Positions 1 through 41,362 of a DNA stretch of 41,362 nt are shown here, in pieces (position 1 is the stretch's first letter; every line of letters begins with the position of its first letter). Source of the stretch: a virus; the IMG/VR virus record IMGVR_UViG_3300048686_000091, positions 1 to 41,362 of that record. One strand, written 5' to 3'. Both the position numbers and the translations under genes were made by a program. The notes beneath the pieces were generated by a model. That model ran no database searches. It had not been told where the DNA came from and saw only the letters and a program-made list of their open reading frames with translations.

Positions 1-171
1 AAACATATTAGACGGCTAAGTCTAGTTATACGGCGAATAGGGGCGACTATGTTTGGGGCTACTTACGGGTGGGTAACTTACCGAGTGGTAACTTACTGGG
101 GCGTAGGTTTGGTGTTTGTTTTTGTTATTGAATTGTTATCATATTGTTATTTAATGAGCTTGTGTTTTTGA
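1..171 (+). CDS. Partial ORF, C-terminal end of a small membrane protein (5' end outside window)
   Basis: Reading frame 1 is open from the first base to a TGA at 169-171, so the gene may begin outside the window. An internal ATG at 49 has a good ribosome site (AGGGG at 39-43, five bases upstream), so a 40-residue protein starting there is also possible. The last 23 residues are hydrophobic and suggest a membrane segment. Residues encoded by 56-100 come from three tandem 15-base units giving a repeated TY pair every five residues. I do not recognise a family. The frame also contains the phased TTGTTAT repeats, so part of this may be regulatory rather than coding. Confidence 0.4.
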   Translation, partial: KHIRRLSLVIRRIGATMFGATYGWVTYRVVTYWGVGLVFVFVIELLSYCYLMSLCF

Positions 172-191
172 GTTGTTAATGCTAGGTTTTG
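122..191 (+). promoter_or_regulatory. Phased TTGTTAT repeats and promoter-like element, copy 1
   Basis: TTGTTAT occurs at 122-128, 133-139 and 144-150, exactly 11 bases apart, so the copies lie on one face of the helix. Bases 131-150 match 1901-1920 at 19 of 20 positions. Both copies continue with a GCTTG block and then TAGGTTTTG (183-191 here, 1960-1968 there). A TTGTGT at 160-165 and TAGGTT at 183-188 are 17 bases apart, as in a poor sigma-70-like promoter. A repressor or activator site, or a promoter for the phage sigma-like factor, is inferred. Confidence 0.45.
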
Positions 192-228
192 AATATGGAA
201 CAAATTGTTTCGAGATTAGGGGTTTAAA

Positions 229-333
229 ATGGATTGTGCAAATTGTTTAGAGCTTGGTAATGTTAGGATTGACGCCGACACTTTTGCGTGTGAGGATTGT
301 TTTAATCTTTACATTGTTTTGAATAGTAATTAG
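229..333 (+). CDS. Zinc-ribbon microprotein, 34 aa
   Basis: ATG at 229 follows AGGGG with a six-base gap. The 34-residue product has two CxxC pairs (residues 3-6 and 21-24) and little else, as expected for a single zinc knuckle or ribbon. It is the first of several such microproteins in this arm. No function can be assigned. Two Cys pairs in so short a frame and a clean ribosome site argue for a real gene. Confidence 0.6.
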   Translation: MDCANCLELGNVRIDADTFACEDCFNLYIVLNSN

Positions 334-339
334 ACCGAA

Positions 340-376
340 ACGGGCATTTTGCCCGTCTAAGCGTAAGGGCGCTTAC
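340..376 (+). promoter_or_regulatory. Two small hairpins before the 379 gene
   Basis: ACGGGC (340-345) pairs with GCCCGT (351-356) around a five-base loop, and GTAAG (363-367) pairs with CTTAC (372-376) three bases before the next ATG. There is no T-run, so this is not a standard intrinsic terminator. The second hairpin would affect access to the start at 379. Confidence 0.4.
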
Positions 377-378
377 TG

Positions 379-579
379 ATGAGGTCAGAGATAGCTTATG
401 GGGTAGTTATGGATAAGATTAGATTAGGTAATTGTAAGAAAAAACACGCTCTCTCTACTATTGAGAGGGTGATTAAAAGCTCTTATGATTTGACTGATGA
501 TGAGGTTAAAGAAATGATGAGTGAATTAGTTTGTGATGGTGAGCTTGTGTGTCAATTTGTGAATTGTTTCAAGGAATAG
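379..579 (+). CDS. Hypothetical protein, 66 aa
   Basis: The product is a short acidic-basic mixed protein, mostly predicted helical, with LTDDEVKEMMSELV near the middle. The helix-turn pattern could belong to a small winged-helix-like fold but no motif proves it. The ATG lies just behind a hairpin (363-376) and lacks a strong ribosome site. The next gene starts 11 bases after its stop. Not recognised. Confidence 0.6.
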   Translation: MRSEIAYGVVMDKIRLGNCKKKHALSTIERVIKSSYDLTDDEVKEMMSELVCDGELVCQFVNCFKE

Positions 580-590
580 GGGGGGTGTTT

Positions 591-671
591 ATGTTTTGGA
601 CGGATTTTCTAGCTGTTGGGGTTTTGTTTTTTATGCTTGGCGTGGTTTTGTTTTATTCTGTTAAAGCTTAG
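591..671 (+). CDS. Single-pass membrane microprotein, 26 aa
   Basis: ATG 591 follows a seven-G Shine-Dalgarno-like run (579-585). The 26-residue product is almost entirely hydrophobic (about residues 6-23) and ends in VKA, consistent with one transmembrane helix. A very similar ribosome-site string (AGGGGGTGT then a start) precedes the gene at 1551. Function is unknown; such peptides in early phage regions often act on host membrane proteins, which is only a general inference here. Confidence 0.5.
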   Translation: MFWTDFLAVGVLFFMLGVVLFYSVKA

Positions 672-677
672 TTGTTT

Positions 678-752
678 GACCATAGCCCCCAAATGGGTTA
701 GTGTTGGGGGTGTTGGTCTAGCCACTAACGGCTAGACTACCCGATTGGGTAG
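678..752 (+). promoter_or_regulatory. Leader with three hairpins, two of them mutually exclusive
   Basis: Hairpin 1 pairs GACCA (678-682) with TGGTC (714-718) and CCCCCAA (686-692) with TTGGGGG (704-710). Hairpin 2 is a perfect 8-bp repeat, GTCTAGCC (716-723) with GGCTAGAC (730-737). Hairpin 3 is CTACCC (737-742) with GGGTAG (747-752). Hairpins 1 and 2 share bases 716-718, and 2 and 3 share 737, so they compete. There is no T-run. This could be an attenuator, a processing site or a protein-binding site. Confidence 0.5.
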
Positions 753-774
753 CATTTAGGGATAGGATAGGAAT
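716..774 (+). promoter_or_regulatory. Inverted repeat plus start-associated sequence, module 1
   Basis: An 8-bp perfect inverted repeat (716-737) is followed by the G-rich string GGGATAGGATAGG (759-771) three bases before the ATG at 775. The layout matches modules at 1194, 1679 and 1966. It resembles, from memory, the GGGATAGGAGCCC start-associated sequences and extended inverted repeats of cluster K mycobacteriophages. Confidence 0.55.
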
Positions 775-1149
775 ATGTTAGAAACTAAAGAAACTAAGAA
801 ACAAACAGAGCAACGCGAACGCGCAGAGGCTAAGGATTTTCTTTTGAGCGTGTTTAGTAAGCAAGAAAAGCCTACGGCTTACACGATATTGAAGAGTGTG
901 TCTGCTTCTGGTATGTCTCGCACAATGAAAGTTGTGACTTATCACGAGGGGCAAGTGTTGGATATTACTTGGTGGGTGGGTAAATTAGGCATGGGAACGC
1001 TTACCGAGAAAAACGGGCAACGCGTGTTACGTGTTGGTGGGTGTGGCATGGATATGGGTTTTCATGTCGTTTATTCGCTTAGTGTTGTTTTATATGGTTA
1101 CGGGGCGGATTATCGCGGGGGTTATACGATAGACCAACGCTGGCTTTAA
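775..1149 (+). CDS. Conserved phage protein with GGCGMDMGFH motif, 124 aa
   Basis: I recognise the type from many phages: a charged N-terminus, a central SVSASGMSRTMKV block (about residues 41-53) and a C-terminal GGCGMDMGFHVVYSLS block (about residues 89-104). The biochemical role is not known to me. The conserved Gly/Cys/Asp/His cluster suggests a ligand or metal site. The start is fixed by the start-associated sequence at 759-771. A GC-rich hairpin follows the stop. Confidence 0.8.
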   Translation: MLETKETKKQTEQRERAEAKDFLLSVFSKQEKPTAYTILKSVSASGMSRTMKVVTYHEGQVLDITWWVGKLGMGTLTEKNGQRVLRVGGCGMDMGFHVVYSLSVVLYGYGADYRGGYTIDQRWL

Positions 1150-1153
1150 GCCG

Positions 1154-1196
1154 TTAAGATAGCCCCCCGATTTGAGCTGTCGGGGGGTATTCTTAA
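1154..1196 (+). terminator. GC-rich hairpin, terminator-like
   Basis: CCCCCCGA (1163-1170) pairs perfectly with TCGGGGGG (1180-1187), and TTAAGA (1154-1159) with TCTTAA (1191-1196) extends the stem. No U-tract follows (TATTCTTAAT), so termination would be weak or factor-dependent. Its outer arm overlaps the next inverted repeat (1194-1218) by three bases, so the two structures compete. Confidence 0.5.
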
Positions 1197-1237
1197 TCGC
1201 TTAAAGGTTAGGCGATTAGTTAGGGAAAGGGCAAGAA
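1194..1237 (+). promoter_or_regulatory. Inverted repeat plus start-associated sequence, module 2
   Basis: TAATCGC (1194-1200) pairs with GCGATTA (1212-1218). Four bases later comes GGGAAAGGGCAAG (1223-1235), two bases before ATG 1238. The order and spacing match the other three modules in the first 2 kb. Confidence 0.5.
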
Positions 1238-1399
1238 ATGTTTATTGAACGCAACTATGAGGGCGCTTGGGTAGTGTCCGATATTGTTAGGGGCTGTCGT
1301 GTAGTGCGTAGGTATTACGGATACACTAGGCGCGAGGCGTTAGCTATGTTTAACAATGAATTAGCGATTATGAAAGTTGAGGCGTTAGCTAATGCGTAA
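1238..1399 (+). CDS. Small phage protein with YYGYTRREAL motif, 53 aa
   Basis: The 53-residue product has a WVVSDIVRG strand region and then RRYYGYTRREALAMFNNEL, a pattern I recall from small conserved actinophage proteins (YTKREA type). The likely fold is two or three strands followed by a helix. Function is unknown. The start is supported by the abutting start-associated sequence. Its last eight bases overlap the next gene. Confidence 0.7.
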   Translation: MFIERNYEGAWVVSDIVRGCRVVRRYYGYTRREALAMFNNELAIMKVEALANA

Positions 1400-1541
1400 C
1401 GATAGCGTAAATCTTACACCTTTAGGTGAATTAGTTTATACGATAGGGCTAGGCGTAAGTTTAGCCCTTATCGGGCTAGCTGTTGTGCGTTTGTTTGGGT
1501 ATGTTGTGGTTTGGACGGCGCAACTTTTAGGGATAAATTAG
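1392..1541 (+). CDS. Small membrane protein, 49 aa
   Basis: ATG 1392 lies inside the end of the upstream gene (8-base overlap), implying translational coupling. Residues about 12-46 are hydrophobic with an Arg near the middle, giving one long or two short membrane helices. No family is recognised. The position before another small gene with its own ribosome site (AGGGGGTGTAT) suggests an operon of host-directed early genes. Confidence 0.55.
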   Translation: MRNDSVNLTPLGELVYTIGLGVSLALIGLAVVRLFGYVVVWTAQLLGIN

Positions 1542-1550
1542 GGGGTGTAT

Positions 1551-1664
1551 ATGGATAAGGACGACATAGTGGAACAACTTAACGAGCTGATTTATTCTGG
1601 CGATTTTGATTTAGATGATTTACAGGATATTGTTGGGGACGGCGATTTAGCCGAATATCTTTAA
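1551..1664 (+). CDS. Acidic microprotein, 37 aa
   Basis: ATG 1551 follows a five-G run (1541-1545) that is also the end of the upstream gene. The product is strongly acidic (about 12 Asp/Glu), with repeated DxxDLxDL spacing, and probably forms one or two amphipathic helices. It could be a DNA mimic or an adaptor peptide, but that is only a suggestion from charge. Not recognised. Confidence 0.55.
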   Translation: MDKDDIVEQLNELIYSGDFDLDDLQDIVGDGDLAEYL

Positions 1665-1678
1665 AGCTTTATTGACAC

Positions 1679-1731
1679 GAGGCGCGCGCCCCCTAACGCG
1701 TGCCTCACTTACTAGATAGGGACGGGATATT
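1679..1731 (+). promoter_or_regulatory. Inverted repeat plus start-associated sequence, module 3
   Basis: GAGGCGCGC (1679-1687) pairs with GCGTGCCTC (1698-1706), nine pairs with one G-T. Twelve bases on is AGGGACGGGATATT (1718-1731), directly abutting the GTG at 1732. A TTGACA at 1672-1677 lies just upstream and may be a -35 box, though no good -10 is evident. Confidence 0.55.
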
Positions 1732-1902
1732 GTGGGTAAGAATAAGTTGAGGGACGGGATAGTGATTAGTAGGCGTGACGAGAGCGCGCCGTTTATTGTT
1801 TATTGTCAAGAGTGCGAGTGGATATTTTATTGTAAAGCTAGTTGGGGGAATATGTTGTATAGGTCGGCGTTAGGTGTGGCGCGTAGGCATAGGTGTGAAT
1901 AA
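1732..1902 (+). CDS. Zinc-finger-like small protein, 56 aa
   Basis: The GTG at 1732 abuts the start-associated sequence exactly as the ATG at 2010 does, so I prefer it. A second in-frame GTG at 1762 also lies on an internal copy of AGGGACGGGATA (1750-1761). The product has CxxC (YCQECEW), another Cys in FYCKAS and a C-terminal RHRCE, suggesting a small zinc site. It is rich in Arg and Trp. Function unknown; nucleic-acid binding is possible. Confidence 0.55.
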   Translation: MGKNKLRDGIVISRRDESAPFIVYCQECEWIFYCKASWGNMLYRSALGVARRHRCE

Positions 1903-1968
1903 TTGTTATCAAATTGTTATGTAAATATGCTTGACGGGCGTGACGATAGCGTATTAGGTTAGGTTTTG
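1901..1968 (+). promoter_or_regulatory. Phased TTGTTAT repeats and promoter-like element, copy 2
   Basis: TTGTTAT at 1903-1909 and 1914-1920 is again spaced by 11 bases. Bases 1901-1920 match 131-150 at 19 of 20. Downstream TTGACG (1931-1936) and TAGGTT (1955-1960) are 18 bases apart. TAGGTTTTG (1960-1968) repeats that at 183-191. Here the element is between genes, which supports a regulatory role and makes this the likely promoter of the long overlapping operon from 2010. Confidence 0.5.
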
Positions 1969-2009
1969 TGGCTAAGGGCTAGTCACAATTTAGTAAGGGA
2001 CGGGATAGT
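1966..2009 (+). promoter_or_regulatory. Inverted repeat plus start-associated sequence, module 4
   Basis: TTGTGGCTA (1966-1974) pairs with TAGTCACAA (1980-1988), nine pairs with one G-T and a five-base loop. Eight bases on, AGGGACGGGATAGT (1996-2009) abuts ATG 2010. The 12-mer AGGGACGGGATA is identical in modules 3 and 4 and in the internal copy at 1750-1761. Confidence 0.55.
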
Positions 2010-2177
2010 ATGAAAGAAAATGATTACACAATTATAGTTAAGTTGGGTGAGGAAGCAATTTTTTTGTCTGCTTTTAGTGCAGAGGAAGCACTTGAGCGCG
2101 CTAGGGATATTATTAGTGAGGAATATGGGTGGGATTTGTCTCGCTCTGTTGAATATTCTATTGAAGCGAAGGCATAA
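2010..2177 (+). CDS. DpnD/PcfM-like small protein, paralogue 1, 55 aa
   Basis: The product shows a strand, a loop FSAEEALERARDI and a second strand, the plan of the DpnD/PcfM-like small family (strand, ANSEEEA, helix, strand). Four more genes in this arm (2177, 2541, 3753, 4020) share it. It heads the overlapping operon, and its stop overlaps the next ATG (TAATG). The function of this family is not established; assignment is by pattern. Confidence 0.6.
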   Translation: MKENDYTIIVKLGEEAIFLSAFSAEEALERARDIISEEYGWDLSRSVEYSIEAKA

Positions 2178-2311
2178 TGTTATACGAGATTAAAGAAACC
2201 TTAATTTATTTTGTTGAAGCAAATAGTGAGGACGAGGCGCAAGAATTATATAATAGTTTTGATAAGGCTAACGCTAATCGTCACTATGTAGATATTGAGG
2301 TGGCTAAATGA
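2177..2311 (+). CDS. DpnD/PcfM-like small protein, paralogue 2, 44 aa
   Basis: The 44-residue product contains FVEANSEDEAQELYNSF (about residues 13-29) between two short strands. The EANSxDEA core matches the genes at 2541 and 3753. It starts on the stop of the previous gene and ends in an ATGA overlap with the next, so translation is probably coupled. It is slightly shorter than its paralogues. Confidence 0.6.
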   Translation: MLYEIKETLIYFVEANSEDEAQELYNSFDKANANRHYVDIEVAK

Positions 2312-2541
2312 AAGTTAAAGATGTGATTAAACAATTACAAAAATATAATCGTCTTGATGATGAAATTATTTTTGTGTATTGGAATAAACATTTATTTGAC
2401 AATGGTGATGATGATGTTTTAATCGCTAATAATGTTTGGTCTAGTGTTGTTTCCGAGTATGACAGGGATAGTGATTTGTTAGTTTCGGAACACGCTTATG
2501 ACCAAATACTTGAGGCTATTAGGGAAAGGGAAAACGCGTAA
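2308..2541 (+). CDS. Conserved phage protein (MKVKDVIKQLQ type), 77 aa
   Basis: The N-terminus MKVKDVIKQLQKYNRLDDEIIFVYW resembles a widespread class of small phage proteins with KVxDLIxxLQxxxxDDEV, whose function is unknown to me. The C-terminal third is a charged helix ending in REREN. It overlaps both neighbours by 1-4 bases in the operon. Confidence 0.65.
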   Translation: MKVKDVIKQLQKYNRLDDEIIFVYWNKHLFDNGDDDVLIANNVWSSVVSEYDRDSDLLVSEHAYDQILEAIRERENA

Positions 2542-2699
2542 TGAAACAATATAAAATTGTTTTGAATATGAACGAAACATACGAAACAATAGTTGAGGCT
2601 AATAGTCAAGACGAGGCTTATCGTATCGCGTGCGATATGGATATTGACGAGTTTGATGAAACAGGCATTGTCACTATGGATATGAAAGTGGGCGCGTAA
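2541..2699 (+). CDS. DpnD/PcfM-like small protein, paralogue 3, 52 aa
   Basis: The core TIVEANSQDEAYRIACDM (about residues 17-34) is flanked by an N-terminal strand (KQYKIVLNM) and a C-terminal strand. It matches paralogue 2 at EANSxDEA, the strongest match among the five copies. The start and stop each share one base with the neighbouring genes (TAATG). Confidence 0.6.
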   Translation: MKQYKIVLNMNETYETIVEANSQDEAYRIACDMDIDEFDETGIVTMDMKVGA

Positions 2700-3151
2700 T
2701 GAAAAAAATTATTGTTCCAGAAAACTATAAACTAGAAATACTAGACGAGGGTTTATATGATGAAACACAACAAGACCCAGCTTGGTATGTATCGGGTTAT
2801 GGTTCAACACTTATAGCAAGAATTACACATAAGGACGGCTATGGTGCGAATATATATTGTGTCGGTGAAATGCGTTACGAGTGGAAAGATATGTCTTTAA
2901 GATATACAGGTGCAATACTTAAAGAAACAGAATACACAACTGATGAACAATTAAATGACGCAATACATACGGGTGAAATTGTTGTTGAAAATAATCCGTG
3001 GTTTGAGTCTGTGTTTTTTGACGAAAACAATAAAGAGTGGTGGGATTTTAATGACTCTGTTGCTTTTGAAATTAACGAGGCTATATCTTTAGCTAAAGAT
3101 TTAGTTGAATATACTTTAGAGGATATTAGAGAATACGAGGTGAAAGCATAA
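2699..3151 (+). CDS. Hypothetical protein, 150 aa
   Basis: This is the largest protein of the overlapping operon. It has a strand-rich first part with many aromatic residues (WYVSGYGSTLIARITH; WKDMSLRYTG), then an acidic helical C-terminus ending in DIREYEVKA. No catalytic motif is visible. Both ends overlap neighbours by one base. A frame on the opposite strand (2875-3324) is a shadow. Confidence 0.65.
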   Translation: MKKIIVPENYKLEILDEGLYDETQQDPAWYVSGYGSTLIARITHKDGYGANIYCVGEMRYEWKDMSLRYTGAILKETEYTTDEQLNDAIHTGEIVVENNPWFESVFFDENNKEWWDFNDSVAFEINEAISLAKDLVEYTLEDIREYEVKA

Positions 3152-3291
3152 TGAATAATCTTAGTCCTGCTCAAGAGTATGAGCAATATAATCTTAGCCC
3201 TATGGTTGAGTATTATATTGACCCTGATGTTGATTATTGTGATGATTGTAACGCGCCTATGGTGTGGTGTATTTGTGGTGATGACATTTGA
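3151..3291 (+). CDS. Zinc-ribbon microprotein, 46 aa
   Basis: The C-terminal half carries CDDCNAPMVWCIC, a CxxC-x6-CxC arrangement suited to one zinc ion. The N-terminal half contains a short repeat (LSPAQEYEQYNLSP). The next gene carries a related CDDCGNEYCSC, so these may be diverged duplicates. Its stop overlaps the TTG start of the next gene. Confidence 0.6.
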   Translation: MNNLSPAQEYEQYNLSPMVEYYIDPDVDYCDDCNAPMVWCICGDDI

Positions 3292-3533
3292 ATAGTCAAG
3301 AATTATATAAACAAATATCTGCAAAGTTTAATGATATTCGTGGCATAGTGTTAGAGGGCAGGCGCGAGGATAACGATACGCTTATCGGCTGGCTTGAGGC
3401 TTTACATTATGTCAAAAATATAATGGGTGATATTGAGGGTGTTTGTTGTGATGATTGTGGTAACGAGTATTGCTCTTGTTATGATATAAATATGAACTCT
3501 ATGTCTGATGATTTCGGATTGAGGGTTTTATGA
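3288..3533 (+). CDS. Helical protein with C-terminal zinc ribbon, 81 aa
   Basis: TTG at 3288 overlaps the previous stop by four bases, a start type in keeping with the coupled operon. The first 48 residues look helical (ELYKQISAKFNDIRG...WLEALHYVKNIMG). CCDDCGNEYCSC at about residues 53-64 is a CxxC-CxC knuckle like that of the preceding gene. A regulatory or DNA-binding role is possible but unproven. Confidence 0.6.
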   Translation: MNSQELYKQISAKFNDIRGIVLEGRREDNDTLIGWLEALHYVKNIMGDIEGVCCDDCGNEYCSCYDINMNSMSDDFGLRVL

Positions 3534-3628
3534 ACGCTAAGTGTGATGAGTGTGGGCGTGTGTTTAATTTATATAATGAGCAAGATGTTAGCGAATTAGA
3601 TAATGGTCACGATTGTGAGGCTTACTGA
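3530..3628 (+). CDS. Zinc-finger microprotein, 32 aa
   Basis: The 32-residue product has C5xxC8 (KCDECGR) and H27xxC (GHDCEAY), giving four ligands for one zinc in a minimal finger. It begins four bases before the previous stop and ends one base into the next gene (TGATG). Good ligand geometry in so short a frame supports a real gene. Confidence 0.55.
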   Translation: MNAKCDECGRVFNLYNEQDVSELDNGHDCEAY

Positions 3629-3756
3629 TGAGTCAATTAGATAATGCGTTTAGTTGTCACGGCTGGTCTTGGGCAGATTATTGTTTATTTTGCGAGCAAG
3701 AGTTAGCTGAACAGCACGCTAGAGAGAACGATACAGAATACGAGGAGAACAAATGA
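3628..3756 (+). CDS. Cys/His microprotein, 42 aa
   Basis: The product has FSCHGWSW (C10, H11) and YCLFCEQEL (C19, C22), a CH-x7-CxxC set that could bind zinc, followed by an acidic tail. Start and stop overlap both neighbours. The CHGWSWADYCLFC pattern recalls small phage proteins beginning with an HxW element, but I cannot name a family. Confidence 0.55.
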   Translation: MSQLDNAFSCHGWSWADYCLFCEQELAEQHARENDTEYEENK

Positions 3757-3902
3757 AATACGAGGTTATAGTATCTGCAAATATAAAAACTATTTGGGAC
3801 GCAAATAGTGAGCAAGAGGCTATACAAATGGCGCAAGATTGGACAGCGCAAGAATATAGTGACCTTGTTCATAGGGCTAGTTATGAGGTAACTAATGGAT
3901 AA
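3753..3902 (+). CDS. DpnD/PcfM-like small protein, paralogue 4, 49 aa
   Basis: MKYEVIVSANIKTIWDANSEQEAIQMAQDW has the same strand, DANSEQEA, helix plan as the paralogues at 2177 and 2541. A final short strand (ASYEV) completes the unit. It overlaps the previous gene by four bases and the next by eight. Confidence 0.6.
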   Translation: MKYEVIVSANIKTIWDANSEQEAIQMAQDWTAQEYSDLVHRASYEVTNG

Positions 3903-4023
3903 GGAAACGAAAGATAGATTAGATAGACTTGAGGCTATGTTGCGTTTTGTGATACGGGAATTAACATATATTCCAGACACTAATAATGCGCCAGAAAAGC
4001 CTAACATTGTGAGGATAAAATGA
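3895..4023 (+). CDS. Small coiled-coil protein, 42 aa
   Basis: ATG 3895 is eight bases inside the previous gene. The N-terminal 25 residues (KETKDRLDRLEAMLRFVIREL) are a charged amphipathic helix with heptad-like Leu spacing, so a dimeric coiled coil is likely. The tail is Pro/Asn rich. Its stop overlaps the next ATG (AAATGA). No family recognised. Confidence 0.5.
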   Translation: MDKETKDRLDRLEAMLRFVIRELTYIPDTNNAPEKPNIVRIK

Positions 4024-4199
4024 GTTTCAAAGTAACATCAAAAGTAACAATGATGATAGACGCAACAGATGAGGACGAAGCTATGTCTATTGCAGAAGAT
4101 AGGCTTATTGAGGTTGATACTAAACTTGGTGTGTTTAGTAATTGGTCTGACCCTATGGTTGAGGACGAGGTTGATGACGGATATGACGACTTCAGATAA
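4020..4199 (+). CDS. DpnD/PcfM-like small protein, paralogue 5, 59 aa
   Basis: The N-terminal strand (FKVTSKVTMMIDA) and TDEDEAMSIAEDRLIE helix fit the family, with TD replacing NS in the core. The C-terminus is long and very acidic (VEDEVDDGYDD). It is the most diverged of the five copies. Its end overlaps the next zinc-ribbon frame by about 17 bases. Confidence 0.55.
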   Translation: MSFKVTSKVTMMIDATDEDEAMSIAEDRLIEVDTKLGVFSNWSDPMVEDEVDDGYDDFR

Positions 4200-4272
4200 T
4201 CTTTGTCCTATATGTAGTAAGGATTGGTATTGCACTTGCAATAACAAATGTAATAAGGACGAGACGAAATGA
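4183..4272 (+). CDS. Zinc-ribbon microprotein, 29 aa
   Basis: The product is dominated by LCPICSKDWYCTCNNKC, five Cys in 17 residues (CxxC-x5-CxC-x3-C). An in-frame ATG at 4174 would add three residues. GAGG at 4167-4170 lies 12 bases before 4183 and only three before 4174, so the start is uncertain. It ends in an ATGA overlap with the next gene. Confidence 0.5.
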   Translation: MTTSDNLCPICSKDWYCTCNNKCNKDETK

Positions 4273-4334
4273 TTACATTTTATATTATGTGTGGTCTTAT
4301 TCTTATTGCTTATCTTGTTTGGGGGCAGAGATGA
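4269..4334 (+). CDS. Membrane microprotein, 21 aa
   Basis: The 21-residue frame is a single hydrophobic helix (TFYIMCGLILIAYLVWG) ending in QR. It starts and stops inside four-base overlaps with both neighbours, which is the best evidence that it is translated. No function can be given. Confidence 0.45.
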   Translation: MITFYIMCGLILIAYLVWGQR

Positions 4335-4492
4335 AGCCCCCAAAACATATAATAAAACTAGGACAAGACGCTATTAACTTATGGAAACTACAACAAGTAT
4401 TGGGGAAAACTAATGAAACAAAAAAGAATAACACCAGATTGGACAGGGGCTTTATGCGCCGAAACAGACCCAGAACTATTCTTTCCAGATAA
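4331..4492 (+). CDS. Possible small basic protein overlapping whiB, 53 aa
   Basis: ATG 4331 overlaps the previous stop. The first 27 codons fill the space before WhiB and encode a helix (IIKLGQDAINLWKLQQVLG). The remaining Arg/Lys-rich residues lie within the first 80 bases of whiB, so they may simply reflect that gene. The overlap is longer than others here, hence moderate doubt. Confidence 0.35.
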   Translation: MKPPKHIIKLGQDAINLWKLQQVLGKTNETKKNNTRLDRGFMRRNRPRTILSR

Positions 4493-4661
4493 AACAAATA
4501 TTAGTAACGGATATTTAGCTAAGAAAATATGTAACAGATGTTTTTTGAAACAGAAATGTTTTGAGTATGCGATTAAAGATTGGGAGTTGAAAGGTATTTG
4601 GGGTGGCACGAGTGAGCGTGAGCGTTGGGAAATAAGGGCAGGGAGGAGAAAAGCGTGTTAG
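4413..4661 (+). CDS. whiB: WhiB-family Fe-S transcription factor, 82 aa
   Basis: The four cluster ligands are present: C15, C40xxC43 and C49. The GIWGG turn (residues 61-65) is followed by TSERERWEIR and a basic tail, the standard WhiB order at usual length. WhiB-like proteins bind a 4Fe-4S cluster and act with the principal sigma factor; phage copies (such as that of mycobacteriophage TM4) interfere with host WhiB2 control of septation. The family is essentially actinobacterial, so it is the best host indicator here. The last seven bases overlap the next gene. Confidence 0.93.
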   Translation: MKQKRITPDWTGALCAETDPELFFPDKTNISNGYLAKKICNRCFLKQKCFEYAIKDWELKGIWGGTSERERWEIRAGRRKAC

Positions 4662-5080
4662 AGTTAAAGTTTGTTTTAGGTATGCTTGTGACAGCTATCG
4701 GTTTTGTTTTGATGTTGCCGTCTAAACCTAAGGTTGAGGTTGAGGGTTATGTTTCTCCGTTGCGTAGTTTGAATATGGCAGGCGTGACGATAGAGGAACA
4801 CACACCAGAGTCTTATGCACAATCTATGGTTAGTGAGCAGGAGTTTGAGGCATTGTTTGAACTGATAATGTTGGAGTCTAATTGGAAATCTGACGCACAA
4901 AACCCTAAGTCTAGTGCGTATGGTTTAGGTCAGTTACTTGACCAGACTTGGGATTTGGTTGGTATTGAAAAGAGTGACAATTTTAAGATACAACTTATTG
5001 CTACACACAAATATGTTATGGATAGGTATGGGTCGTGGCAGAAAGCTTTAGAGTTTAGGAAACGTAATGGCTACTACTAG
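4655..5080 (+). CDS. Membrane-anchored lytic transglycosylase-like protein, 141 aa
   Basis: GTG 4655 follows a near-perfect ribosome site (GGGAGGAG, 4641-4648) and overlaps the whiB stop, so I prefer it to an upstream TTG at 4625. Residues about 5-21 are hydrophobic (signal or anchor). The C-terminal domain has IMLESNWKSDAQNP with the presumed catalytic Glu at about 74, then SAYGLGQLLDQTW, the SLT/goose-lysozyme-like signature, and ends in ALEFRKRNGYY. It probably cleaves peptidoglycan glycan strands outside the membrane. It is encoded early, far from the M23 endolysin, so a role in entry, wall remodelling or superinfection is possible. Confidence 0.75.
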   Translation: MLELKFVLGMLVTAIGFVLMLPSKPKVEVEGYVSPLRSLNMAGVTIEEHTPESYAQSMVSEQEFEALFELIMLESNWKSDAQNPKSSAYGLGQLLDQTWDLVGIEKSDNFKIQLIATHKYVMDRYGSWQKALEFRKRNGYY

Positions 5081-5540
5081 TATTCTTTTATCTAATGGTA
5101 CTAAACTTTATTTTGGTCGTGGCAAGTTTGATGATTGGTGTATCTATGTTGAGGGACGGGACGGGACGATAGACTATCCGTTAGACTCTTGGTATTTTGA
5201 CGAACTACAAAAACTTGGTGAGCCTGAACATATCTATAATGATTTCTGTTTAATCTATGATGTGACTACTAAAAGGTTTTCACCTATTGTGGCTATGACT
5301 TGTAAAGCTTTAGCTGTTAATCATAAGGATTGGGAATTGTTGGAGTTGATTTATAGTATTCTATATATGGGTATGATTGCTGAGGAGAATAAGGAGAATA
5401 GTATTCTTGGTAAGCGTATTAAGAGGCTTGGTATGTATCAGACTTTGATTGAGAATATGCCTGCCGAGTTGTCTGCTAATTTTAGTCGTGGTATGAAGTG
5501 GAAAGATTTAGATGAGGAGTGTGCTAGACGTGGTTTCTGA
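5067..5540 (+). CDS. Conserved actinophage protein of unknown function, 157 aa
   Basis: The sequence has a strand-rich N-terminus (TKLYFGRGKFDDWCIYVEG), a central helical part and a C-terminal MIAEENKENSILGKRIKRLGMYQ followed by FSRGMKWKDLDEECARRGF. I recall this C-terminal wording from actinobacteriophage proteins without assigned function. It overlaps the preceding gene by 14 bases and the following frame by 11-29 bases depending on the start used there. Confidence 0.7.
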   Translation: MATTSILLSNGTKLYFGRGKFDDWCIYVEGRDGTIDYPLDSWYFDELQKLGEPEHIYNDFCLIYDVTTKRFSPIVAMTCKALAVNHKDWELLELIYSILYMGMIAEENKENSILGKRIKRLGMYQTLIENMPAELSANFSRGMKWKDLDEECARRGF

Positions 5541-6108
5541 TTTGTGGCTTGTTATACCGACAGGCACGAGGACACAATACTTGAAAGATATTTTTAATGA
5601 GTGTGATATTGAACCAAGTAAAAGGGTTCTTGTTAGAACTCAACCTAATTTACCTGATGTGGAGAACGCTATTAATCTGCAATATGAGGGTGAGTTTAAT
5701 ATACAGAAGTGGTGGAATACTGGTATTGATTATGCTCGTGAACGTGGCGCAGAATATGTTGCCGTATTAAATGATGATGTGCAGATTTTATCTAATCCTT
5801 TGCGCCGTATCGCTGAGGTTATGAAAGCTACTGGTGCAATACTTGGTTATCCTTTTCCTTTTATTGGTCACGTTTGTGGATATTGCTGGGTATTAGACCT
5901 TAAGTCTAATGTTAGGCTTGATGAGAATTATGTGTGGTGGTATGGCGATAGAGATTTAGATATGCAGGCACGTAAGAATAATGGTGTTGTTCACGTTCCA
6001 GCTATGGTTAAACATATTCACGGCAACGAATTAACTAGGGATAATCAGGAACTTGTTGAGCAGACTAAGGTTGATGAAAAATATTTTTTTGAGAAATGGA
6101 AATCTTAA
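5512..6108 (+). CDS. GT-A-like glycosyltransferase, 198 aa
   Basis: The product shows an N-terminal strand followed by PTGTR and YLKDIF, then VLNDDV (about residues 85-90) in the place of the GT-A DxD metal site, and VWWYGDRDLDMQARKNNG further on, typical of family 2-like transferases. It would move a sugar from an NDP-sugar. ATG 5512 and GTG 5530 are both possible starts; GAGGAG (5514-5519) is well placed only for GTG 5530. It converges on a minus-strand glycosyltransferase-like gene, and the two stop codons overlap in TTAA (6105-6108). Confidence 0.75.
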   Translation: MRSVLDVVSDLWLVIPTGTRTQYLKDIFNECDIEPSKRVLVRTQPNLPDVENAINLQYEGEFNIQKWWNTGIDYARERGAEYVAVLNDDVQILSNPLRRIAEVMKATGAILGYPFPFIGHVCGYCWVLDLKSNVRLDENYVWWYGDRDLDMQARKNNGVVHVPAMVKHIHGNELTRDNQELVEQTKVDEKYFFEKWKS

Positions 6109-6611
6109 GCCCAAGTACCTTTGTATTTAATAAGGTATTCATTTTCTAGCACAAGGTTTATTCTGCCGTGTCTTTCTTCTGTACCATTAGCGTTATGGTC
6201 TGAGAATTGTGGGAACATTGTGGGAAATGATTCATAGTTTTTGTATTCATTATGCCATTCAACTTCCCAACGTATTGAATCTTCTTTAGTTGAAGCTCTT
6301 GGTATTGTTATTTTGTCTAATGTTTTACGTGAATAGATACCCATATACATTCCGAATTGTACTGGGCAGTTAGATAATGCTACTGATGTTTGTAAGTCCC
6401 AGCCGTCTTGTAGAAACTTTGGGTCTTTAATTATTACAGAGTCTTGTAGGAACCACCATCTGTCCCAGTTTGTGTTCTCGTATGCCCATTTGATTTTACC
6501 TAATTCAAATCCGTAATCTGAACGTATTGTTACTGGTATTGTTTTGAATGATTTTAAACAATCAGTTAGCCAGTGTTCTCGTTCTGGTGATGTTGCTATA
6601 AGTATGTTCAT
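6105..6611 (-). CDS. Glycosyltransferase-like protein, 168 aa
   Basis: The N-terminus NILIATSPEREHWLTDCLKSF, then SDYGFELGKIKWAYE and WWFLQDSVII, resembles a small phage GT-A-like class in which the QDS replaces a DxD. The C-terminus has EERHGRINLVLENEYLIKYKGTW. It overlaps the cytidylyltransferase gene by four bases and closes the minus-strand operon. The absence of a clear DxD makes activity uncertain; the substrate is unknown. Confidence 0.6.
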   Translation of the reverse strand: MNILIATSPEREHWLTDCLKSFKTIPVTIRSDYGFELGKIKWAYENTNWDRWWFLQDSVIIKDPKFLQDGWDLQTSVALSNCPVQFGMYMGIYSRKTLDKITIPRASTKEDSIRWEVEWHNEYKNYESFPTMFPQFSDHNANGTEERHGRINLVLENEYLIKYKGTWA

Positions 6612-7021
6612 ATTCTTGTTTTAATTTGTGTGCTTGATATTCCTTGTGTATATGGTATGTAAATTAAACTTATTCCATTTACATCTAACCAGTCTTGGTT
6701 AAACATCATTTGTTTATAGTAATCTTTACGCGCCCAGTCACTACCTATAGCAATAATATCTGGTTTAGTTCTAAGTATTGATGGTTTAGAATCTGTACCA
6801 CCACTATTCCATATCACTTCGTCAACATATTTACAAGACTTCATCACAAGGTATCGTTCTTGGTCATTACATACAGGAGGTTTACCTTTGTATTGTTCTA
6901 TGAAATCGTCTGTGTTTAATGCTACTGTTACTTTACCTAGTTGGCTGCATTTTTTTAAAAATAGTGCGTGTCCTGCGTGAAATAAATCAAATGTTCCACC
7001 AGTGTATATTCTTAATTCCAA
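6608..7021 (-). CDS. Cytidylyltransferase, TagD-like, 137 aa
   Basis: Residues 9-18 are GTFDLFHAGH, the nucleotidyltransferase signature with the HxGH that binds the nucleotide. The C-terminus ISSTQIKTRI matches the second signature. Length fits glycerol-3-phosphate cytidylyltransferase (TagD), which makes CDP-glycerol from CTP. RfaE- or ethanolamine-type substrates cannot be excluded. Flanking glycosyltransferase genes suggest a small sugar or polyol module. It overlaps the sigma-like gene by ten bases. Confidence 0.85.
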   Translation of the reverse strand: MELRIYTGGTFDLFHAGHALFLKKCSQLGKVTVALNTDDFIEQYKGKPPVCNDQERYLVMKSCKYVDEVIWNSGGTDSKPSILRTKPDIIAIGSDWARKDYYKQMMFNQDWLDVNGISLIYIPYTQGISSTQIKTRI

Positions 7022-7638
7022 GGTGATTCGCCACCAAGATGTTTACTAATTTGTTTAATAGCTGTGTTTATTTTACGGCTTATAGTTGATTTGTCTACGT
7101 TAAAGTATACACCTATTTGTTCTAATGTTTCTTGGTCTTCATAATGTAAACGTATCATTGTGTATACATCTATCTGTAAATGTTTTAACGCTTCACGTAT
7201 ATCATATATTGATACTATGAATGAGCCTGCTGTTGCTGGGTCTCCACCACCACCAGAAACATATTCAGAATTTGGGTCTTTAGTTATCACATCATCACTG
7301 AAAGCAAGTGGTAGTAGTTCTTCTACTAATCCTGGTGAATAGAATGCTTCATCATATACAGAGTAGCCTAATTTTTTTGCTTTCTCTTTACTGCAATATC
7401 TTTCTGCCATACGATTAAATGTTCTGGCTAATTTTTTTATTCCCATTTTGTATTCTTGTTTTGTTAATTCTGGTGATAACCATTCATATATTTTGTCTTG
7501 ACGTTTCAATGACCACTCTAGTAGTTCTTGTTTAACATCATCTACTTCTGCGTATCCTTTGTAGTTACGTGTTATTGTGTAGGCTACGGTTGTTGCTACT
7601 TCTGCTACGTCTGTTATCCATTTGTCTTCTTCTACCAT
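7012..7638 (-). CDS. Sigma-70-like factor, 208 aa
   Basis: The N-terminal part has AEVDDVKQELLEW, like sigma region 2 (EDLxQE). The C-terminal part has a helix-turn-helix, QETLEQIGVYFNVDKSTISRKINTAIKQI (about residues 169-197), like region 4. A Gly-rich linker (SGGGG) separates them. It resembles phage and ECF sigma factors and may direct host RNA polymerase to late promoters. Gene position after the replication genes fits a middle-to-late switch. Direct DNA-binding without polymerase is an alternative. Confidence 0.7.
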   Translation of the reverse strand: MVEEDKWITDVAEVATTVAYTITRNYKGYAEVDDVKQELLEWSLKRQDKIYEWLSPELTKQEYKMGIKKLARTFNRMAERYCSKEKAKKLGYSVYDEAFYSPGLVEELLPLAFSDDVITKDPNSEYVSGGGGDPATAGSFIVSIYDIREALKHLQIDVYTMIRLHYEDQETLEQIGVYFNVDKSTISRKINTAIKQISKHLGGESPWN

Positions 7639-8387
7639 TTGTATTCTTTACCTTCTACAACGAATGAGTTGTTTATCATTGGTACTGGTATTGGTGTTAC
7701 TTTGCCACGGTTAATGTAGAGTAAACCGAACCCGCTTTGCCAGTTCGCCGAACCACCCTTGAGGTAAGTAGCTTGTTTTAAATCCATTATGTTTCCAACT
7801 TCAAAACCATATAAACTTGATGTGTATTTACCATTGAATGATGTATTAGTGTGTATTAATCCTTGTTTATGTGTGTGTCCACAAACTACTGACATACCAA
7901 TCTTTTTTGCTAATGCCATTGCTGTGCCAGCTGCGTAACGTGAGGTTGAACCTTCATCGCCGTGTCCCATAACCCAACCAGGAGCAAACTCCCATAGTTT
8001 ATTATGGTATGTGATACCTAAATCACGATAGCCTAATAGTTTTTCATATTTTAAATCTCTAAGTGTTGCTAGTGCTGGCGCATCACGTTCAATATATCTT
8101 TGTATTCTATCGCCGTGGTTTGAACGCATAAGATGAAAATCACGGTCACCTATTGCGTTACGAAACTTACCCATAATAGAAGTAGTTTCATCTAAATCTC
8201 TTTGAAGGTTTGAATGTTCTGCAACATATCCTTTAGACCAACGAGCAGGTGCTAAACAATCTGCCTCATCACCTACACAAAAAAGTTCATCTGGTTGGTA
8301 GTCTTTAACAAATTTTATTACTGCTTTAATTGCTGGCTTGTTATGCAAGGGGATTTGCATATCTGATAGCACTACTATGCGTTTCAT
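7632..8387 (-). CDS. Calcineurin-like metallophosphoesterase, 251 aa
   Basis: Motifs occur in order: SDMQ (residues 8-11), GDEAD (39-43), SNHGDR (89-94), GHGD (141-144) and CGHTH (169-173). These form the two-metal site of the family. The usual first-motif His (DxH) is Gln here. Members hydrolyse phosphomono- or diesters, including DNA or nucleotides; phage copies are common in replication regions. It overlaps both neighbours by 4-7 bases. Confidence 0.85.
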   Translation of the reverse strand: MKRIVVLSDMQIPLHNKPAIKAVIKFVKDYQPDELFCVGDEADCLAPARWSKGYVAEHSNLQRDLDETTSIMGKFRNAIGDRDFHLMRSNHGDRIQRYIERDAPALATLRDLKYEKLLGYRDLGITYHNKLWEFAPGWVMGHGDEGSTSRYAAGTAMALAKKIGMSVVCGHTHKQGLIHTNTSFNGKYTSSLYGFEVGNIMDLKQATYLKGGSANWQSGFGLLYINRGKVTPIPVPMINNSFVVEGKEYKW

Positions 8388-8779
8388 TTAGTTTCCTTAA
8401 CTGCATTGGCTAGTGCTATCACTTTGATAGCAATAAAGTTTGTATATGCAATAGTGTCTGCAAGTTCAGCAAGAAGTTCATCAACAGTTTCAGTAGTAGA
8501 AAAAGTTTCAAATAATTGTCCAGTAGATTTCATATATTGGTCTGCACCTACACCACGTATACGACTAACAACATAATCATTGAAGGATTCCATAAAAGAT
8601 GTTAAGTCTTGTAATGCTATGCCGCTTCCGTGGTCTTTGACTGCGGGATGGTCGTAGAAGAAACGCGTGGGAGCCTTACGGTTATTGTTTCCGTTGCCCT
8701 GTCCTGTGCTACTATTTTGAACCCCTGGTTCATTAGCATTATTAATATCTCTTCCCATTCCTTCTGAGTTATCATTCAT
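8384..8779 (-). CDS. Hypothetical helical protein, 131 aa
   Basis: I place the start at ATG 8779, within the stop of the upstream gene and behind GGAGGAAGAGG. Residues 1-40 are Asn/Ser/Gly rich and probably disordered. The rest is helical, with ESFNDYVVSRIRGVGADQY and VDELLAELADTIAYTNFIAI. The ELAD motif recalls MazG/PRA-PH nucleotide pyrophosphohydrolases, but the full set of metal ligands is not seen, so I leave it unnamed. Confidence 0.7.
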   Translation of the reverse strand: MNDNSEGMGRDINNANEPGVQNSSTGQGNGNNNRKAPTRFFYDHPAVKDHGSGIALQDLTSFMESFNDYVVSRIRGVGADQYMKSTGQLFETFSTTETVDELLAELADTIAYTNFIAIKVIALANAVKETK

Positions 8780-8984
8780 CCTCTTCCTCCTCTTCATATA
8801 AATCATCTGGTCTATGTTCGCCATCATATTTATAATTACCTGTTTCATCATCTTCAACATAAATATGTACAGTGATTTGTTTATCTAACCCTATCATATC
8901 TATATGTATTTCGTCAGTTAAATCTTCTTCATCTAGTGGTATAACTGTTCCGTCTAATGGTCCTCCAACAAATTCTCTTCTCAT
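8772..8984 (-). CDS. GGPLDG-type phage protein, 70 aa
   Basis: The N-terminus RREFVGGPLDG is a hallmark of a small conserved phage protein of unknown function. Strands follow (ITVHIYV; GNYKYDG) and the end is extremely acidic (YEEEEEDE). The acid tail is encoded by the same bases that form the ribosome site of the next gene. It overlaps the Ntn-hydrolase gene by four bases. Confidence 0.75.
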   Translation of the reverse strand: MRREFVGGPLDGTVIPLDEEDLTDEIHIDMIGLDKQITVHIYVEDDETGNYKYDGEHRPDDLYEEEEEDE

Positions 8985-9514
8985 CTTGACTGCTTTATAT
9001 GTACAAAAGGTGGTGCTGTGAACACATTATTTTTGGCAGCTATCTGCATTGCTTTACGCCAGTTTGCACCATTCTGTAAAGCACCTATAGCATAGGCTGC
9101 TCCAGAACCTATGCCATAAATGTTGTCATCTCTAAGAAGAACAGAGAGAGTCTCATCTATTTCAAATATTCTTCCACCAAGTGCTATAAGGAATATGAAG
9201 TCTGGTTCATCTGATTCTTTATCAGGAGTGTAACCGTTTACTGCTAAACAATGTCTCATACTTGGTACAACTTCTGCAATCATAAAATGGTATAGGTCTT
9301 TGTATGCGGCAGGTGTTGGTGTTGGTGGTTTCCAAATGTGTTGAATGATGTCGCAAGGTTGTGTTGTTCCTGCTCCTGCTATTAAATATTTGCCACGTTT
9401 AGTAATCTTTTGCATATTAGGATGTGAATATGTTCTTCCACCATCATCTGTTACACGTGAGTCTGCTACAAGTAGACAAGAATCTTTTGCTTGTAGTCCT
9501 ATAATGGTTGTCAT
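8981..9514 (-). CDS. Proteasome/HslV-like Ntn hydrolase, 177 aa
   Basis: The start is ATG 9514, in an ATGA overlap, giving MTTIIGLQAKDSCLLVADSRVT. After removal of Met, Thr1 would be the nucleophile; Asp17 (VADSR) and a Lys at 35 (NMQKI; Lys33 in HslV or beta subunits) complete the expected catalytic set, and the IAGAGT and GIGSGAAYAIGAL stretches match the beta-subunit fold. It would form a threonine protease, perhaps a ring, or act as a peptidase alone. Targets are unknown. No ATPase partner gene is seen nearby. Confidence 0.8.
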   Translation of the reverse strand: MTTIIGLQAKDSCLLVADSRVTDDGGRTYSHPNMQKITKRGKYLIAGAGTTQPCDIIQHIWKPPTPTPAAYKDLYHFMIAEVVPSMRHCLAVNGYTPDKESDEPDFIFLIALGGRIFEIDETLSVLLRDDNIYGIGSGAAYAIGALQNGANWRKAMQIAAKNNVFTAPPFVHIKQSR

Positions 9515-9681
9515 TTGTCTAAGTACTCCACATCTATACCACATTTACAGCACATATCATCTATATAATTGTTGTGCCATTTGTGTTCACAATCATCAAC
9601 ACCTATAGTTATGATGTCGTTATAATATTCTGCTCGTCCTACTATGTCTTTTTCAAATACGCATTGTTTACATTGTTTCAT
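9511..9681 (-). CDS. Zinc-binding small protein, 56 aa
   Basis: I start at ATG 9681 (MKQCKQCVFEKD) rather than at upstream Met codons that lie deep in the preceding gene. The product has CxxC near the start, CEHKWHNNYID in the middle and CCKCG near the end, suggesting one or two zinc sites. It overlaps the preceding gene by 14 bases and the following by four. No family recognised. Confidence 0.65.
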   Translation of the reverse strand: MKQCKQCVFEKDIVGRAEYYNDIITIGVDDCEHKWHNNYIDDMCCKCGIDVEYLDK

Positions 9682-9901
9682 TTTTACCTCTTTCAATAAA
9701 TCTTTCATCATCGTCAGAAGTACATCCATATATATTATTTGCACAAACATATACAGGTTTATCGTAAGCAACAGATATAACTATTTTTAAAGTATTAAAA
9801 AACCAAGGGGCATAACAAATACAACAATAAGCATTTAAATTAAACTTATCCCAAGTTATATTATCTATCTTATCCCAGTATTCTTCTTTAGTTACTATCA
9901 T
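9668..9901 (-). CDS. Cys-rich hypothetical protein, 77 aa
   Basis: The central YCCICYAPWFF and VCANNIYGC provide a CxxC and a spaced Cys pair, possibly a zinc ribbon. The N-terminus KEEYWDKIDNITWDKF is helical. Start overlaps the primase stop (ATGA). Not recognised. Its position between primase and an Ntn hydrolase gives no further clue. Confidence 0.65.
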   Translation of the reverse strand: MIVTKEEYWDKIDNITWDKFNLNAYCCICYAPWFFNTLKIVISVAYDKPVYVCANNIYGCTSDDDERFIERGKNETM

Positions 9902-10530
9902 TTGATTTTTTCCTTAAACCAATCAGCACCCTCACGAAGAAACACATCATTAACATCCTTATTCTCAGGCAAATTAACAACAACAGCATTATTTAAATCT
10001 TCTTTAATACGTTTAGCTAATTCCATACCAGGATTACGTCCATCTTCTTTAACATCATTATCAGCAAACACAAAAATTCTTTTATAACCCTCAAACATTA
10101 TAGGAAAATGTTCTTTCCACTGTGTTACACCAGCTACACCTACAGCAGGTATACCACATAGCCCTGACAAAACCATAGTATCTACTTCACCTTCACAAAT
10201 ACACATTGTGTCTGTATCTATAATTAAATCTTTAACATTAAACATCCCAATTTTTTGCCCAGTAGGCCAAATATATTTAGGTTGACCACCATCAATCTTA
10301 CGAAACTTTATACCAACAACACCAGTAGGAGTAATATATGGAATACTTAAACAACCTTCAGCGTGTTCGTGTCCTGGTGCAGGATTATTAACTGTACCTA
10401 GCAGGAATGTAACGGCCACTTCTTTGCTTATTCCCCTTGACCTGAGGTAAGAGACTGTCTCTGCGTTTATGGTTTCGTGATATTTTGCTGCGGTTTCCGT
10501 TAGTAATTGTTTCTGCTCTGCTGATAGCAT
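9898..10530 (-). CDS. DNA primase TOPRIM subunit, 210 aa
   Basis: The product starts with a helical region containing SYLRSRGIS (DnaG-like), then IPYITPTGVVGIKFR, the TOPRIM Glu in CEGEVDTMVL (E113) and FADNDVKEDGRNPGMELA (D157, D159). These are the core catalytic motifs of DnaG primases. The zinc finger is on the separate upstream gene, which overlaps by 143 bases. GGAAGGAG about 12 bases before ATG 10530 suggests separate translation. It makes RNA primers with the DnaB-like ATPase encoded upstream. Confidence 0.85.
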   Translation of the reverse strand: MLSAEQKQLLTETAAKYHETINAETVSYLRSRGISKEVAVTFLLGTVNNPAPGHEHAEGCLSIPYITPTGVVGIKFRKIDGGQPKYIWPTGQKIGMFNVKDLIIDTDTMCICEGEVDTMVLSGLCGIPAVGVAGVTQWKEHFPIMFEGYKRIFVFADNDVKEDGRNPGMELAKRIKEDLNNAVVVNLPENKDVNDVFLREGADWFKEKIK

Positions 10531-10792
10531 TTTTAAAATTCACTCCTTCCTTTTTCATTATCAGTTCATAAACATCTCCATAGATGTCACATACGAAACA
10601 GCTATAGATTTGTTCCCGCAAGTTTATGGTTGCTGATGCTGTTGCATCATCGTGGATTACACATTTAAGTGGACTCCACGAGGAACCGTTACGTATCTTT
10701 CCACCGTAGTATATGACTACGTTTTCAAGGTCGTGTTTATTTTGGTCTATACTGCTCACTCCATTGTTTAAGTGTTTGTATAACCCAGCCAT
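10388..10792 (-). CDS. DNA primase CHC2-type zinc-finger subunit, 134 aa
   Basis: VIYYGGKIRNGSSWSPLKC is followed by C44-H47 and C65-C68 (CVIHDDATASATINL; SCFVCDIYGDV), the CHC2 fold that recognises template in DnaG-type primases. The last 47 residues overlap the TOPRIM gene and are basic and low in pattern, so the conserved part ends at about residue 95. ATG 10792 overlaps the upstream nuclease by 56 bases; GTG 10759 is an alternative start. Confidence 0.8.
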   Translation of the reverse strand: MAGLYKHLNNGVSSIDQNKHDLENVVIYYGGKIRNGSSWSPLKCVIHDDATASATINLREQIYSCFVCDIYGDVYELIMKKEGVNFKNAISRAETITNGNRSKISRNHKRRDSLLPQVKGNKQRSGRYIPARYS

Positions 10793-11093
10793 CTTCTATT
10801 TTTCCGTTACGTTTTTTTACAAGAACATAACCGATTGGTCCTACTTTTAAATCTCTTGCTTCAGCATAGTTTAATACTTCTGCTTCTAATTCGCGCCAGA
10901 ATTGTGGTAGGTCTAGTTTCTTTGTAGCTTTACATTCAAACAAATATGGCATACCTGCAACATAAACTACAAGGTCACCTTCATCTTTTGAACCTGCAAG
11001 ACGTAGACGTTCAGCATTATATCCTTTACCACGAAACCATTTCATTACATCTGTTTCAAACTTTGAACCTTTACGTTTATTCTTCGCTGACAT
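10737..11093 (-). CDS. PD-(D/E)XK nuclease, Holliday-junction-resolvase-like, 118 aa
   Basis: The start is taken as ATG 11093, just inside the upstream gene. KGSKFETDVMKWFRGKGYNAERLRLAGSKDEGDL then FECKA gives E13, D40 and E53-x-K55, the PD-(D/E)XK catalytic set in the spacing of Hjc-type or related phage resolvases. It probably resolves recombination or replication intermediates. Other VRR-like or repair nucleases of the superfamily cannot be excluded. Confidence 0.8.
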   Translation of the reverse strand: MSAKNKRKGSKFETDVMKWFRGKGYNAERLRLAGSKDEGDLVVYVAGMPYLFECKATKKLDLPQFWRELEAEVLNYAEARDLKVGPIGYVLVKKRNGKIEDGWVIQTLKQWSEQYRPK

Positions 11094-11262
11094 TGCCTGC
11101 TCTTTTCTTTGCACGTATTGCTAGTTTTGCAGGAGAATATCCACCAATAGTTCTACCAGTTTTACGTGGTTTTCTTGGATTTTTTTTTCTTGCTTTACCA
11201 TTAGGTCTGTCATTAATACTTGCTTTAACTGGTGCTGGTTTTAATCCTTTACCTTTACCCAT
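11077..11262 (-). CDS. Very basic small protein, 61 aa
   Basis: About a third of residues are Lys or Arg (KARKKNPRKPRKTGR), with Gly and Pro but almost no hydrophobic core, so it is probably disordered and binds nucleic acid. It overlaps the ATPase and nuclease genes by 8 and 17 bases. No family recognised. Confidence 0.6.
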   Translation of the reverse strand: MGKGKGLKPAPVKASINDRPNGKARKKNPRKPRKTGRTIGGYSPAKLAIRAKKRAGNVSEE

Positions 11263-12082
11263 TTATTACTCCACTTAAACGTAACGCTTGTTGCATTAAA
11301 TCCTCATCCTTTAAACTCATTCTTGCCGCATCAACTTTTAACGCAACCCACTTATCACCCATTGCTGAATGTTTAGCAAACCTATTTTTAACACAAGCAA
11401 TCCTAAATTCTGAATACTCTGGTTCCATAGCAACAGTTAATATCATTTCAGGAAGTTGAGAAACTTTACCTTGAATAGCACGTCTTGATGGCGGACGTGT
11501 TGGTTCACCTTCAGCTTCAGAAGTGTGATGTAATATAAATATTGCTGAATCAGTTTCACGTGCAATATGGTGACAGGCTTTCATAATGTCACGCATACCA
11601 GTCCACTCATTATCGTGTAAAGCAGACACGTTCATAAGGTTATCTATAATTATTAAATGTGGCCATTCACCATACTTTTCACCATACGCTTTAACCATCA
11701 AATCAACATCATCCAATGTTGGGCTTGGGTCAAATGAAAATTCTATATGTCTAAGTGATGCAAGTTCTTTAGTATAAAAATCTATACCATCATTTTTAAA
11801 TGAGTCTTCTATTGTTGTAGATAAATGTCCTGTAATTATTGCTGCTGCGCGAATAGATGTCGTATAAGCATCAGTATCTGCAGAAATATAAAGTGTTGGA
11901 ATGGTTGCTTTAACAGCGTAAAATAATCCCAGTAAAGATTTACCAGAGTTTGGTTGCCCAGCTATCATTGTTACTTGGCCGCGTCTGAAACGTATGCCTT
12001 CTTTTTTTAGTGATGGAAATAAATCAGGAAGTAGTTGTGGTTCATTTAAATGTTGCACTGCTGCTTGTTTAATTGTTAACAC
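11255..12082 (-). CDS. DnaB/RecA-like replicative ATPase, 275 aa
   Basis: Walker A is AGQPNSGKS (residues 41-49) and Walker B is LIIIDN (143-148). LHHTSEAEGE and the AIQGKVSQLPEMILTV stretch fit the KaiC/DnaB/RepA helicase core; no N-terminal DnaB domain is present, so it resembles the short RepA or actinophage DnaB-like type. It would unwind DNA at the fork with the split primase. GTG start with GGAG five bases upstream. Confidence 0.85.
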   Translation of the reverse strand: MLTIKQAAVQHLNEPQLLPDLFPSLKKEGIRFRRGQVTMIAGQPNSGKSLLGLFYAVKATIPTLYISADTDAYTTSIRAAAIITGHLSTTIEDSFKNDGIDFYTKELASLRHIEFSFDPSPTLDDVDLMVKAYGEKYGEWPHLIIIDNLMNVSALHDNEWTGMRDIMKACHHIARETDSAIFILHHTSEAEGEPTRPPSRRAIQGKVSQLPEMILTVAMEPEYSEFRIACVKNRFAKHSAMGDKWVALKVDAARMSLKDEDLMQQALRLSGVING

Positions 12083-12125
12083 AACTACTCCTAACTAGTA
12101 AGGTATCCTATTATTTAATTTTGTT

Positions 12126-12503
12126 TTATCTTATGAACTGTGGTTCACATTGGTCTGGTGTGCCTTTAGGACTTGGACAGAAATATCCTTTCCAAGGTTT
12201 AGCAGCATCAGCTTTTGATTTACGGAATGTCATCTCACCGTGCTTACAGGTTTTTGCACCATCAGAAGATGATGATTGTGCACGTGGCTGTTCAATAGGT
12301 GTAGCACCAAGGGCTTCTTTCAAAGTTCCTTGCGCATTGTACAGTGTTTCAACTGCATTGATTTCTGGAGTAACATTCGCAATAGCATTTAATGCTGTAC
12401 GAATATCATCTTCACTATAAGAGTAAAGATAAACGTTAATTAAAGAACCTTGTGAGGTTTTAAAATTAAGTTGTGTCTTAACTCCTGGTGTGTCTGCACT
12501 CAT
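12126..12503 (-). CDS. Actinophage ssDNA-binding-like protein with zinc tail, 125 aa
   Basis: The N-terminal half (KTQLNFKTSQGSLINVYLYSYSEDDI) is strand-rich. A Ser/Gln linker leads to CKHGEM and GYFCPSPKGTPDQCEP, giving C86, H88, C109 and C119 as probable zinc ligands. I recall this C-terminal module from actinophage replication regions. A role with single-stranded DNA is inferred only from position between the ATPase and nuclease genes. ATG 12503 has AAGGA nearby. Confidence 0.6.
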   Translation of the reverse strand: MSADTPGVKTQLNFKTSQGSLINVYLYSYSEDDIRTALNAIANVTPEINAVETLYNAQGTLKEALGATPIEQPRAQSSSSDGAKTCKHGEMTFRKSKADAAKPWKGYFCPSPKGTPDQCEPQFIR

Positions 12504-12517
12504 TTTGTTTTCCTTCT

Positions 12518-13180
12518 CTATAGAGCAGCGAGTGGGTCATACTTTACTGCCAACTCCCCGCCATAAGCGTGACAGTAATCCTTAACTGAACAAGATTTAC
12601 ACATCATACCAAGATTTGGTAAAAATATTTCTTGTTCAACAGCTTTGTTGAATTGTTTAAATAGTTCTGTAAATAGTTGTACTGTCCAACGCGACAAGTC
12701 CCCTGCATCTTCCATAGTACCCTGTCGGGCATTATAGAAATAACCTTTTGTTGGTCGCATTCCTGTTATCTGTTGAACAGCACAAGCATATAATCCTAAT
12801 TGCATATTAGTATCTGGCATATAGGCACCAGCTTTATAATCTATTACAGCAATGTCACCATCAGGTGTTACAGCTATTAAATCTATAAATGATTTAACAA
12901 GTACATCACCAAACATAACATTGTATTCTGCTTCTATTTGTGGCACATCATTATAATTCCATATTGACCATTTGTTGTTTCTCCACCATTGAATAAAATC
13001 ATCAACCATTTTTGGCCCATTGTCTTGCCACCAAATATCATTTTCCTTATCCGGATATGCTTTGGTGGCACGACCGCCAGCACGCCAAGCAGACGGGATA
13101 GTATCTGTCTCAGCGGCTTTTGCATCAATCAATGATTGGAAATGCGTATTCCAATACTTGATTGATAAATCTTTAGACAT
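12518..13180 (-). CDS. Cas4/RecB-like Fe-S nuclease, C-terminal part, 220 aa
   Basis: VLVKSFIDLIAV (D100), DIAVIDYKAGAY (D114-x-K116) and NMQLGLYA (Q127) are the RecB-type nuclease motifs. C194xxC197x5C203 matches the three C-terminal cluster ligands of the Cas4 family. The usual N-terminal region with the fourth Cys is missing and instead is encoded at 13535-13720. The start is ATG 13180 behind AAAGGG; GTG 13186 is possible. Likely a 5'-3' or end-processing exonuclease in recombination, if both parts assemble. Confidence 0.85.
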   Translation of the reverse strand: MSKDLSIKYWNTHFQSLIDAKAAETDTIPSAWRAGGRATKAYPDKENDIWWQDNGPKMVDDFIQWWRNNKWSIWNYNDVPQIEAEYNVMFGDVLVKSFIDLIAVTPDGDIAVIDYKAGAYMPDTNMQLGLYACAVQQITGMRPTKGYFYNARQGTMEDAGDLSRWTVQLFTELFKQFNKAVEQEIFLPNLGMMCKSCSVKDYCHAYGGELAVKYDPLAAL

Positions 13181-13343
13181 ATTCACCCTTTGTTATTTTT
13201 AGTACTGATTGTATCAAAACTTTGTTAGTTAGTTTACAACATTCTGGATGTGAGAAAAAAGGTAGTTGTTCAATTTCTTTACTTATCTTATTTCGTAACT
13301 CTTTTTCAAATGAGTTATTTGTTTGATAAGAAAACTTAATCAC
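13173..13343 (-). CDS. Small helical protein within the split nuclease locus, 56 aa
   Basis: A GTG at 13343, inside the previous gene's end, opens a frame ending at 13173 over the start of the C-terminal nuclease gene. The product has FEKELRNKISKEIEQL (amphipathic helix), HPECCK and a second helix, a layout like small actinophage proteins with LRxxIAxEIE. Tight overlap on both sides and the conserved-looking helix support it. No function known. Confidence 0.5.
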   Translation of the reverse strand: MIKFSYQTNNSFEKELRNKISKEIEQLPFFSHPECCKLTNKVLIQSVLKITKGEYV

Positions 13344-13551
13344 AATCTGGTTCCTCTAATGTTGGTGCAGTAGCGGAGCTACCACAAGCGGAGCAAAACA
13401 TATCAAGAAAATACATTGATATTTCGTTGTCTTCAAACATTACTTTAAGATTCCAAACTTTACAACCACACACACAAACGTGTGTTGGTATTCCTCTTAA
13501 ATCAAATTCTGGTTTTGTTCCGTCAGGTTTTAATTCACTGATGTGTTTCAT
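13336..13551 (-). CDS. Zinc-ribbon protein within the split nuclease locus, 71 aa
   Basis: ATG 13551 (MKHISELKPDG) lies 17 bases inside the N-terminal nuclease frame. CVCGCKVW and CSACGSS supply two Cys pairs about 30 residues apart, like a rubredoxin or zinc-ribbon fold, around a strand-rich centre (FEDNEISMYFLDMF). Upstream Met codons would overlap further and are less likely. The protein may be an inserted gene or a partner of the split nuclease. Confidence 0.65.
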   Translation of the reverse strand: MKHISELKPDGTKPEFDLRGIPTHVCVCGCKVWNLKVMFEDNEISMYFLDMFCSACGSSATAPTLEEPDCD

Positions 13552-13720
13552 AGTTATCCCGTAGATATTGTTCAATGGCTGCGTGAAATGCTTGTCCACC
13601 GATGAAGTACCAAGCTGGTGTTTGTGGTGCTTGTAGTTGGCGTTCTAGTTGCCAAGCCTTGCCACATTTTACCCAGGAGGTGAATGATGAAAAACTTCTG
13701 TGCCCGATTGTTGGTTCCAT
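13535..13720 (-). CDS. Cas4/RecB-like nuclease, N-terminal part, 61 aa
   Basis: HRSFSSFTSWVKCGKAWQLER, then PAWYFIGGQAFHAAIEQYLR, is the N-terminal signature of the Cas4/RecB-like actinophage nuclease: S-x-x-x-x-x-x-CG-K and GG-x-A-x-H. C19 corresponds to the lone N-terminal Fe-S ligand. The frame stops after 61 residues and the rest of the enzyme is at 12518-13180. The ATG falls at the predicted transcription start, with no ribosome site, so it is probably translated leaderless. Confidence 0.75.
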   Translation of the reverse strand: MEPTIGHRSFSSFTSWVKCGKAWQLERQLQAPQTPAWYFIGGQAFHAAIEQYLRDNYETHQ

Positions 13721-13727
13721 AAGATAA

Positions 13728-13809
13728 ACAATATCACATTGTTGTAATTTCGGTCAACGACACACCCTAAGTGTGTCAGTTGACAAATATTTGACAATAG
13801 GATTATACT
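13728..13809. promoter_or_regulatory. Symmetric divergent promoter with large dyad operator
   Basis: Plus strand: TTGACA (13780-13785), 18 bases, TATACT (13804-13809). Minus strand: TTGACC (13757-13752), 18 bases, TATTGT (13733-13728). An inverted repeat GTCAAC-GACACAC (13753-13765), CCTAA loop, GTGTGTC-A-GTTGAC (13771-13784) spans both -35 boxes. A regulator bound there would control both directions. A second TTGACA at 13791-13796 lies 11 bases from the first. Confidence 0.8.
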
Positions 13810-13879
13810 CGGAAGCGAGCCAGCGAGTATGAGCGAGCTTCCCCGTTTACGAGGAACCGCTTAAGGCGGTTCCGAGTAT
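13805..13879 (+). promoter_or_regulatory. Structured 5' leader of the HNH gene
   Basis: GGAACCGC (13853-13860) pairs perfectly with GCGGTTCC (13866-13873) around TTAAG. ATACTCG (13805-13811) pairs either with CGAGTAT (13824-13830) or, as ATACTCGG, with CCGAGTAT (13872-13879), so alternatives exist, though 13805-13809 lies in the -10 box and may not be transcribed. No U-tract follows; the ribosome site begins five bases after the last arm. Confidence 0.5.
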
Positions 13880-13894
13880 TAAAAGGAGTATAAA

Positions 13895-14431
13895 ATTCAA
13901 AGTTTTGAAGATGAAGAAAACCAATATGAAGAAGAAATAAACTGGTATGAAATAAAAGAATTTGCTAAATCTGCTGATGAACAAGTACCTGGAGAATATT
14001 GTTTTTATTGTGGTGATGATGCTGAAAGTAGAGACCATCTAGTTCCATCATCTATTCGTGGAGCTAAAGATGACACGCCTTGGGTTAAGTCTTGTCAAGA
14101 ATGTAATTCAATTCTTAATGCAAGATGGGAACCTAATCCTTGGAAACGCCGTGAATATGTACAAGATAAACTTTTTAAAAAAAATGTTACTCTCATAGGT
14201 GGACAATGGCATACCTATGATGACCTTATGGATTTTGGTCGTGGTCTTCGCCAACAGATAGCAGGACGAATAGTTAAACGTTGGGATATGATACAACGAA
14301 TTTCTTTCCCAGCAAAGCCACCAATCTTTGGTTCTGAACTTGCAAAAGAAAGCCTGAAGGCTGCTTTAAAGATTCTTAAAATACCACCATCTAAAAAATA
14401 TAACATTGCCGTAGACGAAGAAAAGGTTTAA
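13895..14431 (+). CDS. HNH endonuclease, apparent ATT start, 178 aa
   Basis: The frame holds C36xxC39 (CFYCGDD), D47-H48 (RDHLVPSS) and C67xxC70-N71 (SCQECNS), a zinc-supported HNH/beta-beta-alpha-metal site. A helical C-terminus follows. Between the in-frame TAA (13880-13882) and residue 112 there is no ATG, GTG or TTG. AAAAGGAG (13881-13888) sits six bases before ATT 13895, so ATT initiation is the simplest reading; a sequencing error is the alternative. It stands alone between two minus-strand blocks and could be a free-standing homing-type or packaging nuclease. Confidence 0.7.
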   Translation: MQSFEDEENQYEEEINWYEIKEFAKSADEQVPGEYCFYCGDDAESRDHLVPSSIRGAKDDTPWVKSCQECNSILNARWEPNPWKRREYVQDKLFKKNVTLIGGQWHTYDDLMDFGRGLRQQIAGRIVKRWDMIQRISFPAKPPIFGSELAKESLKAALKILKIPPSKKYNIAVDEEKV

Positions 14432-14491
14432 ACCCCAAATTTTGCCCTTTATGGCTTTTAAATAGGTATCTGGTAACTACCCTAGAAATGC
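14432..14491. other. Short gap after the HNH gene
   Basis: I see no gene here. It contains the HNH stop region and a T-rich stretch, with no clear plus-strand terminator other than the shared hairpin that follows. Confidence 0.4.
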
Positions 14492-14527
14492 AAAAAAAGC
14501 CCCCAAGAGGGGGTTCCTCAAGGGGGC
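14492..14527 (-). terminator. Intrinsic terminator of the late minus-strand unit
   Basis: Read on the minus strand, GCCCCC (14527-14522) and an inner CCCCC (14513-14509) can each pair with GGGGGC (14504-14499), followed at once by seven T (14498-14492). This is a strong factor-independent terminator just after the last late gene. Confidence 0.85.
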
Positions 14528-14542
14528 ATTAAATAGATAAAA

Positions 14543-16744
14543 TTAAACAGTACGTATAGATAGATACACTATTCCACCGAACCCTGAATATCTACGGTCT
14601 GATGGGGTAGTTCTTTCAAACGATAATTGCTCAATCAAACCAACAACTTGTTCACCAGTAGTAAAATCTTGTACAACAAGAGTATCACCTTCTGCCTCAA
14701 GGTTTTCTAACGCCTGCAACCTGACCCAAGCACGACCCTCGTAACCATTCTGAATACCGTAACGGTCTGTTTCAAAATCGTAATTAACTAAAGGAATAGT
14801 TAGCTGACGTGCACGCTCAACTGCTGGTAAAGATTTAACTTGGTATCCATCAAATGATGGGCCAAGAGTTGTATCAGTAGTATCACGATTGAAAGTGAAC
14901 TTGAAAGCAAGTTCTTCTTGTGGTTGAGCAATGTTAGTTGCAAGGTCTGTGTTTAAAGCAGGTGTTGAACCTGCGATAGTGATAATAGAATTTATATCAC
15001 CATCAATTTCTTTAGTTGATATAACACAAGAACCATACATTGGTGTATCAAAACGTGGTTTGATAAGTTTGAAGTATTTCTTTTCAATGGTTGCATATCT
15101 TATGAAACCTGTAGTGATATATCCTGTTGCTGTTAACGTATTAGCATCTTCAATATAGATAGTTCCATCAGTACCATTATTGTTAGTACTAAACGCTAAC
15201 CTGTTTGTGCCATCAATGAAAGCACAAGCAGTAGTAGAACGATTCAAATCCTCATTATAATACAAATCATTAGCGTAAGGGAAACGTAATGGTTCTATTT
15301 GTGTAGACAAATCTATACGAGTAACACCAGGTTTACCATTAACATTACTTGCACACCAAGCATACTTATCTCTGAAAGCAAAATCGTAAATAGGTTGTTC
15401 AGATTCAAACAATAAAGGACCATAGATTATAGAACCATCATCTGACACTGAAGCTACACGTACACCTTTATTGGTTCCGATAAGCATAAAACCTAGATAG
15501 TATTTGATTGAAAAAATTATTTCACCAGTAGGCATTTCTGCTGCAGTAATAGCAGAAGTAAGTGTTGGCATAACACCAGAACTATTTAAAGTAAACTTGT
15601 AAATGTTTGACTGTATACCAGAATATCCTGCAATATAGATAGCAGAACCAGAAGCAGTGATGCTAGTGAAAATGTGGTCAGCATCTCCGTGAGTATAAAC
15701 TGCTGTAGGAAGAGAAGAAGCACTAGCCGAAAACTCGTAAACTTTATCATTAGCACACATCACAATACGTTCTTTAACATATTCCATAACACCATTAGTT
15801 ACAGTGATACCTGGACTTGTGAACATTACTGTTGCTGCTGTATTAGAATCACCAGTAAGTGCTTTTTTATTAACTTCAAGTTTACCTGAAGCGGTATCGT
15901 TAGTTAACCAAAATGCCATAGCGCCATCATCACAAATAGAATAAACAGGGTCATCAGAACCAGTATTGTAATCAATAAAATGTATAACATTAGTTACACC
16001 TGTACCAACAGGTGACACTGCAGTAGATGTTACATTTGATGCAGTCTTAGCGTAAGTAAAAGTTGTAGTAGTAGGAACACCGGTAATAGTGTAAGTACCA
16101 TTAAACGTGGCATCAACACCACTAATAGTTATTTCCATACCAGTACATAAACCGTGCGCTGCTGTAGTAGTAAGAGTAGCAACGTTAGAAGTTAAAGCTT
16201 TATTGTTTATAGAAACAGTTATAGTTGGGAAAACTTTATCAACATCATACTCATCGTGATTTAATACACCTTCGTAAGTGTTACTGTCTTTAACCCATTC
16301 TATAGAACGAAGATACTGCCAAGGACGACCACTAGATTGAATAGTACCTGTAGTCTGATGTGTAGCAGTAACATTCTTTAAAAGAGTAGCTTGACCTGGA
16401 GTCCAAACATCCATACCCTCAGAATCATTAAACCTGTATTGAACAGTTTCACCAGTATAAGGGTCAAGATAGTTAATACCAGAACCTAGATGAAAAGATG
16501 ATTGGGAACGTAGCCACCATCCTTCAAAAGATTGTTCACCAACTTCTTTAGTGGTATCAAACTGTTGTTTACGATATGTAGCAGTCTGGCGTTGGTAAGG
16601 ATATTTATCTGAAGCTGCAAGAAGGAAAGGTTGTCCACCGATAGCGACATCGTAGATATTACTTGTGTTTTGGTAAAGTTCTGTAGTTGTTCCCGCTATA
16701 CCAATAGGGTCAACAATAGGGTCTGTAATACTATATGTGGTCAT
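14543..16744 (-). CDS. Tail or spike protein, 733 aa
   Basis: The N-terminus carries PVDPIGIAGTTTELYQNTS and a WWLRSQSSFHLGSGINYLDP block. Residues about 175-260 contain a domain I recall from freshwater phage tail proteins (VATLTTTAAHGL, ATFNGTYTITGVPTTTTFTYAKT). The middle has repeated strand patterns typical of a beta-propeller, and the end forms a strand-rich domain (FGGIVYLSIRTV). It is the last gene of the late unit. A tail nozzle or receptor-binding role is inferred. Confidence 0.55.
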   Translation of the reverse strand: MTTYSITDPIVDPIGIAGTTTELYQNTSNIYDVAIGGQPFLLAASDKYPYQRQTATYRKQQFDTTKEVGEQSFEGWWLRSQSSFHLGSGINYLDPYTGETVQYRFNDSEGMDVWTPGQATLLKNVTATHQTTGTIQSSGRPWQYLRSIEWVKDSNTYEGVLNHDEYDVDKVFPTITVSINNKALTSNVATLTTTAAHGLCTGMEITISGVDATFNGTYTITGVPTTTTFTYAKTASNVTSTAVSPVGTGVTNVIHFIDYNTGSDDPVYSICDDGAMAFWLTNDTASGKLEVNKKALTGDSNTAATVMFTSPGITVTNGVMEYVKERIVMCANDKVYEFSASASSLPTAVYTHGDADHIFTSITASGSAIYIAGYSGIQSNIYKFTLNSSGVMPTLTSAITAAEMPTGEIIFSIKYYLGFMLIGTNKGVRVASVSDDGSIIYGPLLFESEQPIYDFAFRDKYAWCASNVNGKPGVTRIDLSTQIEPLRFPYANDLYYNEDLNRSTTACAFIDGTNRLAFSTNNNGTDGTIYIEDANTLTATGYITTGFIRYATIEKKYFKLIKPRFDTPMYGSCVISTKEIDGDINSIITIAGSTPALNTDLATNIAQPQEELAFKFTFNRDTTDTTLGPSFDGYQVKSLPAVERARQLTIPLVNYDFETDRYGIQNGYEGRAWVRLQALENLEAEGDTLVVQDFTTGEQVVGLIEQLSFERTTPSDRRYSGFGGIVYLSIRTV

Positions 16745-16959
16745 TCGTGTCCCTTCAAGTGGTCAATCATTTCTTTAGTTAAATAATCAATACGTTCTTC
16801 TATACGTTTAACAGAATCTGCTAATGAAGAGCCACCGTTAGGTTTAAGTTCCTGTAGATAGTTCTTCAACCAGTTCTTGAAAACCCAAGCAGCAATAGAA
16901 AACAATATAACTAAACCACCAAGGATAGTGGCAATAGTTTCAATAATATCTGTAACCAT
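16741..16959 (-). CDS. Membrane protein with coiled coil, 72 aa
   Basis: Residues about 8-28 are a hydrophobic helix (IATILGGLVILFSIAAWVF). The rest is a charged amphipathic helix (SVKRIEERIDYLTKEMIDHL). This layout is common in small holin-like or holin-accessory proteins and lies in the lysis region. It overlaps both neighbours (ATGA-type and one base). Confidence 0.65.
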   Translation of the reverse strand: MVTDIIETIATILGGLVILFSIAAWVFKNWLKNYLQELKPNGGSSLADSVKRIEERIDYLTKEMIDHLKGHE

Positions 16960-17156
16960 TACTCTTCATCCTTCTTTTCAAAAGTGACCTCGGCAAGAGT
17001 CCACAAAGCAAAAGCGGCAAGAATACAAACACCAACAATGTTACGGGTAGAACCAACAGGTAAAACAATCCAGGCTATAAGAAGACCAACAAGAGTGAAG
17101 GACTCTGCGAACCAGGCACGAAAATGTCGTCTAAGAAAAGACAAGACACGTGTCAT
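16959..17156 (-). CDS. Two-helix membrane protein, possible holin, 65 aa
   Basis: A basic N-terminus (RVLSFLRRHFRAW) is followed by two hydrophobic stretches (SFTLVGLLIAWIVLPVG; IVGVCILAAFALWTL) and an acidic tail, the shape of a class II holin. The gene lies in the lysis region with another membrane protein on each side, so which one is the holin is not settled. Confidence 0.6.
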   Translation of the reverse strand: MTRVLSFLRRHFRAWFAESFTLVGLLIAWIVLPVGSTRNIVGVCILAAFALWTLAEVTFEKKDEE

Positions 17157-18088
17157 TTAACCCTCCTAGGGGATGCTAACTGTGTTATAATAATTGCACC
17201 GAGTATTACCTGTTGAGCTTGCTTACGTTCTTCAGGTGTAAACTCAGAACCAAGATTGGAGATAGTTTCTAATGAATTACTTATGGCTTCAGATACTAAT
17301 TGCGTTGCTTCTGAAACACCTGGTGGTAGAGATATACCGAGAAATACAGTTTCGGATAGATATTCGTCAGTGGAAGAAGAAGGCTCGTAGGAAGGGTAAG
17401 AAATAGATGTTGACGTCACATCAGGTGTTGGCAAAACGCTTGGCTCAACTGGAACCACAGATACTTGAGGTTCTACAGTTGGCAAGATTGGCAAAGACTC
17501 TTGACTCGGTTCAACCTGTTGAGGAGTTTCTGGACCGGGAAGATTCTCTTGTGGTAACTGAGTCTCTGAAGGAGTCGGAGAAGGCTCAGGAGATGGTTGC
17601 ACAGTTGAAGTCTCAGATGGGGTTGGAGTAGGTGAAGGAGTCTCTGTTTCTGTCGGTGATGGTGTTGGCGACAGGGATATTGTTGGTGTCGGTGTTGCTA
17701 CTATTAGGTTAGTAGATAACAGGTAAGAACCAGTAGGATACACATTACAGCAAGTATAAGCGTAGCTTGTTGCACGAATAAAATATTCACCAATTTGTAA
17801 AGGCATCGTAATAACAGATGCTAAAACGTTTACAACACTATGTGCACCATCATCATTATAAGCAAGCCTAGTAGTGTCTTGCCAAAGCTCAATCCAAGAA
17901 TCAATAAAGTTTTCATCAGGTGTACCTGTAACAGTTTGAATAGTTGCATCAACAGGTTCAGTCACTGTCACAGGAACATCAACATAAGGTGTTGTTTGGT
18001 CAAGATTAATAGTTATGTCATCTGAATATGATGGCACAGCAATTAATGTTGTTAAAACAAAAATAAATAAATAAGATAGAAGTCTCAA
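17153..18088 (-). CDS. Secreted Pro/Ser/Thr-rich protein, 311 aa
   Basis: Residues 1-22 are a classic signal peptide (LLSYLFIFVLTTLIAVPSYS). A strand-rich domain with a CC pair (YAYTCCNVY) follows to about residue 130. Then comes a long mucin-like tract of PSPTPS, PSET and EP repeats to about 240, and a helical C-terminus with a weakly hydrophobic end (ILGAIIITQLASPRRVK). It would span or decorate the wall. It has its own promoter-like signals and a leader hairpin. Function unknown. Confidence 0.65.
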   Translation of the reverse strand: MRLLSYLFIFVLTTLIAVPSYSDDITINLDQTTPYVDVPVTVTEPVDATIQTVTGTPDENFIDSWIELWQDTTRLAYNDDGAHSVVNVLASVITMPLQIGEYFIRATSYAYTCCNVYPTGSYLLSTNLIVATPTPTISLSPTPSPTETETPSPTPTPSETSTVQPSPEPSPTPSETQLPQENLPGPETPQQVEPSQESLPILPTVEPQVSVVPVEPSVLPTPDVTSTSISYPSYEPSSSTDEYLSETVFLGISLPPGVSEATQLVSEAISNSLETISNLGSEFTPEERKQAQQVILGAIIITQLASPRRVK

Positions 18089-18109
18089 ATTTTATCCCTA
18101 AAAATTAAA

Positions 18110-18136
18110 GGCTGACAAGGACCCTAGAGGTCAGCC
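18110..18136 (-). terminator. Hairpin with U-tract between endolysin and secreted-protein genes
   Basis: On the minus strand GGCTGAC (18136-18130) pairs with GTCAGCC (18116-18110) and is followed by TTTAATTTTT. It can terminate transcripts from the lysis genes. Because the next gene starts only 22 bases beyond, it can also act as an attenuator in that gene's leader. Confidence 0.65.
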
Positions 18137-18210
18137 AACTCTGTGTAGTGTACTCCTGCAGTTTTCCCTACATACCACGTGCAAGCAGAGGAGGTGGTCA
18201 AGTATTAAAT

Positions 18211-18219
18211 ATTATATCA
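18211..18219 (-). promoter_or_regulatory. Extended -10 promoter candidate
   Basis: The minus strand reads TGATATAAT, a perfect -10 hexamer with an upstream TG, immediately after the endolysin stop codon. No good -35 is visible. A transcript from here would have a leader of about 115 bases before the gene at 18088. Confidence 0.5.
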
Positions 18220-18618
18220 GGCTTCTAAAACTTCTTTAGGGTCAATGTCTTTAGATGCAGACCAGCGTGCACCATCTCTTACCTCAAAATGTAGATGAGG
18301 ACCACTTGAGTTACCAGTATTGCCAGATTCAGCAATATGTTGACCTTTTTTAATCTTGGCTCCAGCTTTAACCATAGTTTTTGAGCAGTGTGCATATATC
18401 ATCCAAACGTCTTTACCGTTAATATTTGATTTAACGATTACTTGTTTTCCGTATGCCGCACCCCAGTTGTTAGATTGGACCACTCCATCTACTGCTGCGA
18501 TAATGTCTGTGCCTTCTGGAATAGCAAAGTCTACACCAGTGTGTTTTCCAGATTTCCACATCTTGCCGGCTTTGCCGTAAGGTGTGGTTATTTTTCCGTT
18601 AGCAATAGGCAAACCCAA
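18217..18618 (-). CDS. M23 peptidase endolysin, 133 aa
   Basis: H26xxxD30 (HTGVD), H77 (YAHC) and H108xH110 (HLHFEV) are the zinc and catalytic residues of LytM/M23 endopeptidases, which cut peptide cross-bridges. No signal peptide or wall-binding domain is present, so it probably depends on a holin. The start is TTG 18618, two bases after the stop of the membrane protein gene, with GGGTGG seven bases upstream. Confidence 0.88.
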   Translation of the reverse strand: MGLPIANGKITTPYGKAGKMWKSGKHTGVDFAIPEGTDIIAAVDGVVQSNNWGAAYGKQVIVKSNINGKDVWMIYAHCSKTMVKAGAKIKKGQHIAESGNTGNSSGPHLHFEVRDGARWSASKDIDPKEVLEA

Positions 18619-18870
18619 TTATTTGCCACCCTTACCTTTAGATGCTTTCTTAAACACTTCATCAACTTCTGCTTGGCTAAGTTCACCATCTTTTAAGAAT
18701 GCTTTAGCTAAATCTGTTATTACTCCTGCTACTGCAAGACCTCCAGCAATGGCTGCTGCTTTAACTGGTTCAACACCAGCAAATGCACCAACACCAACGG
18801 AAGGTAAAGCATAAGATATGAATAAGGCTAGGCTTCTAAGGATTACGTCTTTGATTACTTGTAGTGTCAT
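18619..18870 (-). CDS. Holin candidate, 83 aa
   Basis: The product has hydrophobic stretches at about residues 11-32 (RSLALFISYALPSVGVGAFAG) and 36-52 (KAAAIAGGLAVAGVITD) and a basic C-terminus (ASKGKGGK). It lies directly upstream of the M23 endolysin, the usual place for an actinophage holin. It overlaps the previous gene by one base. Confidence 0.7.
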   Translation of the reverse strand: MTLQVIKDVILRSLALFISYALPSVGVGAFAGVEPVKAAAIAGGLAVAGVITDLAKAFLKDGELSQAEVDEVFKKASKGKGGK

Positions 18871-19094
18871 TATTTCACCAGTGCTTCAATCTCAGCATCA
18901 GATAAACCTAATGCTGCTAGTTTGGTTTTAGCAGATTCTTTATCTGCTTCTGCTTGAGCCTTGGCTGCATCTTCTGCTGCTTTTTGTTCAGCATATGCTG
19001 CTGCTTGTTGGTCTAGTTCAGCGATTTCTTGTGCTGTTAATTCTATTTCTTCTGTTTTTCCTGTTGCACAGTTGTGTACTATTTTAGTTGGCAT
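18870..19094 (-). CDS. Ala-rich coiled-coil protein, 74 aa
   Basis: After a short strand region (TKIVHNCATGKTEEIEL) the protein is a long Ala/Glu/Lys helix (AQEIAELDQQAAAYAEQKAAEDAAKAQA in parts) ending LAALGLSDAEIEALVK. This type is frequent next to phage tail-fibre assembly genes. Overlaps neighbours by one and eleven bases. Confidence 0.6.
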   Translation of the reverse strand: MPTKIVHNCATGKTEEIELTAQEIAELDQQAAAYAEQKAAEDAAKAQAEADKESAKTKLAALGLSDAEIEALVK

Positions 19095-19431
19095 CTGTTA
19101 CCTCTTTCCAGTTTTGTTGTTCTTCTTCCCAAACGTATAGTTTTTCGTCTTGTGGGTATGGGATTGGTGATTCCCACAAGCAAGTGTTTTCATTTAATAT
19201 CCAGGATGGATATGGTTGTGGGGGAATGAATGCGTCACGTTGTTCATCGTATGTGTATCCGATTCCTGCATAGTTTTTACGAATGTTTCCATTGTATGAG
19301 GTTTGTATCCAAGTTCCACCAAGACCAAGGTCATTAGCAAGGAACTCTTGTCCTCTATGTTCTTGAGAATTATCAACTACAAGAACTCTTAAAACAATAT
19401 TGTTTTCATCTATTTCAGCAAAATGTGCCAT
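19084..19431 (-). CDS. Conserved phage structural-region protein, 115 aa
   Basis: WIQTSYNGNIRKNYAGIGYTYD and AFIPPQPYPSWILNENTCLWESP are strongly conserved in many aquatic phages, including cyanophages. The protein is compact and rich in Trp/Tyr/Pro. Precise role is not known to me, but it usually sits among tail-fibre genes. Starts on the stop of the glycine-rich fibre gene. Confidence 0.75.
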   Translation of the reverse strand: MAHFAEIDENNIVLRVLVVDNSQEHRGQEFLANDLGLGGTWIQTSYNGNIRKNYAGIGYTYDEQRDAFIPPQPYPSWILNENTCLWESPIPYPQDEKLYVWEEEQQNWKEVTDAN

Positions 19432-20798
19432 TATCGTGCATACCTCACAATCACTATTCCTGAACCACCAGCGCTACCTGCTGAAGTTACACCAGTTTTA
19501 GCGCCACCTCCGCCGCCGCCTCCGCCAGTGTTAGCAGTTCCAGCAGTACCAACTGTTTGTTTACCACCATTACCACCACCACCAGTTCCACCAGTTCCTG
19601 CATTACCACCAGTGCCACCGTATTCAGAAGCGCCACCGCCACCTCCACCACCATAAGTAGTTGAAGTACCAGAAATAGAAGTTGTTACACCATTACCACC
19701 ATTACCACCAACAGTAGAACTTCCATTTGAACCAACGGCTCCTGCACCACCGCCACCACCGCCACCATAAGTAACGCCTTGGTCAGTACCATTACCACCT
19801 GCGTAACCTTGATTAGCAGTTCCAGCACCACCAGTTACACCAGTATTTAAACCAGTACCACGACCGCCACCACCAGAACCACCAGTACCACCATTTGCTG
19901 ATGAATTATTTCCAGCACCTTTACCACCACCAGTAGAAGTTATTGAACCAAATACTGAATTAGAACCAGCAGTATTAGCACCACCACCACCGCCAATAGT
20001 AACTGTGTAATTTGTTGATGCAGTTAAACTTAAAGCAGATTCTAAAGAACCACCACCACCTGTTGCGCCAACAGTGCAACGTAAACCACCTGCACCACCA
20101 CCGCCACCAGTATCTTGAGAAACAACAGCAGTTCCACCGCCACCACCACCAGCGACAACAAGATAGTCAACTGTTAAATTCTGTGTAGGTGTAAATGTAT
20201 CTGATGAAAGAAATGTGTGATAAATATAATTACTATCATAAGTTATTACTCCACCTGTTGCTTTAGCGCCTTCGTTAGCAACAACGTTGCTTATTCCGTA
20301 TAGGGTTGCTGTAGTGTATTGAACATAATTATTACCAGAACTGAAAAGTTTAATTGAAGTTATAGCAGAAGTGCTAGTCCATATTCCAGCATTCATACCC
20401 ATATGTGCTTCAGTAGCATTATTTTCACCAGTATATTCTAAAAAAATAGATTTATAATTTGATGAAGTATAATTAAGAATGTCAAATATTACTGTACCAA
20501 AAACTGATGCAGTAGCATTAGCACCAGCAACATCCCAATTTGTTATAGAAGTTGCTGAAGAAGAATAATCTGAAGCAGTAGCAGAACCATCTCCTCTTGC
20601 TCTAACCCATTTATAATTACTTCCAGTGTCAGAATTAAATTGTAAAGCACCACCACCGTAAACGTTTCCTTGTAAACTTCTAGCAGATAAAACAATTCTC
20701 AAATCAGTATATGTTTGAGGAATACTAGTAAACTCAATACTAGATGAACCACCAGAACCAACAGTAATAGTTTGAATCTTTTTAAATGTATTAGCCAT
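19431..20798 (-). CDS. Fibre protein with glycine-rich tip, 455 aa
   Basis: Residues 1-170 form a strand-rich domain (ITVGSGGSSSIEFTSIPQTYTDLRI; ALQFNSDTGSNYKWVR) also found in the genes at 20798-21310 and 21310-21849. From about 185 on comes FTPTQNLTVDYLVVAGGGGGG, then over 200 residues of Gly-rich segments, ending GGSGIVIVRYAR. Glycine-rich tips of this kind bind receptors in other phages. It is the best candidate receptor-binding protein. Confidence 0.75.
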   Translation of the reverse strand: MANTFKKIQTITVGSGGSSSIEFTSIPQTYTDLRIVLSARSLQGNVYGGGALQFNSDTGSNYKWVRARGDGSATASDYSSSATSITNWDVAGANATASVFGTVIFDILNYTSSNYKSIFLEYTGENNATEAHMGMNAGIWTSTSAITSIKLFSSGNNYVQYTTATLYGISNVVANEGAKATGGVITYDSNYIYHTFLSSDTFTPTQNLTVDYLVVAGGGGGGTAVVSQDTGGGGGAGGLRCTVGATGGGGSLESALSLTASTNYTVTIGGGGGANTAGSNSVFGSITSTGGGKGAGNNSSANGGTGGSGGGGRGTGLNTGVTGGAGTANQGYAGGNGTDQGVTYGGGGGGGAGAVGSNGSSTVGGNGGNGVTTSISGTSTTYGGGGGGGASEYGGTGGNAGTGGTGGGGNGGKQTVGTAGTANTGGGGGGGGAKTGVTSAGSAGGSGIVIVRYAR

Positions 20799-21310
20799 TA
20801 CGCATTCGCTCCTTTAATGCCATACAAATTAAATGTTGAACCTGAACCAAAATTAGCATTAGTTGAAAATCTTACTTCATTGACAGCAGCAGTACTTCTC
20901 CACATACTAGAAATTAAACCAGTATAAGTTGAACCAGTACTATTGCCTGGTTCATTTGCTCTAGTTAAAAAACTTTTATATGTAGTAGTATTAGCATAAT
21001 CAAATATATGTGTATAAAAAATTATAGGTGTTCCAGTTGATGCACCAACACCCCAACCACCTAAACTTTGTGCCGAAGTATTACCTTTATCAGAAGATAC
21101 AGCAGTTCCAGAACCATAAAGACGCACATAAGAATAATTAGAACCACTATCATTATTCAAAAAAATATTTGAATTAAATGTATTTCCTTGAGTTAAAGGA
21201 ATACTAACTAAAACTAAATCAGTATAAGTTGATGGAATACTACTAAAAGTTACCGAAGTAGTAGCCGCATTAACAGTTATAGATGCTATTGGTACATAGG
21301 TTGCTGCCAT
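20798..21310 (-). CDS. Fibre-domain paralogue, 170 aa
   Basis: It consists of the single domain shared with the flanking genes: VTFSSIPSTYTDLVLVSIPL, NDSGSNYSYVRLYGSG, and a C-terminal AVNEVRFSTN followed by FNLYGIKG. Spacing to neighbours is one base. The fold is probably a jelly-roll-like lectin. Virion location is inferred from the cluster. Confidence 0.65.
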   Translation of the reverse strand: MAATYVPIASITVNAATTSVTFSSIPSTYTDLVLVSIPLTQGNTFNSNIFLNNDSGSNYSYVRLYGSGTAVSSDKGNTSAQSLGGWGVGASTGTPIIFYTHIFDYANTTTYKSFLTRANEPGNSTGSTYTGLISSMWRSTAAVNEVRFSTNANFGSGSTFNLYGIKGANA

Positions 21311-21849
21311 TATGCTGTCACCCCATAAAGTGAGTAAGAAGAATATTGAGAAAAATTACCACTTGCAGGATAAATTTTTATAGAAGTAATAGCATTAGTT
21401 GAACGCCAATTACCTGACCTTAACAAAACATAAGCACTTGAATTATTAGTTGCACCAGTTAAAGTACGAATTGTTTTAAATTTATTAGTATTTTTATAAT
21501 CTAAAATATCTATAACTGCTTCTCCAAAAACACTTGTATCTGTAAAACCATAATTTACTTTCATAAATGATTGTGTAGAACCAGGACTACTAAAAGCAGT
21601 AGCACCATCACCCCAAAGTTCGTGCCAAGAATAATTAGAACCAGTATCAGAATTAAACTGCATATAATCATTACCTTCAGTTGCGTGTCTAGATATTCCT
21701 CTAACTTGTAAATGAGTATAATTAGAAGGAATAGAAGTAAACTCTATAGAAGAAGCACCACCACTACCAACAGTAGTAGTAGCAATCTGATAAAAATCAG
21801 TCAACTTAATAGACTGATTACTAGAAGCAGTAATACCAAAAATAGGCAT
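21310..21849 (-). CDS. Fibre-domain paralogue, 179 aa
   Basis: The start is ATG 21849 (MPIFGITASSNQSI), on the stop of the upstream gene. The domain matches the next two genes: VGSGGASSIEFTSIPSNYTHLQV, MQFNSDTGSNYSWHELWGDG, AITSIKIYPASG and SLYGV. Three such genes in a row suggest tandem duplication and divergence of host-binding domains. Confidence 0.65.
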   Translation of the reverse strand: MPIFGITASSNQSIKLTDFYQIATTTVGSGGASSIEFTSIPSNYTHLQVRGISRHATEGNDYMQFNSDTGSNYSWHELWGDGATAFSSPGSTQSFMKVNYGFTDTSVFGEAVIDILDYKNTNKFKTIRTLTGATNNSSAYVLLRSGNWRSTNAITSIKIYPASGNFSQYSSYSLYGVTA

Positions 21850-22202
21850 CAGGCACTCACATCCCCAACAAGAACCCAAGTATCAGTAGCACGCTTAATC
21901 AAAGTAGCACCAGACCACTGAGCACGAAACTTCAAACCAGGAGTCGCATTAACAGTAACACCACTTGCACCAGCAACAGTAACCTGACCAGCACCAGTCT
22001 GCAACAAATGAACCTGAGAACCAACAGGAAAAGCCACAGAAGAATTAAGAGGAACAGTTAAAGTAATCGCAGAAGCATTACTCAACTCAACCATAGTATT
22101 ATTTCCATCAGTCAAAACAAGAGTATATGTTGTACCAGTCTGAGCATTAGTAGCCAACGCTGCAGAAGGAGAAACAGTACCACCAATAATCGTAACAGCC
22201 AT
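21849..22202 (-). CDS. Fibre-tip-like beta protein, 117 aa
   Basis: The whole protein resembles the last 100 residues of the gene at 22531-23292: TGTTYTLVLTDGNN, ITLTVPLNSSVAFPVGSQVHLLQTGAGQVTV, LKFRAQWSGATLIK and WVLVGDV. It is therefore a free copy of that C-terminal domain, probably a fibre head or decoration. Confidence 0.65.
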   Translation of the reverse strand: MAVTIIGGTVSPSAALATNAQTGTTYTLVLTDGNNTMVELSNASAITLTVPLNSSVAFPVGSQVHLLQTGAGQVTVAGASGVTVNATPGLKFRAQWSGATLIKRATDTWVLVGDVSA

Positions 22203-22531
22203 TAACTTATCTCACTTCCGAAAGCACTAAAAGAAGAAGTTCCATTAGTGGAATAAACAGTAATAACATCAGTAGCATCCAAAGTTGCACCAATAGTTAA
22301 AGTCAACACAGCACCAGAAGCCAACGGAACACCATAAGCAATATAATGTTGTGTAGCCAAACTTGCACCAGCTGGTCTTATTGCTATACGAATAGTGTCC
22401 TGATTAGCACTAGTGTTAGCAACATTTATAGTAGACACAATAGTGTCAGTTGCTGAAGGAACAGTGTACAGCGTTGTAGCTGAAGCAGCACTAGGTGCTG
22501 ACTGTCCAAGAACCTTATATACGGTAGGCAT
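22202..22531 (-). CDS. Small beta-sandwich structural protein, 109 aa
   Basis: The start is ATG 22531 on the upstream stop (MPTVYKVLGQSAPSAAS). The pattern TTLYTVPSATDTIVSTINVANTS, IRIAIRPAG, and YIAYGVPLASGAVLTLTIGATL resembles small virion decoration or baseplate-associated proteins common in aquatic phages. Exact role unknown. Confidence 0.6.
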   Translation of the reverse strand: MPTVYKVLGQSAPSAASATTLYTVPSATDTIVSTINVANTSANQDTIRIAIRPAGASLATQHYIAYGVPLASGAVLTLTIGATLDATDVITVYSTNGTSSFSAFGSEIS

Positions 22532-23292
22532 TAGGCGGTCACATCTCCAATCAAAACCCAAGAATTAATACCAACTTTGATAACAGTAGCAACAGAATAT
22601 TGTGCACGTGTTTTCAAACCATTAGAAGAATAAATACTAACACCTGATGCGCCAGTAAGAGTTACTTGACCAGTACCAGATTGGTATAAATGAATTTGTG
22701 AACCAGTAGGGTAAGCAACACTAGAAGCAGCGGGAATAGTTACAGAAATACCTGTACTATCTAAAGTTAAAAGTTTATTACCATCACCTAAAACAGTAGT
22801 ATATGCAGTACCTGTTTGAGTATTTAAACTAACAACTAAAGGACCACCACCAGCATCAGTACTATGGTCGTGAGTAGCATTAGCAAACGAAGCAATAGTA
22901 GGTGTAGTTAAAGTCTTATTAGTAAGAGTCTGTGTATCTGAAGTACCAACAACAGAACCAGTAACACCGTGCACACCAGCAGAAGCAGCAATATGTTCCT
23001 GTGGTTCACGAAGGTCACGTGCTGAGATAACGTGTTTAACAGCAGCACCGGCATCGTGAGAAGTACCAGAAGTACCATCTTGGCCACGAACAATAGTTAA
23101 TGTTGTACCAGCGGCAGCAGTTACGTTAACAAGTTCCTCAGAAGAAGTATCATAACTTAAAGCCAAAGTATATGGATATGAAGCAGGAAACCCTGAAGTA
23201 GAAGCAACAGTAATACTTGTTGCAGAACTATTAACAGCACCAGTTAAAGTGGTGTCAACAGCAGTAGACGAATAATAGCGATTAACAGGCAT
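22531..23292 (-). CDS. Tail fibre-like protein, 253 aa
   Basis: The N-terminal domain has SATSITVASTSGFPASYPYTLAL and LTIVRGQDGTSGTSHDAGAAVKH, common in phage tail proteins. Then comes the VHGVTGSVVGTSDTQTLTNKTL linker, seen in many fibres. The C-terminal 100 residues recur in the gene at 21849-22202. It probably bridges the tail to distal fibre proteins. Confidence 0.7.
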   Translation of the reverse strand: MPVNRYYSSTAVDTTLTGAVNSSATSITVASTSGFPASYPYTLALSYDTSSEELVNVTAAAGTTLTIVRGQDGTSGTSHDAGAAVKHVISARDLREPQEHIAASAGVHGVTGSVVGTSDTQTLTNKTLTTPTIASFANATHDHSTDAGGGPLVVSLNTQTGTAYTTVLGDGNKLLTLDSTGISVTIPAASSVAYPTGSQIHLYQSGTGQVTLTGASGVSIYSSNGLKTRAQYSVATVIKVGINSWVLIGDVTA

Positions 23293-23295
23293 CTG

Positions 23296-24189
23296 TTACC
23301 TTCCGTATCTTACGCGAATTGGGAAATCTTCCTGCTGGCGTTTAGAAGCAACAGAAAGTCTTTGTTGATATAGTTGAAAAAGAGCACGTGTAACAGTTCC
23401 ACCAGAACCAACAGGTGCAGACTGGTCAATAGCATCAACTTCTGCTGTTTGACCAGGAAGACGAGAAACATCTAAATAACCAGCAACACGATAAGCTGCA
23501 CCTAAAACAACAGGTTCTTTAGCATAAGCTGGTAAATATGTTACGTCTTCAAAATCATCAGATGGTAAATATAATTCTTGTGGTTGACGTGAATACACTA
23601 CGTGAACAGTACGACCAGGAACAATACCATCATAAACAGAAACAGTTTTACCAGTATTGAAAGTACCAACATAAGCGTTTTTGTTTATAGAATAGTTACG
23701 AACAGGAAGCCATTCTTGTGAAGGTCCTGTTGTTTGCCAACGAACCTGTAGAATCTCATCAGCTTCTGATGGAAGTTCATAAGTATTTTGGCTAGAAATA
23801 AAATCAAATGTGGTGTAATAGACACCGAACAAATCAGGAAACACACCAGTTACAGAGTTATTTATTTGTTTAGCAATAACACTTCTAGGAAAACTTGGAG
23901 AAATAGTTACCCTATCACCAATGCTATGAGGTGATTTTTGTGTACCACGGAATCCTCTACCATAAGGTGCAAGGGTTGCTGTGTTGGTTGCACGGTCAAA
24001 AGATTCAACCCACATAAGTTCATCACCAATCTCAATGAGACCTTTAGATAAAGTAGCAGCATCAGCAACAACAACAGTTGTTTGAGTATCAGTCATAGCA
24101 GAAGTTAAATAGGTTGCTTGGTCTTGGCGTTGAGTATAGCCAGATAAAGCAATAAGTGTTTCGTCAACTAAATCAGAATATGATGGCAT
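23296..24189 (-). CDS. Head-tail connector or adaptor protein, 297 aa
   Basis: The sequence has a SYSDLVDETLIALSGYTQRQDQATYL start, an insertion with TTVVVADAATLSKGLIEIGDELMWV, and a helical core typical of adaptor-type connectors (SVIAKQINNSVTGVFPDLFGV; AYAKEPVVLGAAYRVAGYL; ALFQLYQQRLSVASKRQQEDF). Role is inferred from architecture and its place between capsid and fibres. Confidence 0.6.
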   Translation of the reverse strand: MPSYSDLVDETLIALSGYTQRQDQATYLTSAMTDTQTTVVVADAATLSKGLIEIGDELMWVESFDRATNTATLAPYGRGFRGTQKSPHSIGDRVTISPSFPRSVIAKQINNSVTGVFPDLFGVYYTTFDFISSQNTYELPSEADEILQVRWQTTGPSQEWLPVRNYSINKNAYVGTFNTGKTVSVYDGIVPGRTVHVVYSRQPQELYLPSDDFEDVTYLPAYAKEPVVLGAAYRVAGYLDVSRLPGQTAEVDAIDQSAPVGSGGTVTRALFQLYQQRLSVASKRQQEDFPIRVRYGR

Positions 24190-24467
24190 TAGGAAGCAAC
24201 CTCTCTCAATGCAGGAATAGCCTCAAGCCCCGTTGTTCCTGCTAATTCATTACATACAGCATTCAAACCTTTAAAATCAGCAGCACTACGGTCAGGGTCT
24301 GCTTTCCTGTTTAATGCACCAAGTAAATCTAACCCGGTAGTGCCAGCCCAAGCATTAGCTGCACCTGCTTGGTCAAGGTACACATTACGATTAGGATATG
24401 ATGCACCACCATTAGCAAGTCTGTTTAATTCGTCAACTAGAGTTGAGCCAGCAAAACCGTAAGTCAT
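24189..24467 (-). CDS. Structural-region protein, 92 aa
   Basis: The protein carries two related segments (TLVDELNRLANGG and LDLLGALNRKA; AWAGTTGLDLL and ELAGTTGLEAI), so it contains an internal duplication. I recall similar proteins near connectors of actinophages, without known function. Starts on the stop of the basic protein upstream. Confidence 0.6.
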   Translation of the reverse strand: MTYGFAGSTLVDELNRLANGGASYPNRNVYLDQAGAANAWAGTTGLDLLGALNRKADPDRSAADFKGLNAVCNELAGTTGLEAIPALREVAS

Positions 24468-24619
24468 TATTTCTTCTTTCTCGCAACAGCCATATTGTCA
24501 ATCAAGTTAGGATAAGGACGACCAGCTTTTTTAGCACGTGCCTTAGCAGCAGCCTTTTGGCTATCTGTTAACTTGGTTGATTTCTTTTTAGGGTTCTTTG
24601 TTTCCCAAACTTTTTTCAT
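24467..24619 (-). CDS. Basic small protein, 50 aa
   Basis: MKKVWETKNPKKKSTKL, then QKAAAKARAKKAGRPYPNLIDN, is typical of short Lys-rich proteins near structural genes in aquatic phages. Starts in an ATGA overlap and ends on the next ATG. It is probably a DNA-binding or internal virion peptide; that is inference from charge. Confidence 0.6.
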   Translation of the reverse strand: MKKVWETKNPKKKSTKLTDSQKAAAKARAKKAGRPYPNLIDNMAVARKKK

Positions 24620-24897
24620 CTGCAACTACAATCCCACGCACGTAACGATTTGTTTATGCGTGAATTAGGGTCTCTTGATGTTTTTGCTGAAGTAAGTTTA
24701 GATTTCATTCCACACATACGACTACAAAAACTTTTACGTCTAGCAGCAGACTTAGGAGACCTTTTAGCCTCTGCACTTTTAACAGGAGGTTTTAAATTAC
24801 CACCAGTAGATTTATTATATGAAGCACGTCCCTTAGCGTTTAAACCACCTTTAGGATTCTTGCCTTCTTTACGTTGCCAAGCAGGTGATTTAGCCAT
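24616..24897 (-). CDS. Small basic phage protein (DUF6321-like), 93 aa
   Basis: MAKSPAWQRKEGKNPKGGLNAKGRASYNK, in two parts, and KSFCSRMCGMKSKL with DPNSRINKSLRAWDC match a class I recall as DUF6321, common in aquatic phages. It is rich in Lys, Arg and Ser with four Cys. Role unknown. The assignment is from memory of the motif. Confidence 0.75.
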   Translation of the reverse strand: MAKSPAWQRKEGKNPKGGLNAKGRASYNKSTGGNLKPPVKSAEAKRSPKSAARRKSFCSRMCGMKSKLTSAKTSRDPNSRINKSLRAWDCSCR

Positions 24898-25032
24898 CTA
24901 TTTCTTTTTACCCATTTTCTTCATACTTGACATTTTTTTAGCCTTCTTCAAATCTGCACCAGTAATCTTTTTACGTGGTTCAGCAATAGCAGCTAAGCCT
25001 TTTTGTTTCTTTGAATATTTACTGTATGGCAT
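24898..25032 (-). CDS. Lys-rich small protein, 44 aa
   Basis: The frame begins at ATG 25032, sharing a base with the previous stop, and ends next to the following ATG. The product (PYSKYSKKQKGLAAIAEPRKKITGADL in parts, ending KKMGKKK) is about 36 percent Lys/Arg. It resembles small internal or DNA-condensing phage peptides. Tight packing supports it. Confidence 0.55.
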   Translation of the reverse strand: MPYSKYSKKQKGLAAIAEPRKKITGADLKKAKKMSSMKKMGKKK

Positions 25033-25193
25033 TATTTTCCTTTCGGTTCGTTAGTGTATTCTCCAACCTCAACATACTTTGGTTGAGCAGGACGTGGAGG
25101 AACTCCACCTTTAGCTTTAGCAGGCTTGTTTACTGCTGAACCGCCAACACCATAAGGTGTAACAGCACCGTAGCATCCACATTCATAACACAT
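25032..25193 (-). CDS. Cys-motif small protein, 53 aa
   Basis: MCYECGCYGAVTPYG gives CxxCxC at the very N-terminus; the remainder is Pro/Lys rich and probably unstructured. Short proteins beginning MCYxCGCY occur in the structural regions of many aquatic phages. Overlaps the next gene by one base. Confidence 0.6.
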   Translation of the reverse strand: MCYECGCYGAVTPYGVGGSAVNKPAKAKGGVPPRPAQPKYVEVGEYTNEPKGK

Positions 25194-25195
25194 AT

Positions 25196-25519
25196 TTACA
25201 TTCCTAACTCGTTAACAGCCTTCGCTGCTTTCTTTGACTTGGCAAGTCTGTCCGCCGGTGGCATAGTATTACCATCATAGGCCCTACCAAGATTCTCACT
25301 GGCCTTATGTGCGGCCTTTATTGCTTTCATACTTGTACCAGCAGGTTGTATACCTTGTGCTCTAGCACTAGCATAAGCATTTAATTCAGCATCCCATTTA
25401 CGTTTAGGGATTTCACGCATATGTGCAGCATCACCAGGATGAAGTTCTAATGTTGACGCTTTACAACCAAAACAACCTTCAACATATTCAGGATGAGTTT
25501 TAAGTCTATGCAGTGACAT
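25196..25519 (-). CDS. Conserved phage protein with N-terminal Cys pair, 107 aa
   Basis: SLHRLKTHPEYVEGCFGCKASTLELHPGDA has a His and CxxC arrangement resembling a small zinc site. The rest is helical and basic (RKWDAELNAYASARAQG; KAIKAAHKASENLGRAYDG). I have seen this N-terminus in actinophage proteins of unknown role. Overlaps the glycosyltransferase gene by 14 bases. Confidence 0.65.
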   Translation of the reverse strand: MSLHRLKTHPEYVEGCFGCKASTLELHPGDAAHMREIPKRKWDAELNAYASARAQGIQPAGTSMKAIKAAHKASENLGRAYDGNTMPPADRLAKSKKAAKAVNELGM

Positions 25520-26561
25520 TTTCCTCTAACCATTTCAAATTATCCTGCAAACGACCATCATTAGGGTTAGCATCAACAGCCATCTTAGCGTACTTTAAAG
25601 ACTCTTCTTTTTTACCAAGTTGCCAACCAGAAACTGAAAGCAAATCATAACAACGCCAATCCCAAATAGACTGGTCATTCAAATAATGTGTAGAAGGTTC
25701 AAGTTCAAAAACTTTACTCGCAGCATCCCAACAACCTTGCCAGTTACCAACAGTATAAGAAAACTGGGCAAAACTAAACCAAGGTTCCAACTCTGTAGGA
25801 TTCTCTTTAATAGCTCTCTGAAACCATTTTAAAGCATTCTCATTATTACCAAGTTCTTGAGAAGCCTGACCAGCAGCCCTACACACAGCAGAACGTTCAA
25901 CATACCATCCACCTGCCTGTAAAGTACTGAAAGCAGATTCAATAACCTTTTCCCAATTCTTATGAAAAAAGTATTCACGTGTAAGATAAGCCCACATACG
26001 AGCATCACGTGGGTCTTCGTGCACAGCAGCCTCAAGCATTGGAAGATAATAAGTTCTTTGCTTACTATCATCCGGTTTATGAAAAACTGTTAAATCATAA
26101 TCTAAAGTTTTTTCTTCACCTTCAGCATATCTAAAGGTTACTTCGTGACAAGCCTTAATCCAACGATAACCCCACCTTGCGTGAAGTCTATTATTGTTTT
26201 TCCACTTGTTACCCGTATGCCACCATAACCATCCACGACCAGTATCAGGTTCCCAAGTTTGTCTTATAGTATGAAAAAAATCTGATTCAGGAATTTCATC
26301 CATATCAAGACTTAAACAAACATCAACATCATCAGGCACTAAAGCAAGAGCTGCATTACGTGCATCATCAAACCTGAAAGGTTTAACAGATATTTGATGA
26401 ACAATAACACCGTGTTTACGAAGAATATCTTGAGTACCATCAGTAGAACCAGTATCTGCAACTATTCTTATATCAGCATCTTTAGTGGCTTCAGCCCATC
26501 TACTTGCGTGTTTTACTTCATTTAAAGCAATTGTATATACAGCAATTTTTGGTTTTTTCAT
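25506..26561 (-). CDS. Glycosyltransferase family 2 with TPR domain, 351 aa
   Basis: I start at ATG 26561 behind GGGG. The N-terminal domain has VYTIALNEVKHASRW, ADTGSTDGTQD and SLDMDEIP (the DxD-like metal site), as in family 2 transferases. From about residue 190 there are TPR-like helical repeats (ALKWFQRAIKENPTELEPW; SLKYAKMAVDANPNDGRL). Lying between a collagen-like fibre and small structural genes, it may glycosylate virion proteins or surface sugars. Confidence 0.8.
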   Translation of the reverse strand: MKKPKIAVYTIALNEVKHASRWAEATKDADIRIVADTGSTDGTQDILRKHGVIVHQISVKPFRFDDARNAALALVPDDVDVCLSLDMDEIPESDFFHTIRQTWEPDTGRGWLWWHTGNKWKNNNRLHARWGYRWIKACHEVTFRYAEGEEKTLDYDLTVFHKPDDSKQRTYYLPMLEAAVHEDPRDARMWAYLTREYFFHKNWEKVIESAFSTLQAGGWYVERSAVCRAAGQASQELGNNENALKWFQRAIKENPTELEPWFSFAQFSYTVGNWQGCWDAASKVFELEPSTHYLNDQSIWDWRCYDLLSVSGWQLGKKEESLKYAKMAVDANPNDGRLQDNLKWLEENVTA

Positions 26562-26575
26562 TGTCCCCAATATAA

Positions 26576-27899
<1,324 letters not shown>

Positions 27900-28160
27900 T
27901 TATTCCTCTGTAATATAGGCGCCGTAACCGGCTGCGATTAAACTTGTACGTTCACTTGCAGAAATCAAAGTAGCGTGACCACCCGGATAGTAATATAAAG
28001 CCGATTGTGTCTCATCAACGCTAGGTGTGCGAATGCTAGAATATGTCCCGTTAGCATTCTGTAAAATACTATTAGCCCTATTTAATTTATATCTCCAAAA
28101 CAACGGACCGCCACCGGCAGGGCCTTCCTCAACAGTGGGTGGAGTAAAATAATATGCCAT
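27900..28160 (-). CDS. Structural-region protein, 86 aa
   Basis: The product (YYFTPPTVEEGPAGGGPLFWRYKLNRANSIL in parts; YYYPGGHATLISASERTSLIAAGYG) is Tyr/Gly/Pro rich with a helical centre. Similar small proteins follow capsid genes in aquatic phages. It starts just after the capsid terminator. Function unknown. Confidence 0.6.
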   Translation of the reverse strand: MAYYFTPPTVEEGPAGGGPLFWRYKLNRANSILQNANGTYSSIRTPSVDETQSALYYYPGGHATLISASERTSLIAAGYGAYITEE

Positions 28161-28177
28161 TGTTTCCTTTCATAAAA

Positions 28178-28203
28178 TAACCCCCACCCGAAGATGGGGG
28201 TTA
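28178..28203 (-). terminator. Terminator after the major capsid gene
   Basis: TAACCCCCA (28178-28186) and TGGGGGTTA (28195-28203) form a perfect 9-bp stem. On the minus strand the stem is followed by TTTTATG. It probably causes partial termination or protects the 3' end of the capsid message. Confidence 0.75.
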
Positions 28204-28218
28204 CGATTATCTACTTAA

Positions 28219-29169
28219 TTAAGCGTTGTTAATTGAAGAAGTAGATTCAATGCGGTACAAGGCTGCTTCACGGTAGCGAGCAAAACCTAACACGCCGTAC
28301 CATCCGATTGGACGGAAACGCATTAATTTATCAGTAACTGGACCGATAATTACGTGTGGTTCTTCAGCTACTGCTTCAGCAAGAGCTTGTTTACCAGCAA
28401 GAATTGTGCGGAATACGCGTGCACTTGAACCACCGTCTGTAGCATTGTACATACGTGGTGATTCTACGAACATTGCACCTTCGTATACACCGATAGACCC
28501 TGGCCATAGATTGCCAGCACCTGATTCGTTGTAAACGTGTGCTTCGCGCCATCCACCTGCACCTGTTTCAGCACGAAGGTCGTGTGAAACTTCAGGGTGG
28601 ATACCTACCCAGTACAAGTCACCAACGCGTGGGACTGCCTTGTTAGCACGTAATTTAGCAATCGCTCTGCGAATGTTTGCTGAGGTGATTTGAGATGCAG
28701 TTCCACCGGTAACACCAGTAGTTGTTGAACCTCCACCTGAGTAGATTACGTTGCTTCCTTGGCGAAGTACGGTTTGTGCAAATCCGTCAATAGAATCTGC
28801 CATATTGAATGCGATGATGTCAGCGATTGCTGGGTCAACATCACTCAATGAGAACAGTTCTAATTTACGTGTTGCAATCGCAGCATTACCGTATTCGTTT
28901 AAGGTTACGGTTACGCTGGATGTATTTCCTAAAGCAACTGAATCTGGGTCAGTTGTTTCAGTTAAAGTACCAGTAACTGCAGATAAATCTGTGTATAATT
29001 GGAATACGACAGATGAACCTGGCATTGCTTGTTGTGCTGGACGTTTGTCTGCAACGTCTCTAATAAGAGGCATTGCACGCAATGCAAATTCTACATAACG
29101 GTCATAAGCAGTTTGTACTAAGGATGTTCCTAAGGACGAAGTGCTTGTATCTGTATATGCATTAGCCAA
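28219..29169 (-). CDS. Major capsid protein, N4-gp56-like, 316 aa
   Basis: The chain FALRAMPLIRDVADKRPAQQAMPG, VTVTLNEYGNAAIATRKLELFS, and LYWVGIHPEVSHDLRAETGAGGWREAH follows the N4-gp56 family of HK97-fold capsid proteins, whose length it also fits. Position after the scaffold gene and the private terminator both fit a highly expressed coat gene. Confidence 0.88.
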   Translation of the reverse strand: MANAYTDTSTSSLGTSLVQTAYDRYVEFALRAMPLIRDVADKRPAQQAMPGSSVVFQLYTDLSAVTGTLTETTDPDSVALGNTSSVTVTLNEYGNAAIATRKLELFSLSDVDPAIADIIAFNMADSIDGFAQTVLRQGSNVIYSGGGSTTTGVTGGTASQITSANIRRAIAKLRANKAVPRVGDLYWVGIHPEVSHDLRAETGAGGWREAHVYNESGAGNLWPGSIGVYEGAMFVESPRMYNATDGGSSARVFRTILAGKQALAEAVAEEPHVIIGPVTDKLMRFRPIGWYGVLGFARYREAALYRIESTSSINNA

Positions 29170-29207
29170 TGTAGTTCACCTTCTTTCAAGGTTGATAGTA
29201 GTTGCTA

Positions 29208-29675
29208 TTACCTACCAAGAGATTGACCGAAAAGTATTTGGTCAAGTTCTTCCTTAGATTTCGCTTGCAAAAGTTTTTGATGAGCACTAGTCTCACCAGA
29301 AGGAACTTGAGCAGTTGAAGTACTTTGGTTGATACGTTGATTAGCTTTAACAGTTTCTTCATCAACGGTAGGTTGAACAGCTTCTTCTTGTCTTTGTATA
29401 CCAAATACATCACTGTATTCAGAAAGCCAAGAGTCAATCTGTTCAGGTGTATCAACATCACTAGGAATAAGTTTCGCTAGTTTGTCTGGCACACCTTTGG
29501 ATGCCAACACATCTTTTACTTGACGAGCACGCATATCTGAACGCATTTTGTTCAGTTCAGCCTCAATGGCTTCACGTTCCTTTTGTGCTTTCTTTAATGC
29601 TTTGCGAAGTTCAGCAGGACCATTGTCTTGTTGTTCTTCTATTTCGTCTTCGTATTCGTATTGGTTTGCTGCCAT
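29208..29675 (-). CDS. Capsid scaffold protein, 155 aa
   Basis: The protein is charged and mostly helical: acidic start (YEYEDEIEEQQ), a long coiled coil (ELRKALKKAQKEREAIEAELNKM) and a Gln/Ser-rich end with SKEELDQILFGQSLGR. It lies directly upstream of the capsid gene, the standard scaffold position. ATG 29675 follows AAAGGGAG by eight bases; GTG 29684 is less well placed. Confidence 0.75.
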   Translation of the reverse strand: MAANQYEYEDEIEEQQDNGPAELRKALKKAQKEREAIEAELNKMRSDMRARQVKDVLASKGVPDKLAKLIPSDVDTPEQIDSWLSEYSDVFGIQRQEEAVQPTVDEETVKANQRINQSTSTAQVPSGETSAHQKLLQAKSKEELDQILFGQSLGR

Positions 29676-29767
29676 AGCAGCCACTCCCTTTCATTAAGTT
29701 GTCGTAATCCACATACACAAACAGGGGAATTTGTGATGGCTATTACTACCGGTCTTCTTATACGCTT

Positions 29768-29787
29768 CTAGGTGCCGGTGCGCCTAG
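29768..29787 (-). promoter_or_regulatory. Hairpin in the 110-base gap before the scaffold gene
   Basis: CTAGGTGC (29768-29775) and GCGCCTAG (29780-29787) form an 8-bp stem with one G-T around CGGT. On the minus strand it follows the stop of the upstream gene closely and has no U-tract. The gap (29676-29794) holds no gene. An RNA processing site or promoter region for scaffold and capsid is possible. Confidence 0.45.
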
Positions 29788-29794
29788 CAGGTTT

Positions 29795-30865
29795 TTAAAT
29801 CTGGCCTTGAGATGATTGCATTAAAGATGCAGAACCTACTCCTGCTTGGCCAGCAAATCTTGATTGCTCAATTTGAGCAAGTTTTTGTAAACGTTTCTTA
29901 TATTCAGCTGATTGGTCTCCACCAAACACTGCACTAGTTGTTTCTTCTAAACCAACAGGTTCAAAACCTGGAGTTATTTGTGAAAGTTTTTGTGCTTCAG
30001 GAGCAATTTGTGCTATTTGTTCAAAACCTTGACGTGCTTGTTCTTGAGTTATACCAAATTGTCCAGCATATTTTTCAGCCATAGGTGCTGCTATTTGTAT
30101 ACCTTGACGTGCCGCTTCTGCACCAAATTGTGCAGCCTTTTGTTGACGTGTAATAAATGGTAATGCACGTTCAGGGTCAAGAGCATAAGCCAACATATCG
30201 CCAGATTGTAAACCATAAAATCTTCTTAAAGAATCAGTATAAAATGGGTCAGCATTTTGAATAGATTGGTTAGCAATATCTACACGTTGTTGTAATTCTG
30301 CAGGTGAAACATCATTACCAATAAATTTAGCAAAATCATCTGCTTGGTCATAGAAACCTGAAGGAAGTTCAGAATCACGCATAACTTTTTTGTATGCTGC
30401 TTCAGCAGAAATATATTCAGCAGGTGTTAAAGGTTGTAAACCTGCTTTACGTCTATTCTCATTACCAATGAAACGTTGTTTATATTCTGGTGTTTCTTGT
30501 AGTTTTATTGTTACTACACGGTCAGATAATCCTTGTTGTTTAAGTTCAACTATTTTGTTAGCAAGTGAACCTAAATTATATTGGTCAAATAAATATTGTA
30601 AAAATTCTATTGAATCTAAACGTTCTTCAGGTGTTTCACCAAAAATAACACCAGTTGCACCAGTTACACCAGTACCAGCAGTAGGACCTGTAGGTCCAGT
30701 ACCTGCAGTTGGCCCAGTAGGACCAGTAGGTTTTACATTTTTAGATTTTGATTGTATTTGTGAAATCTTTTTAGTTGTTTCAGCAACACGTTGAGTACGT
30801 TGTTGTTGAGCAGCCTTATTAGTAGCAACTGCTTTAGCCATTTTTTCTTTAATAGATTCAGCCAT
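29795..30865 (-). CDS. Virion-region protein with collagen-like linker, 356 aa
   Basis: Residues 1-45 form a basic helix. Residues about 46-75 are GPTGPTAGTGPTG-type triplets. The rest is helical and Gln/Ala rich (FLQYLFDQYNLGSLANKIVELKQQG; PMAEKYAGQFGITQEQARQGF) and ends SSQGQI. It lies between the giant protein and the scaffold. It may be an internal virion protein; no family recognised. Confidence 0.6.
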   Translation of the reverse strand: MAESIKEKMAKAVATNKAAQQQRTQRVAETTKKISQIQSKSKNVKPTGPTGPTAGTGPTGPTAGTGVTGATGVIFGETPEERLDSIEFLQYLFDQYNLGSLANKIVELKQQGLSDRVVTIKLQETPEYKQRFIGNENRRKAGLQPLTPAEYISAEAAYKKVMRDSELPSGFYDQADDFAKFIGNDVSPAELQQRVDIANQSIQNADPFYTDSLRRFYGLQSGDMLAYALDPERALPFITRQQKAAQFGAEAARQGIQIAAPMAEKYAGQFGITQEQARQGFEQIAQIAPEAQKLSQITPGFEPVGLEETTSAVFGGDQSAEYKKRLQKLAQIEQSRFAGQAGVGSASLMQSSQGQI

Positions 30866-31951
30866 TTATGACACCAATCCAAAATCTCTCAAAACTTGCA
30901 TACCAGTACCAATCAATTCCTCTTGAGCATTCTTTGTATATCTCCAACGAGGGTCTTGCTTTAACTCACGTTCAAATTGCCAAATAGGAGTAACCACAGG
31001 TTTACCTTCACCGTCAACAGAAGTTAAAGCCTTAGTAATAGTAGGGTCATTTAAACTAATCGCATTAGGGTCAATCTCAAGAATAGAAGACATAGATTGA
31101 AGATAAGGAGAAGCAGCCTGTTTAACATTCAAACCAGCATCAATCTGTCCAGCAAAACCAGCATAACGAGATTTAGCAGTATCACGAATTAAATTTTGAA
31201 AAGTTTCAATACTTTCTTTACCTTCAAGAACTGCCTTTACAGAATTATTATACCAGTCATCATTATATTGAACACCAAAATTAGTTGCATATTCACGTAA
31301 ATCATCAACAGTTTTAGCAGCATCACCTGTTAAACCAGCAACACGACCTTTACGTGCAACCTCTTCAGCAAGAGTTGCAGCATCCCAACCTTGGCTAACT
31401 GATTGTGCAGCAAGATTTTTTGCTTCTTTATCAGATAAACTAATACCATATCTTGTAGCAGTACGTTTAACGGAACGAACAATGTTTGCTAATGATTGTG
31501 CACCAGCAGCAATATCAGGATTATTTAAAGCATCAACAGCAAGAATTTGTTCAGCATCAATATTAGTACGTTGTGCTTTAGCAAGAGCAGTTTCCCAATC
31601 ATCTTGCAACTTACCTGAAGCACCACCTGCTTTAAGTAAAGCAGCAACACGATTATATTCAGCACTATTACCAGAATATCTTAATTTAAGTAAATAGTTA
31701 GCAGCTTCTGCACCAGAAGCAAATTTAATACCAAATACTGTAACAGGTGCCATAGGGTCAAGTTTTGTACCATAAACACCAGAATCACCAACACCATAGT
31801 CACTAGGTAATTTACCTATAGAACCAGTAGACTTTGGAACATTAGGACCTTGAACAGAACTAGTAACAGTCTTAGGTGGATTAGTTTTTTTAACTAAACC
31901 AACTGGACCAGTACTACCTGTTACACCAGTATTACTTCTAAACGTTACCAT
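30866..31951 (-). CDS. Virion-region protein with collagen-like N-terminus, 361 aa
   Basis: The N-terminus [11 protein letters not shown] holds a few collagen-type triplets, followed by a Pro/Ser/Gly linker and a helical body (FASGAEAANYLLKLRYSG; AAQSVSQGWDAATLAEEVARKG) that ends near WRYTKNAQEELIGTGMQVLRD. It resembles the next gene in layout. Probably internal or portal-associated; no family recognised. Confidence 0.6.
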   Translation of the reverse strand: MVTFRSNTGVTGSTGPVGLVKKTNPPKTVTSSVQGPNVPKSTGSIGKLPSDYGVGDSGVYGTKLDPMAPVTVFGIKFASGAEAANYLLKLRYSGNSAEYNRVAALLKAGGASGKLQDDWETALAKAQRTNIDAEQILAVDALNNPDIAAGAQSLANIVRSVKRTATRYGISLSDKEAKNLAAQSVSQGWDAATLAEEVARKGRVAGLTGDAAKTVDDLREYATNFGVQYNDDWYNNSVKAVLEGKESIETFQNLIRDTAKSRYAGFAGQIDAGLNVKQAASPYLQSMSSILEIDPNAISLNDPTITKALTSVDGEGKPVVTPIWQFERELKQDPRWRYTKNAQEELIGTGMQVLRDFGLVS

Positions 31952-34900
31952 TATTCTCCAAGCAGTTCTTTAATATCAATAATTGGGTCACCAACAAGAT
32001 ACCTATTAGCAAAATCAGCAAAATAAGTATTACTTTGCGCTAAATCAAAAACAAAAGCCTCATACTGTGCACGAATTTGTTTACGGCGTGGACTATTTAC
32101 AGGAAGAGTATTCCATTCAGCAAAAATAGAATCACGACCATCACGCCACAATCTAACAGTTTCCCATAAAGATTGTTCAGGACCAGACTTTTGAATATCT
32201 GAAAGCCATTGTTGATTATCTAAAGCAACATTAATAAGATTAATATTTTCATTAAAAGTATCATTCATATTGCCAAATGTTTCAGCCCAAGCAGCATTAC
32301 GTTTAATCAAACCATCTTCTTGATTATAAATCTGGTCACGATACCAAGCACGAATATCAGCATTAGAACCAGCAGTTAAAGATTTACTTAGACGACCAGC
32401 AAGATAAGCATCACGTTGTTTAGTGATACGGTCATATTCACGCCAACCATCTTCAACCTGTGCATCAGCTTCACGTTCAGCAAAAGTTTTAGTACCTTCA
32501 AAAATAGGTATACCACCAACACCAGAAATTTTAAGAAATGCACTAGCAGCAGGTGAATAGTCACCAGGAACAACAGGATTAAGAATCATACCAACAGACT
32601 CAATACGTTGTTTAGGATTCTTAGCAACCCATTGATTTAACCATTCATAAGAACTTAACCTACGTGCAGCCTCTTGTTCAGGTGCAACACTTGTCTTATA
32701 TTTAGTACCACTAATAAGATTACGTACAGCCTCTTCACCGTACATAACAATATAATCCTGTAAAGCAGCTTGATAAGGTTGAATACCTGGTCTATCTGCT
32801 AATAGTTGAGGATTATTAACATAGTTTAATTCCATACGGTCAAGTTCATCACGATAAAATATTGACACAGGTTGTTCTGTCACAGAAAATGGTGAGAATA
32901 GTTTTTTAACTAAACGCCAAGCCATAACATCATAAGTTAATTTTATAGATTCATCAAGACTTGGTTCTTCACCATCAGGATTATTTAATTCCCAATCAAC
33001 ACGGCGAGCAGTATGAACAGACCATAATGCTGAAGCAAAAGCATCTTTACGAAACTGTAAACCATCTTTATTAAACTTATATTCTAAACTTAAACCAGCA
33101 AGGTCAATAGCGGCTTTTAAAGAACCAGCCACAAAAACCTGTTCACCAATATTACTTAAAGTTGATGTTACTAAACCTATAGAAGTTTTACCTTCAGTAT
33201 CTTTAGCAGCAGGTAATACACCACGAGGAACACCACCAAAAATAAGTTGGTTATAAAGTTTTTCACCAACAGCACCTTTAATAGTGGTTTCAAGACTAGG
33301 GAATCTTTGAACAGCAGTATTTAAAACAACTTGACCAAGCCAGTTAGGGCTTGCACCGTTAACCATAAAGTTTAACTGGTTAACATTCATTTTATGTAAA
33401 AATGGTTGAACTCTTCCAGGTTTATTGAAGAAAGGTAAAACAAGATATGCTGTCTTATTTTCTTCATCAGCTTGTTGAGGAGTAATTTTATTACCTTCTT
33501 CATCAACAACCATACCTGCAGCCCAAGGAGAAGTACGTATTTGTTCAAGAAGAGCAAAATTATATGGGTTAGCAAACCCTGCTTTAACCCAATATTTGAT
33601 TGAGTTAAACATTGCTGTAGGAAAACCTAAAAGAAAACGTGAATAATATTGAACATTGTTCATACGTCTAATAGCATAAAACGTATCTTCAACTTGTCTT
33701 AAAGCATATTCTTGTGCAAGTGGACGTATTTGATTTTGCCACATATCTGTAGTAATTTCAATACCATTACGTCTAGCATTTTCCACAATCATTTTAACTG
33801 CTTCATTACCATAGTATCTACCATAAGGACTACGAAATAATGATGATTCTGGTTTTGCTATAAGTCTAAAACCTGTATTAATAGCACGTTGATAACCTTC
33901 AACAACACCAAGACCTAAAATACCATCAGTATCAATATCAAGAGTTGGTACTTCTTTACCTTTAAAAATTTCTTGTGCTTTAGCAGCGTTAATAAGTTCA
34001 TCAGAATCAACTATTTGTTTTTGAATATTCTTATCTTTAATAAGATTATCAACAAGTTCACGAGATTTTGCAAGAATATCTCTAGCAGATGCTTCACTTA
34101 AATCAAGTTGTTTAGAAACTTTACCTGCAGAAGCACCAGCAGCTACACGATAAAAGTCACTAAATTTGCCACGTGCAGATAAATCACGAAGCATATATGT
34201 AATAATTTCGTTGTCAGACATTCCTGACATAATACGACTTACAATAGGGTCATTACGTAAAATTTGTATTTGTTTAGCGTATTCGCCCCAATATTTTTTA
34301 ATAAGTTTTTTGTTAACTGTTGAAGTTGTTGGGTTAACTGGTGTTGTAGAAAAACTTTTCTTTGGTGCTCTTTCAAATACACCTGGTTGTGTTACGTTTG
34401 CTAGTGTTAATGCTGGGTCTATTTCTTGACGTAGTGCTGTACCACCGATGACATCAGCACCTGTAACATCAAGTTGTTTAGTTACATATACTGGTTCACT
34501 AACAGCAATATTTAATTTTGCTTTATTCCAAATTGCTTTAGCCTGATTTTTATTTTGAGGCATTTCTATTTGTTGCTTTTTTGCCCTTTTAATTGCTTCA
34601 TCTACAGAAAGTTCTTTAACTTTTGTTAATTTAGAATAAGCACTTGGTAATATATATATTCCTTGATTACCTGATTGGTCAAAATAAAAATCTTTATTAA
34701 GTTGAAGATTTGTTATATCATATTCAACTACTACTTTTCTTCCAGATGCATAATCTTTCCAAAAAGAAGGGTCTCCAGCAAATAAAACAGGTTCTTCTGA
34801 AGTTCCACCAAGTCTATTCATTGGTTTAAAATTAACATCTGGTGTAAAATTAGGTTCTTTAGTAATATGCCAAACTCTAGGTCTTAAACCACCTAAACTT

Positions 34901-36951
34901 ACTGCTTTACTAAAATCTTCAAAATTATCAAATTGTCTTGCTTGTTTAGTAAGTTCATTTTTAGTAGCATTTAAAGGAACAATTAAATTTCCTTTATCGT
35001 CAACATCTATAATTCTTGTTTCAAAATTATTTTTACCATAAATCTGTGGCAAAGTAACATCTTGAATACGACCAAGAACACGAACAAAAGGTTCAAAAAT
35101 AGAGTTCTTAGGAATATAACCAGGACGAATAAGAACAGCAGCAGAAAAAGCACGTTCAAAAGCATCAGCACTAACACTCATCAAATTAAGTTTAGCCCTT
35201 AACGCTATTAAAGAACCACCTTTAATTTGTTCTCTAAGAACATTTTCAACAACACGCATATCAAGCATAGGTATTTTACCTGCAAGAGTTGCCTTAATAT
35301 TCTCATCAACAGCAGTTACTTCAGCACCATCAGTCTGTTTAGAAACTATACCATTATCTGTGTTTTGAATTTTTTCAACAATACCATCACGTTTAGCAAC
35401 AATACGTGCTATAGCAGGGTCAACATCAATATCAGTATTCTTTAAACCAAGTTTTTCAGCAATATCTTTAGCAATAACTTTAGCTGCTCTATTTTCAATA
35501 TTTTTAATAACTGCTGCACGAGCAACTTCATCAGCAGGAGCAGCAAGCCATTCATTAATCATATCTTCACGAAACTGTTTATATTTTGCTTTACGCAAAA
35601 TAGGTGACATTTGTAAAGTAGCAGAAATTTCTTCAATACTATCCATAGGACGTAAACCAGTAAGTTCAATATATCCACGTGGACGAAGACGAGTAGTAGC
35701 AAGAGTTAAAATACGGAAAGGTCTATATGCCCCGCCACCAATAATATTTTCTTGAATCTGGTTAGAACCTCTACCAAGAAGACGTTCAGTTTTAATAGAA
35801 GTTTTTAAAGTATTTAACTGCTCAACAAAACTAAATTTAGAAGGTGCCCAAGTAACATTACCTGCACCAATAGAAACTTTACTATACCAATCTTGCCATT
35901 CACCTTTAAGTGTTGGATTACGTTTAATAATATCATCCAAAACACCACCAAGTTGTGTTGCTTCAGCAGCATCAACGAGTTCATAAGGATTAGCAATATC
36001 TTCAAAAGGAAGAGCAGATTGAAGATTAACAGGTTTTTTAGAAAGATTTAAAGCATCAGCAACAGAAGGTGCTTTAGTAGCTAAACGGTTAGCGGCAGCA
36101 ACAGAACCAAGTTCAGCAAGAACTAAATCTCTTGCTTCATCAACAGATTGAGTAGCAGCACCAAGTTGTGAAAGAAGACGAGGATTATGAGAACGAGCAA
36201 TAACAGGATTAGACAATAAGTCTACAGGATTTTCTTTAGCAAGAATATCAAGAATATGAACACCAACACCATTTTTAGGTTTAATGTCAAGAAAATCTAT
36301 ACCGTTATCTAATTGTGATTGAATATCTGTAGCAGCATCAAGACCTTCAGATTCTAAAGACTCAATAGTTTTAGCAGCCAAAGGTTGACGTGTTAAACCT
36401 GAAACTTTTCTTAAACCTTTAAAAGCAGCACCAGAACCAAAACTTGTAGCAACTTCTAAACCAATATCTGTTAAACCAGTAACAGCTTGATATAAAGGAC
36501 TTTGTTGTGCTTCTTGACGTTGTTTTTCATCTAAAATATTATAATTAGGATTAAGCATAGGTAACAAATCATAAACAGCATCAAGATTCTTTTTTGCTTG
36601 TTCATTACCAAATCTATTAGTAAACAAGTTTGCTGCAACAGTTGCTATTTGAACTTTAGGATTTTGTCCTGCTTGATAAGCTAAAGATTCACCATAACTA
36701 ATACGTTCAGCAGCTTGTTTTGCTTGATTACGTGTTAAAGGTTTACCTTTAGTTTTATATGTTTCTTGTAAAAAACTACCAGATAAAGGTTCACGAACGC
36801 CTTCTTCAAAAACTTTATCAGCAGTTTTAATAACAGAACCAATAGGTGATGTGAAAACATCAACTGCAAAAGGTAACGCTTTTTCAGTTAAAAAATTTCC
36901 AACTGCAGCGCCAACACGATTGTTTGTTAAATAATCAGTTAAAGCACCCAC
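31951..36951 (-). CDS. Giant putative internal virion (ejection) protein, 1666 aa
   Basis: GTG start. The long chain is mostly helical. Around residues 690-760 a distinct strand-rich block appears: RPRVWHITKEPNFTPD, then EEPVLFAGDPSFWKDYASG and VVVEYDITN. Its H...Y...E spacing recalls an ADP-ribosyltransferase-like domain of phage polyvalent proteins. Around 1100-1130 hydrophobic stretches occur (SRFLLGFPTAMFNSIKYWV). Length, position after the portal and mixed domains suit a protein injected with the DNA. The enzyme assignment is speculative. Confidence 0.6.
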   Translation of the reverse strand: MGALTDYLTNNRVGAAVGNFLTEKALPFAVDVFTSPIGSVIKTADKVFEEGVREPLSGSFLQETYKTKGKPLTRNQAKQAAERISYGESLAYQAGQNPKVQIATVAANLFTNRFGNEQAKKNLDAVYDLLPMLNPNYNILDEKQRQEAQQSPLYQAVTGLTDIGLEVATSFGSGAAFKGLRKVSGLTRQPLAAKTIESLESEGLDAATDIQSQLDNGIDFLDIKPKNGVGVHILDILAKENPVDLLSNPVIARSHNPRLLSQLGAATQSVDEARDLVLAELGSVAAANRLATKAPSVADALNLSKKPVNLQSALPFEDIANPYELVDAAEATQLGGVLDDIIKRNPTLKGEWQDWYSKVSIGAGNVTWAPSKFSFVEQLNTLKTSIKTERLLGRGSNQIQENIIGGGAYRPFRILTLATTRLRPRGYIELTGLRPMDSIEEISATLQMSPILRKAKYKQFREDMINEWLAAPADEVARAAVIKNIENRAAKVIAKDIAEKLGLKNTDIDVDPAIARIVAKRDGIVEKIQNTDNGIVSKQTDGAEVTAVDENIKATLAGKIPMLDMRVVENVLREQIKGGSLIALRAKLNLMSVSADAFERAFSAAVLIRPGYIPKNSIFEPFVRVLGRIQDVTLPQIYGKNNFETRIIDVDDKGNLIVPLNATKNELTKQARQFDNFEDFSKAVSLGGLRPRVWHITKEPNFTPDVNFKPMNRLGGTSEEPVLFAGDPSFWKDYASGRKVVVEYDITNLQLNKDFYFDQSGNQGIYILPSAYSKLTKVKELSVDEAIKRAKKQQIEMPQNKNQAKAIWNKAKLNIAVSEPVYVTKQLDVTGADVIGGTALRQEIDPALTLANVTQPGVFERAPKKSFSTTPVNPTTSTVNKKLIKKYWGEYAKQIQILRNDPIVSRIMSGMSDNEIITYMLRDLSARGKFSDFYRVAAGASAGKVSKQLDLSEASARDILAKSRELVDNLIKDKNIQKQIVDSDELINAAKAQEIFKGKEVPTLDIDTDGILGLGVVEGYQRAINTGFRLIAKPESSLFRSPYGRYYGNEAVKMIVENARRNGIEITTDMWQNQIRPLAQEYALRQVEDTFYAIRRMNNVQYYSRFLLGFPTAMFNSIKYWVKAGFANPYNFALLEQIRTSPWAAGMVVDEEGNKITPQQADEENKTAYLVLPFFNKPGRVQPFLHKMNVNQLNFMVNGASPNWLGQVVLNTAVQRFPSLETTIKGAVGEKLYNQLIFGGVPRGVLPAAKDTEGKTSIGLVTSTLSNIGEQVFVAGSLKAAIDLAGLSLEYKFNKDGLQFRKDAFASALWSVHTARRVDWELNNPDGEEPSLDESIKLTYDVMAWRLVKKLFSPFSVTEQPVSIFYRDELDRMELNYVNNPQLLADRPGIQPYQAALQDYIVMYGEEAVRNLISGTKYKTSVAPEQEAARRLSSYEWLNQWVAKNPKQRIESVGMILNPVVPGDYSPAASAFLKISGVGGIPIFEGTKTFAEREADAQVEDGWREYDRITKQRDAYLAGRLSKSLTAGSNADIRAWYRDQIYNQEDGLIKRNAAWAETFGNMNDTFNENINLINVALDNQQWLSDIQKSGPEQSLWETVRLWRDGRDSIFAEWNTLPVNSPRRKQIRAQYEAFVFDLAQSNTYFADFANRYLVGDPIIDIKELLGE

Positions 36952-36955
36952 AGTG

Positions 36956-37108
36956 TTATGCTCCTTCTGATTTAGTTAAAGTTTCTAGTAAATCGTTAAA
37001 TTGGTCATCACTTAAATTAGGTGTGCGTGCTAAATCAAAAGCAACAGAACCTAACGGAAAACCTAAAATTTGTAACGCTGTATCAAAGCGTTCTGAAAAT
37101 TGACTCAT
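36956..37108 (-). CDS. Small acidic protein, 50 aa
   Basis: ATG 37108 directly follows the previous stop and the frame ends four bases before the giant gene's GTG; its last codons (GAAGGAGCA) supply that gene's ribosome site. The product (SQFSERFDTALQILGFPLGS, then LSDDQFNDLLETLTKSEG) is acidic and helical. Not recognised. Confidence 0.55.
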   Translation of the reverse strand: MSQFSERFDTALQILGFPLGSVAFDLARTPNLSDDQFNDLLETLTKSEGA

Positions 37109-37588
37109 TTATGCAATACTCTTTAAATATTGAATAAAGTTTCTAAAAGTATTTGATGCAGATGGGTCATTAGCCATCTGTTCTAAAGATGGCAAATATT
37201 GTGTAAGACGTTGATTATCTGCTTGTAATTGTTTATTAAAAGATTCAGCCATACTTGGGCCAAGTGCTTCCATACCAGGACCTGCACCAAGGGCTGCACC
37301 AGCAGTAACTGGTTCATTTGGTCTATAAGATTTTTCATTCAAACCAATAATAGGTTGTGAGGCTGCGGCTGAAGCGAAACCCATATTAGGTGCACTTGCT
37401 TGTTCAATATTCGGAGCCGCAGCCAAAGGAGCAGATTCTTGAATATTCATCAATTCTTGCCCCTCTCCATAAGGGAGACCTGAAACATATTTGGCAGCCT
37501 GTGTACCACTTTGACCATTACCACCACGACCATTAACCTTCATAGGGTCATTCTGTGGTGCAGTTGGTCGCATTCCACCTCTTGCCAT
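37109..37588 (-). CDS. Hypothetical disordered/helical protein, 159 aa
   Basis: The first 120 residues are rich in Ala, Gly, Pro, Asn (ARGGMRPTAPQNDPMKVNGRG; ASAAASQPIIG). The last 40 are helical (FNKQLQADNQRLTQYLPSLEQM; FRNFIQYLKSI). It lies between portal-side genes and the giant protein. Could be a small head protein. Not recognised. Confidence 0.6.
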   Translation of the reverse strand: MARGGMRPTAPQNDPMKVNGRGGNGQSGTQAAKYVSGLPYGEGQELMNIQESAPLAAAPNIEQASAPNMGFASAAASQPIIGLNEKSYRPNEPVTAGAALGAGPGMEALGPSMAESFNKQLQADNQRLTQYLPSLEQMANDPSASNTFRNFIQYLKSIA

Positions 37589-37613
37589 TAATATGTCCTA
37601 ACTTTAAATTAAA

Positions 37614-37796
37614 TTATTTTCCAGCGTGTTTTGGTGCTTTAGTACCACGAGTACCACCAGGTTGTTTACCGAATTTGATTTCGGATTTACCTGGTTTAGC
37701 AATGCTTGGAACACCAGATTTTTTAACTGGTTGTTCGTATGCTTTTCCAGCAGAACCTTGGTTTGCTGGCTTTTTGCCGCCACTAAATGACTTCAT
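37614..37796 (-). CDS. Very basic small protein, 60 aa
   Basis: The protein is dominated by Lys, Gly, Pro and Ala (KKPANQGSAGK; KPGKSEIKFGKQPGGTRGTK) without a hydrophobic core, so probably disordered and DNA-binding. Lies 14 bases after the portal stop. Similar Lys-rich frames occur at 11077, 24467-25032 and 39637. Confidence 0.55.
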   Translation of the reverse strand: MKSFSGGKKPANQGSAGKAYEQPVKKSGVPSIAKPGKSEIKFGKQPGGTRGTKAPKHAGK

Positions 37797-37810
37797 TTTT
37801 TTTCCTTTTC

Positions 37811-39637
37811 TTAGCCCGCAGGGACCATTCTTGTAACACTAGAAGCTAGTGTTGGTTTGCCAGAACCAGATAAACCGGCCAGCAAATACTGTATTGGTGG
37901 ACGACCACCTTGTCCTACTTGACCAGGTACCACACCACGTGGACCACCTGTTGCTGCACTTAATCCTGAAGCACCACCAGAGGGAGCCATCGCTGCGGAA
38001 CCGGGGACGGGTTGTTCCTGACCAGGGGCTGCAGCCTCAGCAGAAGGTAGTGCTTGAGGGGTAAACGCTTCCGCGATTACCTGCTCTATAGGTTGACCTT
38101 TTTGTCTGCCATCAATAACAGTTGCGATACGAGACAATATTTCACCAGGGTCTTGACCTTGTGTGGCAAGACTTGGTATTGCTTGTGCATACGCTGAAAC
38201 AGCAGCAACAAGAGAATCACGCAATTTTTCTATCTCAATTTTTTGTTCTTCCATTGTTACGTTGATTTCCCAAGGCATCTGACGGCGTAAAAAGTCACGA
38301 GAAATAAGTTGGTCTCCGCGCGCTTGTAATCCAAATACCAAAGCCTGGTTAGGGTTTAAACCGGCCATCAGTCCATAGGTGACATCAACCGTATAATCAC
38401 CATCAATATCTTTGTTTGGTGTATACGTGATTTCATACGGTGCACCAGCATCTACGCCGCGTACCGTCTTCTCGGTATTGCCGAAAAGTTTTTCATCCAT
38501 CTCAAAGCAAAGTTCAAAAACTTCTTTGAGAGCAGTAGCAAGAACAGATTGTGCAGTTTTAACTTGGGTATCAAATCCACCCATAAGAGCTTCAACACCA
38601 CGACCAGTAACAATACTTCCCTGTGCCATACCTTGACGGCCTTCAGGGTAACGTGCACCCATACGCATTTCTTGGTCAAGTGCGGCTGATTCTGTAAATA
38701 ATCCAGGGGGCACATTTAAATCAATACGGCGAATCTTTTCAGGAGTTGCTGAACGTATTGTTGCGTCAGGTCCCATTTCAAGGATGTTGACATCTGAAGG
38801 CAAAGCAAAAGGTGCCTGAACAGATTTCTGTGCCGCCTCAAGTTGTAAAGTAGCGAAACGGGCACGAGCGACTTGTACCCAAAGAATATCATCAAATTGT
38901 CCACGTTGTTGTTCATCAGAATCAACACCAGGACGAACAGCAAACACAACATTAAGTTTGCCTAAAGGATTTTTTGCACGTTGTAAAATAAAGTTTGCGC
39001 GTTCTGGAAGAAACAAAATTGTTTCATTCTTGTCCATATAGCGCACAAGTTGAACAGGGCGCATAGAACCACGTTGGTCAAACTTACCAAATATTACAGA
39101 TTCGTATTCAGGAAAATCGTTAGCCAACTCTTGAGCAGGCTTGACATAAAGTTTTGTATAAGAAAGGAGACGACCAAATCTGTCAAACTCAGGATAAGAA
39201 TTATAAGGATTATCCACACGAATACGTGGCATATTGTTTTCATAATCAGCCTCAACAATAAAAGGTAAAGCACCGAATGTTACATATCTATCTGCACCTG
39301 TAAACATTTCAACTTGTAGACGTGAAGTATCACGGTAGCCAGCGGCAATCATTGTGCGCTTGTCGGCACGACTTCTGGCTCTATCTGATACAGCATTAGT
39401 TGCAGAACAGTTAATTGCAGGAAGTGGTGCAATTACTTCAGCAATGTCTCTAGCTGCAACATCAATAAAGTTTGCAACCATAGGTTTAGGATATTCAGGT
39501 GGGAACAATCCTGGGAATACGTTATTGATATTACCTTTGCGTACTTCTAAAACATCAGACCAACGTGCATCACGTGTAGCGTAGCGTTGTTTTAGTTGTT
39601 GATACGCGTTAGCAATATCTTCTATTTTGCGAGCCAC
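37811..39637 (-). CDS. Portal protein, 608 aa
   Basis: The protein shows the usual portal order: helical N-terminus (ANAYQQLKQRYATRD), a core with FIDVAARDIAEVIAPLP and RVDNPYNSYPEFDRFGRLLSY, a long central helix region (QEMRMGARYPEGRQGMAQGS) and a Pro/Gly/Gln-rich C-terminus. It follows terminase with one small gene between. It forms the dodecameric DNA gate at the capsid vertex. Confidence 0.82.
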   Translation of the reverse strand: MARKIEDIANAYQQLKQRYATRDARWSDVLEVRKGNINNVFPGLFPPEYPKPMVANFIDVAARDIAEVIAPLPAINCSATNAVSDRARSRADKRTMIAAGYRDTSRLQVEMFTGADRYVTFGALPFIVEADYENNMPRIRVDNPYNSYPEFDRFGRLLSYTKLYVKPAQELANDFPEYESVIFGKFDQRGSMRPVQLVRYMDKNETILFLPERANFILQRAKNPLGKLNVVFAVRPGVDSDEQQRGQFDDILWVQVARARFATLQLEAAQKSVQAPFALPSDVNILEMGPDATIRSATPEKIRRIDLNVPPGLFTESAALDQEMRMGARYPEGRQGMAQGSIVTGRGVEALMGGFDTQVKTAQSVLATALKEVFELCFEMDEKLFGNTEKTVRGVDAGAPYEITYTPNKDIDGDYTVDVTYGLMAGLNPNQALVFGLQARGDQLISRDFLRRQMPWEINVTMEEQKIEIEKLRDSLVAAVSAYAQAIPSLATQGQDPGEILSRIATVIDGRQKGQPIEQVIAEAFTPQALPSAEAAAPGQEQPVPGSAAMAPSGGASGLSAATGGPRGVVPGQVGQGGRPPIQYLLAGLSGSGKPTLASSVTRMVPAG

Positions 39638-39933
39638 TATCTACCTTTTTTCATTATATTATTACGAAAGTTTAATATTTCAGTTTTTGATTTAGGATTA
39701 ACTTTTAATGCTTTATTAATTAATTTCATAGCATCTGGATTTAATCTATTTTTAAATTGTTCAGATTTACCAATAGATAAACCTTTTGTAACTGATTCTG
39801 TAGGTTTAGAATTTTTAATAACTTGTCTTACAGCATTTTTACGTCTTGTCACAACTTTATTATCAAGACCATAAGATTTTTTAGAACTTCCATAAGGACC
39901 AGATTTTATATCATCTTTTTTTATTTTTGCCAT
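39637..39933 (-). CDS. Basic protein between terminase and portal, 98 aa
   Basis: ATG 39933 (MAKIKKDDIKSGPYGSSKK) is two bases after the terminase stop. The protein is Lys/Arg/Asn rich with helices at SEQFKNRLNPDAMKLINKAL and the C-terminus. Ends on the portal start. Not recognised; DNA or portal contact is possible. Confidence 0.6.
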   Translation of the reverse strand: MAKIKKDDIKSGPYGSSKKSYGLDNKVVTRRKNAVRQVIKNSKPTESVTKGLSIGKSEQFKNRLNPDAMKLINKALKVNPKSKTEILNFRNNIMKKGR

Positions 39934-39935
39934 TA

Positions 39936-41362
39936 TCAGTACCATCCTGCATTCGCTGCTCGTTGTTTTCTTGCATATTCTTCCAAGTCAACAACTTGTC
40001 GCTTGGCTAAATCAATCGGGGTTGCAAAAGGATTACGAACCCAAGTTTTACCATAAGTACCCTGCTGATTTATATAATCACGCATTTGTGTTTCAGCAAA
40101 CCACAAAGCCATAGGACCATCCTGTTTATTTTTAGTACCAGGAGACCAAGTAATTAATTGTTCAATAAGCGCTTTAACGCCTTCCGACTCTGCTCGCGGA
40201 AATTCAATAAGATTATTTTTAGCTGGTTTACCATCAGGACCAAAACTGCCAAAAAGAGGTGCAAGAGAAGCCACACCATATTCAAGGTCCATCTTGTTAC
40301 TACCCGTGTAATGTTGAACCAGCCTGATACCCCGTGATTGGAGAAACGCATTAATTTCCTCATCTTGAGTTAGAAAAAGTTGGAAAGCATTTTTTTCAAT
40401 AACCCATACTGCAGGCTTATATCTTTCAGTCCATTGAAAAATAATTTCACGGATTCTTTGAGGAGTAGGAGCAGGCATACGGGAAGCATCAAGAAGAAAA
40501 CGCTTCTTAGAAGATTTATCGCCAGAAATTGCGACCGTAAAAGTATCACCAGACATAGCAGGGTCCATAGCACACACAGTATAAAAACCGGTAGTGTCAG
40601 CAGGATAACCAGGGGCTCCAGCAACTAAAGGACCACAACCTCTCATACCATTAGCAGCAGCACGCACCAACTCTGGTGCAAATACAGCCTCAGCCTCAAC
40701 ATCTTGCTGCTGATAAACCATAGCCCAAGTTTTAGAATCCAAAACCGAGCGGCGCTGCTTTAATCTAATTCCATCCCATCTAGGGAAGAAACCGTCCTCA
40801 TCAGGGTCAACAGGGTCACCAGGCCAAGGCTTATCACTACGAGGCCACAAAGTAACCCAATTCTCAGGCTTCTCATCAAACTCCAAAACCGCAGGCATCG
40901 CCAAATACGTCCAAGGACTCTTACCCTCAGGATACCTATCATTAGTACGAAGCTCACGATACATATCAATAGGGTCAACCCTGGTACCAACAATCAACAA
41001 CTTACCAGTAGGACCAATACGAGTTAAAACTTCTTGCTGTATCCAACGAATCTGTTTCTCAAACTCGCCAGCATTTGCAAGAGTAACACAGTCATCAAGA
41101 ATAATCAAATCGGCACGGGCACCATAAATCTGCCCACCAATACCTAAAGCCTGTAACGTTGGGTCTTTCTCGCCGGACTCGCGTTCAATATAAATCGCAT
41201 CCTGAGTCCACTTATCAGCAGTAGCCTTAAACCCATCAGCCGGAGCAAACCTACGTTGAAGGTCAATATAAAACGGAGAAGTCAATCTTTGCTTAACAGC
41301 ATACAAAAACTCTTTAGCCATCGTCTGAGTCTTAGACACAACCTTAATCCTGACATTAGGGT
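39936..41362 (-). CDS. terL: Terminase large subunit (5' end outside window)
   Basis: The frame is open to the right edge: bases 41340-41362 still encode PNVRIKV in frame before VSKTQTMAKEFL, so the GTG at 41339 is internal and the Walker A part lies outside. Walker B is LIILDD (41108-41091). The nuclease domain has CAMDPAMSGDTFTVAISGD and VIEKNAFQ. It is the packaging motor and nuclease. The last residues (NAGWY) precede a small basic gene. Confidence 0.9.
   Translation of the reverse strand, partial: PNVRIKVVSKTQTMAKEFLYAVKQRLTSPFYIDLQRRFAPADGFKATADKWTQDAIYIERESGEKDPTLQALGIGGQIYGARADLIILDDCVTLANAGEFEKQIRWIQQEVLTRIGPTGKLLIVGTRVDPIDMYRELRTNDRYPEGKSPWTYLAMPAVLEFDEKPENWVTLWPRSDKPWPGDPVDPDEDGFFPRWDGIRLKQRRSVLDSKTWAMVYQQQDVEAEAVFAPELVRAAANGMRGCGPLVAGAPGYPADTTGFYTVCAMDPAMSGDTFTVAISGDKSSKKRFLLDASRMPAPTPQRIREIIFQWTERYKPAVWVIEKNAFQLFLTQDEEINAFLQSRGIRLVQHYTGSNKMDLEYGVASLAPLFGSFGPDGKPAKNNLIEFPRAESEGVKALIEQLITWSPGTKNKQDGPMALWFAETQMRDYINQQGTYGKTWVRNPFATPIDLAKRQVVDLEEYARKQRAANAGWY

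Follow-up and report, generated by a model that had tools for sequence, protein, structure and literature searches.

Organization of the nuclease locus

The window, i.e. the whole stretch of 41,362 nt of viral DNA that was analyzed, contains four minus-strand ORFs in the order (13,720 to 12,518) N-terminal half of a nuclease, zinc-ribbon protein, 56-aa protein and nuclease core, with each gene overlapping its neighbor. The positions of these ORFs (Table 1) are those given in a first-pass annotation of the same DNA. An independent 41-kb contig (L003/L069) carries the same four genes in identical order.

Table 1. Features of the split nuclease locus in the window.
Feature	Position	Strand	Characteristics	Basis
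Nuclease N half, 61 aa	13535..13720	-	HRSFSSFTSWVKCGKAWQLER with C19 (codon 13666-13664); GGQAFH with H46 (codon 13585-13583)	
Inserted gene 1, 71-aa zinc-ribbon protein, family F1	13336..13551	-	C26, C28, C53 and C56 invariant	
Inserted gene 2, 56-aa protein, family F7	13173..13343	-	GTG start; SD-like site AGAGGA, dG -5.8	
Nuclease core, 220 aa	12518..13180	-	D100, D114-x-K116, Q127xxxY131; SD-like site GGGTGA, dG -5.9	
Core cysteine codons	C194, 12601-12599; C197, 12592-12590; C203, 12574-12572	-		
Overlap of N half and zinc-ribbon gene	13535..13551	-	17 nt	ORF coordinates
Overlap of zinc-ribbon gene and 56-aa gene	13336..13343	-	8 nt, GTGATTAA	ORF coordinates
Overlap of 56-aa gene and core	13173..13180	-	8 nt, ATGTCTAA	ORF coordinates
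Promoter-like element	13728..13757	-	TTGACC...TGTGATATTGT; ends 8 nt before the N-half ATG	Consensus match and recurrence

Close relatives share the extended -10-like sequence of the promoter-like element, TGTGATATTGT, 8 nt ahead of their N-half ATG, and looser TGTGNTATNNT-like forms are present in other relatives. This placement would make the mRNA of the N half leaderless.

The locus is neighbored by genes for a DnaB-like helicase, a primase and RusA. The DNA primase is likewise contained in two overlapping ORFs (9898-10792, minus strand, overlap of ~140 nt), a 134-aa part matching phrog_360 and a 210-aa part matching phrog_849, both of which are DNA primase profiles. The ORF directly downstream of the core (12126-12503, minus strand) shows a C-terminal match to phrog_364 (ribonucleoside reductase class II), limited to the last 60 positions of the profile, which probably represents a shared tail and not a reductase. 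A WhiB gene is present at positions 4446-4628 of the window, as in actinophages.

The two ORFs correspond to consecutive parts of a Cas4/RecB-like nuclease

The core matched PF12705 (PDDEXK_1; 5e-12) and the exonuclease profile phrog_1870 (1e-41; positions 77-296 of 313), while its match to the Cas_Cas4 profile fell below the curated cut-off. The N half matched phrog_69 (4e-10) and positions 14-67 of phrog_1870 (2e-8). The two ORFs cover consecutive stretches of phrog_1870, and this actinophage Cas4 exonuclease profile is matched over its length by the two chains together.

The N half carries the first cysteine (C19) and the histidine of the GxxxH motif (G42-x-x-x-H46), both of which are invariant in 13 diverse relatives. 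The D, DxK and QxxxY residues and the three C-terminal cysteines (Table 1) are all located on the core, and are invariant in the relatives as well. The intact actinophage Cas4-like proteins, an alignment with which was recommended in the first-pass annotation, have the same set of motifs as the two halves combined. All sequence features of the iron-staple PD-(D/E)XK nucleases are present, i.e. the RecB motifs GxxxH, D, (D/E)xK and QxxxY, plus one N-terminal and three C-terminal cysteines. They are not found on a single chain, as is usual for these enzymes, since the cysteines and the active site are divided over two ORFs in the window and at 165 other loci. The first-pass annotation had described one Cas4/RecB-like nuclease with its first cysteine and the remaining three on separate polypeptides. 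This description was correct and applies to 166 distinct loci, a recurrence far beyond chance, but it overlooked the conserved active-site histidine (H46) on the N half, and the active site is therefore divided too.

No cas genes were detected among the 20 window ORFs scanned. The neighbors examined are phage replication genes and not cas1/cas2, which together with a CRISPR array accompany CRISPR-associated Cas4.

The fold was analyzed using an intact relative, the single-chain protein L299, as a stand-in for the split form. The model of this protein had a mean pLDDT of 92.8, and over its entire length (residues 1-263) it gave structural matches to ACE1 (Z 17.4), AdnA (17.4), AddB (15.1), Dna2 (13.6) and Cas4 (13.6). 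The split point, placed by sequence alignment, falls in the loop that connects helix 36-53 to helix 60-80 in the L299 model. The full-length model of a naturally re-fused homologue (L224; see below) is good for the core only, with residues 1-53 at a pLDDT under 50, because the N-terminal block was out of register with the intact rows in its alignment.

Judging by the family, the predicted cluster would be of the [4Fe-4S] type; [2Fe-2S] and Zn are known from relatives. Crystal structures of Cas4 proteins show that the cluster has four ligands and is completed by the N-terminal cysteine (PMC4176176), and any single cysteine change in SSO0001 resulted in insoluble protein (PMC3466216). In some Cas4 proteins cutting is unaffected by loss of the cluster (PMC4176176), so the cluster is possibly dispensable.

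Distribution of split, intact and re-fused loci

IMG/VR was scanned three times with the halves and their alignment and a fourth time starting from a distant relative, and the loci were classed by a six-frame HMM search. In 166 distinct loci the N half and core were found in different frames of the same strand, within about 1 kb of each other. Eight loci of the same set had a single ORF: seven belong to cultured actinophages and the eighth, L224, is nested in the split clade. Compared to its split sister L227, L224 (represented by one contig) has a clean 16-nt deletion, which creates a single 253-aa protein. All loci recovered in the scan begun from the intact side were intact (80/80), and more distant actinophages, including mycobacteriophages, also have one nuclease gene. 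For the few cores found without an N half, the sequence reaches less than 300 bases upstream.

The split is also present in cultured phages. OX376641 (Planktophila phage LanE43AprF5) contains the full direct-overlap split, and the N half present in OX376640, a sequence assigned to phage AprE7, is identical to that of OX376641. Both phages lyse 'Ca. Planktophila' LanE-43; the paper describing them mentions neither Cas4, an exonuclease nor a split gene (PMC10202952). A search of open-access papers found no description of split Cas4/RecB phage genes. No homologues were confirmed in host genomes in a scan of genome contigs. The split probably arose once, though the rooting of the core tree depends on the long branches that lead to the intact phages.

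Selection and co-inheritance of the two halves

Both nuclease halves are under purifying selection. In all pairs compared, insert-bearing pairs included, dN/dS was 0-0.20 for the N half (0.09-0.17 in pairs with the window) and 0.04-0.17 for the core. The values for the inserted genes were 0.25-0.31 for the zinc-ribbon gene in window pairs, and 0.24, calculated from 8 changes, for the 56-aa gene. The distances of the N half and core were strongly correlated (r=0.93 over 54 loci), and none of 2000 permutations gave a value as high.

The first-pass annotation had named two findings that would speak against a genuine split: an N-terminal frame lost or degraded in relatives, and an assembly error joining two loci. 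The first is contradicted by the dN/dS values of the N half, and the second by the number of distinct loci (166) and by the sequenced isolates. Together with the strong purifying selection on both halves, these data leave a practically negligible probability that the split is an artefact of assembly or sequencing, or a decayed gene.

The core, with its D, DxK and QxxxY motifs and three cysteines, might be thought to work alone, the N half being a relic or having taken on a different function as a small protein of its own. This is quite unlikely, given that the first cysteine and the GxxxH histidine of the N half are invariant across divergent relatives, that this half is under purifying selection, and that the halves are co-inherited. 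In addition, the conserved histidine of Cas4 is a proposed metal ligand and is essential in SSO1391, whose H80A variant is inactive (PMC4176176).

The junction between the halves

At 91 of the 166 loci the halves overlap directly, and the N half nearly always has the ATG of the core within its final codons. At the other 75, one to four small genes are located between the halves, and 183-976 nt separate the N-half stop from the point where the core match begins.

In all 91 direct-overlap loci the core is in the +1 frame relative to the N half. This would be expected if programmed +1 frameshifting or hopping produced a full-length nuclease in these relatives, the split being only apparent, and L224 suggests that a fused form is viable. 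However, these loci share no slippery site, there being 24 different codon-stop-base contexts before the N-half stop. Nearly all of them have the core ATG inside the overlap, and SD pairing at this ATG is more frequent than at random ATGs (57% vs. 32% at dG <= -4). Furthermore, a single shift cannot fuse the halves in the window and at the 74 other loci with 1-4 whole genes between them, where the N half is equally constrained. Frameshifting is thus a very unlikely explanation.

Introns and inteins are common interrupters of phage genes, and the halves could in theory be joined by RNA or protein splicing (an intron or a split intein). Splicing is extremely improbable in this case, since there is no Rfam match in the window, the gap is taken up by coding genes that overlap one another, an intron would not fit into the direct-overlap relatives, and the ends of the halves, inspected by eye, lack intein-like residues. 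A tRNA search found none.

The inserts were sorted into 19 families, which include some ORFs called mechanically that might not be real genes. The zinc-ribbon family (F1) occurs at 69 loci and comes first at most of the loci with inserts, while F2 (45 loci) adjoins the core in most cases. In other lineages the usual genes are replaced by unrelated inserts (F6, F14 and F18). The 56-aa family (F7) was found at two loci only, the window and L003. The 56-aa protein showed no homology to F2 or F18 by hhalign, and its weak matches to Lin-8 and phrog_14389 were taken as noise. The largest insert, in L172 (region 1374-2521; 976 nt), contains a 107-aa F6 gene and a gene for a 218-aa protein.

The zinc-ribbon family is also found elsewhere: 69 of 79 further loci have no nearby nuclease, and in OX376641 its gene lies on the other strand, about 5 kb away. 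In eight loci (L332, L333, L336, L341, L355, L366, L380 and L395), which are the non-nuclease zinc-ribbon loci with neighbors listed, the gene is located between an MTCIVA-type ORF and an ORF resembling a subtilisin-type protease, the latter named by eye. The MTCIVA-type ORF resembles the HslV-like peptidase of the window (8981-9544).

According to the first-pass annotation, the inserted genes may encode partners with a role in assembly or regulation of the enzyme. The regular positions of the zinc ribbon and F2 in the gap and the purifying selection acting on the inserts are in line with this idea. However, more than half of the split loci are insert-free, unrelated families act as substitutes in some of the others, the 56-aa family is limited to two loci, and the zinc ribbon mostly occurs away from the nuclease. 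Neither insert is required to maintain the split. A role for the zinc-ribbon and 56-aa proteins as dedicated partners is therefore unlikely, and the inserted genes, though themselves under selection, look like mainly passengers.

A tree of 81 core sequences required at least eight changes of insert state, six of them forced by well-supported branches (the bootstrap was not fully settled). Junction alignments revealed insertions and deletions of whole genes, whose edges fall on the start/stop overlaps. Short repeats were observed at both edges of the cassettes: AATGA in the comparison of L094 with L103, and AATGG/AATAG in that of L186 with L205. This suggests that cassettes are exchanged at short homologies within the overlaps.

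A proposed two-chain nuclease

The split and its conservation, the selection on both halves, the family and fold, and the turnover of cassettes are established from the sequences. On this basis we propose, with a probability of about 0.8, that the product of the locus is a two-chain iron-staple PD-(D/E)XK nuclease of the Cas4/AddB/AdnA type, with halves that are started separately. An ancestral single gene would have been cut at a surface loop that joins the helix carrying GxxxH to the one after it, and the halves then kept as overlapping genes of one operon, each with its own start. The small N chain would provide the first cysteine and the GxxxH histidine, and the core the D/DxK/QxxxY residues and the other three cysteines; the predicted cluster, like the active site, should therefore span two chains. 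After translation the chains would co-fold, with the metal cluster and active site completed between them. The assembled enzyme would act like the intact actinophage Cas4-family exonucleases, themselves characterized at the sequence level only, and its predicted role in infection would be DNA-end processing in replication or recombination. As the halves are free of the need for one reading frame, small genes can come and go at the start/stop overlap.

The split might additionally be a control device. The nuclease would stay inactive until the Fe-S cluster is built between the chains, DNA-end processing would depend on cluster assembly and the chain ratio, and some of the gap cassettes would tune this ratio or the assembly. 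We regard this extension as rather doubtful.

If the two-chain reading is correct, the locus represents a natural split nuclease in which two separately translated chains share a predicted metal cluster and a predicted active site, an arrangement kept across a large phage clade. It would permit one to test directly if assembly of an iron-staple cluster can occur in trans between chains; phage isolates with a culturable host are available for this purpose, as is a natural re-fusion for use as a control. The seam also offers a view of small-gene gain and loss in phages, since genes can enter a split protein at a start/stop overlap and leave its function intact. Annotation pipelines will probably label the 61-aa half as a hypothetical protein and the core as a truncated nuclease.

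Comparison with known systems

The closest counterparts are the actinobacteriophage Cas4 exonucleases (phrog_1870/phrog_69), such as gp70 of Mycobacterium phage LHTSCC, gp55 of Rhodococcus phage Jester and gp36 of Cutibacterium phage P104A. They share the family, the motif order (C, GxxxH, D, DxK, QxxxY, CxxC-x5-C) and a nearby DnaB-like helicase gene, but are encoded by one gene (264-313 aa), with no split among the 80 intact IMG/VR relatives.

Cas4 proteins (SSO0001, Pcal_0546), including solo Cas4, resemble the split nuclease in their fold, in the one N-terminal and three C-terminal cysteines that hold an Fe-S cluster, and in the conserved active-site His, Asp, Glu/Asp and QhxxY. They differ in being single chains with a role in CRISPR adaptation or a solo role, and the identity in the structure comparison is about 20% or less. 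The closest solved folds (Z 14-17), with the iron-staple layout, are those of the AddB and AdnA nuclease domains and of ACE1, an Argonaute-associated Cas4 family protein. Each of these is a single chain or a domain of a helicase-nuclease, and its gene is unsplit.

The topoisomerase of phage T4 (gp39/gp60) is a similar case of one ancestral enzyme chain distributed over two phage genes. A homing-endonuclease gene is associated with the gp39/gp60 split, whereas none was recognized at the split nuclease. In contrast to the T4 enzyme, the split nuclease has an active site and a predicted metal cluster that are divided between the two genes, and its seam accepts varying small genes.
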